This document shows, one piece after another, positions 1-64,000 of a DNA stretch of 64,000 nt. The notes under the pieces were generated by a model. The model had not been told where the DNA came from. It did no database searches and saw nothing but the letters and a program-made list of their open reading frames with translations. The number at the start of each line of letters is the position of its first letter. Position 1 is the first letter of the stretch. This DNA is from Antedon mediterranea (lineage: Eukaryota; Echinodermata; Crinoidea; Comatulida; Antedonidae). The position numbers and the translations under genes were made by a program. The stretch covers positions 14,126,932 to 14,190,931 of the forward strand of contig NC_092679.1 in assembly GCF_964355755.1 (NCBI RefSeq). The letters run 5' to 3'.

Positions 1-292
1 CCCATGCAGGTTTCCTTTCATTCGTATCATCAAACGGTCGCTTTCATGCACTGTCATCATGCGAAGTTAGACTATGGTTAATTAGGAATTGAGATACACT
101 CTCATATGGATACATTTAGTTTATTCTGTGACAGTACTCAGTTCGCTGCCATGATCATTAGAACGAAACATGGCTCTGGGTTTTACCACGTTCTCGTAGT
201 ACATACATCTTGAGAGTACAGTAACTTTAAATAAATTAAATTTAAATCATTAAAACAGTCTCTGATTCCTATATTACTGTTGTATGGCTTGT

Positions 293-1038
293 CTATTGCC
301 TAGGTCCTTTGTAATTTCGACGTAAACTGCTGCTCTGATTTTGAGGTCGTGTCAGGTCTGGTGGTCTTGGTGCTACTTTTGAGTGTTTTGCCATTTTTCC
401 TGTGGCATTTATTGATGGTAATGTCAAATGGGTATCTTCGTCACTGGGAAGACAAGTTTCAATCAGCCGTGGTGGGCTCAGTTGTGGCCTGTTCGTTAGT
501 CGCCCATTTGGTGGTTGCTTCCTCGCAGCTTTCTTTTCTGTTGCTGTCTGACGACCAATGCTATTCGAGGATCGTCTTCCAATAGCAGCATTATCAAGCG
601 ATGGCCTACTTCCTGATTGGATGGTTGGAAATAAGTTAGTAGTACGTCCGACGCTTCCATCTGAAAGTTTTTGTCTTGTGTCAGAAGTGTAGTGGTTGCC
701 CATCTTTTGACAGCTTGCAGTCGTTGAGCTAGAGTTGCCTCTATGGAGTCTTTTAAATAGAGGACTAGATTTACCAGCAAGATCAACCATATCCAGAAGA
801 CTTCTTTCGTGCTGCTTCTTTCTTTGAGGCTTTCTTGTGTCCTTGATTGAGTCTGCAAAGTGAAATATAAGTTGCACTTTTAATTAGGTCTTCTTTAATT
901 TCAATCCATTTAAACTAAAGCATGGTAGGCCTAGACATGTGTTTTACCTTCGTGGCGGGAGAATCCTATTTTAGATGACATCAAGTCAGACCCAGAAGCG
1001 ATATCTGAAGGATGCACATCAAAGATCTGAAAATCCAT
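293..1038 (-). CDS. Unrecognised basic, Ser-rich protein, two coding exons
   Basis: Two coding exons are joined in phase: 1038-948 (start codon 1036-1038, donor at 947) and 852-293 (acceptor at 853-854, stop TAG). The join creates an Asp codon and gives a protein of about 216 residues. The N-terminus is acidic/neutral (begins MDFQIFDVHPSD) and is followed by a Lys/Arg-rich stretch (KDTRKPQRKKQHER), then Ser/Thr/Asn/Pro-rich, probably disordered sequence. No signal peptide, membrane segment or catalytic motif is visible. A further spliced piece with a good donor at 1296-1295 (exon ending 1297) probably belongs to the 5' UTR, because its own ATG goes out of frame after splicing. I do not recognise the family. 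The next gene, MDH1, lies upstream on the same strand. Confidence 0.6.
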
Positions 1039-2560
1039 GTTTGATCTATATCTACGATCGTCAGATAATCTATATAAGACATGGATTTATAAAACAATGA
1101 TATGATAAATTATTTCTGTAAAAATAACTAATACGGTTATGTATGTAGGCCTATAATATACTGGCATGTGGTGTACCTAGCTATAAGTATAAAACATTGA
1201 TACAAAACATCGTTTAAAAAATCTTTCAAAACACATTCTATTGTCTATCTTTAAATGCGATTGAAAATTCATTCAGAATATAATTTAGTAACTTACCGTT
1301 TGATTTTTCGTGAATCCATTACGAATTTTGCTGATATAATTTCGGAGAAACTGTAAGACAGTGCAAGTTTGTTTGCTTTAGGAGTTTGTATGCTGTGGTT
1401 ACTATACTAACGCGATACGTATACAATGACAACAATCGCGCACTGCGCGCGTTACCATGGCTAGATGTTGGAGCATGCGCATTAATGCACTGTAAACTGC
1501 TGTGTGGAAAAACGACATGAAATTACCGTACAAAAAAAATTGTTGATTATTTCAAATTTACATATAATAGGCGTGGTCAGCTTTAGCCTACCTTTACAGT
1601 AACAAACACCGAAGCAGAAGAAAACAACAAAAATGAGTAGCATTATTTTCATTTTATAATCATTCTTTTATTTTAATAATAGATCAGGCACACAGCAGGC
1701 TACTTAGTGTATACAGTAGTGTGTATTTATACCCTTTTACCATAATCATTAAAGCATACAAATCTAAATTTCAGTATTTTTAATGATCTCTTTGAGAGAC
1801 AAATTTTGTAAATTATTATCTGAGGATGGTGTAAATGCATCTACTGCAGTTTAGCATAGAAGGCTCCTGGCATTTAACTGCTGCCCAAAGACTGTTCTGG
1901 GAGCGGAACCATACTACTGGAAAGGTTATAATGCAGTGAGTAAATTTCCTGTACAAACACAAGAGGTTCATCTTTACAGCACCGCAGTAGACTCATTTCA
2001 CATGTTAAATAAATTGAATACAGTATCCAGTAACTCAACAGGCCAATACATCAATAACTCACAGAGCCATTTAACAATTTCACAGCAAAATCAACATAAC
2101 TTCACACATATGATTTTGATTGAATTGAATAATCAATTAAATAATTTTTACTTTACTAAATGGTTATATTTACAACAAAGGAATTGTTTATTGCATTTCA
2201 ATGGAATACCTAAGAATGAAATGAGGTACTGGTATATGTCATTAGAAAACTAGCTTATTACGGAAATATGTAAATTAGTGTTTTTAGAACAACAAAAGAA
2301 AACGTTGAATTGAAAAGTAAAAGTTGACATAATGTATTATAACATTTTGTGAGCTTAAAAATGGAAATACCTTTACCAAAAACATTTAGTTAAACGTCAA
2401 ACATTTTAAGAGTGAATGAACAAATTCTAATATGAAATTGTACATAAACTGGTGGATTTAACATAGAAGAAATAAATGCCAATTCCTGTTGTTTACTTTA
2501 ATCTACAATCAACAAATAATGAAAATATAATCTATGGATCAATAATATATTTGAATAAAT
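1039..2560. other. 5' region of the first gene and intergenic DNA
   Basis: This holds a candidate 5' UTR exon of the 0.3-1.0 kb gene (ends at 1297 on the minus strand) and a short CpG-containing stretch around 1430-1480 (alternating GCGC) that could be its promoter. The rest is AT-rich DNA with no convincing coding sequence. A TTTATT at 2563-2568, just beyond the right edge, could be the minus-strand poly(A) signal of MDH1. Confidence 0.4.
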
Positions 2561-2907
2561 GATTTATTTAATATGGTGCACATTAGACATTATAACACAT
2601 TTTGCTTCAAGTAAACTATAAATAGATTTTATGTTTCAAACAACAGCTGCAATCCTATAGAATGTAATGAATATTTACCAATGCTTTACATATCAGTGTT
2701 GTGATAGCTTCTGCAACTACCCCAATGTTTTTATAGTTATGAAAGCCTTCACAACAGCTATTTATTTGTAAGAATGGAGTAAAGTTTATTATGCTTGTTG
2801 ATGTTCCAAAGTTTACAAAGTAAAAGTGTATAATTATGTCTAATTTGCACCATTCCTTACAATGGATGATTGAGTGGTTATAACTTGGCTTGCTGAGGTC
2901 CAAATTG

Positions 2908-5900
2908 TCAAGCGCTGCTTAGAAACTTAATGGCCATGTCTTTCTCCTCCAAAAGCTCCTTTGCGGTTATGTCCATTTTTTCCTGGGCAAAGTCACTAAT
3001 GCTCAGGCCGTCTACAACACTCCAGCTTTTGTCAGCTCCAATTTTAACAGGCATACTATACACAATGTCTTTTGGGATACCATACTTTGTTCCATCGGAG
3101 AGAACACCCATCGACACCCATTCATTCTGAGAAAATGCAAAGTTAACAAAGATGTACAAAAATTAGTCAAGCGGTAAATCAACAATATTAATGGTCTTAT
3201 TTTTATACAAATGTACATACAGAATCATTTTTTTTAAATTTATATTTTACACATAATAATGGGCAAATTTTAGTTTTACAATTGCATATAAATATAAAGC
3301 TAAGCTTATGAAATGCTGGTCAGTGGCGTAATGGCTATGAGCGCTCACTGGCTAAAGGGGCCCCAGAGCATGAGCCGTCCAATGCAACTACCCAGCGTCA
3401 GAGGGCCCCTTAAGCTTGGTTCCCACTAGAACGTAACGCAAGGACGTAAACGCAACACAAGCGTTTTAACCAATGACAAGCGAAGTTATAGACAGTTAGC
3501 AATCACAAGCGAATAAGCCGTCGCTTGTGATTGGTCAATTCACTTGCGTTGCGTTACGTCCTTGTGTTGCGTCGCTAGTGGGAACCACGCTTAAGAAGTG
3601 CTAAACCAGGGGCTATTTCCTATTGCGCTATGCAACTGACATTGGCTATCCTGTTTTTGCATTTATGCTTTTATATACAGCTTTGGCTTCCAATACTGTC
3701 CTAATAGTACCAACTATTAAATTTGTATCTTCCATTAACAGAGCTCCAAACAAAATATATATTACTATCTGATTTTTTTTTCAAATAAAATGATCAGAAA
3801 AAAACAAATATTTTATCATTGATAGATTTATATCATATAATATCATTATTCATTACACTTGCACTGATGAAGGGCTAGTGTTGCCCGAAAGCTTCTGGCT
3901 TTATCGTTTAGATTTAGCTTTTCACGTTTTTTTGTATCTCCATTGAGATCCAGCCACTGATACCCACAGCATTTTCATTTTTTCAGTAATTTGACTTTGG
4001 ATTTATATAATATCATTATATAATATATACCTCTTTGGTTCCAAACCACCAATCCCTCATGTGATCACCAATAGCCTTTGCAGCTGACATGGCACTGGAC
4101 AGCTTACGGGCCTTGATCACTGCACTTCCACGTGTTTGTACCGTCTGGAAAAAAAAAATAGAAAGTTACCAATAAATGATTGTATGTATCATTACCCTAT
4201 TCAGTGTTCAAATTTGATTTTAATTGGTGGTAAACAGAATTATGTCCATTCTCTACCATTCACAACTTCACTTAGCCACGTAATGTTTTATAGTTTTACG
4301 CTGTTTATCTAAATAGTCATTGGTGTATTTAAAAAACTGCAGAATTTGTCTTTATATTCTTCAAACTTTCAATAGCTGTTCTACTAAAAAAATTGCATTA
4401 TTTTTAAAAAGTATATTTCGAAGTTGTCTTTAATTGGAGAGAAAATTTTAAGGAAAATTCTCAGTTGGATCCACCAAAACCGTGGTATTTGATCTCTAAG
4501 TAGAGAGAGTATTTAATTGGAGGTAGCAACTATGGGAAAAGATAGGTGATCATCCAAGGTCGTGGTACAGCGGTCTTTAAATGGAGGGAGTCTTAATTGG
4601 AGGGGTCTTTAATTGGAGGGCAAGCCTTCATTTCATGTCATAGCATTAGTATAGGCTTTGTAGGTAAACTAACGCTACTGACCTTGACAAATTCTCCAGT
4701 TAACCAAGCATCATCCTTGACAGCATCATACACTGATGTAACTGACCCATCTGCTCCAACTACATTGCCATGGGCAGCATCTGGGAACTGTGTTGAGGAG
4801 TGGTTGCCCCAGATTATTAGATTACGAACAGATTCACATGGTCTTCCTAGACGTGATGCAACCTATTTTTGCAAAAAGAGGTTATTATCTAGATCCCACT
4901 TTTTCGTCTTTGTTTTCATGATGTGCCACAAGACTACGTAGCCATTTCAGGTTAGCAATCATTCTACATTTTACTCATGTAAGGGGCGTGTGGCACTGTG
5001 TGTTGGACCAAGGAAGGGGTCGATTGGATGCTGGACTAGTGATCGTGAGATCATGAATTCGAATCTAAAGCTAGTCGCATTGCTTGTATCTTTAGGCAAG
5101 AAACTTTACTTACGTTTGCATGTGTGTGTAAATGGGTACCTGGTAAAGGTCAACACAACCGCGCTGATTACTGGCTGCAACATTATAGGAGTATGTTTCC
5201 AGATGTTTTTGATCAAAAAACATTACTGGGGTAATAATGTGAAGCACTTAGAGGCTTTGTGCATTAAGCTCTATATAAGATTGACGTATTATATTATTAT
5301 TTCTGAGAATATATAACACAACATCACTCTTACTTGTGGATGGAAAAAAATGATTACCTGTGCCTGAGCTCTATTTAAATCCAATCTGGTTAGGCATGTG
5401 AAGTTAGCAGCAGGAATAGATGGAGCAGATCGCAATGTCAACACACAGTTGGTATTAGCTGGGTTTCCAACAACCAGTACCTATTACAAAGGGGATAAAA
5501 CATGTTTTAGAGAACAGAATAAACACTGACATAAGACACAGGTTTATGCAAAAATAAAAGAAATTCAAAATCAAATATTTCGATATTTTGTCATGTTTAA
5601 TGATGAGTTGGCATCTTCAACTGATTCTCTGTACTGTAACTATCAAATATGGCATTCTGTATATAATCCTTTACGTTAAGCCATTAATATATGACAAACT
5701 CATTTCATCTGAAAAGCCGAAGAACTTCAGCAAATGCTCTACAACTAGCAACCACTAACATCTAGTAATTGCCAGAGGAAGATTTGTTGACAACAAGTCG
5801 AAACGTTGAACAAGTATGTATTTATTAATGGTTTAACGTAAAGAATTATATACAGATAGTTAATATAAGACCAAATGAAAACTATTTTCGAAAATACAGT

Positions 5901-8900
5901 ATGGTATTCTTTGTCCAGTATCAGACTTATTCTATAATACAGCATCATACTGTATGACTGTATGTGCATAAAATGCGAGTTCTCTAGTAGTATGTCAGGG
6001 CTCGATTTATCTTTTTCATGTTGCTAGCCCACTGGGCTAGTTCACTGTAGATTTCACTAGCCCATACATTATTTTACTAGCCCACTCTTATTATCGCACC
6101 GTGATAGCAGGGCCGCCATATAAATGAATTCAGGCATTTTGTACAATAGAGGGCGCACTAATCTAAACGCTCGAGAATTGCTCCACATTTACATACAAAC
6201 TGTATTAAACTATTATTGCATGAAAAATTACACAAAATTGTATTTCTTTATTGTTCACATCCCGGTTCACATTATAAAAATGAACTTTGCGTTGCGACGC
6301 ATAGTTTATTTCATGCTCAACATATTCACAGAATCAATTTATTTTGGTCTTTTTGTTGTTGGGCTTCAACCTAGCCAAGAAAACTAATTAGATTCTGTCT
6401 ACCTTAGTTTAGGCTAGAGGCCTAGAGCCTATTATTATAGTAGGGTAGCTAGGATAGACCTACCTACTACTACTAGGCCTAGATCGCATTGGAGCACCTG
6501 GCAGGCCTAGGCCTAGGTAGGTAGTATCTAGGCCTAGCTGCTGCTGAGCAGCCATCACGATGCCAAACGATGGCTTTTGATTCTATCTAGGCCTCCTACG
6601 CATATTATAAAATATGGCCTCCATGGCCTATTTCTTACAGGGATAGAGCCAGCCACCCGGCCCTGCGTACAAAATATCCCTAGCTTTGATCTGTGACAAC
6701 CAGGCCTGATGACAAGACTAGACAAGTTATTTTTAACATTGGCAAAATTCTACTACATTTGGCCAATCACAGTTCGTTATTTATGGTCATCTTTTTGTGA
6801 CATGTTTGACCTGATAATGAAGCTCCGCCTACTTCACAATAACCTGGGTGACAAAAACATAAATGGCCAATCATAATTCGGGAAATTTGTTTGATTATGA
6901 GAGGCTCCGCCTACATCATCACTTGTTATGGCCACAGCAGCAGCGCGCGAGTGGTTTTTTTTGCTGATGTTGCCAAGACATGTCTTTTATGCTGGAGTTA
7001 TTTTTATGAGGTCATTTCGTCCCAATTTCGAGTTCCCACAACCTACTAGCCATCCGGGCTTAAAGGAAGATACTTTAGGTAGCCCGGAGCTGTTTTTACT
7101 AGCCATTGTACGCCGGGCTAGCACTAAATCGAGCCCTGTATGTATCATTGAATTATTTTAAGATAGATATGTGACATTGTTTCTAGAATACAGACATCAT
7201 GTGTGACACTGTAACAAAACGATATTGGACAAATTGCAAAGTATTTCAAATGTTAACTTACCTTGACTGTCTTCTTTGCGAAATCATTCAGTGCCTTGCC
7301 TTGGCCTTCAAAGATTTTAGCGTTTGCTTTCAGTAGATCTTTGCGCTCCATACCCTCCTTCCGAGGCATGGCGCCCACCATGATGACGGCATCACAGGCC
7401 TTGAATGCCTCATTAGGATCAGCAGTTGCAACAGTCTCTATTTAAATAATAAAATAAACTTTTTATTGCACTGTCACCTAAAACTTTAAAGAACCTAGTA
7501 CATCTTTATACGAGTAGGGGTTTACCAGCTCACACAGTCACTGTTGTGGACAAACTCAATGGTGGCAGCTGTTGACATGACCCTTAGGGAAGAAAAATTT
7601 TGTTGAAACTTCTACGTCCACAGATGTGGATATAGCTCTATATAAATTATCATTATCATCATCAATTCTCTAGTTACATCAATTTAGTGTCATGAAGAGT
7701 AACGCCCGTATTCTTAAACCGGACTTTAGTCGTAGTTCGAGCTAAAACTAAAAAAATGACGTCATTTTAATTCATAAACCAAACTTCAACTAAATCGCTG
7801 ACTTAATCAGGCCAACCTCGACTAAATCTTGACGGATTTTGATCGATTTTTTTAGTCCTGGAGGGGGCAGGCTAAATGGTCAACTAAATGGTTTTTAAAC
7901 GATGTTTATAAAAAACGTAACAGTCATTGAGTTGTTATATTGGCCAGATATTGAAGGATGAAATATCTATATTTATATTAGCTTAATTAAATATACATTG
8001 GTATAAGTTATAATAATGAAAATCATCTTTATTTACAACTGTATACAAATTACATTATTTTCTTCGCGCAAGTCCGACTTGAACCGACGTCACGCCATAG
8101 CAACAATGGGAGATGCGGCAATTCACTACGCGATGGAATGTTTAGGGGGCCTAGCGCTTTCTTGTCACGCTATGAAGTGCGTGGTTCGTCGCGATCATAC
8201 TTTGTTGGAGGCCTAGGAAATATGAAAGTTACCGTACCTCCATGGTTTCTAAATATATTTTGATTTTGTTTGTTGTTAATCAAAAGTACTTCACTGTTAA
8301 ATTAATACTGATCTTGTTCTAATAATTAACGAATAAAATTATTTTTCATGTATATAGTCCTGATGCGTAAAAGGTTTTGTAAGAAAATGGAAAGTGATAT
8401 CAATGCGCAAAATTTTGTCTGCTCCTCAAATACTCTCTTGTCATTGGTTAATGTTTAGCCTTTGTTACCCAGACGTGTGGAACTCGACTAAAAGCTCGAC
8501 TTCATTAAGTCGAACTGCAAACTTCGACTACTTCGTTTTTTAATCGAATTTGAAGTAATAGCTCGAACTACGACTTTTTCAAGTCGAACTTCGAACTACG
8601 ACTAAAGTCCGGTTTAAGAATACGGGCGTAAGTCTAATCATATACAGCACTTTTTATATCGCCAAACACTGGAGTTTTGCTTGGTGATGTGAAATTGGTC
8701 CATAAGTTTACAATAATGTAGAAATAATCATACTCTTAACAAGTGGAAGGGCACAGTCCTGTAATTCCATCACAACTCCATCTAATACAGACATCATTGG
8801 AGGTATATCAAGGAGAACCAGCTCAACTTCCTAAACAGAAATATAAACAAATATACATAAGTTTTAGTGATGAAAAAGTTGTATCATATTCAGAGATGAG

Positions 8901-9845
8901 CACATGAGTTCCAACTTGAAATATCAGACTTTATAAATAAAGCATATAAATGCACTATAATTCCTTTTAAATATATCCAAACACAGCATCTATTGTAAAC
9001 AATGGTATACCATGGTCTTTCAAAGCAAGGTAAATACTCATGTGCTTTGGCAAAATGTGTGATGTTTTGCCTTAATAAAAAAGGTGGGCCTAGTATTATA
9101 ATAGAGCCTAAATTATAATGTATGCACTATTTTGATGTTTCTTTATATCCACAACAATCAGGAGAAACGTGCACACATTTAGAGGGAGATGGTGGATCAC
9201 TCGAAATAACTCTGTAACAATGCAATGGCACAAAATCATACAGCATAATTTAAATGAAATTATAAATGAAAATATTTGAGTATAATTTATAAATTTATCT
9301 TTACCTGATTAATACCAAACACATCTCCTTTGGCAATAGAATACAAGAGAGAGTAGGCAATCTGCCCTGCAGCACCAGTTACGACGACACGAAGGGCCTG
9401 AAATAAATATTTAAAAACATTATTATTATTAATATTATTATTATTATTTTATTATCATCATACTTGAAAGATCTGCTGGTTGGTTGCAAGAATTGTGGAT
9501 GACAAGAAACTGTGTAGGTTTATATAACTTCAGTTCAGGGCCTGTCTGTGTAATTCAATTGTGAAGTTATTTTTGTTCATGTCATATGAATGATAACTAT
9601 AAAAAGTCCATAAAGGCCTAGCCATATTTCTTTTTATTCAGCAGTGCCTAGCCATTGCTGTGAATGAATACAACTACTAGTGACAGCTACATCCATACAC
9701 ATTGAATTCGCACCACCACCACCGCCGCCGGTGGTGGTAAAGTTTATAAATGTAATCAGTTCATAAACATTACTATACTTTCGATTTATATTATATATAT
9801 AATCTCTGCAAATTCAAGATTTTATACATTTATCAATCTTACCAT
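2908..9845 (-). CDS. MDH1: Cytosolic malate dehydrogenase, 8 exons
   Basis: NAD-dependent cytosolic enzyme interconverting malate and oxaloacetate (malate-aspartate shuttle). Coding exons in gene order: 9845-9843, 9397-9305, 8830-8734, 7437-7262, 5480-5358, 4862-4683, 4144-4031, 3126-2908. All borders are GT-AG and in phase, giving 334 residues, the usual length of animal MDH1. The nucleotide-binding loop [11 protein letters not shown] lies near residues 7-17, the substrate-binding arginines in MPRKEGMER near 90-96, the Asp of LTRLD at about 157 and the catalytic His of WGNHSSTQ at about 185. The C-terminus ends KFLSSA. There is no transit peptide, which separates it from mitochondrial MDH2. 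The first coding exon contains only the ATG. Introns hold MITEs, a SINE and Penelope-like fragments. The catalytic residues all look intact. Confidence 0.98.
3411..3593. mobile_element. MITE with AGTGGGAACCAAGC-type ends and TTAA flanks
   Basis: The arms begin GCTTGGTTCCCACTAG and end CTAGTGGGAACCACGC, and pair inverted over about 50 bp. Both outer sides carry TTAA, the target duplication used by piggyBac and Kolobok-type transposases. The core contains a CAATCACAAG / CTTGTGATTGG pair. It lies in an MDH1 intron. Relatives are near 19.4, 37.6, 57.4 and 60.6 kb. Confidence 0.7.
3855..3980 (+). mobile_element. Penelope-like 3' fragment with hammerhead-ribozyme-like core
   Basis: CTGATGA (3864-3870) is followed by a GGGC/GCCC hairpin (3872-3886), then GAA and a short AGC/GCT hairpin (3890-3900). 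That order (CUGANGA, stem II, GAA, stem III) is the hammerhead arrangement. Penelope-like elements are known to carry hammerhead motifs. Stem I is poor here, so this is probably a decayed copy. The tail at 3930-3970 (TATCTCCATTGAGATCCAGC) recurs inverted near 47.9 kb. Confidence 0.5.
4983..5312 (+). repeat. tRNA-derived SINE, family A, diverged copy
   Basis: The tRNA-like head includes GTGTGGCACTGTG and a degenerate B box (GAATTCGAATCT). The body is shared with copies at 37.35 and 48.14 kb: CTTTACTTACGTTTGC followed by AAATGGGTACCTGGTAA, and a tail with GGTAATAATGTGAAGC and ATTATT repeats. It sits inside an MDH1 intron on the opposite strand. Confidence 0.65.
5655..5856. repeat. Inverted-repeat element with Penelope-like motif
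   Basis: An arm at 5657-5691 (CTTTACGTTAAGCCATTAAT) is the reverse complement of one at 5820-5855 (ATTAATGGTTTAACGTAAAG) with small differences. Just inside the right arm, AGAGGAAGA, an 8-bp hairpin and CGAAACGTTG follow each other. This resembles a degenerate form of the hammerhead-like ends seen in Penelope-like elements. Confidence 0.5.
5996..7138. mobile_element. Non-autonomous DNA transposon, CAGGGCTCGATTTA ends, 5-bp target duplication
   Basis: The left end CAGGGCTCGATTTA (5996-6009) is perfectly inverted at the right end TAAATCGAGCCCTG (7125-7138). TATGT flanks both sides (5991-5995 and 7139-7143), a clean 5-bp target duplication. Subterminal copies of GCTAGCCC/GGGCTAG occur at both ends. 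The interior holds TAGGCCTA-rich sequence and no transposase. CAGGG ends resemble hAT-type elements, but the class is uncertain. Located in an MDH1 intron. Confidence 0.85.
7703..8628. mobile_element. Harbinger-like MITE, about 38-bp inverted ends, TAA duplication
   Basis: The left end begins CGCCCGTATTCTTAAACCGG and the right end is its reverse complement. The match extends about 38 bp through GACTTTAGTCGTAGTTCGA. TAA lies on both sides (7700-7702 and 8629-8631), matching the TWA target choice of PIF/Harbinger. The interior is AT-rich without a transposase. Located in an MDH1 intron. Confidence 0.8.
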
Positions 9846-10248
9846 TTTATTGAGAAAATTTGACCTAAATCACAACTTATAACTGAACTATGTATGTAAA
9901 GCTGACTCGCACCGGTCAAACAAAAATTCAAGAGGTCTTTTTTCCAGTAATCACGCCACCAACCGGTTTTAACACTAACAGCCACGTGATAACGTTCCAG
10001 ATCAATGATTCCCAGGGGCCAGGTCAGTGTGTCGTTCTTTTTCGGTACGTACACACACGACACATGCTTCTTCGCCCCTATCTATGAGAAAGAACTGTAG
10101 GGCCTAGCCGTGGGCCTAAAGTTTATTTGACAGTCAATTATGGTTAACAGTAACCAAGAAGTAAGTTTAGGGCACATATGATTAACGACTAGCCCTATAG
10201 TTAGGCCTACTTACTAGGCTAGTCAGTAAGTAGAATAGTTATTTATAA
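9846..10248. other. MDH1 5' flank
   Basis: This is the sequence immediately upstream of the MDH1 start exon, and should hold its 5' UTR and promoter. No TATA box is obvious. The left end of the 6.1-kb element begins at 10249, only about 400 bp from the MDH1 ATG. Confidence 0.4.
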
Positions 10249-10411
10249 CGCCGTGGTTAGGATTCCGGCACCAGAACTCAACTGCCTAGCGTTAGGGAAT
10301 CCGACACGCTATTGCGCATGCCCAGAGCGAAGTAATTATAGCTTTGCACTTACCGCGCACCACCACACCACCGAGAGTCGGAGAGTGTTAGGGATTTACT
10401 GTAGCCTATTG

Positions 10412-12169
10412 CCTATATGTGACCTGCTCTGGCAAAGTGAAACATAAGTCGAAAATTTAAATTTTTCAGATTTGTATTCTATCTGGTAGGAAATGTTATA
10501 TCCTTTACAATGATACCAAACTTAATATTTAACATGAAGGGGATCCCGAGATATTGTACGTTAAGTCGAAGCATGTATAAAGAAATATACAAATAACAGT
10601 TTTGAGAAAATCATGATTGAATGTCAATGTTATTTTATAAAACAACAACACAAATTAATATTTGTTAATCTAATAGTGTATACTTTCTAAGTATCACACA
10701 ATCACAAAATATGATACAATGAAATGTTTTTTGGTAGGATATTGATTACTGTGACAATGCATACAAAAACATATTTCCACATTCTATGTTAAGTACATAC
10801 TTGTGTTTCTTTTAAGCACTTGCTCAAAATGGTAAAAAAGGGGGTAAATTAATGTTTTTACACTAAAAAAACTGTATTATTCTTTAGGAATTAATTGAAT
10901 GTATACAATAAATTAAGTTATATAACATTAAATACCATTTCTTGAACTACTGGATTTAAGTACGTTCTTAAAAGTTACTTAAATAATTTAAATTTTAGTT
11001 GTGTAGTGCCTGCTGATTAGATAACAAATACAACTTAAATAACATTATGCGATTGCTTTAATCAATTAAATAATGGATATGTTTTAAGCACATACTAATG
11101 TATTAAGTTTGTTTTAAGCATTTACTTACAATTGTGTAATGTTCATGAAATTATGTTGGTGTAAGGGCATAATCATAGCCTACAATAACATGAATTAATA
11201 CAATACTTATTATGTAAAAACAATAAATATGGTAGGCCTATGTGATATGTAGGCAAATAAAAGTGCCACTTAGGCCTAGCCTACCTATCCTAGCTAGGCC
11301 TATTATTTGCCCTGCAACCTACCTAGGCCTAGCTAGTCTAGTCTAGACCTGCTAGGCCTACCCTAGGGCCTAGCTAGGCTAGGACAAGTAGGCCTAGAAG
11401 GACCCAGCCTGGAGTCCAAAAGGCTACTTAGTAGGCCTAGGCTAGTCACTACACTGGCTGTAATAATTTAATATCATAGGTCCTTTGCTACTCTCATTGT
11501 GTTTTTATTTTTTAGTCATTGTATTTGGCCTAGACCTAGGCCCTAGACTAGATCCATCGATTATCTTAAATCTGAATTGTTTACACTCTCTTCTCCGCGT
11601 AAAAAGTAAACAGGTCAAAGGTCATTATAAGGATAAGCCAATTACAGTACTGTATTTCTACTACGCGCTAGCCATTACGTGGCGTATCCTTGACAACGGA
11701 TTTCTGTTGTGTAAAAATCACGTCAGAGAAGCTTTTTACCTCCTCTAATTCCCGCTGAAGAGCCAAAAATATTGAAAACCACTTGAAATACCCACTGAAT
11801 ATGGCTTATGAATATTTAAATTTTCAGACTCTACCATGTTTCTAAAGGTAGCTATACAAATATTTTCATAAACTGCACAGTTTTCTAACAGTGTTTCATG
11901 CACTTTATTTCATTTTTTTGCAACAAAATGAAATCAAGACAAAAAAGGTACTCATTAAAATCACTTATTTAGCCCTTTTATAAACTTAATTCACACAAAA
12001 TGAAACTTGATCTTGATTCTTAAATAGTTGTAGATTCCAAAAAGGGGAAAACCCTATTTTCACCAAGATAGTGATTTTTAACGTACATAGTACTTCTATA
12101 GGTCAATACACTGAATAAAGATCAGCGAGTTATGTTTCACTATGCCAGAGCAGGTCACATATAGTTAGT
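10412..12169. repeat. Inner inverted-repeat pair within the 6.1-kb element
   Basis: TATATGTGACCTGCTCTGGC at about 10414 is the inverse of GCCAGAGCAGGTCACATATA at about 12143-12162. The match continues through AAAGTGAAACATAA with few changes. It may mark a nested element or an inner arm of the host element; no target duplication was recognised. Confidence 0.55.
11260..11440. repeat. TAGGCCTA-rich island
   Basis: Dense overlapping AGGCCTA / CTAGGCCTAG words occur over about 180 bp with no tandem register. Similar islands lie at 6410-6540, 25750-25900 and 26440-26700. Confidence 0.6.
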
Positions 12170-12489
12170 CGTTGCGCGAGCGAGAGAGCGATGGATGAAA
12201 CTTGTAGACCAGTCGTATTTGAGGTGTAGGTGTCACTTTTTGCAGAATTTACTTCATGTACTTTTTCTGGGGTAATTTTGGCTGTAGAATACGAATATGA
12301 ATGTTGATCGCGACGGGGAGGGGGCGTTTTTGAGATATGAAGGGTCAAAGGTCAAATTAGGTCAAATAAGTCATTTTATGAAGAGGAAATCGTTTAGATA
12401 TGTTAAATGCAACAGAAATGTGTTGTCTAGTTGATATAGTCCAAATAAACATCATATCCAAAATTTATCGAAATCGGACACCGGAAAGT

Positions 12490-12910
12490 GGGTTAATTGG
12501 CATAAATTCAAAATGGCCGCCATTTACCATTTGAAGTTCCCATATCTCCTCAACGGTTGGTTTTAGACCACCTAAGTGCATTACGAGTAAATATAAATGT
12601 GACATTAAACTTTCAAACTAGCATATTTAAATTACCATATGACGTAACTATGACGTCATAAGGTAGTTGTGACGTCATATATTATGTTATAACTGCTTAA
12701 ATGACATTATCCTATGCTAAAAAAAATGTAGAAACCGCAGGAAAACAATTTTCTAACATTTTCCTGTTGAAATGAACATGATACGGTCAGACATCAAAAA
12801 GGTTAATTAGCATAAATTCAGAATAGCCGCTATATAAATGTGGTATTAAACTTTCCAATTAATATTTAAATTACCATATAACGTACCTATGACGTCATAA
12901 GTTAGTAAAG
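12490..12910. repeat. Two diverged direct copies of an AT-rich block with TGACGTCA sites
   Basis: GGTTAATTGGCATAAATTCA at about 12492 recurs as GGTTAATTAGCATAAATTCA near 12800. Both are followed by ATTAAACTTTC, ATTTAAATTACCATAT and CTATGACGTCATAAG. The units are about 110-180 bp and lie inside the 6.1-kb element. Confidence 0.55.
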
Positions 12911-13159
12911 TATGATGTCAAAAGAATGCGCAATTGGCATATTCTAAGAAAAAATATGTTTTAAATCTCATGAAAATAGTAAAACATCCAGGTTAAGATC
13001 ATCAACTGTGTATCCGCATGGGCTCTATCCATCCATATCTGGGAACACAGGTACTTTTTGTCGAGTCGGGGAATACTGTAAAAATCGTTGGCGTTCACTT
13101 CGTAGCCTCAGCGCCTAGAAAACCGCGACGTTCCATTGACCGCGAGTACGTCGGAGGGC

Positions 13160-14435
13160 TATTATGCATTCATTATTGCCAGCTATGCAACTATTAAACA
13201 ATAGGTACGCACTTGTCTGGCGGTATCCCTTTGTACGAATCGTTCAACGTTGTGTCCAAACGCGTGATATCATATTCCATCCAGGGACCAAAATGTGTCG
13301 TAGTATTACTTTCCAGGCGAAGTTTACTGACGGTTACGTTATGTACTGTGTATCGACGTATGCTACAGCAAAAACGAATTATGTTAATCTGATACGTTTG
13401 TAATGAGTTTAATGTCGTTTATTTCCACCCTTACCTAAAAGCCATCCTAAATCTGGAGGGGCGAAGCAAATTTGGTTAAATGACACCTCTAGATGGCCGG
13501 AAATGGTATACTCTCGCACATAACATTCATGATAAATAGCACCTCTAATTAGTCGGAAAAGACACTCTCATGCAGCATGCTACCAATGAGCAAAACGATC
13601 GTATTCGTACCTTTTTTGATCATTCACTTGCGTTCAAGTTCAATGTGAACGTACGTACGTCTAGGGGAATCCCCAAAAAAAGCACTTTGTGTGAGAAGGC
13701 AAATTCAATGCTTATTATAGCTCTACCTATATTTATTTACAGCAATTTGAAGAAATTAAATATTAATCAATCTTCTAATAGTAACCCACACTCTAATAAT
13801 AGTAACCCTCCTTTTAATAGTAATAGTGTAACCCAGTCAATAGTCAATCTATAATAATAACAACCCACTACTCTGATAGTAATAAGGAGATAATGCATGT
13901 TGATCTCGGGTGTGGGGAAGGATTGAGTGTTTTTGAGTTTATAAGTTAGTTAGATAGTTAGTTCTGTTCAAACAAATGTGTTTATCCGTACTGTTTTATT
14001 ATTTTGCTATGAGCTGCTGACCGGAATAGTTGGGGTGGGTTACTATTTTCAAGTAATAGTAACCCACTACTCTAATAGTAATCCCCTTCTAGTAGTAACC
14101 CACCCTAAAAAACAATCAAAGAATAATATAATAACCCAGGGTTACAATTAGAAGATTTACGGTATACTTTATGCATGCTGACTGCCGTGATCTAAACAAT
14201 ATAGGTACGTACGCTATTGTCTGGCGGTGTCCTTTGTACGAATCGTTCGTGCCCCAGCTCACTTTATGAGTACGATACACGCATCAATATCATGTTACAT
14301 CCAGGGATTTCAGGTGAAAATCGGCAATTCATTTGCAACTCGTAAATTTACAGACACGTATCGCTCGACATACGCTCATACAGTGAAGAAGGTATCGAGT
14401 TATTCACGAACGAATTTTTCAAATTAACCTTTTGT
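13160..14435. repeat. Diverged duplication around a cluster of AGTAACCCAC words
   Basis: GTCTGGCGGTATCCCTTTGTACGAATCGTTC-type sequence near 13216-13250 recurs near 14217-14250 with the same downstream order (CATCCAGGGA; a later GTTTACTGACG / ATTTACAGACACG). Between them, 13760-14110 carries repeated AATAGTAACCCAC words of irregular spacing. No coding sense was found. Confidence 0.5.
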
Positions 14436-16429
14436 ACTGTGTGTGTGGGGCACGTATTTGGAGGATTTTCAGAGATGAGGGTGAGGTATTGGGCATGTCG
14501 GGAATGGGGGTTCGCCCGAACCATAAAAACCCCTCTGGCTACGCGCCTGTACATATACATAGAAAATGCAATAGTTCATCATCAAAATACAGTATTACTA
14601 TTATGGAATCAAACCACCATACACGCAAATTCCACATTTATCAGTTGGTCTTTGACATTTTAAACCATAATTATTATATGATGCTGGCTGTTTATTTTGT
14701 AGAATACATTTGGTATGATATAGCCATGTTTATTGGAATTATGTTGGTTCAGGGACAGAGAAACATTGTTTTATGTGATTTTCTACAGCTAGTTCTTTAG
14801 GGCAACCTTATTTTCTTTTATTGTTTAAAACATGATCTCAGTCAGAGAGGAAATATGTTCATGCTAGATGCAGCTTTCGTAATAAATAATACATTCAATA
14901 TCGTTGTAGTATTTTCACAATGTTTCCACCTGAACAATGATGTCACCTGTGAGAAATCGTTGGTTGATAGGGTTGCTGAATGTATTGTTATAATCAGCTG
15001 AATATACGGGTAGTAGTACACAGCATTTATTAGATTTATGTATACAAAAATAAATGTTTTAGCTGTAAGACTACACACACGACACCATAATACATCTACA
15101 CCTACGCTATTATTATGCCAGCTAGTTATGTACTACACCAGTACTAGGCCTAGTAGTATAGTAGTAGCCTACTCTAGAAGCCTGTCAGTAATAATAATAT
15201 AAGTTCTAGGCCCTTACACCACCTAAAAATCGGGGGAAAAAATTTAAAAACAGTAGTACACATGTTTATGTAAAGCTAGCGCTGCATGCAAAATAAGCTA
15301 GAGAAAGATGTTTCATGCATACGGTCACAATACGCTAGGCTAGTAAAAGCCTACCCACTATTCACTTGAGCGAACTTTATATGCGGTCATCGCGGTTTAA
15401 ACGTCCTTTGTTTACATACGTCGTACGCTGGAAGCATTCATATTCGGGCCTAGACAATATCATTTTTGATCACTGAAAACGCGAAAATGAAAAGTTCTAA
15501 CTAACTTTATACTACACAGTGTATTACTAAAACAATTTCAGCATATAAAACCGATCAGATTTATAAATTATTTTCACATTTACGTGAATAAAATTAACAG
15601 CAACGAAGTCTTTTTTAATCCAATTTACTCATAATTATGTAGAAAGTGCGCCCTCTATTGTCTAAATTTGTTTTATTTTGATTAATTTCGGCTCTCAAAA
15701 ATCAAGATTTTAAACGTTTATATCTTTAAAAAGCCCCCACGTTAGTCCGATCAACAACCAGATTCGTAATCTACGTCAAAAAATGCACTAGAAAAAGTTG
15801 GTTTGGAAAATTCTGCAGAAAAGTGACACCTGCCTCCAGATCCGACTGGTCTATTGGCCTAGCCTAGGCCATATGAATTAATAATTAAAATACCACTACG
15901 CCACGCGTTGAAATAATTATTATGATATTGATAAGAATCAGCCTATCTATCTATCTAAGAATCGTAATGCTGTAATTTTATTAGACAGAGTGAATAGCGT
16001 AGCGACCCCGACTTCCCGAACGGTTCTGTTTTTTTCACATCATATCTGCGCGGCGGCTGCCGTCAACAAATCAACTTGTATACGCATGTTATTACAGTAT
16101 AATGCGTTATATGAAATCTTTTATTTTGTACTTGAAAAATCATAAAACTAGTCAGGAAGCAACCATTTTTTAAAATTACGAAATAAATAGGCCCCTGGTC
16201 ACATTTAGCTGGTAGGCATCTATCTAGGCTAGTTCGCCGTGGCGCAGCTATAATCCATCGCTGTTTATAGTCTGTAGATGGATCGAGTATAGAGTCGCCG
16301 ATTACCTCACTCTGGGCATGCGCAATCGCGTGCCGGATTCCCCAACGCTGGGCAGTTGAGTTCCGGTGCCGGAATCCTAACCACGGCGTATTTATAAATG
16401 CTATTAATAAATATTATAATAATAATACT

Positions 16430-17208
16430 GTTATGCGCGATTTGAACGATTTGCGCAATTTGAAATTGCGCAAAAAAAATCCTTGCGCAATTTGAATTGA
16501 AACATGTGTTTCAAATTGCGCAAGCAACGTATTAAATTGCGCAAGTAATCTGCAAATTGCGCAAGGTTTTTCGACAGATTGTGAAATCATGCAAACCCAT
16601 ATTTTTATAGTAATTTCTAAGAATGATTCAAAATTTCCTTATTTTAGTAGTGCAAATATTGTTATAAGTTAGCATACCGTCGAAGAACCGACGAAGGAAA
16701 ACGAAGCGGTGGTGTTCCACCAGGCGGGCGCGGCGCGGGCGGCCGGCTATACTACTCTAGCCTAGCTAGGGTCTGGACTACTGATACTGACTAGGTTACA
16801 TGGCCTAGCTTAAACTAATATTAAAAACTTAAAAAGTGAGTATTAAACATTATCTTCATTGAAATGGTCTTATTTATATAATAAAATACTAAATTTTAAA
16901 CTCCTCTGCCTAGGCCTAGCCTAGCCATGTATGGGAAAATTTACAGTTCGTTTTCAAATTGCGCAAAGGTGTCATATTGCGCAAGAACTATCTTGCGCAA
17001 TTTACAAATTGTGCAGCGCAATTTAAAATTGCGCAAAGATTTTCTTGCGCAATTTGAAATTGCGCAAGTTGATTGCGCAATTTGAAATTGCGCAAAAAAA
17101 TCCTTGCGCAATTTTAAATTGCGCAAGAATTTTTTGCGCAATTTCAAATTGCGCAAGGATTTTTTTGCGCAATTTCAAATTGCGCAAATCGTTCAAATCG
17201 CGCATAAC
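16430..17208. mobile_element. Palindrome-rich MITE, copy 1 (GCGCAATTT family)
   Basis: The ends GTTATGCGCGATTTGAACGA and its inverse bound 779 bp. AATACT flanks both sides (16424-16429 and 17209-17214). Both arms are packed with the unit TTGCGCAATTT plus AAATTGCGCAA, itself a palindrome of about 22 bp: roughly three units on the left and seven on the right. The core is unique, with a GC-rich patch near 16720-16750. A near-identical copy in reverse orientation is at 28279-29074. It lies 41 bp from the end of the 6.1-kb element. Confidence 0.88.
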
Positions 17209-17600
17209 AATACTGTAGGCTAGGCCTAGCTAGTTTACTTTGTTGCAATAAATGGATTTGATTTGATTTTATATAAATATAAACTAGGCCTAGGCCTAGC
17301 CTTTAGTTAGTTACTATGTCGGTCGGTTGGTAAACACCAACTTGAGCACGCGACTGCAGCCATGTATATATATGGCCTTGTTTTTCAGAAATGTAATTTC
17401 AACAAAATTGTTCATATCGCACGTAAATATATTTAACTTATAAAGCCTGTAGAGTAGTAGGTATGCTTGGCTTAGTCTTTATAAATAATATGCTGTGCAT
17501 AGTGGTTTGGTTTTGGCATGGAACTCAACTTCACATCGGTTTCTGACCGACGCTAATGCTAAGGCGAAAACCTAAAAAAAACATCCCTCTTCTCTAGGCA

Positions 17601-19114
17601 ATGGTGGGTGAAAACAAAACCACTAGACCTCTAGCTCCAGTACCACAGCACAAACCAGTCGAAAAAATATGTGTTAAACTTTGTTCATGAGAATGTGCAT
17701 GCATGAGCAATTTTAAATTGACCAATCAATTGCGTTAATTCTGCCGGAATAATATACTTTATATAAATAATGTATTAATCTCTTGTTATACTTTGTAATT
17801 TCAGGATGGCTGGTTTGTTCGTGTGTCAAATGCATTTCATAGTGTTCCTTGTATGAGAACCTCTCTTCTGTATGGGATCGGTGGTGGTGTTGGCACTGGA
17901 ATTGCTTACTTCTTGTTCACAAGTAAATAATACGCCTTTGTTTACGAAACGGAAGACATCTTCTTCTTGTTTTGACACACAATTCTGTGCAGGGAAGTGT
18001 AACCTGCAGAAATAACATACAGTAGTGTGGCGAGTATATTTTCTGAGGAAAAGTTATTAAGGATTCGTAATTAAAAAGAAAGTAATTTAAAAATGGTTAA
18101 AATCCAACCGAGGGTTACACTCTGCACAGCATTGTTTGTCATCGATCGAAGATGTTTCGTGAAAAAGAAGTATAATGTTTTACAAAATTCATTGAATGAA
18201 TAGATAATTACTGCATTTATTTTTATTTAATGATGATCGCAGTGTATGTGTCCATTTTTAACATCTTAATTATTGTACATTCTATAATAACATTTATTTT
18301 CTTCTTACTGTTACAGGTCGAATAAAAAGAGCATGTGATTTTGGAATTCTTTCAATGTGTGTTGTCACATTGGGTACTTTGTAAGTTATACCAAAGAACT
18401 TATAACACAAGAATCTCCTGTTCGTCCGAAGCGTGTAACCATTTCGAAAGGCATTGTGGGATAGAATAGAGCTATGGGTGGCGCCATTGTGAGCCATGGA
18501 GTAGGGCGCCCGCATCAAATTAGAAAGTCAAAATCATAGAGGGGATCTGCTAATGCTCTAGGGGGAATAGAGTTATTGACTGAGGAGTAGGGCGCCTGCA
18601 TCAAATTAGAAAGTCAAAATCATAGAGGGGATCTGCTAATACTCTAGGGGGGGTAGAGTAATTGACTTCCTAGTTTGGAGGGGGCGCTGCTCCATGCTGT
18701 GAAATGGCGTCGCCCAGTTTGACCTTTTAACCCTGTACTTCCGATACTGTGTTTTGAATGCAAATTGAAGAACAGGAGATTCTTGTGTTATAAGTTCTTT
18801 GGTTATACTTTTACATGAGAAATGGCACTCTACACAACTAGATAGTGGGGCATTCAATTCATCATCTTATCCATTCCAAATTTCACTCCTGTCACTGTCA
18901 GACGTGTAATACTATAACATTTCCATTAAATGGTAATTTGATCCTACATCTTTTGCTTACTTGGGTTTTTTTCCAAGTTGCATAGTATAGTAAGCTTTTT
19001 AAATTACATTTTATTATTCTTTTCAGTGGCAAATGTAGATATTCTAGAGCACAGAAAAAGTTAGCAACCAGACAACTGCAAAGAGTTGATGCTGGGCCTC
19101 TTGATGAAGTCTGA
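17601..19114 (+). CDS. COX20: Cytochrome c oxidase assembly protein COX20
   Basis: COX20 (FAM36A) is an inner mitochondrial membrane chaperone for COX2 during complex IV assembly. Exons: 17601-17672 (start and first donor less certain), 17805-17922, 18317-18380, 19027-19114. The phases agree and give about 113 residues (human about 118). The family core is clear: SLLYGIGGGVGTGIAYFLFT (first membrane segment) followed by a short basic turn, KR..CDFG, then a second membrane segment ending VVTLGTF and a CRY motif before a charged C-terminal helix. The final three exons are firm. Exon 1 was chosen because it has an ATG, fits phase 0 and has a GTTAAA donor. A poly(A) signal follows at 19564. A MITE begins 10 nt into intron 3, counting its target duplication from +6. 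Confidence 0.9.
17940..18175. repeat. Fold-back repeat in COX20 intron
   Basis: ACAATTCTGTGCAGGGAAGT near 17980 and GGTTACACTCTGCACAGCATTGT-type sequence near 18112 are inverted relatives. The pairing continues outward (ACGAAAC and ATCTTC on the left, GAAGAT and GTTTCGT on the right). It is probably an old MITE. Confidence 0.5.
18391..18802. mobile_element. MITE with CCAAAGAACTTATAAC ends and TTATA duplication
   Basis: A 33-bp inverted end (CCAAAGAACTTATAACACAA onward, through GAATCTCCTGTTC) is perfectly mirrored at the right. TTATA lies on both sides (18386-18390 and 18803-18807). The interior has two tandem diverged copies of about 85 bp containing AGAAAGTCAAAATCATAGAG. It is inserted just after the splice donor of COX20 exon 3. 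Confidence 0.85.
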
Positions 19115-19372
19115 TGAACTCACAGTGCTACATTGTTATAGAAAAACATACTTTAACAAAGAAGCTATGGCCTAGAACATGTCATCTAAATGAAGTTAAA
19201 AGATGAACTGCCGTTAATTCAGGATGAAAGTGCGAGAGTGTCAATTATGGGAATGGCATTGCAGGTCATCTGACATTGCTCCTGTATTTTCATTCAATAC
19301 GTTTTAAAAATATACTACTTACACTATTCTATACTACTCCCCAACATACATAGTGCATGCGAGTGATTACTA

Positions 19373-19490
19373 AAGCTCGGTTCTCACTTGGATGCAATGC
19401 AAGTAAAGTTGACCAATCACAAGCAACAGTTCAAATTAATGGTGTCATGATTGGTCAAATTACTTGTGGTGCAAGTGGGAACCAAGCTTA
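19373..19490. mobile_element. TTAA-family MITE copy downstream of COX20
   Basis: Left arm AAGCTCGGTTCTCACTTGGA, right arm CAAGTGGGAACCAAGCTTAA, with central ACCAATCACAAG and GATTGGTCAAATTACTTG. This is the same family as at 3.4 and 60.6 kb. It lies within the COX20 3' UTR. Confidence 0.7.
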
Positions 19491-19563
19491 AGTTACTTAC
19501 TGTGTGATGTTAAAATCAAATATTTTGTGAGGTTTTTGTAATGCAACACTGTACAATAGTGAA

Positions 19564-19569
19564 AATAAA
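19564..19569 (+). terminator. COX20 poly(A) signal
   Basis: AATAAA about 450 bp after the COX20 stop codon, and the first canonical signal after it. Confidence 0.55.
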
Positions 19570-19599
19570 GAAAGACTAGATTTAAAGTGTAAAATCTCT

Positions 19600-21031
19600 T
19601 TAATATTTATTATATAAGTTTATTACATATTGTTCTTAAGATACTTTATTAATATTCATTGCAGCCTGTATGTAGCATAGACTTTAGGTCAGACTAAAGT
19701 ATCATAAGGAGTATCTAATATTTGGCAGATTTAATAATTTCTGCTTTTTTTTGACGAATACCAATTGAAATAAGAACATTTAAGAAGGAAGATTGAGCCA
19801 GCGTAGTGTACAAGATTATACCAGACTACAGTCATACATAATTGACTGGTGAACAGAAAGTAATTGAGCAAAGTTTACTGTTCAAAAAAACAAAAAATCT
19901 TAAATGAGGGTAAGAGCAATCAGTCACACAAGGGAACAGAACTGGATATATTGACAGATGAAAGATCAAGTGCTTACTCGCTTCTCTACACCATCTGTTG
20001 GCAAGCATGGCAAGTGTTCATCAATTAACAAGTACCTTCAGTGTGATGACACAATTCCTAGTGAAGATGGTGAAACCATTTCTGTCACTGACAGTCCAAA
20101 AGAGCAATGTTCTAAGTACCTGGTAGGCATATTAAAGACATTTTTAATAACCCTGATTTTCCATCTGGTCCACTTGTGCTTAATCCCCACCCTGTGGTTG
20201 AAAAAAGATCATGATACTGGAAAGAAAAGCGCTTCAAAAGTAAGCACCACTCCATAATATTGATCGATGGAGCTTGTTTGTATGGACTTCTTATCATGAG
20301 AGCCTGAAAATCTTATAAAGATCATTTTACCTGATACACACAAGCTTATCCCACTATAGACTAAACTGCAGGCAGAGTATACAAAAATCTGTTGGAGCAG
20401 TATTACTGCTCCAAAAGATTTTGGATGTAATGTTTAATTAAATTAAACATTACAGTACAGTCTCTCCCAGGATCACTCTGACCAAGGCCCTCAATTTAAG
20501 AATAAATCAATCACAAAACTGCTAGCTATTCAAATGTCTACCACAGATTGTACCACGCTGAAGGCAATCACCAGTCAGAACAATTCATAGTTAGAGAGGG
20601 GGGAAGGTGTAACCAAATAATGGTGAGGACAAGAAATGTATAAACAAACACAAGATATTATTATGGGCTCATACCATAGCAGGCAAATTGCTAACTTAAC
20701 ATTACTATTTTAAATCCTACTAATTATTCATTGACGACGTGCACTGATTATTAACTGTACATTGTTGAGTAGGTGTTTGATAAACAAAATAAAAGTCCCT
20801 CTTACAATAAAATAAACAGTTTTGTTACTTTAAGAGGACCCAGAAACCAAATTATATTCTCAATTAATAGCATATCCTATACTATTTCACAGATTTAAAT
20901 AACTTCCAACTGAATAAACTCCGGAATAATACAAAGTTATTTGTAATTCAAGTTCTATCATCATTTCAAACAAGGAGTATTACAGATATACACTAGAGGT
21001 TGTTGAAAACATGCTGTCTGTTGAGTAAATG
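19600..21031. other. Convergent intergenic region COX20 / GPATCH11
   Basis: This contains the 3' flanks of both convergent genes. An open frame at 19958-20257 (99 codons, plus) with a hydrophobic stretch has no support from homology or splice context. Two perfect palindromes lie at 20393-20413 and 20426-20454. Confidence 0.4.
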
Positions 21032-24000
21032 TTACCTATGAGCATCTGAATCATCTCCTGGGCAGTTGGTTGATAAGTCTTCTCTATCTATAAATCAAGA
21101 ACAGGTTACATATACATTACCCAAAGCCAGCATTGCTACTAAACGTTTTATTTGTTTATTTTTATCTTTTAAATGATCAAAATGGAAGTTTCTTAAAGCT
21201 ATCAAACTAGTTTGACCAAAAAGTATGATGTGCCCAAATATGGTAGTGATATGACGTCATCGTGCCCGTATATGGGCACATCACATTTTTTTGTCACATA
21301 AAGTTTGATAGTGTAGACAGCTTTAAAGATGTGTTCTTCATTTTTTTTCCTGTTTTTTTTTTACAGAAGTGATGAACTTTATGAAAACTACAAAATTAGC
21401 TATTCAATTTTGGGGATAATACATATTGAATGTTTACACTGTTAATATCATTGTGCACATGTGTAAATGGCACAACTTGACTTAATCAATGTTAAGTTTG
21501 GAACTATTATTCTCAAGGCATTATGTTGCAATTTACACCTGGTGCAACATAGAAACATTTTTAGACAATGGCCATTCATATTTGCAGTATGCTATTTTAA
21601 ACGATAAACAAAATGATCAAATCTGACTTTTAGAATCACTGTATAACCGAATATGCACTTTTACTGCTTGGATTAGGCTGGCAAAGACATATACAGTATA
21701 TAATATAGATATATCAGATATTTTTTGTTTACATAGAGTAGTAAACTTACCATTAAATGATGTTCCACACCATATACAGTAAAAGTGTTTTGTTCTTAAA
21801 TATCTGGTAATGTCATCTAATCGTTCTTGAATCTAAACAAAAATTAATCAAGTGAGTAAGTAATAGCCAATGATGTCGGACTGCAATGCATGTTAAATTC
21901 CAAGTTATATGTACTGTGTGCCTGAATTTTAGTCACAATTCTTTATTGGAAAACATGTCATAATTTTTGTCATCAAGTAACTCAACCAAACCAGCTTCCA
22001 TTTATTGAAATATCTATAGAATGTCTTTTACTCCTTCATGTTTTTATGGAAATACTAGGAAAAGATAGGAACAACTGGCATCAATTGGGAGAGACCTATG
22101 CCCAGCAGTTGGACGATATGAGCTGAAGAAGATTGTTCGACATTTAACAAATGTAATTTGATTGTAATCTTGTTAATTAATGAACTAGTATGTTGAGGCT
22201 AAACATTACTGTCTCTTCATGAAAACACAAAATTTATTTCATGTGCGTAGTGTTTGTAGACACAAAAGTGTCACTTTGTGGCATAGCCAACGATTAACTA
22301 CTATAATACAAAGTAATAATCATCTAAACCAAAATACCAACCGGTATATCATCTCCAACATCTTTTTGTGCTTCTTCTTCTTCACTGCCTTCATCTTCTC
22401 CATCAACATCATCATCGTCTTCATCCTCGTCTGTTTTTGGCCTCAAGTGTTTGGGCCAGTACCATAGAACAACAGGTTCTTCAACATCCTAAACAAAAAT
22501 AAAACTGTTATTCTGCAATACCTAGCCAGCCTAGGCTAGCTGTAGTAAACACACTGAGCCATAAGGTCACACTGCGTGCCACCAATTCTTATTGCCATTT
22601 CACAACACTCTCAACAAACTATGAATTACTATAGAGGTTTCTGTACAGAAACATGTTATAATGCAAAACATACGGTACAGTGAGGTATTAAAACTTAAGT
22701 CATAATATCTTAATTTCTACAACCCAAATAAACATTAACAATCAAAATATTCTTTTTCTTTGGCTCAGACACCGACAAATTCAGGTACTGTATATATGCT
22801 ATTATTTTCACGGTGGTTTAATTTTTGAGATTGGGAACCTTTATATTGACAATTACGTAGAAAACTAGCCACCGATTCAAAAGGGAAAACCCAGAAGCAA
22901 ATTTACACGCACTTATAACATCCACATCGTTATCATGAACACAAAGCTTCCGTCGTGTGTCAGTTTCACAGTGGAAGGTTTGTGATACAAAACAACTTTA
23001 AAAGATATAGAAACATTAATTTACTAGTACAGTAGGCCTACTTCCGTAAATGCGGGTGAAAGCCTACATAGACCTTCTCCTAATTAGGCTTAGTCTAGGT
23101 CGGTACGGTGGATGTTGAAACTACTGACACTGTATACGGCACCTTGACTAGACCTAGGCTGTCTATTTGACGAAAAAGTTCAAGGTATGTTAGGCTTAGG
23201 CTAGAATATACAGTAACTTTTAACTAAAATGGCATCCGTAAAAATATAAACACGCAAAAACGTTCCAGCTGGTGATTTTTTTTTTTTTACCATATTTAAT
23301 GAGAGTGATCCATCCAGCACTTGCTGATCATTTGGGACCCTCAGGTAAGGCAATGAGAGTAAAGCATCTTGCCTAATGATGCAATTAGTATGGTAGAGAT
23401 AACCTTGAATCCTTGCCTATCACATGCTAGTCTGATATTATCATTACACCATCACTTTCCGGTATACTGTATACAGCATCCGCCGCTATTTCTAAACGGT
23501 GTCCCAACCCGAATGCAACCGGGCCTAACGTTGCTTAACTTTGGTAATCTGACGAGAACCGGTGTTTCAACGCAGTATGGCCGTATAAAACATATATATA
23601 TATATATAATAGACCCAGAGACTGAAATCCCGTCAGTTTCACTTACATGTGTGCGATCCAGTTGCTCACAGACATTCTGGCTCTTATAGAAGTCCTTTTC
23701 TACTTCTTTGTTCACCCGTTTTTCTCGTACACGCTGAAGGAATTCACCTTTACTTCTTTCTTGGTTTTGCATTCTATTCTTTCGCATCTGTTCTCGAAAT
23801 AACTCAACATCTTGTTTTTGTTTCTTCATTTGTGTTTCTCTGCCTAGTCCTCCTCTACCTATAAAATTAATAAATAAAAATTATTTTATCTTGCCTGTGT
23901 ATTTAAATGTGTAGTGTAAATTAAATGTAGGGTTTAAAACATCTGATAATATTTGATTTATTTCAAAATTGTACAAGTACAAATACAGATAAAAATGAAC

Positions 24001-25643
24001 ACAAAATGCAATAATTTTGTATGGTACCAAGGATAGTCCTCTAAATCACCAAAAGAGGATTTACATCCTGAGAGGTACCCATAGACCTATTTCGTTTAGA
24101 TTTCTTTATTTAGCAATAAATAGATAAAATAGATGTAACTACACTGGTGTTTAAATTGTAGTAAAATAACTGTAAAGTTTACCTGTTTTAATTTCAATTG
24201 GCACAGGTTCTTTTCTTCCAGTGCCTATACAAAAAATAAAAGCAAATCATTTTTAGATAAAGCACAGACATTAAATAGATATGGCCTCATACTTGTCATT
24301 TGTTTTCTTGGTCACCTCTTATGTAATACAATATTTTTTCACTACTGTGGATGAATTATGAAAAATAATTGCCACCTCTAACGGCATTATAGGAAAACAC
24401 AGCAGTTGCAATTTATATATCTTTTTACATGGAATAGAATGTTGGGAGGACTACACAATCTTACAATTTGTCTTTGTATGTCTTAATCAAAAGATTTAGT
24501 CAGTAATCAAAGTATAGTACATTTTATTTGTCCATTTATATTTTTGCGAAACTGGCAAAAACATGAAAATGCCAACAACAATACAAATTAGTACAAAAAA
24601 GATATGAAAATACTAAAAACATATAAACAATTTATTACCTGATTTTCCTAGCCCCATTCCCTTTGAATATCCCATCTTTTGCAGCATAGCAAAGCCTTTA
24701 TTTTCACTGCTAATTTCATTCTTTAAACCTTCCTCAAGTTGTTCCCTTTGCTGTATTTTCAAGGGTTTTTGAATCTTTTTTGATGATTTGTTTGCCTCAA
24801 TGTGTCTACTTTGTGTCTTGTTCTGCTTGGCTACTTTACCCCATGCTAAACCAGGATTTACTGATTCACTAGTAATCAAAACACAAAACAGCTTAGCAAA
24901 AAAATCATCTTAACTATCAATGATTTCACTTAAATAAGTTTTCAAAATAAATACAGTATATCCTCTGGTATAATCCCACCCACCTAGAACACGAAACTTG
25001 GGCCAATGGGGGTGGGACTATACTCAGGGAAACCATGGTTCAGGAAAAAACTCTGAACTGGCTAGAGAACTACATCCAGATGATCCCAACATTTCCACAT
25101 GCGCACAATGAAATACTGTAACACGACGGTCATCGGAAATCGTAAGCTCTTTATTGTCTATTTTGATTAATCATTTTTGATGAGAAAGTGGTTACATATA
25201 AATAATGATGTACAAACTTATTTAAATTATTGCAACATGTACACAGATATAAACAACACATACAACAAAAAAGGGGGATGGAAGTTTTTTTATCTTTGTA
25301 GTTTTACTGGGGGTTACCCCGGTGAACTCGTTCACAAAATAGCCCCTGTATCAGGGGGATGACAACCTCTGATAGGACAGTGATTAATTTACTAAAGACA
25401 TAAATAACTACACTATTTAAACGATTGTAACATGTGTTTAATATTTTTGGATGATGTTACCGAAATACAGATTGAGGAAAATGTTAATAAGACAACTGTA
25501 TTTAAGTTTTTCAAGTGTGTCTTAACTATGCCAATAAAAATGAATTTCCATTTTAAGTGGATCAATAACATTTCGTTTTTTATTGCATAATACCTTTGTA
25601 CCAAAAAGTTGTCAGACATGTAATCTTCCTCCTCATCTGTCAT
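21032..25643 (-). CDS. GPATCH11: G-patch domain-containing protein 11
   Basis: GPATCH11 (CCDC75) is a G-patch protein reported at kinetochores and in RNA processing. G-patches activate DEAH helicases. Seven exons: 25643-25594, 24868-24639, 24224-24183, 23858-23647, 22488-22342, 21832-21751, 21087-21032. All are in phase, giving 272 residues (human about 260-285). The N-terminus has the family signature EEEDYMSD. The G-patch begins near residue 75 (GFAMLQKMGYSKGMGLGKSG) and continues into EPVPIEIK. Next come a Lys/Glu-rich coiled region, an acidic run (DEDEDDDD) and the C-terminal YCIWCGTSF, which resembles a zinc knuckle. The donor after exon 5 (GTTGGT) is weak but is the only one keeping phase. 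The gene is head-to-head with the MAJIN-like gene. Confidence 0.94.
21193..21329. mobile_element. Short MITE with GATGTGCCC inverted arms
   Basis: TTAAAGCTATCAAACT at the left and AGTTTGATAG...AGCTTTAA at the right are inverted. GATGTGCCCAAATATGG and CCCGTATATGGGCACATC face each other around a TGACGTCA. Situated in a GPATCH11 intron. Confidence 0.6.
22050..22137 (+). repeat. RTE-like LINE 3' tail fragment
   Basis: GGAGAGACCTATGCCCAGCA followed by GTTGGACGATATGAGCTGAAGAAGA resembles the coding 3' end and tail of RTE-type non-LTR retrotransposons (GETYAQQ-like frame, then GCTGA(A/T)GA repeats). Fragment only. Confidence 0.45.
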
Positions 25644-26891
25644 TATTGTTTTTGCAGTGAATGAAGACAGCAAATCCTATTCTGAAAACTGAATTTAAAT
25701 AATAAATGATTATACAGTAATATTGTTGACATACAGTGCATTATTAATAATAATAATAGCCTAGCTAGTCCTACTACTAGCTACAGGGCCAGCCCTTACT
25801 CGCCAACCTAGTTAGGCATAGGCTATGCCTAGGCATAAATAGTAGGCCTACTAGGCCCTAGCTAGGCCTGGCCCTAGCCTAGCCCTAGGCCTATATCTAG
25901 GCTAGAGTCTTAGAGAGAGGGCTGGTGGTGGTGCAAGCAAGCTAGGCTAGCATGCCATTTTGATGAATCGAAAATACTAAACTGTTTGTTTGCTTGGTTC
26001 TGTATTACATTATCATAATTTAAATTAAAGTAAAGCTAGGCTACTCACTCACACTTACGCCGTACAATAGATACACTGTGTGTACAGTATTATATCAAAG
26101 ACCTAGGCTAGGATAGGCGCGGCCTATACTACTAGCCTCCTTCACAATATCAATATATTATTATCAAAGATATTATTTTTGGAAATAAATTCCATTGATT
26201 GATGGCGCTTTGATTACATGGCGCCCTCTATTTTTTACGTCACAACAAACGTACGGAAGGGGATTGGATGAAAGTTTTTCTCTGGTTTTTATAACAACTT
26301 TGTTGTAAGTTCTTTTGCTGTTTACTAAAGTCCTATAATCTAATTAAACTGCATACTGTTAATAATAATATTCAAAGATCATTCTATTTGTCGTTTCATT
26401 CTTTGGAATATGTATTATTGATACATGATCCTACCTTTTGCCTACTAGGCTAGGCTAGGCCTAGTCTAGCCCTAGAGGCTAGACATACATAGGCCTAGCT
26501 AGGCTAGGCCTAGCCTGGCTAGGCCTAGCTAGGCCTACTACTACGCCTATTATTAGTAGGCTAGATTGAGTAGAAGTAGGCCTAGGCTAGAGGCCTAACT
26601 AGGCCTAGTAAGTAGGGCCTAGGCCTAGTAGTAATAGTACCAGCCAGGCCCAGACCGTGTCTAGCCACCACGCACGAAACAGGTGTAGGCCTACCTACTA
26701 GGTAGGTAGTAAAATACCAGCAGTACCCAGTAGGTAGTAGTAGTAATAGAATGTGTATAATAAAGTCTAGTAGAAATACAGGTAAAATATATCCCAGCTA
26801 TGTCATCTGACTGTGTTTATAACAGACATTAATTGGTTTACTTTAAAAAAAATGATTCTTATTATATTAATTATTATAAAAAAATTTTCAG
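25644..26891. promoter_or_regulatory. Shared 5' region of GPATCH11 and the MAJIN-like gene
   Basis: The divergent start exons are about 1.25 kb apart. The interval has TAGGCCTA islands at 25750-25900 and 26440-26700 and a TTTTTTACGTCA (CRE-like half) near 26231-26242 next to GGCGCCCTCTATTT. The MAJIN-like first coding exon starts at an acceptor (26890-26891), so an untranslated exon must lie further upstream. Confidence 0.5.
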
Positions 26892-26898
26892 GACCAAC

Positions 26899-29800
26899 AT
26901 GGCACTTCAGTTCAAACTTCCTGGTATTAATGTACGGTACATAAGAGCTGATAACATGCTTTATAAGGTGATTATCACAATGACGTGTGAGGTACCGTGT
27001 GACCATGAAGTGTTTCACAATGAAGTAGAAGATTTGCTGCGGGCAGTTATTGCAATGGCAAACTTGTACCCCATCAAAAGTGATCATCTGTTAGCTGTGC
27101 CGTGTAAGTATAGTATCCGATCATTATAAAGCTTATTGCTAAGAATTCTTGCCTGAAAGGGAAAGATGTGAGAATTTTAGCCTTTTTTTACAGTATATTT
27201 CTTTTTTTCCTAAAATAGAAGGTAAAACTTTACTTAGTTATTATTTATTAACTATTCATATATTCCTAACAAAAACATCCTTTCTTTCCCTTACGAATGA
27301 GTATGAATTATATTCTCTCCGGTGCTAATTCTTTGATACAGTGTCACATGTGATGCCTGTATCATAACTTTTACAGCCTATACATCATGTGATTCATATG
27401 TGATGCTGTATTGCCAAATTTGCCTATGATATTGGGCACATAATGTGGAGATACTGTACAGAGAATCGTGTATGTTATATTGTATGTAAACTGTGTTATT
27501 ATTAATCTATATTTTCTCATTGCAGCAATAAAGCCATGGTCTCCAAAGAATAAAAATCTTACAAAGTTTTCCAAAAACAAGAACTTGTTATACTGCCATG
27601 ATTTTGTTTATAAAATTAGGTTGAGAAAACTGGTGCCTCTTGTCACTCACTTACCAACAAAAAGACAGGTATGTAAAAAGAATCTCTTACTAAATATTAT
27701 CAATATACAGGCAAATTAACTCTAACTTATAAAAGTCTGTTTTTAACTAAGCAAATTAATTTATTCACGCAATTAAAAAGCATCAGTTTAACACAAAGCA
27801 ATACAAAAAAAATGTGTAATCAGTCACAACTCGGTATATGCTCAATTTGCATGAATAGATTTCCCAGTAGGGGAAAACTTTAAACCCTTTTCACACAAAA
27901 ATGTTAATATTTAACTAACATCAAAAAGCAGGTAAAATTTTTAATATTCAATAGCACAATTTTGTTATAGTTTTATCAGTGAGTGTTAAATACTGTAGTA
28001 TGATTGACAAGTATGCGTCAGTCAATATATAAGTACATTTACACCCTCTATTGGCACTTAAATTAATTAATCCACTTACTTAATATAATACTGTACTGTA
28101 TCCGTGTTTAAGCTTTGGAATAATTGATTCATTCAAGTTTATGAGCTTGAGTAGATTTATATCTGATTGATCATCTAAAATAGAATATTCATTTTTAGAT
28201 GGAAATTTAAATAAAAATATTTGTTATTTTATATAATTCAACATTTGTTTTTGATAAATAATATTGTAGAATATATATGTTATGCGCGATTTGAACGATT
28301 TGCGCAATTTAAAATTGCGCAAAAAAATCCTTGCGCAATTTGAAATTGCGCAAAGAATTCTTGCGCAATTTAAAATTGCGCAAGGATTTTTTTGCGCAAT
28401 TTTAAATTGCGCAATCAACTTGCGCAATTTCAAATTGCGCAAGAAAATCTTTGCGCAATTTTAAATTGCGCTGCACAATTTGTAAATTGCGCAAGATAGT
28501 TCTTGCGCAATATGACACCTTTGCGCAATTTGAAAACGAACTGTAAATTTTCCCATACATGGCTAGGCCTAGGCAGAGGAGTTTAAAATTTAGTATTTTA
28601 TTATATAAATAAGACCATTTCAATGAAGATAATGTTTAATACTCACTTTTTAAGTTTTTAATATTAGTTTAATAAGCTAGGCCATGTAACCTAGTCAGTA
28701 TCAGTAGTCCAGACCCTAGCTAGGCTAGAGTAGTATAGCCGACCGCCCGCGCCGCGCCCGCCTGGTGGAACACCACCGCTTTCGTTTTCCTTCGTCGGTT
28801 CTTCGACGGTATGCTAACTTATAACAATATTTGCACTATTAAAATAAGGAAATGCGATATTTATCTTTAATTTTGAATCATTCTTAGAAATTACTATATA
28901 AATATGGGTGTGCATGATTTCACAATCTGTCGAAAAACCTTGCGCAATTTGCAGATTACTTGCGCAATTTAATACGTTGCTTGCGCAATTTGAAACACAT
29001 GTTTCAATTCAAATTGCGCAAGGATTTTTTTTGCGCAATTTCAAATTGCGCAAATCGTTCAAATCGCGCATAACATATACACATCAAAGTGTATGTAAAA
29101 ACCAAGATCATACTTTAAGGGATCATTTCTATAATGTGTTTCACGGAGAAATGAATAAAGTTGATCAAATCGCACACCCACGAGGATGAGTAAGTATTCT
29201 CTTCTGAGCGTGAAGCAGAGCTTGAGAATTCCATCTGGAATGACCTTGCTCATTGATGACTGTTCGACCAAGACTTTGGTCTTGGAAGGATGGAGAGAAT
29301 GCAATCTGAGTGGTTCCAAATATGTTTTTTTAATAAAACGGAAGAAATATTCAGAAACTGTTGACATACACAAAATAAAATTTTAAAATTATTATTATTT
29401 TTGTCTGGATAATGAACAAATGTGTATGTGTAGCATTGAATATATTAACAAGCCTTCAGTTGTACTGTAGGTTTCTAGTATATTATAAACTCATTTTACA
29501 CAGAAAATGTTACAACTTGCTTGATATCCTCACACATATTATCTACAAATATCAGATATAAAAATATTTCAATAGTTCACCTTTATTGTATTATTATTAT
29601 TATTTTTTTTTTTTGCTTATTTCCAAACATGTTCAACTGTAGTAAGATTGACAAGTTCAATAGTTAGTATGATTTAAGTCAAAATCTCAGTGAACTCATC
29701 CCCTCTATTGGCTCTGAAATTAATTATTCCACGAATTTTAATATCATTTGTTTAAATTATTGTTTAATTATTTTCAGTTCCTCCATGTTTCAATTTGAGT

Positions 29801-32800
29801 CAATCTGTATCTGGTAGGTCATCTAAAGTAGAAATTTCATTTTCAGATGGAAATTATTGCAAAGAAATGTTTAAATAAAAATATTTGTTATTTTGTACAA
29901 TTCAACATTTGTTTTTGATAAATAATATTGCAGAATATATACACATCAAAGTCTATGTAAAAACCAAGATCATACTTTAAGGGATCATTTCTATAGTTTG
30001 TTTCACGGAGAAACGAATAAAGTTGATCAAATCGCAAACCCACGAGGATGAGTGTAAGTATTCTCTTCTGAGCGTGAAGCAGAGCTTGAGAATTCCATCT
30101 GGAATGACCTTGCTCATTGATGACCGTTCCACCAAGATTTTGGTCTTGGAAGGATGGAGAGAATGCAATCTGAGTGGTTGCAAATATGTTTTTTAATAAA
30201 ATGGAAGAAATATTCAGAAACTGTTGACATACACAAAATAAAATTTTAAAATTATTATTATTTTTGTCTGGATAATGAACAAATGTGTATGTGTAGCATT
30301 GAATATATTAACAAGCCTTCAGTTGTACTGTAGGTTTCTAATATATTATAAACTCATTTTACACAGAAAATGTTACAACTTGCTTGATATCCTCACACAT
30401 ATTATCTACAAATATCAGATATTAAAAATTTCAATAGTCCACCTTTCTTATATTATTATTATTTTTTGTTGTTGCTTATTTCCAAACATGTTCAACTGTA
30501 ATAAGATTGACATGTTGAATAGTTAGTATGATTAATTAAGTCAATATCTCAGTGCACTCATCCCCTCTATTGGCTCTGAAATTACTTATTCCACTAATTT
30601 TAATATCATTTGTTTAAAGTATGGCTTAATTAATTCCAGTTCCTCCATGTATCAATTTGAATAAATTTGTATCTGGTAGGTCATCTAAAGTAGAATATTC
30701 TTGAAAATTATTTTATAACAATGTCTCAATAAAAAATATTTGTTATTTTGTACAATTCAACATTTGTTTTTGATAAATAATATTGCAGAATATATACACA
30801 TCAAAGTCTATGTAAAAACCAAGATCATACTTTAAGGGATCATTTCTATAGTTTGTTTCACGGAGAAACGAATAAAGTTGGTCAAATCGCTAACCCACGA
30901 GGACGAGTGTAAGTATTCTCTTCTGAGCGTGAAGCAGAGCTTGAGAATTCCATCTGGAATGACCTTGCTGATTGATGACCGTTCCACCAAGACTTTGGTC
31001 TTGGGAGGATGGAGAGAATGCAATCTGAGTGGTTGCAAATTTGTTTTTTAACAAAAGGAAAAAAATATTCAGAACTGTTTACAAACACACAAACAAATCA
31101 TTTTAAAATTATAATTTTTTTGCTATAATATAATGAATATATGTATAAACAGTCACATTGCATTGAATATATTTCCAAGCCTTTAGTTGTAGGGTTCTAA
31201 CAGATTGTAAACACAGTTCACACAGAAAATGGTACAACTTGCTTGATATTCTGAAACATATTATTATCTGCAAATATCAGATAAATAAATATTTCAAATT
31301 CAATAGTCCACCATTATTGTATTTTTAAAATATTTTTTTTTTATTTCCAAACATGTTCAACTGTAGTAAGACAAGTTGAATAGTTAGTATGATTAAGTCA
31401 ATATCTCAGTGCACTCATCCCCTCTATTGGCTGTGAAATTAATTATTCCACTAATTTTAATATCATTTATTCAAATTATGGTTTAATTATTTTCAGTTCC
31501 TCCATGTTTCAATTTGAGTAAATTTGTATCTGGTGGGTCATCTAAAGTAGAATTTTCACATGAAAATTATTGCATAACAATGTCTCAATAAAAATATTTG
31601 TTATTTTATATAATTCAACATTTGTTTTTGATAAATAATATTGCAGAATATATACACATCAAAGTCTATGTAAAAACCAAGATCATACTTTAAGGGATCA
31701 TGTCTATAGTTTGTTTCACAGAGAAACGAATAAAGTTGATCAAATCGCAAACCCACAAGGACGAGTGTAAGTATTCTCTTCTGAGTGTGAAGCAGAGCTT
31801 GAGAATTCCACCTGGAGTGACCTTGCTCATTGATGACCGTTCCACCATGACTTTGGTCTTGGAAGGATGGAGAGAATGCAATCTGAGTGGTTGCAAATAT
31901 GCTTTTTAATAAAACGGAAGAAATATTCAGAAACTGTTGGCATTCACAAAATCAATTTTAAAATTGTTATTATTTTTGTCTGGATAATGAACAAATGTGT
32001 ATGTGTAGCATTGAATATATTAACAAGCCTTCAGTTGTACTGTAGGTTTTTAATATATTATAAACTTATTTTACACAGAAAATGTTACAACTTGCTTGAT
32101 ATCCTCACACATATTATCTACAAATATCAGATATAAAAATATTTCAATAGTCCACCTTTTTTTATTATTAATATTATTTATTTTTTTTGTTGCTTATTTC
32201 CAAACATGTTCAACTGTAGTAATTTTGACAAGTTCAATAGTTAGTATGATTAAGTCCATATCTCAGTGCACTCATCCCCTCTATTGGCTCTGAAATTAAT
32301 GATTCCACGAATTTTAATATCATTTGTTTAAATTATTGTTTAATTATTTTCAGTTCCTCCATGTTTCAATTTGAGTCAATCTGTATCTGGTAGGTCATCT
32401 AAAGTAGAATATTCATTTACAGATGAAAATTATTTTATAACGATGTCTCAATAAAAATATTTGTTATTTTGTACAATTCAACATTTGTTTTTGATAAATA
32501 ATATTGTAGAATATATACACATCAAAGTCTATGTAAAAACCAAGATCATACTTTAAGGGATCATTTCTATAGTTTGTTTCACGGAGAAACGAATAAAGTT
32601 GATCAAATTGCAAACCCATGAGGATGAGTGTAAGTATTCTCTTCTGAGCGTGAAGCAGAGCTTGAGAATTCCATCTGGAATAACCTTGCTCATTGATGAC
32701 CGTTCCACCAAGACTTTGGTCTTGGAAGGATGGAGAGAATGCAATCTGAGTGGTTGCAAATATGCTGTTTTTTTATTAAGGGAAAGAAATAGTGCTGAAA

Positions 32801-35800
32801 ATACATCAAATTGAGTCATTTTTAAAATACCTTTTAAAGCTCTTATATGCAGTATGAAAACATATAAAAAAAATCACAGCTCAAAGTATGTTCAAATTGA
32901 ATGAATAGATTGATCCTTAGCTTGGTAGAAAACAGACTTTAGACTTTTTTCACACAGAAAAAACTTGCTTAATATTATATCACACAAATTATCTGCAAAT
33001 ATCTGATAAAAAATATAATACAGTATATATATTTTTTTCACATAATTCCAAATTATTTATCATTAAATGACTTGCCTCTATATTTCAGTTTTACTGTATA
33101 GAATTACTAGAGAAATACCTGCCTAGAGTGGGTACCTCTCGCCCACCAAAGTTTAAAAGCTCTACAGTACAATTTCCGGTCATTCCGAACCCACAACACA
33201 TGGTGTTGATATCATATTATATGGAGTGGAGCTGTAGCTTGGTGGTTAACGTGCTTGCCTTCCAATCCCAAGGTCCCGGGTTCAATCCTGACCTAGTGCA
33301 GGGTTGTAACTCATGACTCTTTCAACTCCACCCCCTAAGCCTCAAATGAGACTTAGTTTATAAGCACGATAAATTATTAAATAGTTTATCCATCCTGTAA
33401 TTGGCGAGTTACTCGCTGTTGGATGAGTATGAATAAAATTAAAAAAAAAAAAAAAATATAGTTTAAAACCTTCAAAGTGCTAATTTGGAATACATTTTTC
33501 ATTTCAATAAGTTTATTCATCCAAAAGAGAAATATTGAAAAAAATAGAAAATACATTAAAAGATGAAAGCGCCCATCAACACAAAGCTTGTACATGGTTG
33601 ATGACCTAACTTACTAAACATACATAAAACAGTTAATACAATAAATAAAAAATATACAGTTAAAAAGTACATATGAAAATATTGATACCAATTGATACGT
33701 GCAGGTGCGTATCGCAAATATTGTACAGTATAATGAACAAATGTAAACACTCTCTCTTACAGAATTTCTATGTTTTCTCCTAGTGTAATGCCATATCCAG
33801 AGAGAACTATTCCAATGCATATGCAACTGAGCCAATGATTGCTAACACTGCAGAAACTGACACTAAACCTACTGAACCTGAAGGTACTATATGCTAACTT
33901 ATCAAATAAATGCCATTACTTTTTTCGTAGATATTAATATGAAAAATCATAAATCCTAAATTTAAATATATGGTGATAATGTGTAATGCAATTGAAGTTT
34001 GTTCTCCTGTCTGTTGTTCTGATAATGTTGGCCTTTTGTCATTTCAGCCGCGCCATTCTTTTGATAATTTGCTCACCAGTCTATTGAGTACAAGGGGTAG
34101 GCCAGTCTTTACTCACCATAATCTCATCCAACAATTGCCTGTTCTACTGGCTGTTCTTCCTATCAGATTTTACTTTCCTGAATGTGTACATATTTTGATA
34201 TTCTATTGTACTATGTGTATAATATTGTATAAAAAAAATCTATAATAGTTAATATACTTTTGTTTGTAGATTTTTAAAATTTTTTTTTATTTAATCAGTG
34301 GCATCTTACAGAAGAAAACGAAAGCACAGTAATAAACCAGCAGACAACATTTTACAGGAAAATAAACAATTAAAGTTAAAGGCTCCAAGACGAACTAGGC
34401 CTACTGAAGATAAAGAAAATGTGAATCCTGAAGAAACTGAACGTGTAGGCTTTGTACATGGTTTTGTAAGGTACAGTAACATCAAGTTAAACTTTTAGAA
34501 GGGTGGGTCCAGAGCAAAGGTTGGTGACATCAGAACTGTGACGCTCTACTTTATTGAGATGCTTTGAAATATGTTAAAAAACTAAAACCATTTCATACTA
34601 AAAAGGAGTATATCTTGGTTAAATTAAAAAAAAAACAATTATGAATGTTCTACTGCAGTAAACTCCATTTTGTTTACTCCTTAACCTGTTCACACAATTA
34701 TTTAGCAAGCTTTTTTGGGTAATCACACACTGTTATTACACTGCCTTTAACAAACTAAAATCATGTTATTGCAGCAACAAATGTAGTTACTGTAGTAACT
34801 GCAGTAGAATAATTTGTACATGATCCTTCAGAATATTACGATTTTCCTATACACATGGACCTCTGGTGTGGTGCCTCTAGATTATGTTCAACACGTGTGT
34901 TTTCTAAAACCCATTGGCCATGTGTTTTCAAACACTACTCTACAGTCCCAGAATTTATCTGTGATTTTAAGCCGTTTTCTATTGTAGTACAACTGAGATA
35001 GCACCTTCATTCATTCTATAATCATCATATTGATTATTACAGAACTAGGAAGCCTAGACCTACCGTATTTACGCCGGAGTAACCCCCAACTCGTCCCGAA
35101 AGATGTACTAGTATACAAATAATGAATGTTTATGAGTGTAATGGTACAAATAATGGCATGAGGTGAATGATGAAAGGTTATATTAACCTTTCATCATTCA
35201 CCAAATGCCATTATTTGTACCATTACACGAATATAAAACATTTATTTGTTTTATATAACACCTAAATAGATTCCTGTCATTTGAATCAAATAAAAGGTAG
35301 GCACCCTAGCCTGGCCTACATTTGATTCACATTGATAAAACAGTAACATAGTAGTTTTTAATAATTTTATATTAAATGTTATATTTATATGGATTTTATA
35401 AACACACCTACTTTTGCGTTAATTATGTCAACAAATGACTAAACAATCCTAGGCCTAGCAAGGCTAAAACACCTAAGCTATAGGATAGGTTTAGCCTAAT
35501 TAATACTAATTCAGGCCTAGTCTAGACCTAGCTTGGCTGAAAGGCAAAACTTCAACAATTGGAACTCATCTAGGCTAATTATGGTTTTTCCAACGATTCC
35601 ACGTTTTAGAGATGTTTCCATTAATTAATCAAAATCCTACAAACGATCTAAAGCTAATTTAAATGCCTTTTTGAAAATTAGTACATATATCTCTCCAGAA
35701 ATGTAATTCCATCGCAAAAAAACAGTCATAACATTCAAATCCCGGCGAAAGTACAAAATAGGTGGCGCTGTTGTATTTTAAAAGCAATAGTATAAAACAA

Positions 35801-36101
35801 AATATTTTCCAAACGCAAATAGTTTTTTTTTTCATACACGAAAAAAAGTACTATTAAACGAACATTTAATAGTGCGTACTATTGCACGCCATGTGACCCA
35901 CATTAGTCCAATCAAATGACAGGAATTTATTTAGGTGTTATATAATAATAAAGTGCACCAAGAATTTTGTGTTTATCGGACCCACAGTTTGTTGTCCTTA
36001 TCCAAGACGACTCATTCTACCACTATTAATTTTACTACTTTTTAAAATTTTATTTTCATAGATCTGTCATCAATCCTATAAGAGTACTGTTTGGAAAATA
36101 G
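26899..36101 (+). CDS. MAJIN: MAJIN-like meiotic telomere anchoring protein
   Basis: MAJIN anchors telomeres to the inner nuclear membrane in meiosis with TERB1 and TERB2. Exons: 26899-27103, 27526-27668, 33089-33202, 33784-33883, 34299-34470, 36062-36101. Phases agree throughout; 257 residues. The N-terminal domain follows the family pattern: LPGINVRYIRADNMLYKVII, then an acidic EVEDLLRAVI helix, NLYPIKSDHLLAVP and a W-containing KPWSPKNKNLTKF. A short basic motif, RRKRKH, near residue 192 matches the RKRKH of the vertebrate protein and is a likely nuclear or DNA-binding signal. The last two exons encode a short hydrophobic tail (GFVHGFV then SVINPIRVLFGK), as expected for a tail-anchored protein. 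Identification rests on remembered family pattern and is less certain than the neighbours. Intron 2 hosts the U3 array; intron 3 hosts a SINE. Confidence 0.65.
28279..29074. mobile_element. Palindrome-rich MITE, copy 2, inside U3 unit 1
   Basis: This 796-bp element is the near-identical reverse complement of 16430-17208, with the same GTTATGCGCG ends and TTGCGCAATTT/AAATTGCGCAA arms. It is flanked by ATATAT (28273-28278) and ATATAC (29075-29080). The other U3 units show the empty site (GAATATATACACATC), proving that only one 6-bp target copy existed before insertion. Confidence 0.93.
29104..29314 (+). ncRNA. SNORD3: U3 snoRNA, array copy 1 (promoter split by MITE)
   Basis: U3 is the C/D-type snoRNA that base-pairs with pre-rRNA in the small-subunit processome. 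Seen here: the 5' domain with GGGATCATTTCTATA (box A region), CCACGAGGATGAG (box C' region), TGAGCGTGAAG (box B), TTGATGAC (box C) and CTGAGTGG (box D end). Differences from sister copies are ATAATGTG for ATAGTTTG after box A and a 2-nt deletion after GATGAG. The upstream element shared by other copies is pushed about 800 bp away by a MITE ending at -30, so the copy is probably silent. Confidence 0.85.
29898..29965 (+). promoter_or_regulatory. Conserved U3 promoter block (unit 2)
   Basis: The 68 bp before the U3 start (CAATTCAACATTTGTTTTTG at -68 to -49, then ATAAATAATATTGCAGAATA) is almost identical in units 2-5. Its position fits a snRNA-type proximal sequence element at about -55, as used by pol II for animal U3. 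Unit 1 has the same block interrupted. Confidence 0.6.
29966..30178 (+). ncRNA. SNORD3: U3 snoRNA, array copy 2
   Basis: Full-length U3 with box A (GGGATCATTTCTATAG), GATGAG, box B (TGAGCGTGAAG), box C (TTGATGACC) and box D (CTGAGTGG) all as in known U3. It starts AAGATCATACTTT like metazoan U3. This copy is closest to the array consensus, apart from AGATTTTGG in the variable stem. The downstream TTTTTTAATAAAATGGAAGA could serve as the snRNA 3' box. Probably functional. Confidence 0.94.
30821..31033 (+). ncRNA. SNORD3: U3 snoRNA, array copy 3
   Basis: Boxes A, B, C and D are intact. Differences from copy 2 include GAGGACGAG in the C' region, TTGCTGATTGATGACC before box C and CTTGGGAGG in the 3' stem. 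The upstream promoter block is intact. Probably functional or recently so. Confidence 0.92.
31679..31891 (+). ncRNA. SNORD3: U3 snoRNA, array copy 4 (variant)
   Basis: Full length, but it carries the most changes in conserved boxes: GGGATCATGTCTATAG in box A, TGAGTGTGAAG in box B and ACCATGAC in the 3' hairpin. Box C and box D are intact and the promoter block is present. It may be a decaying copy. Confidence 0.9.
32542..32754 (+). ncRNA. SNORD3: U3 snoRNA, array copy 5
   Basis: Boxes A, B, C and D are intact. Variants: CCCATGAGGATGAG in the C' region and GGAATAACC before box C. The promoter block is present. The sequence after box D diverges from other units (CTGTTTTTTTATTAAGG), so its 3' box may be weaker. 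Confidence 0.92.
33222..33462 (+). repeat. tRNA-derived SINE, family B
   Basis: A box TAGCTTGGTGG and B box GGTTCAATCC lie in order within about 60 bp (GAGCTGTAGCTTGGTGGTTA, then CCCGGGTTCAATCCTG). An unrelated body and an A-rich tail (AATAAAATT then a long A run) follow. It sits right after the donor of MAJIN-like exon 3, 20 bp into the intron. Confidence 0.8.
34650..34809. mobile_element. MITE with CTACTGCAGTTACTGCAG-type ends
   Basis: The left end TACTGCAGTAAACTCC is mirrored by the right end AGTAACTGCAGTAGAA. A sister copy at 53491-53650 shares GTTACTGCAGTAACTGCAGT and inner CACACTGTT and ACTAAAA words. Confidence 0.6.
35116..35249. repeat. Long imperfect palindrome
   Basis: About 64-bp arms meet at GGTTATATTAACC. 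TGTAATGGTACAAATAATGG on the left is mirrored by CCATTATTTGTACCATTACA on the right. A degraded relative is near 48660-48735 (TTTATTTGTACCATG, AACATTCATTATTTGTAT). Confidence 0.65.
35251..35945. mobile_element. MITE with TTATATAACACC ends
   Basis: TTATATAACACCTAAATAGA at the left is inverted at the right as TTTATTTAGGTGTTATATAA. The arms extend through TTCCTGTCATTTGA (about 33 bp). A solo right end recurs at 58162-58230 (CACGCAATGTGACCCACG onward). It lies in the last intron of the MAJIN-like gene. Confidence 0.65.
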
Positions 36102-36322
36102 TGATGTTCTTTTTTTGTTTGGAACCTCAAACAAGCTCTACCACATGTTGGGTTGTTGTCAATATTAAAAGCATTATAGTTATGTGTAGAACATTTGTTT
36201 TATGTATATTTTAAAAAAGGAGAGAAAAACAATTCTTTTTTCGAAGTTGGTGGTTGCAACAAAGCTTTTACTATATAGTGCACTTTACGTTAGTCTTTGG
36301 TATAAATTTATAGAGTTCAAAT

Positions 36323-36328
36323 AATAAA
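36323..36328 (+). terminator. Candidate poly(A) signal of the MAJIN-like gene
   Basis: AATAAA about 220 bp after the stop codon. Confidence 0.45.
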
Positions 36329-37346
36329 CACCAAACTGCACATTGAATTATTATACAAAATAATGTAGTTTATTTACCATCTGCAAACTTATATAAAAAT
36401 ATTTGTAATGTCATACAAAGAATAAATAATGAAATTATTATACTAAGATATGTTAAATTAGAAAATAAACCGTTCCTGTGATAAAAAGCAGTAAGAGTGT
36501 GTAATGGCACAAGATTACATAACATTAACATGTTATGTATACAATATACAGTTTTCTCATACACTACTGTACTTTACTTTAAAATAATTAACAAAAAGAA
36601 GTATATCTGTAACCACCCAATGTATCTTAATTTAATAATCATTATACAAATTACATTCCATACACTAAAAGAAAAGGTTACTGTTTCACATTTCACAATT
36701 ACAGATACAAAAACTACATTAATACACTTTTAAATATTTTTATCAAGGTTTTATAAAGTACTGCAGACTGGAATGTTTAATATATATATTATTTTCAAAC
36801 AAAAAGGATGTTTTATTGCTGTTGGCTTAACATTTAAATATTGCATTTTTAAACTGTAGTATCAATCATAGATATCATAGTGAACTAATATCTCTATGTA
36901 TCAATTAAGGCCATCATTATTCTCATACCTAATTTGTTGTATTGTGGCAGTAACAAGGTTTTGTTTTATGACAAATGTTAAATACATTAAAATCCATGCT
37001 TCAGTTTTTCATACTGTAAAACAAATATTTTTTAACTTTTGTTAAGTTATTAGTGAATATATTCCTATCAATTAAACCATACTCAAATAGTTTACCCTAT
37101 TCCAATAAAAATATTTAAATAAAACCTTCACCAAATATTATTTCTACATTGCTTACATCTTGTCTGTCTTGCAACCAAAACATGTTTACAACAAAATTAG
37201 AATTTCAATAAATAAAGTAAAAACAACTTTGAGATATCATAGCCTTTCTTTCTGTTCTAATCTCCTTTCAATTTCAGCATTTTTAGCAACCATATTTGAG
37301 TTGGGGCTTTACTGTATCTTCTAAAACTAATAAAATTCCAATACCA

Positions 37347-37610
37347 TGTAAGGGCGTGTTGAACGTTCAACTACTCGCGAGATCATGAGTTCAAGTCCAA
37401 CGCTTATCGCATTGCTTGTGTCTTTACGCAAGCCACTTTACTTACGTTTGCCTCTCTCCACCAAGGTGTACAAATGGGTACCTAGTAAGTAAGTTCAAAA
37501 CAAATAAATATGTTTCCATTCGTGTTCGATCCAAAATTAACCAGGGTAATAAAGTGAAGCGCTTAAAGCCTTTATGCATAAGAATGACATGTTATTTATT
37601 ATTATATGGA
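37347..37610 (+). repeat. tRNA-derived SINE, family A
   Basis: The head contains GAGATCATGAGTTCAAGTCC (B box). The body contains CTTTACTTACGTTTGCCTCT and ACAAATGGGTACCTAGTAAG, and the tail GGGTAATAAAGTGAAGCGCT. It lies just downstream of the NENF stop on the opposite strand, and its TTTATT at 37595-37600 could provide the minus-strand poly(A) signal for NENF. Confidence 0.7.
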
Positions 37611-37689
37611 TCATATCAACTATCATTTGTGATTGGTCAAATCCTTTGCATTGTGCTTATGTCGTTGCATCCAACTAGAAACCTATCCT

Positions 37690-42367
<4,678 letters not shown>

Positions 42368-42799
42368 GTTGGATGTAATATTCCTAACACCTCATGTGAT
42401 TGGATGCATACTAAATGTCTGTGAACAGTATACCAATCAAAATCGTCGTGCTATAAGAGTAAAGTCCGTGTGTAAAAAGTACACCGATTTTTACCCAATT
42501 ATGTTTTAAGGTAAAACTTCGAAATTAAGCATTTTTGCAGATATTGGACGAAAAACGTTTTGAACAATATTACCATTTATTTTTGCACAATAAGTTGTAG
42601 TAATAAACCTTTTGAACATCGCCTAAAATACAAACAAAGCAGAAATAAAAGAAATACGGAAGTACACGCACACACAACACACACACATCAAATCAAGGGT
42701 CTATTTATGTTGTAAAGAGAAGGCGGTGGTCGGGTCCAAAAACTGAGAGACGTTTGCTGTTCCTCGTAGAGTTGGTCTACGAAATCGGGAATCATCAAA
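42368..42799. promoter_or_regulatory. Bidirectional promoter NENF / ACTR2
   Basis: 432 bp separate two divergent start codons. The interval has ATTGG and CCAAT motifs (near 42398 and 42431), a short CA tract (about 42666-42688) and no TATA box near either start. Confidence 0.65.
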
Positions 42800-45700
42800 A
42801 TGGACAGTGAAGGGAGGAAAATATTAGTATGCGATAATGGTACAGGTGTAAGTATTCTATTATTTCTCGTTATTTTTTGGACTAAAACTTTATTATTTGT
42901 ATGCAAAAATTAAAGATAACAATTGGATATAAATGCCGGAAGTGTCATCATGATTACTATACAAAAAGATAGCGCTTCAGAAATCAGGAAGTGATCTTTC
43001 TTCCGAGCCTAGCCTATCCTTATTATTATTTTTCCACCTAGGCATAGGGCCTAGTAGTAGGGTAATCAAATTTACATTTAATCCTGTACCAACTGGAGCC
43101 GCCCCCACGGTCAGCCTAGAGTAGCGTAGCTAGCGTACACACCGGCCAGCGTAATAACGACCGTTTCCTCCTGGCTGGCTGGACTGAAAGTCCTCTGCCG
43201 GCCTGGGTTTACAGGGCTAAGTTCCTACTCCTAGCTAGTAGTGCAGTACAGTACTCTAGTAGGCCGTAGAGGCCTAGCATCTTGCTGTAATGTGGCAGAC
43301 ATATAAACAAATATTAGTTATAAAATTGTTTTTTTGTGTGCAGAGTATGTTTTTATTATTGATCTCATTCAGATAACTTGGTTGACAACGACATGCATGA
43401 TGTTGATTATCAATTTATAACAATGATATGATGATAATTGTTTTTAAATATTATAAGGAAGTATAACATAGGCCTACTTGGCTAACCCTATCTCCCGCTA
43501 CTATATATGCCCAACTCAACCTAGATCTAAAGAACATGAAAAATTACCAGTATTAATATTACCATGGTTTTCATTAATTATTGGGTATAATAAAATAAAC
43601 GATATATACGATTTTTAGGGGCGTATCCAGGATGTTGTGAAGGAATTTTTTAACGGAAAACGAAAGGTGTAGAGCAACAAAAAAACTTACTCATACTGGC
43701 TACTGGATGTAATATACCTTCAGATTTTTACTGATGAGCCAGTTCCTGGGAATCTAAGATGGAGTCTAGAAATTTAGGGTGCAATATTCCCACAGATTTT
43801 CATTTGTTTGTATTCAATATTCTTTTGTTTTTCAGTTTGTTAAATGTGGATATGCAGGAAGCAACTTCCCTGCCTTTATTTTTCCTTCATTGGTTGGACG
43901 ACCAATCATACGGTCCACAGCAAAAGTCGGCAACATAGAAGTTAAGGTACTGTATTAGATTTTGTCATTCATAAATAAATATTAGGAAATTTCATGTTTA
44001 CCTGCTTTTTATCAGACTAGAGCTTTGAAAAACAACATGCTTTTAATTTTATGAAACTAGCTTATAATTCATAAAAATGATATTCATTTAAAATTTCTAT
44101 TAATCGGCTAAGCAATTGTAGAAATTGTATTAAAACTGGAACTTTCTAACGTAAAAAGATAATTTTTATAATATAAAACATTTATTTTTTGCAAAGCTTA
44201 ACTTATACTGCAAATTTTTTATCATCTTTAATTGCAGTTTGCTTGCAAAAGGATAGTATTTCTAAAGTTATACAATTGTAACCATCATAATGCTTTTACT
44301 GCCAATCCTATCCTATATTAAATCAAAAGTGGTTAAACATTCAAGTAGCATTTGTCGAGCATGGTGACAGTTATTAAGCCCATATTCAGTATTTTTATAA
44401 AGGAGTTTATTTTTCCACAATAGGGGACAAATCGAACTGGCCCTAATATTTACCATTATCATACTGAGCCTGGATTCCGGAGCTGGTTGCTAGATAAAAA
44501 AAAATGGGTGTAGTGTTTTAAGAATAAAAATTCACATTAAGTGGATTGGATTCTGTATAAAATCATATACTTACATGTGAACACAACTTCAGGTATGGAT
44601 TAAATCCAGGCTCTGTCAGTGTGAACAAGTTGTTAACATAGTTAATCTAAATCTCTTTTCATGGACTGAATACAAACATCTATAATCAGAAAACCAGTTT
44701 GTTTCAAGATTGAAAAGAGGACATTATTTTCATATGTTTACATTTACATGCTTAAAGACTGTTTATCAGTGGAAATTTCATAACTATCATTTATTTTGCT
44801 TTTTCTTTCTTTTGTTTTGTTTTTAATCCCTTACTTCATTTGTTCCATTGCAAAGTACAGAAGGTAGGCACACATTCTCAAACTCAACTCATTTTATAAT
44901 TCTTCCATTTTTAGCTTTACAGTGTTGTTTTTCATGTGCAATGATGCGTGACCTATCTAAAGCAATGTTGATGTGAATTTAAAATAGTACATACATTTCT
45001 GTTGTGAATCCCAATTTTCTTCCTTCAAACACAATTTAATCTTTAATTTGAGTGAGGAGAAGGGGTGGAAATAAATGAGCATTTTTACCACCAATAACAA
45101 ATATAACTAGATTTAATTCGTCACTATGACGAATTATAGGTTATATGCATTGATTTAAATAAAGAGAATTGATTTTTTAAAGATATATTGATTGATTGTT
45201 TTTCTCAGAATCTTTAATTATTTATAATATATGATAGGACCTTGCTAGCGCGAATACAATAGCCGGTATCACAATCCGATCAAAGATCCCTCTGCGTATA
45301 ATGTCATAAACCACATTTGTTGTTACATATATTAATAAAGACATAAGTTACTTTTTATCTAGATTTCATTATAAATCATGTGTATAATCTATACACTAAG
45401 AAATAAACTTGAACAAACAATACAGATAATAAAAAAAAAATCTTATTTCGTTTCCCAAGGTGAGACTCGATCTCGGTACCTTGAATGCCATAGACACGAG
45501 CACAGACCATCGAGCCATACACAACTGACTAAAGTTATGGAAAGATTCCTCCGTGTATTTACTATGCAGTAACCACTTTGGTGCAGATAGATTATTACAT
45601 ACCGCAATGAATTATAATGTTTTACTATGATGACATCTTTAAAAATTTAAAAAAAATGATGCACTGTCAAACTATATACTTTTAACTTTAATATTTGAAC

Positions 45701-48700
45701 TTCTTAAGGAAGAAAGTTAATGTTAAGTTTGTTATTTCGACCTAAGAAAATGTTATAATTTGATTGATTGTCATAATTAATTTTTTTTAATTTAATATGC
45801 CATTAATGATGACTTAATCAACTTTTTTTCTCCTAATTTCATAATAAATCATACATATGATACATACACTTCAAGAAAATGAAATAAAAAATAGGTGTTC
45901 CCGAGCATTCTAACGATATATATTAATTTTTAAATTTAGCATATTTTCACCATTTTGTTAACTTACACGTGCGTAGACTGTCACTTTAGACGTGCTCGTA
46001 TAACGCTGTTTGGCGTTGAAAAGTGAATAAAATATGATATTATTAAAGAAAGGTTATACAACAGTAATCGGACAAAAAAAGTGCGCATTAATGTTTGAGC
46101 GCGTGCAAAAATCTGCGCACTCATGGTAATTTTTTAAACGCTTAAAATTGCCAGAAACGTACTCTACTTTCATCGAAAATAAATTCTGACAATTTTTGAA
46201 CATTTTAAGCGCGTACGCATGCGTTGTATGCGCTACGCACGTAATTGTATTGCCATATGATGAAATATGACCTGAAATTTATGAGTACCAAATTTTGTTT
46301 AAAAATGATTCATGCTTGTGAAGATATGGTTACAAACGTGATTTCATTAAATCGCGCGTAGACCACGTAATGTTTGATTGCGCACCGTGAAAACATAACC
46401 ACATCGATTCCTGGCCATAAGGAATATACTCTGAAAAATTGACTTAGCTAGATGAAACTGATATCAAGATAATTCACGGACAAAATAGTGCTAAGGAAAG
46501 AATAAATAAACAAATAAAGATTCTGACCGAATCAAGAGGTTATATGCATGAATGCATATAACCTAATAAATCTATTTCCTGGAAATGTATGGCTATAATA
46601 AAAAAAATGTATATTTGTTTTTGTAATCATTTGGTCACAATTTAGATTTAAAAAAAAAGGTTTTTTAGATACACTTTGATGTGGCGAATGCAGTGTACTG
46701 TAAAGCATGCTTTATTTTGTACTGTTAATTTTGTGTGTCTGTGTGTTTGGCCAATTATTTGCATGCTTTTTGGTTTTTGTTTTTTGCTAATTTCCATTTA
46801 TCCTTTGATTGCTGTTCATTACTTTTTTACTGTCGATATTCTGTTTGTTCTTTTCTTAAACGCTATGAATTTTTTTTGTATTGACATCGTACTGTACGTT
46901 TATGTTATAGTTTGTCTCTTTTAATTCTAATTTATTTATACTGTAAATGGCATTCATACATTTACATACATTTTCCAACCAAATTGTGGTTCGTCTTGTC
47001 AGTTGGCAGTACATACTGCAGATTAAGGCACTACAAAATCTACTCTGTGTAACAGTACTGTAGAAGTGATTCCTTTTCGATTGTGTAATACAAAACCATT
47101 AAATTTAATAATAACTAGTATAATGAACATTTGTGCATGAAACGGGTTTGTTTTCGTAGCTCACTACAATAATTCCATTATTGAGATAGTCCCAAAAAAT
47201 AATAATAATAATAATTTTTTTTTAATTAAACTTCATTTAATAAGGGTGACTCAAAACAGCCGAAGCTGACATGCATGAGCCCTCAATACTTAAAAAACGG
47301 GAACAATACAAATACGAAAATACTAGAAAAAGGATAACAAACAGAGAGAAAAAGACCAATAAAAAAATATACAAATATATGGCATCATTGTGGTCTTCAT
47401 TACCATGCATTATGAGGAAGTTTTAATATTTATTCTCTGTAAACATACATTTTATTGCGAGGTTTCACTTGTCTGGGCTTAATTTCTAAAGTTTTTCAAT
47501 CGAAGTTGATTAATTTGAATGAAAAATTCTTTCTTTTTAAAGGATTTAATGGTTGGAGATGAAGCAAGTCAATTGAGGTCTATGCTTGAAGTGAATTACC
47601 CTATGGAAAATGGAATAGTTCGAAACTGGGACGACATGAAACATGTTTGGGATTACACATTTGGCGAAGAAAAACTAAACGTAGATCCCAAAACATGTAA
47701 ACTGTTACTTACGGAACCTCCAATGAATCCAGGAAAAAATCGAGAAAAAATGGTTGAGGTAAATCGTGATTTAAGTAAAAAGTTCATATACAGATATCAT
47801 TTGAATTGAGATGTTCTCTTTTTATATCATTCAGGTTATACTTTAAATTAAATCCAAAGGCAAATTAATACAAAAAATTACAATGCTGTGGGTGTTATTA
47901 GTGGCTGGATCTCAATGGAGATACAAAATAAAAAAAACAGACAAATGAGATCGACTACATACTGTATACTGTACCTCCTTGGCGGAGGTAAATAATCAAA
48001 AAGCTTAATCAACTTATATATGTTTTATTTTTTTACAGGTTATGTTTGAACAATATCAGTTTGCAGGCTTGTATATAGCTATTCAAGCTGTTCTGACACT
48101 CTATGCACAAGGTAAATATTTGTATAGCATTTTTCTTTATAACGTGTGTGGCACAGTTTGTTGGATGTTGGACTACTGATCATCGGTTCGAATCCAACGC
48201 TCGTTGTTTTGCTTGTATCATTAGGCAAGATACTTTACTTAAGTTTGCCTCTTGCCACCCAGGTTTACAAATGGGTACCTGGTAAGGTCAAGACGCAACT
48301 TTGTTTGCAACTAAAGGTGGATATATGACTAGACAACTGCAAGGAAGATACTTTTTGTATGATTATCAATGAAAATAAAATATACAATAAAACCTTTAAG
48401 AAGTTCTGAGCAGTTTCTCAAATGATTTTAAGAACACTTGATACAAATAACACATTACGCCTCTCTCCACCCAGGTGTTTGATCCAAAAATGGCCGGGTA
48501 ATAATATGTACAGCACAGGGGTCTTACAACATTAAGCGATTTATAAATCTAGAATATTGTTTTTAACACACCAATCTTTTGATTGGAGGATTTTGGGTCA
48601 CATGATCAATAACTACTCCATTGAAACAATGTTCTCAAGATTTAAGTCAAACATCACGATGACCTTTCACATTTCTCCTTTCACCTCATGAATTTATTTG

Positions 48701-51700
48701 TACCATGTTGCACTCATCAACATTCATTATTTGTATAATATACAATACAAAATGTCTTTATTATTGTCCAAGCAATGTCAATAACGGCACACATGAGTAG
48801 AAATAAAGTGGGTGATCGTTTGTTGCTAGCAGTAGAGCGCGTTCAGGATTGGAACACACAAACTCATTACTTTCCCACCCTACTCAGCACCCTCTCAAAT
48901 ATTATCCCCTTTCCTGATATTTTCACCTTTGACTAGAAAAATAACAGCATATAATATAAAGCATTACAGCTTAAAAATTGCAATGGGTCTTTTTAGTAAA
49001 TTTTATGAACTTAGACATATTTTAGACTTTTTGGTTTGTAAGTAATGACTCATATTAAGATCTAAAGATTCTGTTTCCTTTAAAAGATTAAAGTCTTTGA
49101 TTGGTGAAGATTTCTTGGATTAGTGATTTCAAATATGTACATACAGTATATAGTAACATTTAAAAATGGGCTACATTCACATCTACACAACAAGTTGATT
49201 TTAAGATATACCCCAAGATATTACCATTACCAAAATTACATCCTGCAATAGAGAAGTGGGTTTTCTTTATAAGATATGTTACAAATTGCGTAATCTAAAA
49301 TGTTGATTTGTTTGTGTTTTTCAGGTCTTTTGACGGGAGTTGTGATTGATTCTGGTGATGGTGTAACGCATATCTGTCCTGTTTATGAAGGCTTTGCTCT
49401 ACCTCATCTCACAAGGAGGTTGGACATTGCTGGCAGGGACATCACAAAATATCTTATAAAGGTAATGATGTATGATAGCCCACTTCACAACAGTACATGT
49501 TAGTGTTGTTGCATGCCCAAAAGAATTTAATGAGCAATTAGGTTATGCTAAAAATAATACTAATTACTTTTCATACCTGCAAAAAGTAACTTGTAACAAG
49601 TTGTAACCAGGTTTGCATAATGTGAAGACAATTTTGTGGAAAATCTCACAAGAGACCTATGTGAAACCTTGGGAGAAAAACTATCGATGAGAGGCATGTT
49701 TTTTGTTCCGAGATGTCCCGAGTCGTTCGTGAACAAGTGTATTGCCCTGGTATTAAACTGACCAATCATAGTAATCAATTTGCACTCAACTATGCTTTCT
49801 CCCGCATATGCGTGTATGAAAATGTGTAATATGAGATACATAATGATGTAAAACATGCAAGTCAATCATTGTTTTTACATCATGAAAACATTTTGGTAAA
49901 ATTAACTGCGTGAAAAATGCAAGAGCGAACAATGGTAAAAATCTTCCAATGACATTGAGTAAGGCTACCGTGGTTAAATTTACCATTTTTCAAGTCCAGT
50001 GCGAACAAGGCCTAAAGGTGGATATATAACTAGACAACTGCAAGGAAGATACTTTTTGTATGATTATTAATGAAAATAAAATATACAATAAATCCTTTAA
50101 GAAGTTCTGAGCAGTTTCTCAAATGATTTTAGGTACACTTGATAAAATAGCACATCACTAAAAACTACACCTTTTTCTAAACTGGACCAAGTGTCTGGTT
50201 TTAAGAGAGGTCACTGACAGATAGACCGACACAATGAAAAAGCTTACAATATATCATGCCAACTATCAAAGACTACATGATTCTTTATTAACAATACTAT
50301 TGTAGATATACAATTGTTAGTCTTTTTGGACTATACATGTGTGCAAAACATCTTTTGATGAATGTTTTTCACTTGGTATGCCCTGGTCCAGCCAGCCCCT
50401 CTCAGTACCTACTGGTTGACTTTAAAAGATGCATTGTAAGCCAATGCTGTGCATTGATCCTTAAAACTAATATCTTAATAATTTATTTTTCTTTATAGTT
50501 GCTTCTTTTACAAGGATATGCATTCAACCACTCAGCAGATTTCGAAACAGTCCGAATTATGAAAGAAAAATTGTGTTATGTTGGGTGAGTATAGATAAAC
50601 AATATGTGCAATTAATCCACAATTTATATATGTATGTATATAGGTATTGGGTAACAGAAGATTATTACAGAAAATGTGATATTTGAAAGGATAGCATGCA
50701 GATTTTAAGGGAAAAAAGATCTTTGTTTTTAAATATTTTCGATCAGTTGAATAATCAACTTTCAAAGAAATTTTGTTTATTGAAAAAGAAAGGAATGTTT
50801 TATTTGATTATTGAAATAATGTTTTTTATCAGGTACAATATTGAACAAGAACAGAAACTATCAAGAGAAACAACAGTCTTGGTTGAGAATTATACAGTAA
50901 GTATTGAAAACAAAATACTACCCAAATTAAAATCATTTTGTACCCAAAAAATGGCATCGGAAGACTTGATAAACCCTTTTCATTAAAATTATTTAATACC
51001 TTTTTGACTGCAAGGATGACACAGATTAGTTCTGATAACACTGAAGAAAATCATTTTTTCCTCTAAGAAGTTCTGAGCAGTCTAGATACAACAATTACAT
51101 ACATTAAAAATACAGATAATAATTTTCTCAAGCCATACCAAACAAGTTGGTGCTTGTTTTGTAAAGAAAAAGTACTTTTACAAGTAAATTGGAATACAGC
51201 ATGGGATTCATTCTACATAAAACAGCTTTGTTTTAGTTGAAATCGTAAACATTAAAATATAACATTGAATGGCTATATAAAAAGACATTTTGATTCCCAG
51301 CTTCCAGATGGGCGAGTCATAAAGATTGGAGGTCAGAGGTTTGAAGCACCAGAGGCCCTCTTCCAACCACACTTAATCAATATAGAGGGAGTTGGTATTG
51401 CGGAACTTCTGTTTAACACAATCCAAGCAGCAGATATTGATACACGATCAGAGTTCTATAAACACATTGTCCTATCTGGTGGATCAACAATGTACCCTGG
51501 TCTACCATCAAGGCTAGAGCGAGAGATAAAACAATTATATCTTGAACGAGTTCTTAAAGGCGACACTACAAAACTAGCGGTAAGTCTTGTTTATGATTTA
51601 GATAATATATATCAGACAATTTAAGGTTATTGAACCTGTATTTGTTATTAGGAATACTTTTTTGTTACAATAAATAAATGAAAGTATAAAAATATTTGTT

Positions 51701-52424
51701 AACTGCAAGGATGACTTCGTTTATCTGACATGAGTGAAGAAATCATTTTTCCTCTAAGAAGTACTGAGCAGAAAATATTCACATACTTTACTTAACTACA
51801 ACACAACTAAATAGTACTAAAGCCTGTTTTCCATGAGGTGTGAATTTATTTACGCTAATGTTCTTATGTCTTATTGTAATATTCGCTGAAGAGAAAATTT
51901 GAGAGAATTTGTTGCAGAAGGGAATTTTTAAATGGAAATATGAATAAGCATGCATTTAATAATAAAGTTATGGAAAACAGGCTTAACAGAGGTGTCAAGT
52001 CCATAGTCAGGATTTTTGCAGGGGAATTCTTTTTTTCCGCTGAACAAAAGATAGATTTAGGCATAGATATAAAGTAATTTGCCTTCTGGCTATGCAACAG
52101 TAGGATTGGCCAAAAAATGGTCATAAGCCTATTAGAAATTTTACTGATTTTCACATTTTTATTTTTGACTCAAAATACTTTTTAAAAATAACAAAATTAT
52201 ATGACATTTGTGCAATTTATGCAAGCCTTAAAATGTTAATTTTGTAATAATTTCAGAAATTCAAGATCAAAATTGAAGATCCACCTCGTCGTAAACACAT
52301 GGTTTTCCTTGGTGGCGCTGTTCTAGCTGATATCATGAAAGATAAACAAGACTTTTGGATAACAAGACAAGAATACGAAGAGAAAGGCCTGAAATGTTTA
52401 GAGTCGCATTCAGTGAAAGTATAA
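42800..52424 (+). CDS. ACTR2: Actin-related protein 2, Arp2/3 complex
   Basis: ARP2 is the actin-like subunit that, with ARP3, starts the daughter filament in the branching Arp2/3 complex. Nine exons: 42800-42847, 43836-43946, 47543-47758, 48039-48111, 49325-49461, 50499-50584, 50833-50896, 51301-51579, 52257-52424. Phases agree; 393 residues (human 394). Actin-fold nucleotide motifs are present: [15 protein letters not shown] (phosphate 1), [11 protein letters not shown] (phosphate 2) and [11 protein letters not shown] (adenosine region). LVGRPIIRS and LTEPPMNP are family-diagnostic. The C-terminus (LESHSVKV) differs from the vertebrate tail. Introns 4, 5, 7 and 8 each carry a U61-like C/D snoRNA. 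The first intron-exon border gives NGTG|F, as expected. Confidence 0.98.
45106..46575. repeat. Possible inverted-end element in ACTR2 intron 2 with tRNA-like insert
   Basis: GGTTATATGCATTGATTT at about 45139 faces GGTTATATGCATGAATGC at about 46538 (itself a palindrome, 46538-46563). TCAGAATCTTTAATTATTTAT-type sequence near 45207 is inverted near 46505. A perfect palindrome, AATTCGTCA/TGACGAATT, is at 45115-45135. Inside, 45445-45540 read on the minus strand has tRNA-like boxes (TGGCTCGATGG; ATCGAGTCTCACC). The boundaries are uncertain. Confidence 0.35.
47877..47945 (-). repeat. Penelope-like tail fragment, inverted
   Basis: GCTGGATCTCAATGGAGATA is the reverse complement of the tail at about 3930-3970. 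It is the same repeat without the hammerhead-like part, in ACTR2 intron 3. Confidence 0.55.
48140..48310 (+). repeat. tRNA-derived SINE, family A, best copy
   Basis: TGGCACAGTTTGTTGG (A-box region), GGACTACTGATCATCGGTTC and GGTTCGAATCC (B box) give the clearest tRNA-like head. CAAGATACTTTACTTAAG and AAATGGGTACCTGGTAAG follow. A further body segment (CTCTCCACCCAGGTG, GGGTAATAATATG) continues at 48461-48520, after an interruption that contains the snoRNA. Confidence 0.8.
48335..48415 (+). ncRNA. SNORD61: U61-like C/D snoRNA, ACTR2 intron 4
   Basis: Terminal stem AACTGC/GCAGTT. The box C position reads AGGAAGA (two changes from RUGAUGA), and box D is CTGA at 48406-48409. The sequence before box D, CCTTTAAGAAGTT, pairs with the conserved 18S sequence AACTTCTTAGAGG allowing one G-U. 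The weak box C suggests a diverged or failing copy. A near-identical copy is in intron 5. Confidence 0.62.
50036..50116 (+). ncRNA. SNORD61: U61-like C/D snoRNA, ACTR2 intron 5
   Basis: The intron 4 copy is duplicated here together with flanks (about 147 bp, 50012-50158, only a few differences). Stem AACTGC/GCAGTT, box C position AGGAAGA, guide CCTTTAAGAAGTT and box D CTGA at 50107-50110. Confidence 0.62.
51006..51082 (+). ncRNA. SNORD61: U61-like C/D snoRNA, ACTR2 intron 7
   Basis: Stem GACTGC/GCAGTC, box C AGGATGA (51013-51019, one change from RUGAUGA), a candidate D' CTGA inside GTTCTGATAAC, C' like TGAAGAA, guide CCTCTAAGAAGTT and box D CTGA at 51073-51076. The guide is fully complementary over 13 nt to the conserved 18S stretch AACTTCTTAGAGG. 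The fifth base upstream of box D pairs with the second U of AACUU, the site attributed to U61 (Um1442 in human). This is the best copy. Confidence 0.8.
51701..51773 (+). ncRNA. SNORD61: U61-like C/D snoRNA, ACTR2 intron 8
   Basis: Stem CTGC/GCAG, box C AGGATGA, D' CTGA (in TTATCTGACA), C' GTGAAGA, guide CCTCTAAGAAGTA with a single mismatch beside box D, and box D CTGA at 51764-51767. The D' side differs from the intron 7 copy. Confidence 0.75.
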
Positions 52425-55382
52425 AAAAGTAAAAATAAAAAAACTATTTTATACTTTTTTTGATAATATAAACACATTAGCTTCTTTTTTCATCATCAAC
52501 CAAAGTGATATATTAAGTTGATGCTTGATTTTTCTAGAACATTTTTCTTTTCAAATTTATATAAGTCAAGAATTTTAATGCAACATTTGAGATAAAGGAT
52601 TTTCTAAATGTTTAATTTGCTCTGCAGTTTGTAACAGCAACTTCTATGTTTAGACTCAAAAGTATGAAATAATATAGCCACTATAATGAGTACAAATATT
52701 AATTATTATTATTATTATTATTATTACATAATGTGTTGCATTACATGATTTTTCAAATTTTTATTCTGGAGTATTTTATTAGATATACAGTATCCCAAGT
52801 TTTCCAAGTAATTTGTGTTATTTTAAAATCAATATATTTATTTTTCTTTACTGGACAAAGAACTGGTTTCTTTTTTTGATGATAGCAATTAGCAATTATT
52901 TTTTTATAAATAAATAGTAATAATGTACAAGTTATGAGAAGTTGAATAAATAATTGTAGTAGGTAATTTTTTTTTATACTGTACTCATATAAATGATTAG
53001 TTTGTATGTATTGGGGTAAGTTGGTGATGGTGGGAGGTTTGCCCTTATATGAATACAATTGAACCCCTTCCTTTGGTCACCCCTTATAAGAGAACACACT
53101 TTTTAAAGGGACACTTTCATGTGAATTAAACGAGAGAAAATACAGTAATGTCTTAACTATTCTGATGACACCCCTATTAAGGTGATGCTTTGTTGGTTCC
53201 GAAGTTGTACTGTTATTACACTGTAGTACTAAATTTCAATCTTTTTTTCTTTTTGTATACAAGGAAAAGCTATATAATATTAATTATACATTTAAAATAA
53301 CAAATGTGATAGTTTTTCATTTATGAGTACTGGAGTGGTCCACTTAATTTAAAGCAACTAACCATTACCCAAACATTTAGCAGAACAATAAAATTTATCT
53401 TTAATTGGTATTTGTTCTTAGTTTAGCACAAAAGATTAGCGAATAATTTTCATTTTAAGATATAAAATCTTTAAATATCAAAATTAATATGCTGCAGTTA
53501 CTGCAGTAACTACATTTTTATGCAATTATTTAGCCATCTTTTTTTGTTGGGTTATATGCACACTGTTTATTAAGGTGACTGGTGCAAAAACTAAAACCAT
53601 ACATTATTGCAAATAAAACTAATGTTGTTACTGCAGTAACTGCAGTAGAATAATGTTGACATGATACCTAACATAATGAATATGAAAATGTTTATGAAGT
53701 TAATACTACTATTGCAATTCTAGCCTTTAGGTATATAAACTCGGTAGCCTTAAAAATATATTCTAAATTGCGAATGTTTAAAGTTGTGTACTAAAAAATG
53801 ACCAAATAGGCCTAATTTTTTATGTAATATAATATTCTTTTTCAGCATCTTTGCTACTAATAATTTTTTTATGTTGGCGAACATCAGATCTTTGTAAATT
53901 TAATTTCAATGCAGTTTAAATTCTGGATAGCTTAGGTCATAACATCTAATTTTGACTGCTTAAACTGGGGGTAAGGATGCATATAAAATGATGATAGCAC
54001 ATTCGGTAATGTATCATTTTTCTAAAGGATTATTTGAGATATTGTTTGCATGATGTAGTATATAAGAACAAATTAACTATAAAGATGTTAGTAACTTTCG
54101 AAATATGTGTCAAATGTTTTTAGTAAGTATTACATTGGTTGAATGACTGGATTGAATGTTTGTTCGACTGACAGGCAGACTGGACTAATTTGCACTTGAC
54201 AGACAGCAACCTGAGATATGGCATGGCAAACAGGCATTTTAGTCTGGATCCATCACTGACAATTTAAAGAAATAGATGCGATTTTGTTTGACAATTTTAG
54301 TTTTAAAAGAAATTCAGTATGCCTATGTAATGATTATTAATTTGTAGCCAAGTCGAGTTACATGCTGCTTTTTCCAACTGAAATAATTTATTCCAATAAT
54401 TTCATATTTATATAGCACATTTCAATTGAGTTAACGTCTGTTATTAGGTCTGTGGGGCGTATGTACATCAGTTGGCAAAGCAGAAGCTTTTGCAGTGACT
54501 GGAGAAAATAAAACAATGGAATGCGAGTAATGCACACAGGTAGACGATGATCGGTTCGGAATCACAATCCATTGAATTGCATCTATTTGAAATAATAGAG
54601 GATTACTTCTTTCATGATTAATAGGTGGTTCGATATTGAAATTTGTAAAAATAAATAATGATTTAACGTTAATAAGATGGAGGAAATATCCTCCATGATT
54701 ATAATAATAAGGTACAATCACATTTAATTACATTAATTAAAATTATAACGAAATAAGAAAACATGAGACCGTAAAACACACACAGACACGCACAAACCAA
54801 CTTATAAATGATAAACATTTTCCCATGTCATGACTGAAAAGTATGTGCACTATTTTCGTTTCAAAATTGATACAACAGAGAAAACGTTATTGTCATTAGA
54901 AACAGCAATAACAAGAATACTTGGAAACTTTTTAACAGAAACAAAACTTAAAAGAAACAAGAAGTATAGGCCTAGCCGAAAATGTGGAAACGTGAGCTGA
55001 AAAAATAGTTATATAGTATGTATAATAGTGGTTATAGTTATTTTTTAGTAAAAAAAAAGAAGCGGTGACCGTTTCTTCTTCGACCAATTCGTTATTGGTA
55101 CATTGTCATTATGCAGGTTTTGGCCTATTTAGTCGTCCTAACACTGTAGAGGGATACACTTCCCTGGTCCTACAATCATAAATCATATCAACCAATAACA
55201 AGTGTGTGCTACAACGAATGTGTTTATTGATAAAAATGTGAACATCGTTTCGAAGGGGTTTTTAACCTTTGCGTGCTTTCTGTTGATAAAAACAGCTTGA
55301 GAAATATTCTACCTGAAATTGTTAAACTCTTTAGCGATTTCTTTGACCTAGTTCTAGTGAGGTTCTGCCGGGGGACATCGAA
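52425..55382. other. ACTR2 3' region and intergenic DNA
   Basis: The 3' UTR of ACTR2 begins here with AATAAA-like words within 20 bp of the stop (52434-52439) and again near 52945. The remainder is AT-rich without convincing genes. It includes a MITE at 53491-53650 and an ATT microsatellite near 52702-52725. Confidence 0.4.
53491..53650. mobile_element. CTGCAGTTACTGCAG MITE, second copy
   Basis: GCTGCAGTTACTGCAGTAAC at the left is mirrored by GTTACTGCAGTAACTGCAGT at the right. It is the sister of 34650-34809. Confidence 0.65.
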
Positions 55383-58300
55383 ATGGCACGGTATGAGTAA
55401 CTGTTATTATAGCATAGAGACTAATTAAATACTAGGCAAAGTATTATTAAATACAGAATTAAAATAAGGGAAATATATCGGTTTCAGCTTTCATTTGATT
55501 ATCCTCCGAATATCAGTTAAAGGAATCAGATATCGGATTTGTCGGATCTAAATATTGGTCACGTTCTGAAACTTTGTTTGCAACGTCGAACGAACTTTGT
55601 TGCCTAAAAAAGTTGTAGTACCATTCATTGCCACTATTTTTACGATTATTTGATTAACTTGTTCATATTGTATGCAACCAACAACTCTTGAACGTTCCTG
55701 TGATTCTCAAACAATATCGATCGTAACTTTTTTAAACAAAAATAATTTCAATAACAGCCTATGCGCACATAGCAACTCATCCTTCAATTCAATTCAAATC
55801 GGGGAAACGATTTTAAAGGTTTAGATAACCCGTCAAATCAAATTATGTGTATGGTATGTATTGCCAAAACGTCGGCCCTATTTATTATGACTTCGACAAA
55901 AATTGATTGATATATTTCTATAATAATTCACTTACTGTGTTAAATGACCAGTATCAACTATTGTTGATTTTTTGTATGAATCTACACATTCTGTGTCTCA
56001 CATTACACCTGGAAATATATTTATAATATTTCATGCTTAGTTTTCCTCCGGGCGTCATCACGTTTACTTTCGTGCGAGCACACGTTTCTGCTGCCAACCT
56101 TCTGAGGGAACTGATCTTTCTTCAGGTCTATTGCGCAGGTGCTAAGGTAAAGCGGTATCATGACTTTAATTGTTGACATATCTAATAATAACTTTTATAG
56201 ATGAGAGAAACTATCTTGGTGGCATGAACCATGCCATGCCAAACAGCGGTGGTTATCTATCGACAAACTACGGTATATCATTATCACGGATGAGTCTATA
56301 AATAGACCTTTCTATCTATCTATAACAAAGAATGGAGTATAATAATTTCATGTTGATGCCAACATGCATTGTATAAAACTGTTTACTAATGATTTTTATA
56401 GGGATTATAACTTTGAGATGTGTTAAAGGAAATTGTCAGGATGTAGGCCTACGCATAATATAACGACTTATTGATCCGAATCATGTTCATAATCATGATT
56501 CATTATGATGACCAAATGGCACAGGCTACGTTTATTCAATACATATATATATATATAATACATCCGTCATCAAGAGCCCAAATTATAAAGACATTATTTA
56601 TATAGCTAAATATTGTGACGTAATCGATACAGTAGATATTGACGATGTTAGGAAACCACTGTCACTATAACTTCAGTACGGTACTATATACACTATAGGC
56701 CTATTCATGACTCTGTTCTGTGAGCTAGCTTTAACTATGAATTTAAAAAATCGCCCGTGGTTACATTTGCTTAAATTGAAATCGTGAGGAACATGACATA
56801 CGATGAATATGTTATGATAGAATGTGACTTTAGCATTATGCCTTCGAGGTGCAAGTGTTAATTATAGCCGAGATGCCCACTAGCAGTATTTATGTAGAAT
56901 TGAAGACATTAAAAATGTCATGAAACTTAAATTTTAATGGTATTTATGGTTGCTGTGTCAGGCTACAGGGCCTATAGGTTCCATTGTGCAAATGGGATAC
57001 CCATGGCTTAAATATCGAATGATCACGTAACCTAGCGTAACAAATTAAACATTTTCATCATTCCTCTCAAGGTGAATAACATTCCTGGGCAAACACCTTC
57101 CGCCACATCCCGAATGACAATTGGTTTTCTGATTCTGGCATCCGAAATAAATATGACAAAAATCATGGCCCACCCCTAATTTTGAATAAATCTATGTAAA
57201 AATAAATGTTCGCAGAACTAAACTACATTCACACGGCGACGTACAATTACATTTCCATTATACTTAACCGTCTTCCGTTCCATGAAACGGATCAAGTGTG
57301 AATGTAGCTTTACGCGGGCACAACGAGACATAATTATTGGTTCACACCACAATATAGGCAACGCAAGGACAGTAAGCACAACGTAAAGCTAGCTTGGTTC
57401 CCTAGACGCAACGCACGGACGTAGACGCATACTGAAATGCCGCGGCAGTCGTGTACGTACCACCATATATTATACTATAGAATAGAATGTTATATCTATC
57501 TACCACACACATCGTCCCTATGCCCTGCATGTCGGCATATTCATCCTAATAATTAAGTGATGGTTCACATTTTGAATTAAATTGCTGATTGCCTTAATAT
57601 AAATGTTGTTTATTCAGCCTATCTACTCCAAACGTTTAAATCACTTCTTAGATTCTATATAAACATTTGAAACCCAACCGGCGCATATTTTGGCAAAACT
57701 ATTTTGGGTCAGTTATGGGTCACATAGAATTTGCCAAACATATGGTTAAAATTTGTTACATTATTTCTTACGGTCAATGGTTAATGACTATAATCAAATT
57801 CAGTTTAAAGTTCAAACTATAACGATTGTGAGGGGTGTGATGAAGTATCGATATTTCCAAAACAAGATCCCAACGCTAAAGGGAATCCTTGTAGTAAATA
57901 CAAAAACAACATTTCGACCAGATTAATATTAACTCTAATTTTTTTTTCGTTTGCATTACTTTCAAATTTAAAAAAATATATAGGATATAAAAAAAAGTGG
58001 GACGACGAACCATAAAAAAGATTAGAAAATTGTATTTTCTTTACGTGTCGAAAATCGAATATCGGTATATTTATCGACGTTCACTTTGGCAAGATTTAAT
58101 AGAATATTACGAACGTTATATAATATACAAAAATAATGAATGAATGAATAATGAGTGTACTATTTCACGCAATGTGACCCACGTTCGTCCAATCAAATGA
58201 CAGGAATTTATTTAGGTGTTATATAATAATTGTTAGTGCACGGCATCTTAGTATCAATCTATAACAATAAAAAAAAAATTTTTCGTGTTTGTCAAAACAT

Positions 58301-58923
58301 CATCTTCCAATATTATCAAAACATTGTAGCATACAGCACTCAAAAGAATATTTATCACATTTACGTTTACTAAACACATTATATATTTATATTTAGGTCA
58401 ATTGAGACAAATAAAATTGTTGTTGACAGAATTACTGTTGTGTTCCCATTGAATACTTAGTCCCAAAAGACTATAGACCCCCAAAAAATAGGTCTACTTG
58501 TTACAAAACATGGTAAAGTACACTGAACTAGACCAACAAGAGCGTTAAGCCACTGTTTTAAAACAGTAATGTTCGCAAATGATTTATGTTTATGATGACC
58601 CAAGTGTAGCTTATATTATTGCGTGTTCACACGAGCGAAAATTATAGGTCCATATGTCATTTTATTTTACAGTAGTCTAACGGTAAATGTTCACGTTATA
58701 CAACACAAAGGTACAGCAGCAAACAGGCTTTTAGAATGTATACGGTCCTGCGTGAGAAGAAGGTTATTTATTACATTATAAAAATTGTGCTCGTTGCCTT
58801 TTTTAGATGCCGTCACCGTACAAATAAAATGTCAAATGCCTGTAAATGCCAATTTCCCCGCAATTTCCACAGACGAGCGGAGGTCCAAAGAATAATCTGT
58901 ATCTAAATCGCGTGGCGTCGTAA
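55383..58923 (+). CDS. Candidate small three-exon gene, 54 residues
   Basis: Exons 55383-55390 (ATGGCACG, donor GTATGA), 56041-56146 (acceptor TTTCATGCTTAG, donor GTAAAG) and 58873-58923 (acceptor TTTCCACAG, stop TAA) join in phase. The protein starts MARFPPGVITFTFVRAHV, continues through a leucine-rich part (ANLLRELIFLQ) and ends NNLYLNRVAS. The middle exon is open in the frame set by the ATG exon, and all splice sites are good. I recognise no family, and the frame is short enough to occur by chance. It could equally be a spliced non-coding RNA. Confidence 0.35.
56530..56562. repeat. AT microsatellite
   Basis: Run of alternating AT (CATATATATATATATAATAC). Confidence 0.7.
57340..57440. repeat. 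Degraded TTAA-family MITE
   Basis: GCTAGCTTGGTTCCCTAGAC and GCAACGCACGGACGTAGACG match the 3.4-kb copy. A mirrored partner is only partly visible upstream (GGTTCACACCACAATATAGG, GCAACGCAAGGAC). Confidence 0.45.
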
Positions 58924-59879
58924 ATGAGAAAGGATCAAGTTACAAGTTTGTTGTTGGTTGTAATTGTACATGATTGCTTACAAAGTCGGTAAAACATGCT
59001 TTGCTTATTAATGACATTCCAAACGTCAACGACACTTGGGATGTCTTTGAAGGTAAAAAGCTGCACCTATATTTGTTCAATGTAACAATTTATGATATAC
59101 TATACAGTACGGAAAAGAGAATTTGGATTGGACGATGACTGGTCTACGCGTTTGTAGCATCATTGGCCTGTCTCTCAACTTTTTCTTCCGAGATGGTACT
59201 ACACGACGCACGCGCCTTACCATTTTCTAAACTACGATTTGTATGGTATGTTTTTATAGTGTTGATACAAATTCATGTTATTCAAATAAATCAATATAAT
59301 TACAAAAACATATCATATTCATTTAATACATCCTCGTAAAACAATAACAGTCCAATCCTTTAAACGGTATTATACAATACCGGTACCATATTTAAAACAA
59401 AGTATGTGACGGGACTGGATGGATTGCAATGACCCAGTTTAATGAGAAGATAAATAAAAGGGAGGAGGACATTAGGGTTTGACGCAGATATTTAAGACAT
59501 AACATGGATGGTATAAGCTACATATCCAAATCTAGAATAAAACATTGGATTTTTTATTTTTGTTATTTAAAAAACTGGTATTAAATTCACTTGACATAAA
59601 GCACACACGCTATCATTAAGTTGATATAATGTCACGTAGCAAATAACAGGTGTAGACAATGTTAATTAGTAATCAATTATAAATGATATAAATCTCAAGT
59701 TAATACTTCTGTGGCAGACTATCTTAAAAATCATCATCACACCTCGCCCTGGCACTTCCTGAAATGTTGTTATTGTAAGTAATCTTATAAAACACAGTGT
59801 CATCACCCCACATGCCTGGCATTCACACTAAACTAAAAATAGTATTGTACTAAAATACAGCCTTATAATGAGAGAACAG

Positions 59880-61524
59880 CAACAATATGAAGCGGCCGGA
59901 AGAGAATCATAACTACTGACCAATCACGCCACGATTCTAGTTGGCGTCACCGATTGAAGTGAGGCGCGGGCAAGTCAGAGAATCATCAGACGGTAAGTTC
60001 AGGCTCACACAGAAAAATATGGCGAACAACTATTGTTTACGTTTTTTGTTTTTGTTTACCGTCAGGGAATTTATTACAAAGCGATTTTTACAGGATGGGT
60101 GCGGGTGCAGGAGCAAGTAGCAACCAAAGTGATGGACAGATGCAATGTTGTTTGGATATTTTCAAGTAAAGGTAGGCTATCCTAGGGCATCCGGTACTTA
60201 GTAGTGTAGTAGTGCGTACTGTAGTGGGGCTGCGCTTAGTGTCCTCCGATCTCATTAAGGTAAGGCCTACTGTAGTAGGCTGATAACGGCTTTGCACCAC
60301 CACTATTGGCATAGCATACCATAAGTTGTACCATAGCAAATCCATATGACGTAGTTATATATTGTAGTATTCAGGTCATTTAAATAATGATGCTGATTCA
60401 GAAATTACAAACATGAATGCATTTTATTCAAATAAGTTTATACACTTTGTTTCACAAAATATACATAATCATTCTTTATCTTTTATCCTTTACTAGTATT
60501 GAGTATTCCTACAAATTGACACCGTCCATATCTTTTTTTTTTTCTAATACCAAAAGAGTGATCATTATTTTACTAACATTTTTCTCAAAGTTCATCCTGC
60601 TCTTTGGTTCTTGAAGCTTGGTTCCTACTTCGGACTCAACAAAGTAAGTAATTTGACCACTAATGATGTGATGGATAAATCTGTCACTTGCGATTGGTCA
60701 ATTCACTTGCCTTGCACATACATCTTAGAACCAAGCTTTATAGTCACAATTCTATGTGTAATACAGTAGTATAAAATGATTACTATGACAAATTTTGCCT
60801 ACAAACTTTTTGGTGAGTATGATGTAACGAAATAGTAATATCACGATCTGCCAAGATGCAACGTTTCAAGGCCCATACCAACGAGGCAGTTATGTGTGTA
60901 AAATTGCATCTATGTTTAGTTTCTTTGGAAATCTCAAAAAGATTACACGAACGTATGGTAGCCATACAGATACATGGTCATGTATGCATCATATCTTCTC
61001 TACTACAAAGTTTGCATCAGAAAAAAATAATCTGCACAACAAATGTAAACAAGCTTAGTATCAAGAATGGCAAGACAAAAAAAGAGAAAACAAAATTACA
61101 GTGCTGAACACACAGTTGAAGCAGGTGTACCCACTATACCTGACATAATCTAAACCACAGAGTGCATGTATATTGTAATGCATATTGTGTAGTTTCACTG
61201 TTTTTAATTTAACTGTATAATATAATTAATGCAATAAAATGCATAAATTTCAATTTAATTGCAAATATATATAAAAAATACTTGAATTATATAAAAATAA
61301 TAATAAATACTATTGTTAATGTTTAAAATTTCAGTAATAGAGATCATAACTAAATGATCATTCACAAAAAAACATATTTCAAAAATAATTTAATGAAAAT
61401 ACAAGTTTATTTGTAGACAGGGGGCGGAGCGCTACATATTGGGTTATTCTACAGGTCTAAGAGGTACACCTCTGGAAGAGTGTTTTTGCCTACTGAATAT
61501 GAGAGTTTGATGTTAAATAAATAA
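59880..61524 (+). CDS. Candidate small N-myristoylated protein, 46 residues
   Basis: Coding exons are 60095-60165 (donor GTAAAG) and 61455-61524 (acceptor TTATTCTACAG). A 5' UTR exon ending at 59990 (CAGACG, donor GTAAGT) splices to the acceptor at 60092-60093, two bases before the ATG. The join makes a Lys codon and leaves one open frame. The protein begins MGAGAGASSNQSDGQMQCC: Gly2 and small residues at 5-6 fit an N-myristoylation signal, and the CysCys pair is a possible palmitoylation site. It ends FLPTEYESLMLNK with TAA inside an AATAAATAA stretch. No family is recognised. A CCAAT (ACCAATCACG) lies in the upstream exon region near 59920. Confidence 0.45.
60611..60740. mobile_element. TTAA-family MITE copy
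   Basis: AAGCTTGGTTCCTACTTCGG at the left and GAACCAAGCTTTA at the right are inverted, with inner CTTGCGATTGGTCAATTCAC as in the 3.4-kb copy. It lies in the intron of the small candidate gene. Confidence 0.65.
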
Positions 61525-62556
61525 CATTGAAATATTAATTTCTATAATTGACAATCTAAAAACCAAAAATTTAATGTTCCTTTATTTTTGTAAATTAGCC
61601 AAATTAAACTTCATAATAACAATTGTGCCATCAAATGGAAATTATAAAATTTTTTTTTATTATGCAAGTTTTATATAATTTTAATCTATAGCAAATTTTT
61701 CCTCTGATAAATTTTGATTATAATCAATTGAAAGTAGTCTTTCTAGTAAATTTAAATTAAACTAAACTACAAAAACAGTATCTGTTGTCACATTTTGACA
61801 TTCAACATATTTTTAATAAGACTTATCGATTAAAAATCATATTTTCAAATTTCTTATCTTAAAAACCTTTGGTTTGAATTTTGAAATGAAACAATAATGT
61901 AATATTCTAAAAATATTTGATTTCTTTGTTAAAATCCTTAAAGATACATGAAGTGGCAGTTGCATATGCAAAATTTGTGACATTAACATAAATGATAACT
62001 TATTATTTACGCAAAAAGCAAGATTGCCTTTTTTGAAACATTTTTTCATGAACACTCACCTAAACATTCTTCCACAAGAAAACATCCCTAAAGAGAATGA
62101 AATGTCCCAAGCACAATTATAAAGGTAATCAGCCACTTTAAACCATGACTGTGCAATACTGTATAATACTGCAATAATAATGGTGTAGTGCAAGTCAAGT
62201 AAAAAAATGTCTCTTTAAGAGCTTAACTCTTAAAATGCAATATTGGTCATCTCTTTAAGAGAGACCAAGTGAGTATAACATACAATCACACACATTAACA
62301 ACAAATAGCAAAATATTTACATCAAAAGAAAAATATGTTTTATGCTACAATATCTTTATCTAGCACCAAGACTCTTAATTATAGTACTTTCTTCCACGAT
62401 GATAACAACATACACCATGCGTCTAAAGAATTTTTGTATTCTTCTTCCAAGACCATTTTTCAATAGTTTTATTTACAAAGTATTTACAATGCCTTAAGCA
62501 CACACACTTGTATATACAAACATAAATTTTTTCGAAAAACACTGTATTCACATGGA
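61525..62556. other. Non-coding AT-rich stretch
   Basis: This probably holds the 3' UTR of the minus-strand membrane protein gene and the end of the small plus-strand gene. Two GTCTCTTTAAGAG-like repeats lie at 62208-62265. No gene is seen. Confidence 0.4.
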
Positions 62557-63341
62557 TTAAACCGGTTGAATACTTTTTCCGACACTGTAATAACCGCTGA
62601 ACCTCTTCATATCAATAGTGTCCAGGTTTCGTTTTGTATCTTGGTACATGTTTCCTTGTACGTTATTCTCTTTGAAACTGGCAGAGTCTCTAATAGAATC
62701 TCTGTTACTGTTTTTTACGTCCACATTCTTTTTCTTGATGGACATGATCGTAACTGGAGGTGTGGGTAATGTTTTTGACTTAATCTGATAGTCTACACGA
62801 TGGCGGTATTTTGTCACATATAAAAACATAGCAATGACAATCAAGACAGCCAGTAAGATGACAAAGATTGACAGAACTACTGGAAAAACTGGGAATGATG
62901 ACGGCACAGTATCTCCACAGGGAATTGTTTCATATGTTGGTACTGCGTTTGGAAAATATAAAGAAATTCAATACATTTTTAATAAATAACATTTGCCATA
63001 AAATGCATAGACACATTGTTATCTGCATTATAAACACCCATAAACTGGTTGTGTCTTATTGTACAGGACTAGGTACAGTTTATTTTGTGCAAATCTTTCT
63101 AAATCTGGCTGCAGTGTTGTGTTAATTTTCCTGCAATATACAGTACCGTTTTTTTTTATTAGCAGCAGAAACGAGTACCCAAAATATGGTATAAATACTG
63201 CAATTTATACAAAAATTTGGTGGGGAAAGGGTTAGTACAATTGTAAATGTAATTCAAATAAAAATATAAAATGTTTACCTTCTGTAAACATTTTAAATGG
63301 TTCTTGGGGTCTTCCACTGTCCATTGTCTTTCTTGTTGGAC
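62557..63341 (-). CDS. C-terminal part of a single-pass membrane protein
   Basis: Two exons: 63341-63279 and 62942-62557, joined at a split Val codon. The N-terminal part lies beyond the right edge or in exons not identified, so this is partial (about 149 residues seen). Order: a short extracellular stretch with one Cys (ETIPCGDTVPSSFP), a strong membrane segment (VVLSIFVILLAVLIVIAMFL), a stop-transfer basic cluster (KYRHR), then a cytoplasmic tail of about 80 residues with PTPP, a KKK cluster, RDSIRDS serines and Tyr sites (GYYSVG). The arrangement is a type I receptor-like tail. I do not recognise the family. Confidence 0.6.
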
Positions 63342-64000
63342 CTATTGTGAAAACAAGTTGAATTCAGGATTTAAAAAATAAAATACAAAAAATGGTTGTA
63401 ACACCCGTTGTAACACTAACAATGATGAAAAATGTTTACAACATAAAGGTACACAATGTTACATCGTAATAACATTTATCAACTATACCGGTGTGTGTGT
63501 AAGTTAAAATGTAGCAGAAATATTTTCTGCTCTTTTCTACTAATTGAAACTGGTTATTGTCAATAGTTAGCAAAGGCGCCAACTACTGTACAACGTAATT
63601 ATTACTTTAAAGTACTGTAATAGTTTTCCAATTAAATATCAATAAATAATAATTACATTATAAAGGTGCACTTGTTCAAAGCTAATGATTTCCCAATATA
63701 TTCTTAGTAATGCTTGCATCATGTGTATGTAAGACATTGTAATTTTATCCAAGACAAAATTTGAATTGAATCAATGATCACAAGATTAAGATCAAGGGCA
63801 GTGTACTCATTGAACAGGTGGTAAAACAAGTACAGACATGACACCTGTACAATTAACTCAATTTTCCAAAAAAGGCAATTTTTTAATAGTGTATCATCAA
63901 AACTAATCTTCCATATAGGTTCAATTACAGTTAAAAGCATATGTTATTAAAACCATGCAAACATTAATTTATTCCTATAAGGCTCTATCTGCAACAACTA

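Follow-up and report, generated by a model that had tools for sequence, protein, structure and literature searches.

SNORD61-type snoRNA units in introns of two host genes, ACTR2 and CDC42BP, of the crinoid Antedon mediterranea

The window analysed here, a stretch of 64,000 nucleotides from the genome of the crinoid Antedon mediterranea, contains four short related units within the introns of one protein-coding gene, and the question that they raise is whether these are guide RNA genes of a known family and, if so, how they came to be multiplied in this host. The initial annotation had taken them as U61-like box C/D snoRNAs of 73–81 nt in introns 4, 5, 7 and 8 of ACTR2, and all four were found where it had placed them, in the same sense as the host. 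The gene spans approximately 42790–52424 on the + strand (coding exons 1–9); its exons and splice sites were located, and the predicted protein has an actin fold whose best PDB match is Arp2. Judged by this match, the host is certainly ACTR2. The intron numbers are also right, since the start of exon 3, at 47543, is preceded by exons 1 and 2 near 42.8 and 43.8 kb.

The U61 family is represented in Rfam by SNORD61 (RF00270, clan CL00067), with a curated gathering score of 43 bits. This score is exceeded by the units of intron 7 (51006–51082, + strand; 47.4 bits) and intron 8 (51701–51773, +; 47.8 bits), while those of intron 4 (48335–48415, +; 37.6 bits) and intron 5 (50036–50116, +; 39.5 bits) fall short of it, with E-values of 0.0064 and 0.0025, respectively, in an 8-kb search; the proposed identity as C/D snoRNAs of the U61 type is thereby upheld above the threshold for two of the ACTR2 units and just below it for the other two. 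When the genome was searched with the same model, two further copies appeared at C10:6873230-6873961, with 52.6 and 52.0 bits, above the gathering score and above all the ACTR2 units. They lie in the sense orientation in two adjacent introns of CDC42BP (MRCK), a gene identified by exons for the C1-PH part of the protein, about 7.3 Mb from ACTR2 on the same chromosome, and with the four of ACTR2 they bring the family to six copies, divided between two host genes. Thus, the local amplification within ACTR2 stands, but the family is not confined to this gene, and its two better-scoring copies had been missed. A local model (R1) was built from five units, those of introns 4 and 5 among them, with the second CDC42BP copy left out, and it recovered this copy at 67.9 bits (E 2e-11), which serves as an out-of-sample check; the E-values that it gives to its own five training members are no independent evidence. 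Beyond ACTR2 and CDC42BP, the Rfam model found no SNORD61 elsewhere in the genome, in which a copy could go unseen where the sequence is masked, and weak matches on C7 and C5 (29.1 and 28.1 bits) were discarded, as the local model gave only a partial guide match there.

The reading that we favor, with a probability of roughly 0.9, is that the ACTR2 units are intron-encoded box C/D SNORD61 (U61) genes guiding U1360 of the 18S rRNA, and that they belong to a six-copy family which would have arisen by intron-to-intron duplication together with at least one transfer between ACTR2 and CDC42BP. According to this proposal, the units would be expressed with the ACTR2 pre-mRNA, which would be spliced and the intron debranched; exonucleases would then trim the debranched intron down to the assembled C/D snoRNP; UCCUCUAAGAAGUU, the stretch ahead of box D, would pair with the 18S segment AACUUCUUAGAGG; and fibrillarin would 2′-O-methylate U1360, which corresponds to human Um1442.

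The segment that the guide targets is present in the 18S rRNA of Antedon mediterranea itself, and the target stretch AACTTCTTAGAGGGAC was located in the 18S genes of the same genome, so that the complementarity to the 18S of this species, whose absence the initial annotation had named as a refutation, is confirmed with 12–13 pairs. In units 1 and 2 the guide is CCTTTAAGAAGTT (48393–48405 and 50094–50106, both +), with 13 pairs including one G:U, and predicted duplex energies of −17.3 and −17.2 kcal/mol; in unit 3 it is CCTCTAAGAAGTT (51060–51072, +), with 13 Watson-Crick pairs and −21.1 kcal/mol; and in unit 4 it is CCTCTAAGAAGTA (51751–51763, +), with 12 Watson-Crick pairs, a mismatch beside box D, and −21.0 kcal/mol. 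The shared antisense element is therefore found in all four, but it is not uniform. In all six copies the pairing stops directly at box D or one base earlier, and U1360 faces the base five positions ahead of box D, as the box D+5 rule asks. A second guide was looked for at D′, and no D′-guided complementarity to rRNA common to the copies was found.

Around this guide are arranged the remaining elements of a C/D snoRNA. Box D is CUGA in all six copies (CTGA at 48406–48409 in unit 1, and at 50107–50110, 51073–51076 and 51764–51767 in units 2 to 4), and the CTGC/GCAG terminal stem, also seen in all four ACTR2 units as first described, extends throughout the family, with six pairs in most copies and four in the intron 8 unit. 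The outermost pair of this stem has undergone compensatory changes (G-C, A-U and U-A), although only five sequences were compared and the observed score is equalled or exceeded in 38 of 500 shuffles. The box C-like motifs are present, although in sequence and alignment all of them depart from RUGAUGA, which tells against the proposal: AGGATGA in units 3 (51013–51019, +) and 4 (51708–51714, +) departs once, and AGGAAGA in units 1 (48342–48348, +) and 2 (50043–50049, +) departs twice. Four of the six copies have RGGAUGA, whose single departure is at position 2, and as the G in this position is common to all the copies, it probably predates their spread. The fold z-scores of the units (−1.1 to −2.0) are in no case exceptional, as expected for C/D snoRNAs, and are not positive evidence.

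As C/D snoRNAs have little structure, single weak matches to them often arise by chance, and it might be thought that the four units are no more than accidental resemblances in AT-rich introns. This explanation can be taken as already refuted, its probability being negligible in view of the scores, the recurrence of the units and their constant sense orientation, as well as the motif counts. In the 7-kb region there are two occurrences of an exact 12-nt antisense to the 18S that ends 0–1 nt before CTGA, where simulated sequence gives an expectation of 0.0045, and the rest of the window has none on either strand; the units of introns 4 and 5 do not enter this count because of the G:U pair in their guide. 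The motif CCTYTAAGAAGTNCTGA, which joins guide and box D, has seven matches in 354 Mb, six of them in the snoRNA units (four in ACTR2 and two in CDC42BP), and its reversed control has none. The seventh match, at C9:20438395, was rejected, being inside a long open coding frame and lacking both box C and stem.

With regard to how the copies are related, identity between the intron 4 and intron 5 units reaches 98%, and they share a block of 136 nt (48311–48446 and 50012–50147, both +) with 96% identity that takes in their flanks; since this block (about 136–139 nt) is near-identical in the two introns and has only these two copies in 354 Mb, a local duplication is indicated. Outside the guide and stems most pairs of units are 77–84% identical, the guide being nearly unchanged. 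The intron 7 unit has 84% identity with its intron 8 neighbor and 90% with one of the CDC42BP copies, which are 92% identical to each other, so the copies in ACTR2 are not necessarily a single group, and a transfer between the hosts is likely to have happened at least once, although with only some 75 nt per unit no reliable tree can be drawn.

That the copies were spread by a mobile element, a snoRNA-bearing retroposon of the snoRTE or SINE-like type, has in its favor the presence of a SINE-like repeat that ends at about 48303, eight bases ahead of the intron 4 block. However, with the block present only twice and the guide motif in a snoRNA context only six times in the genome, this explanation is largely refuted by copy number, and it becomes very improbable when it is added that the SINE stands in many places without a snoRNA and that every copy of the unit is sense and confined to two genes. 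The repeat itself (48146–48303 of the window) looks tRNA-derived and is abundant: besides 1309 candidates at first look, at least 39 other copies were scored, with 80–86% identity.

Of the six copies, four are probably active, namely those of introns 7 and 8 and the two of CDC42BP; the copies of introns 4 and 5, whose box C is degenerate and whose guide has a G:U pair, may function weakly or be in decay. A stronger version, in which only introns 7 and 8 hold working SNORD61 genes within ACTR2 and the other two are decaying pseudogenes that were duplicated along with their flanks, is a serious contender, though somewhat short of even odds: it would account for the AGGAAGA box C, the Rfam scores below the gathering score, the duplex of −17 instead of −21 kcal/mol, and the non-snoRNA flanks inside the duplicated block, but both units have kept guide, box D and a terminal stem of six pairs, and their differences, of which the 81-nt unit has 2 and the remaining 55 nt of the block 4, are compatible with constraint without proving it. 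It is quite unlikely that the intron 4/5 pair is a functional sub-family of its own, its box C having been altered, so that ACTR2 and CDC42BP, both genes of the actin machinery, would in this lineage jointly control how strongly 18S U1360 is methylated.

The host itself raises a further question, in that chicken U61 lies in intron 2 of RBMX (PMC2653536). The proposal of a host switch together with local amplification is sustained insofar as the host differs from that of vertebrates and the copies are multiplied in ACTR2, while it overlooked CDC42BP as a host. The Pfam RBM1CTR model gave no match anywhere and is uninformative for the presence of RBMX, for which reason the search was made with an RRM. 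The exon most like RBMX, at 59% identity over 63 residues, belongs to a candidate orthologue, and within about 10 kb of it no SNORD61 was found, although a copy might lie hidden in masked sequence. A switch of host is thus plausible, but related genomes would be needed to set the ancestral host (RBMX or ACTR2/CDC42BP) and the direction of the switch; such genomes could also date the transfer between the two present hosts.

Compared with SNORD61 as known, the units agree in (i) the guide upstream of box D and its 18S target; (ii) the terminal stem and single-guide layout; and (iii) the intronic sense position, here in two broadly used genes. They differ in the hosts, in the number of copies, six in place of one, and in box C, whose family consensus AUGAUGA is here AGGAUGA or AGGAAGA. 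A difference that counts against the likeness is the distance to the 3′ splice site, typically about 70 nt in vertebrate C/D snoRNAs and 218 to 909 nt in these introns. The guide is also shared with snoR01 (RF01583), whose model gives introns 4 and 5 a score of 41.1 bits, a little higher than that of SNORD61 but under the snoR01 gathering score of 55. The methylated site, Um1442 in human and Um1381 in plants, is guided by U61 (PMC3511168), and in Dictyostelium by CD1 (PMC8817022). Yeast snR55 is not the counterpart of U61, as it guides the counterpart of Um1326 (PMC3511168, PMC8817022), and a search for the snR55 family found nothing.

The surprise that the initial annotation implied in this amplification is overstated, because C/D snoRNAs are described as giving rise by cis-duplication to paralogues that mostly stay within the introns of the same host (PMC2653536, PMC8178906). 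Known paralogues of this kind, such as U36 in RPL7A or those described in chicken (PMC2653536), likewise occupy several introns of one host, in sense and with a conserved guide; U61 is here found additionally in a second host gene. In Antedon mediterranea, SNORD36 has two copies within 0.7 kb in RPL7A and a third 0.5 Mb away. RPL7A is also the SNORD36 host in human. Three U14-like genes lie within 1.1 kb at C5:29416776-29417872 (62.5 to 60.7 bits, slightly below the gathering score of 64). Given the usual cis-duplication and these other multi-copy families, SNORD61 is one more ordinary case, which changes no principle and in which the two-host, six-copy layout is a detail. What it adds is a clean example of an ancient guide RNA that appears to have changed host and multiplied within introns, and it fits the “constrained drift” model of snoRNA mobility (PMC3511168); the same paper traces the SNORD61 clan to the last eukaryotic common ancestor, with continued movement from host to host.

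The same window has other RNA genes. On the + strand at 29104–32754 lies a tandem array of five U3 snoRNA genes (128.6 to 148.6 bits) that recur about every 860 nt, the repeats reaching into the spacers, and on the − strand at 23468–23588 there is a somewhat divergent 5S rRNA-like match (60.3 bits). Elsewhere in the genome, the smallest contig (C18:1-10000) is a long tandem repeat with half of its letters masked, whose minus strand is open in several frames and carries a repeated GTTRNYSELL-like peptide.
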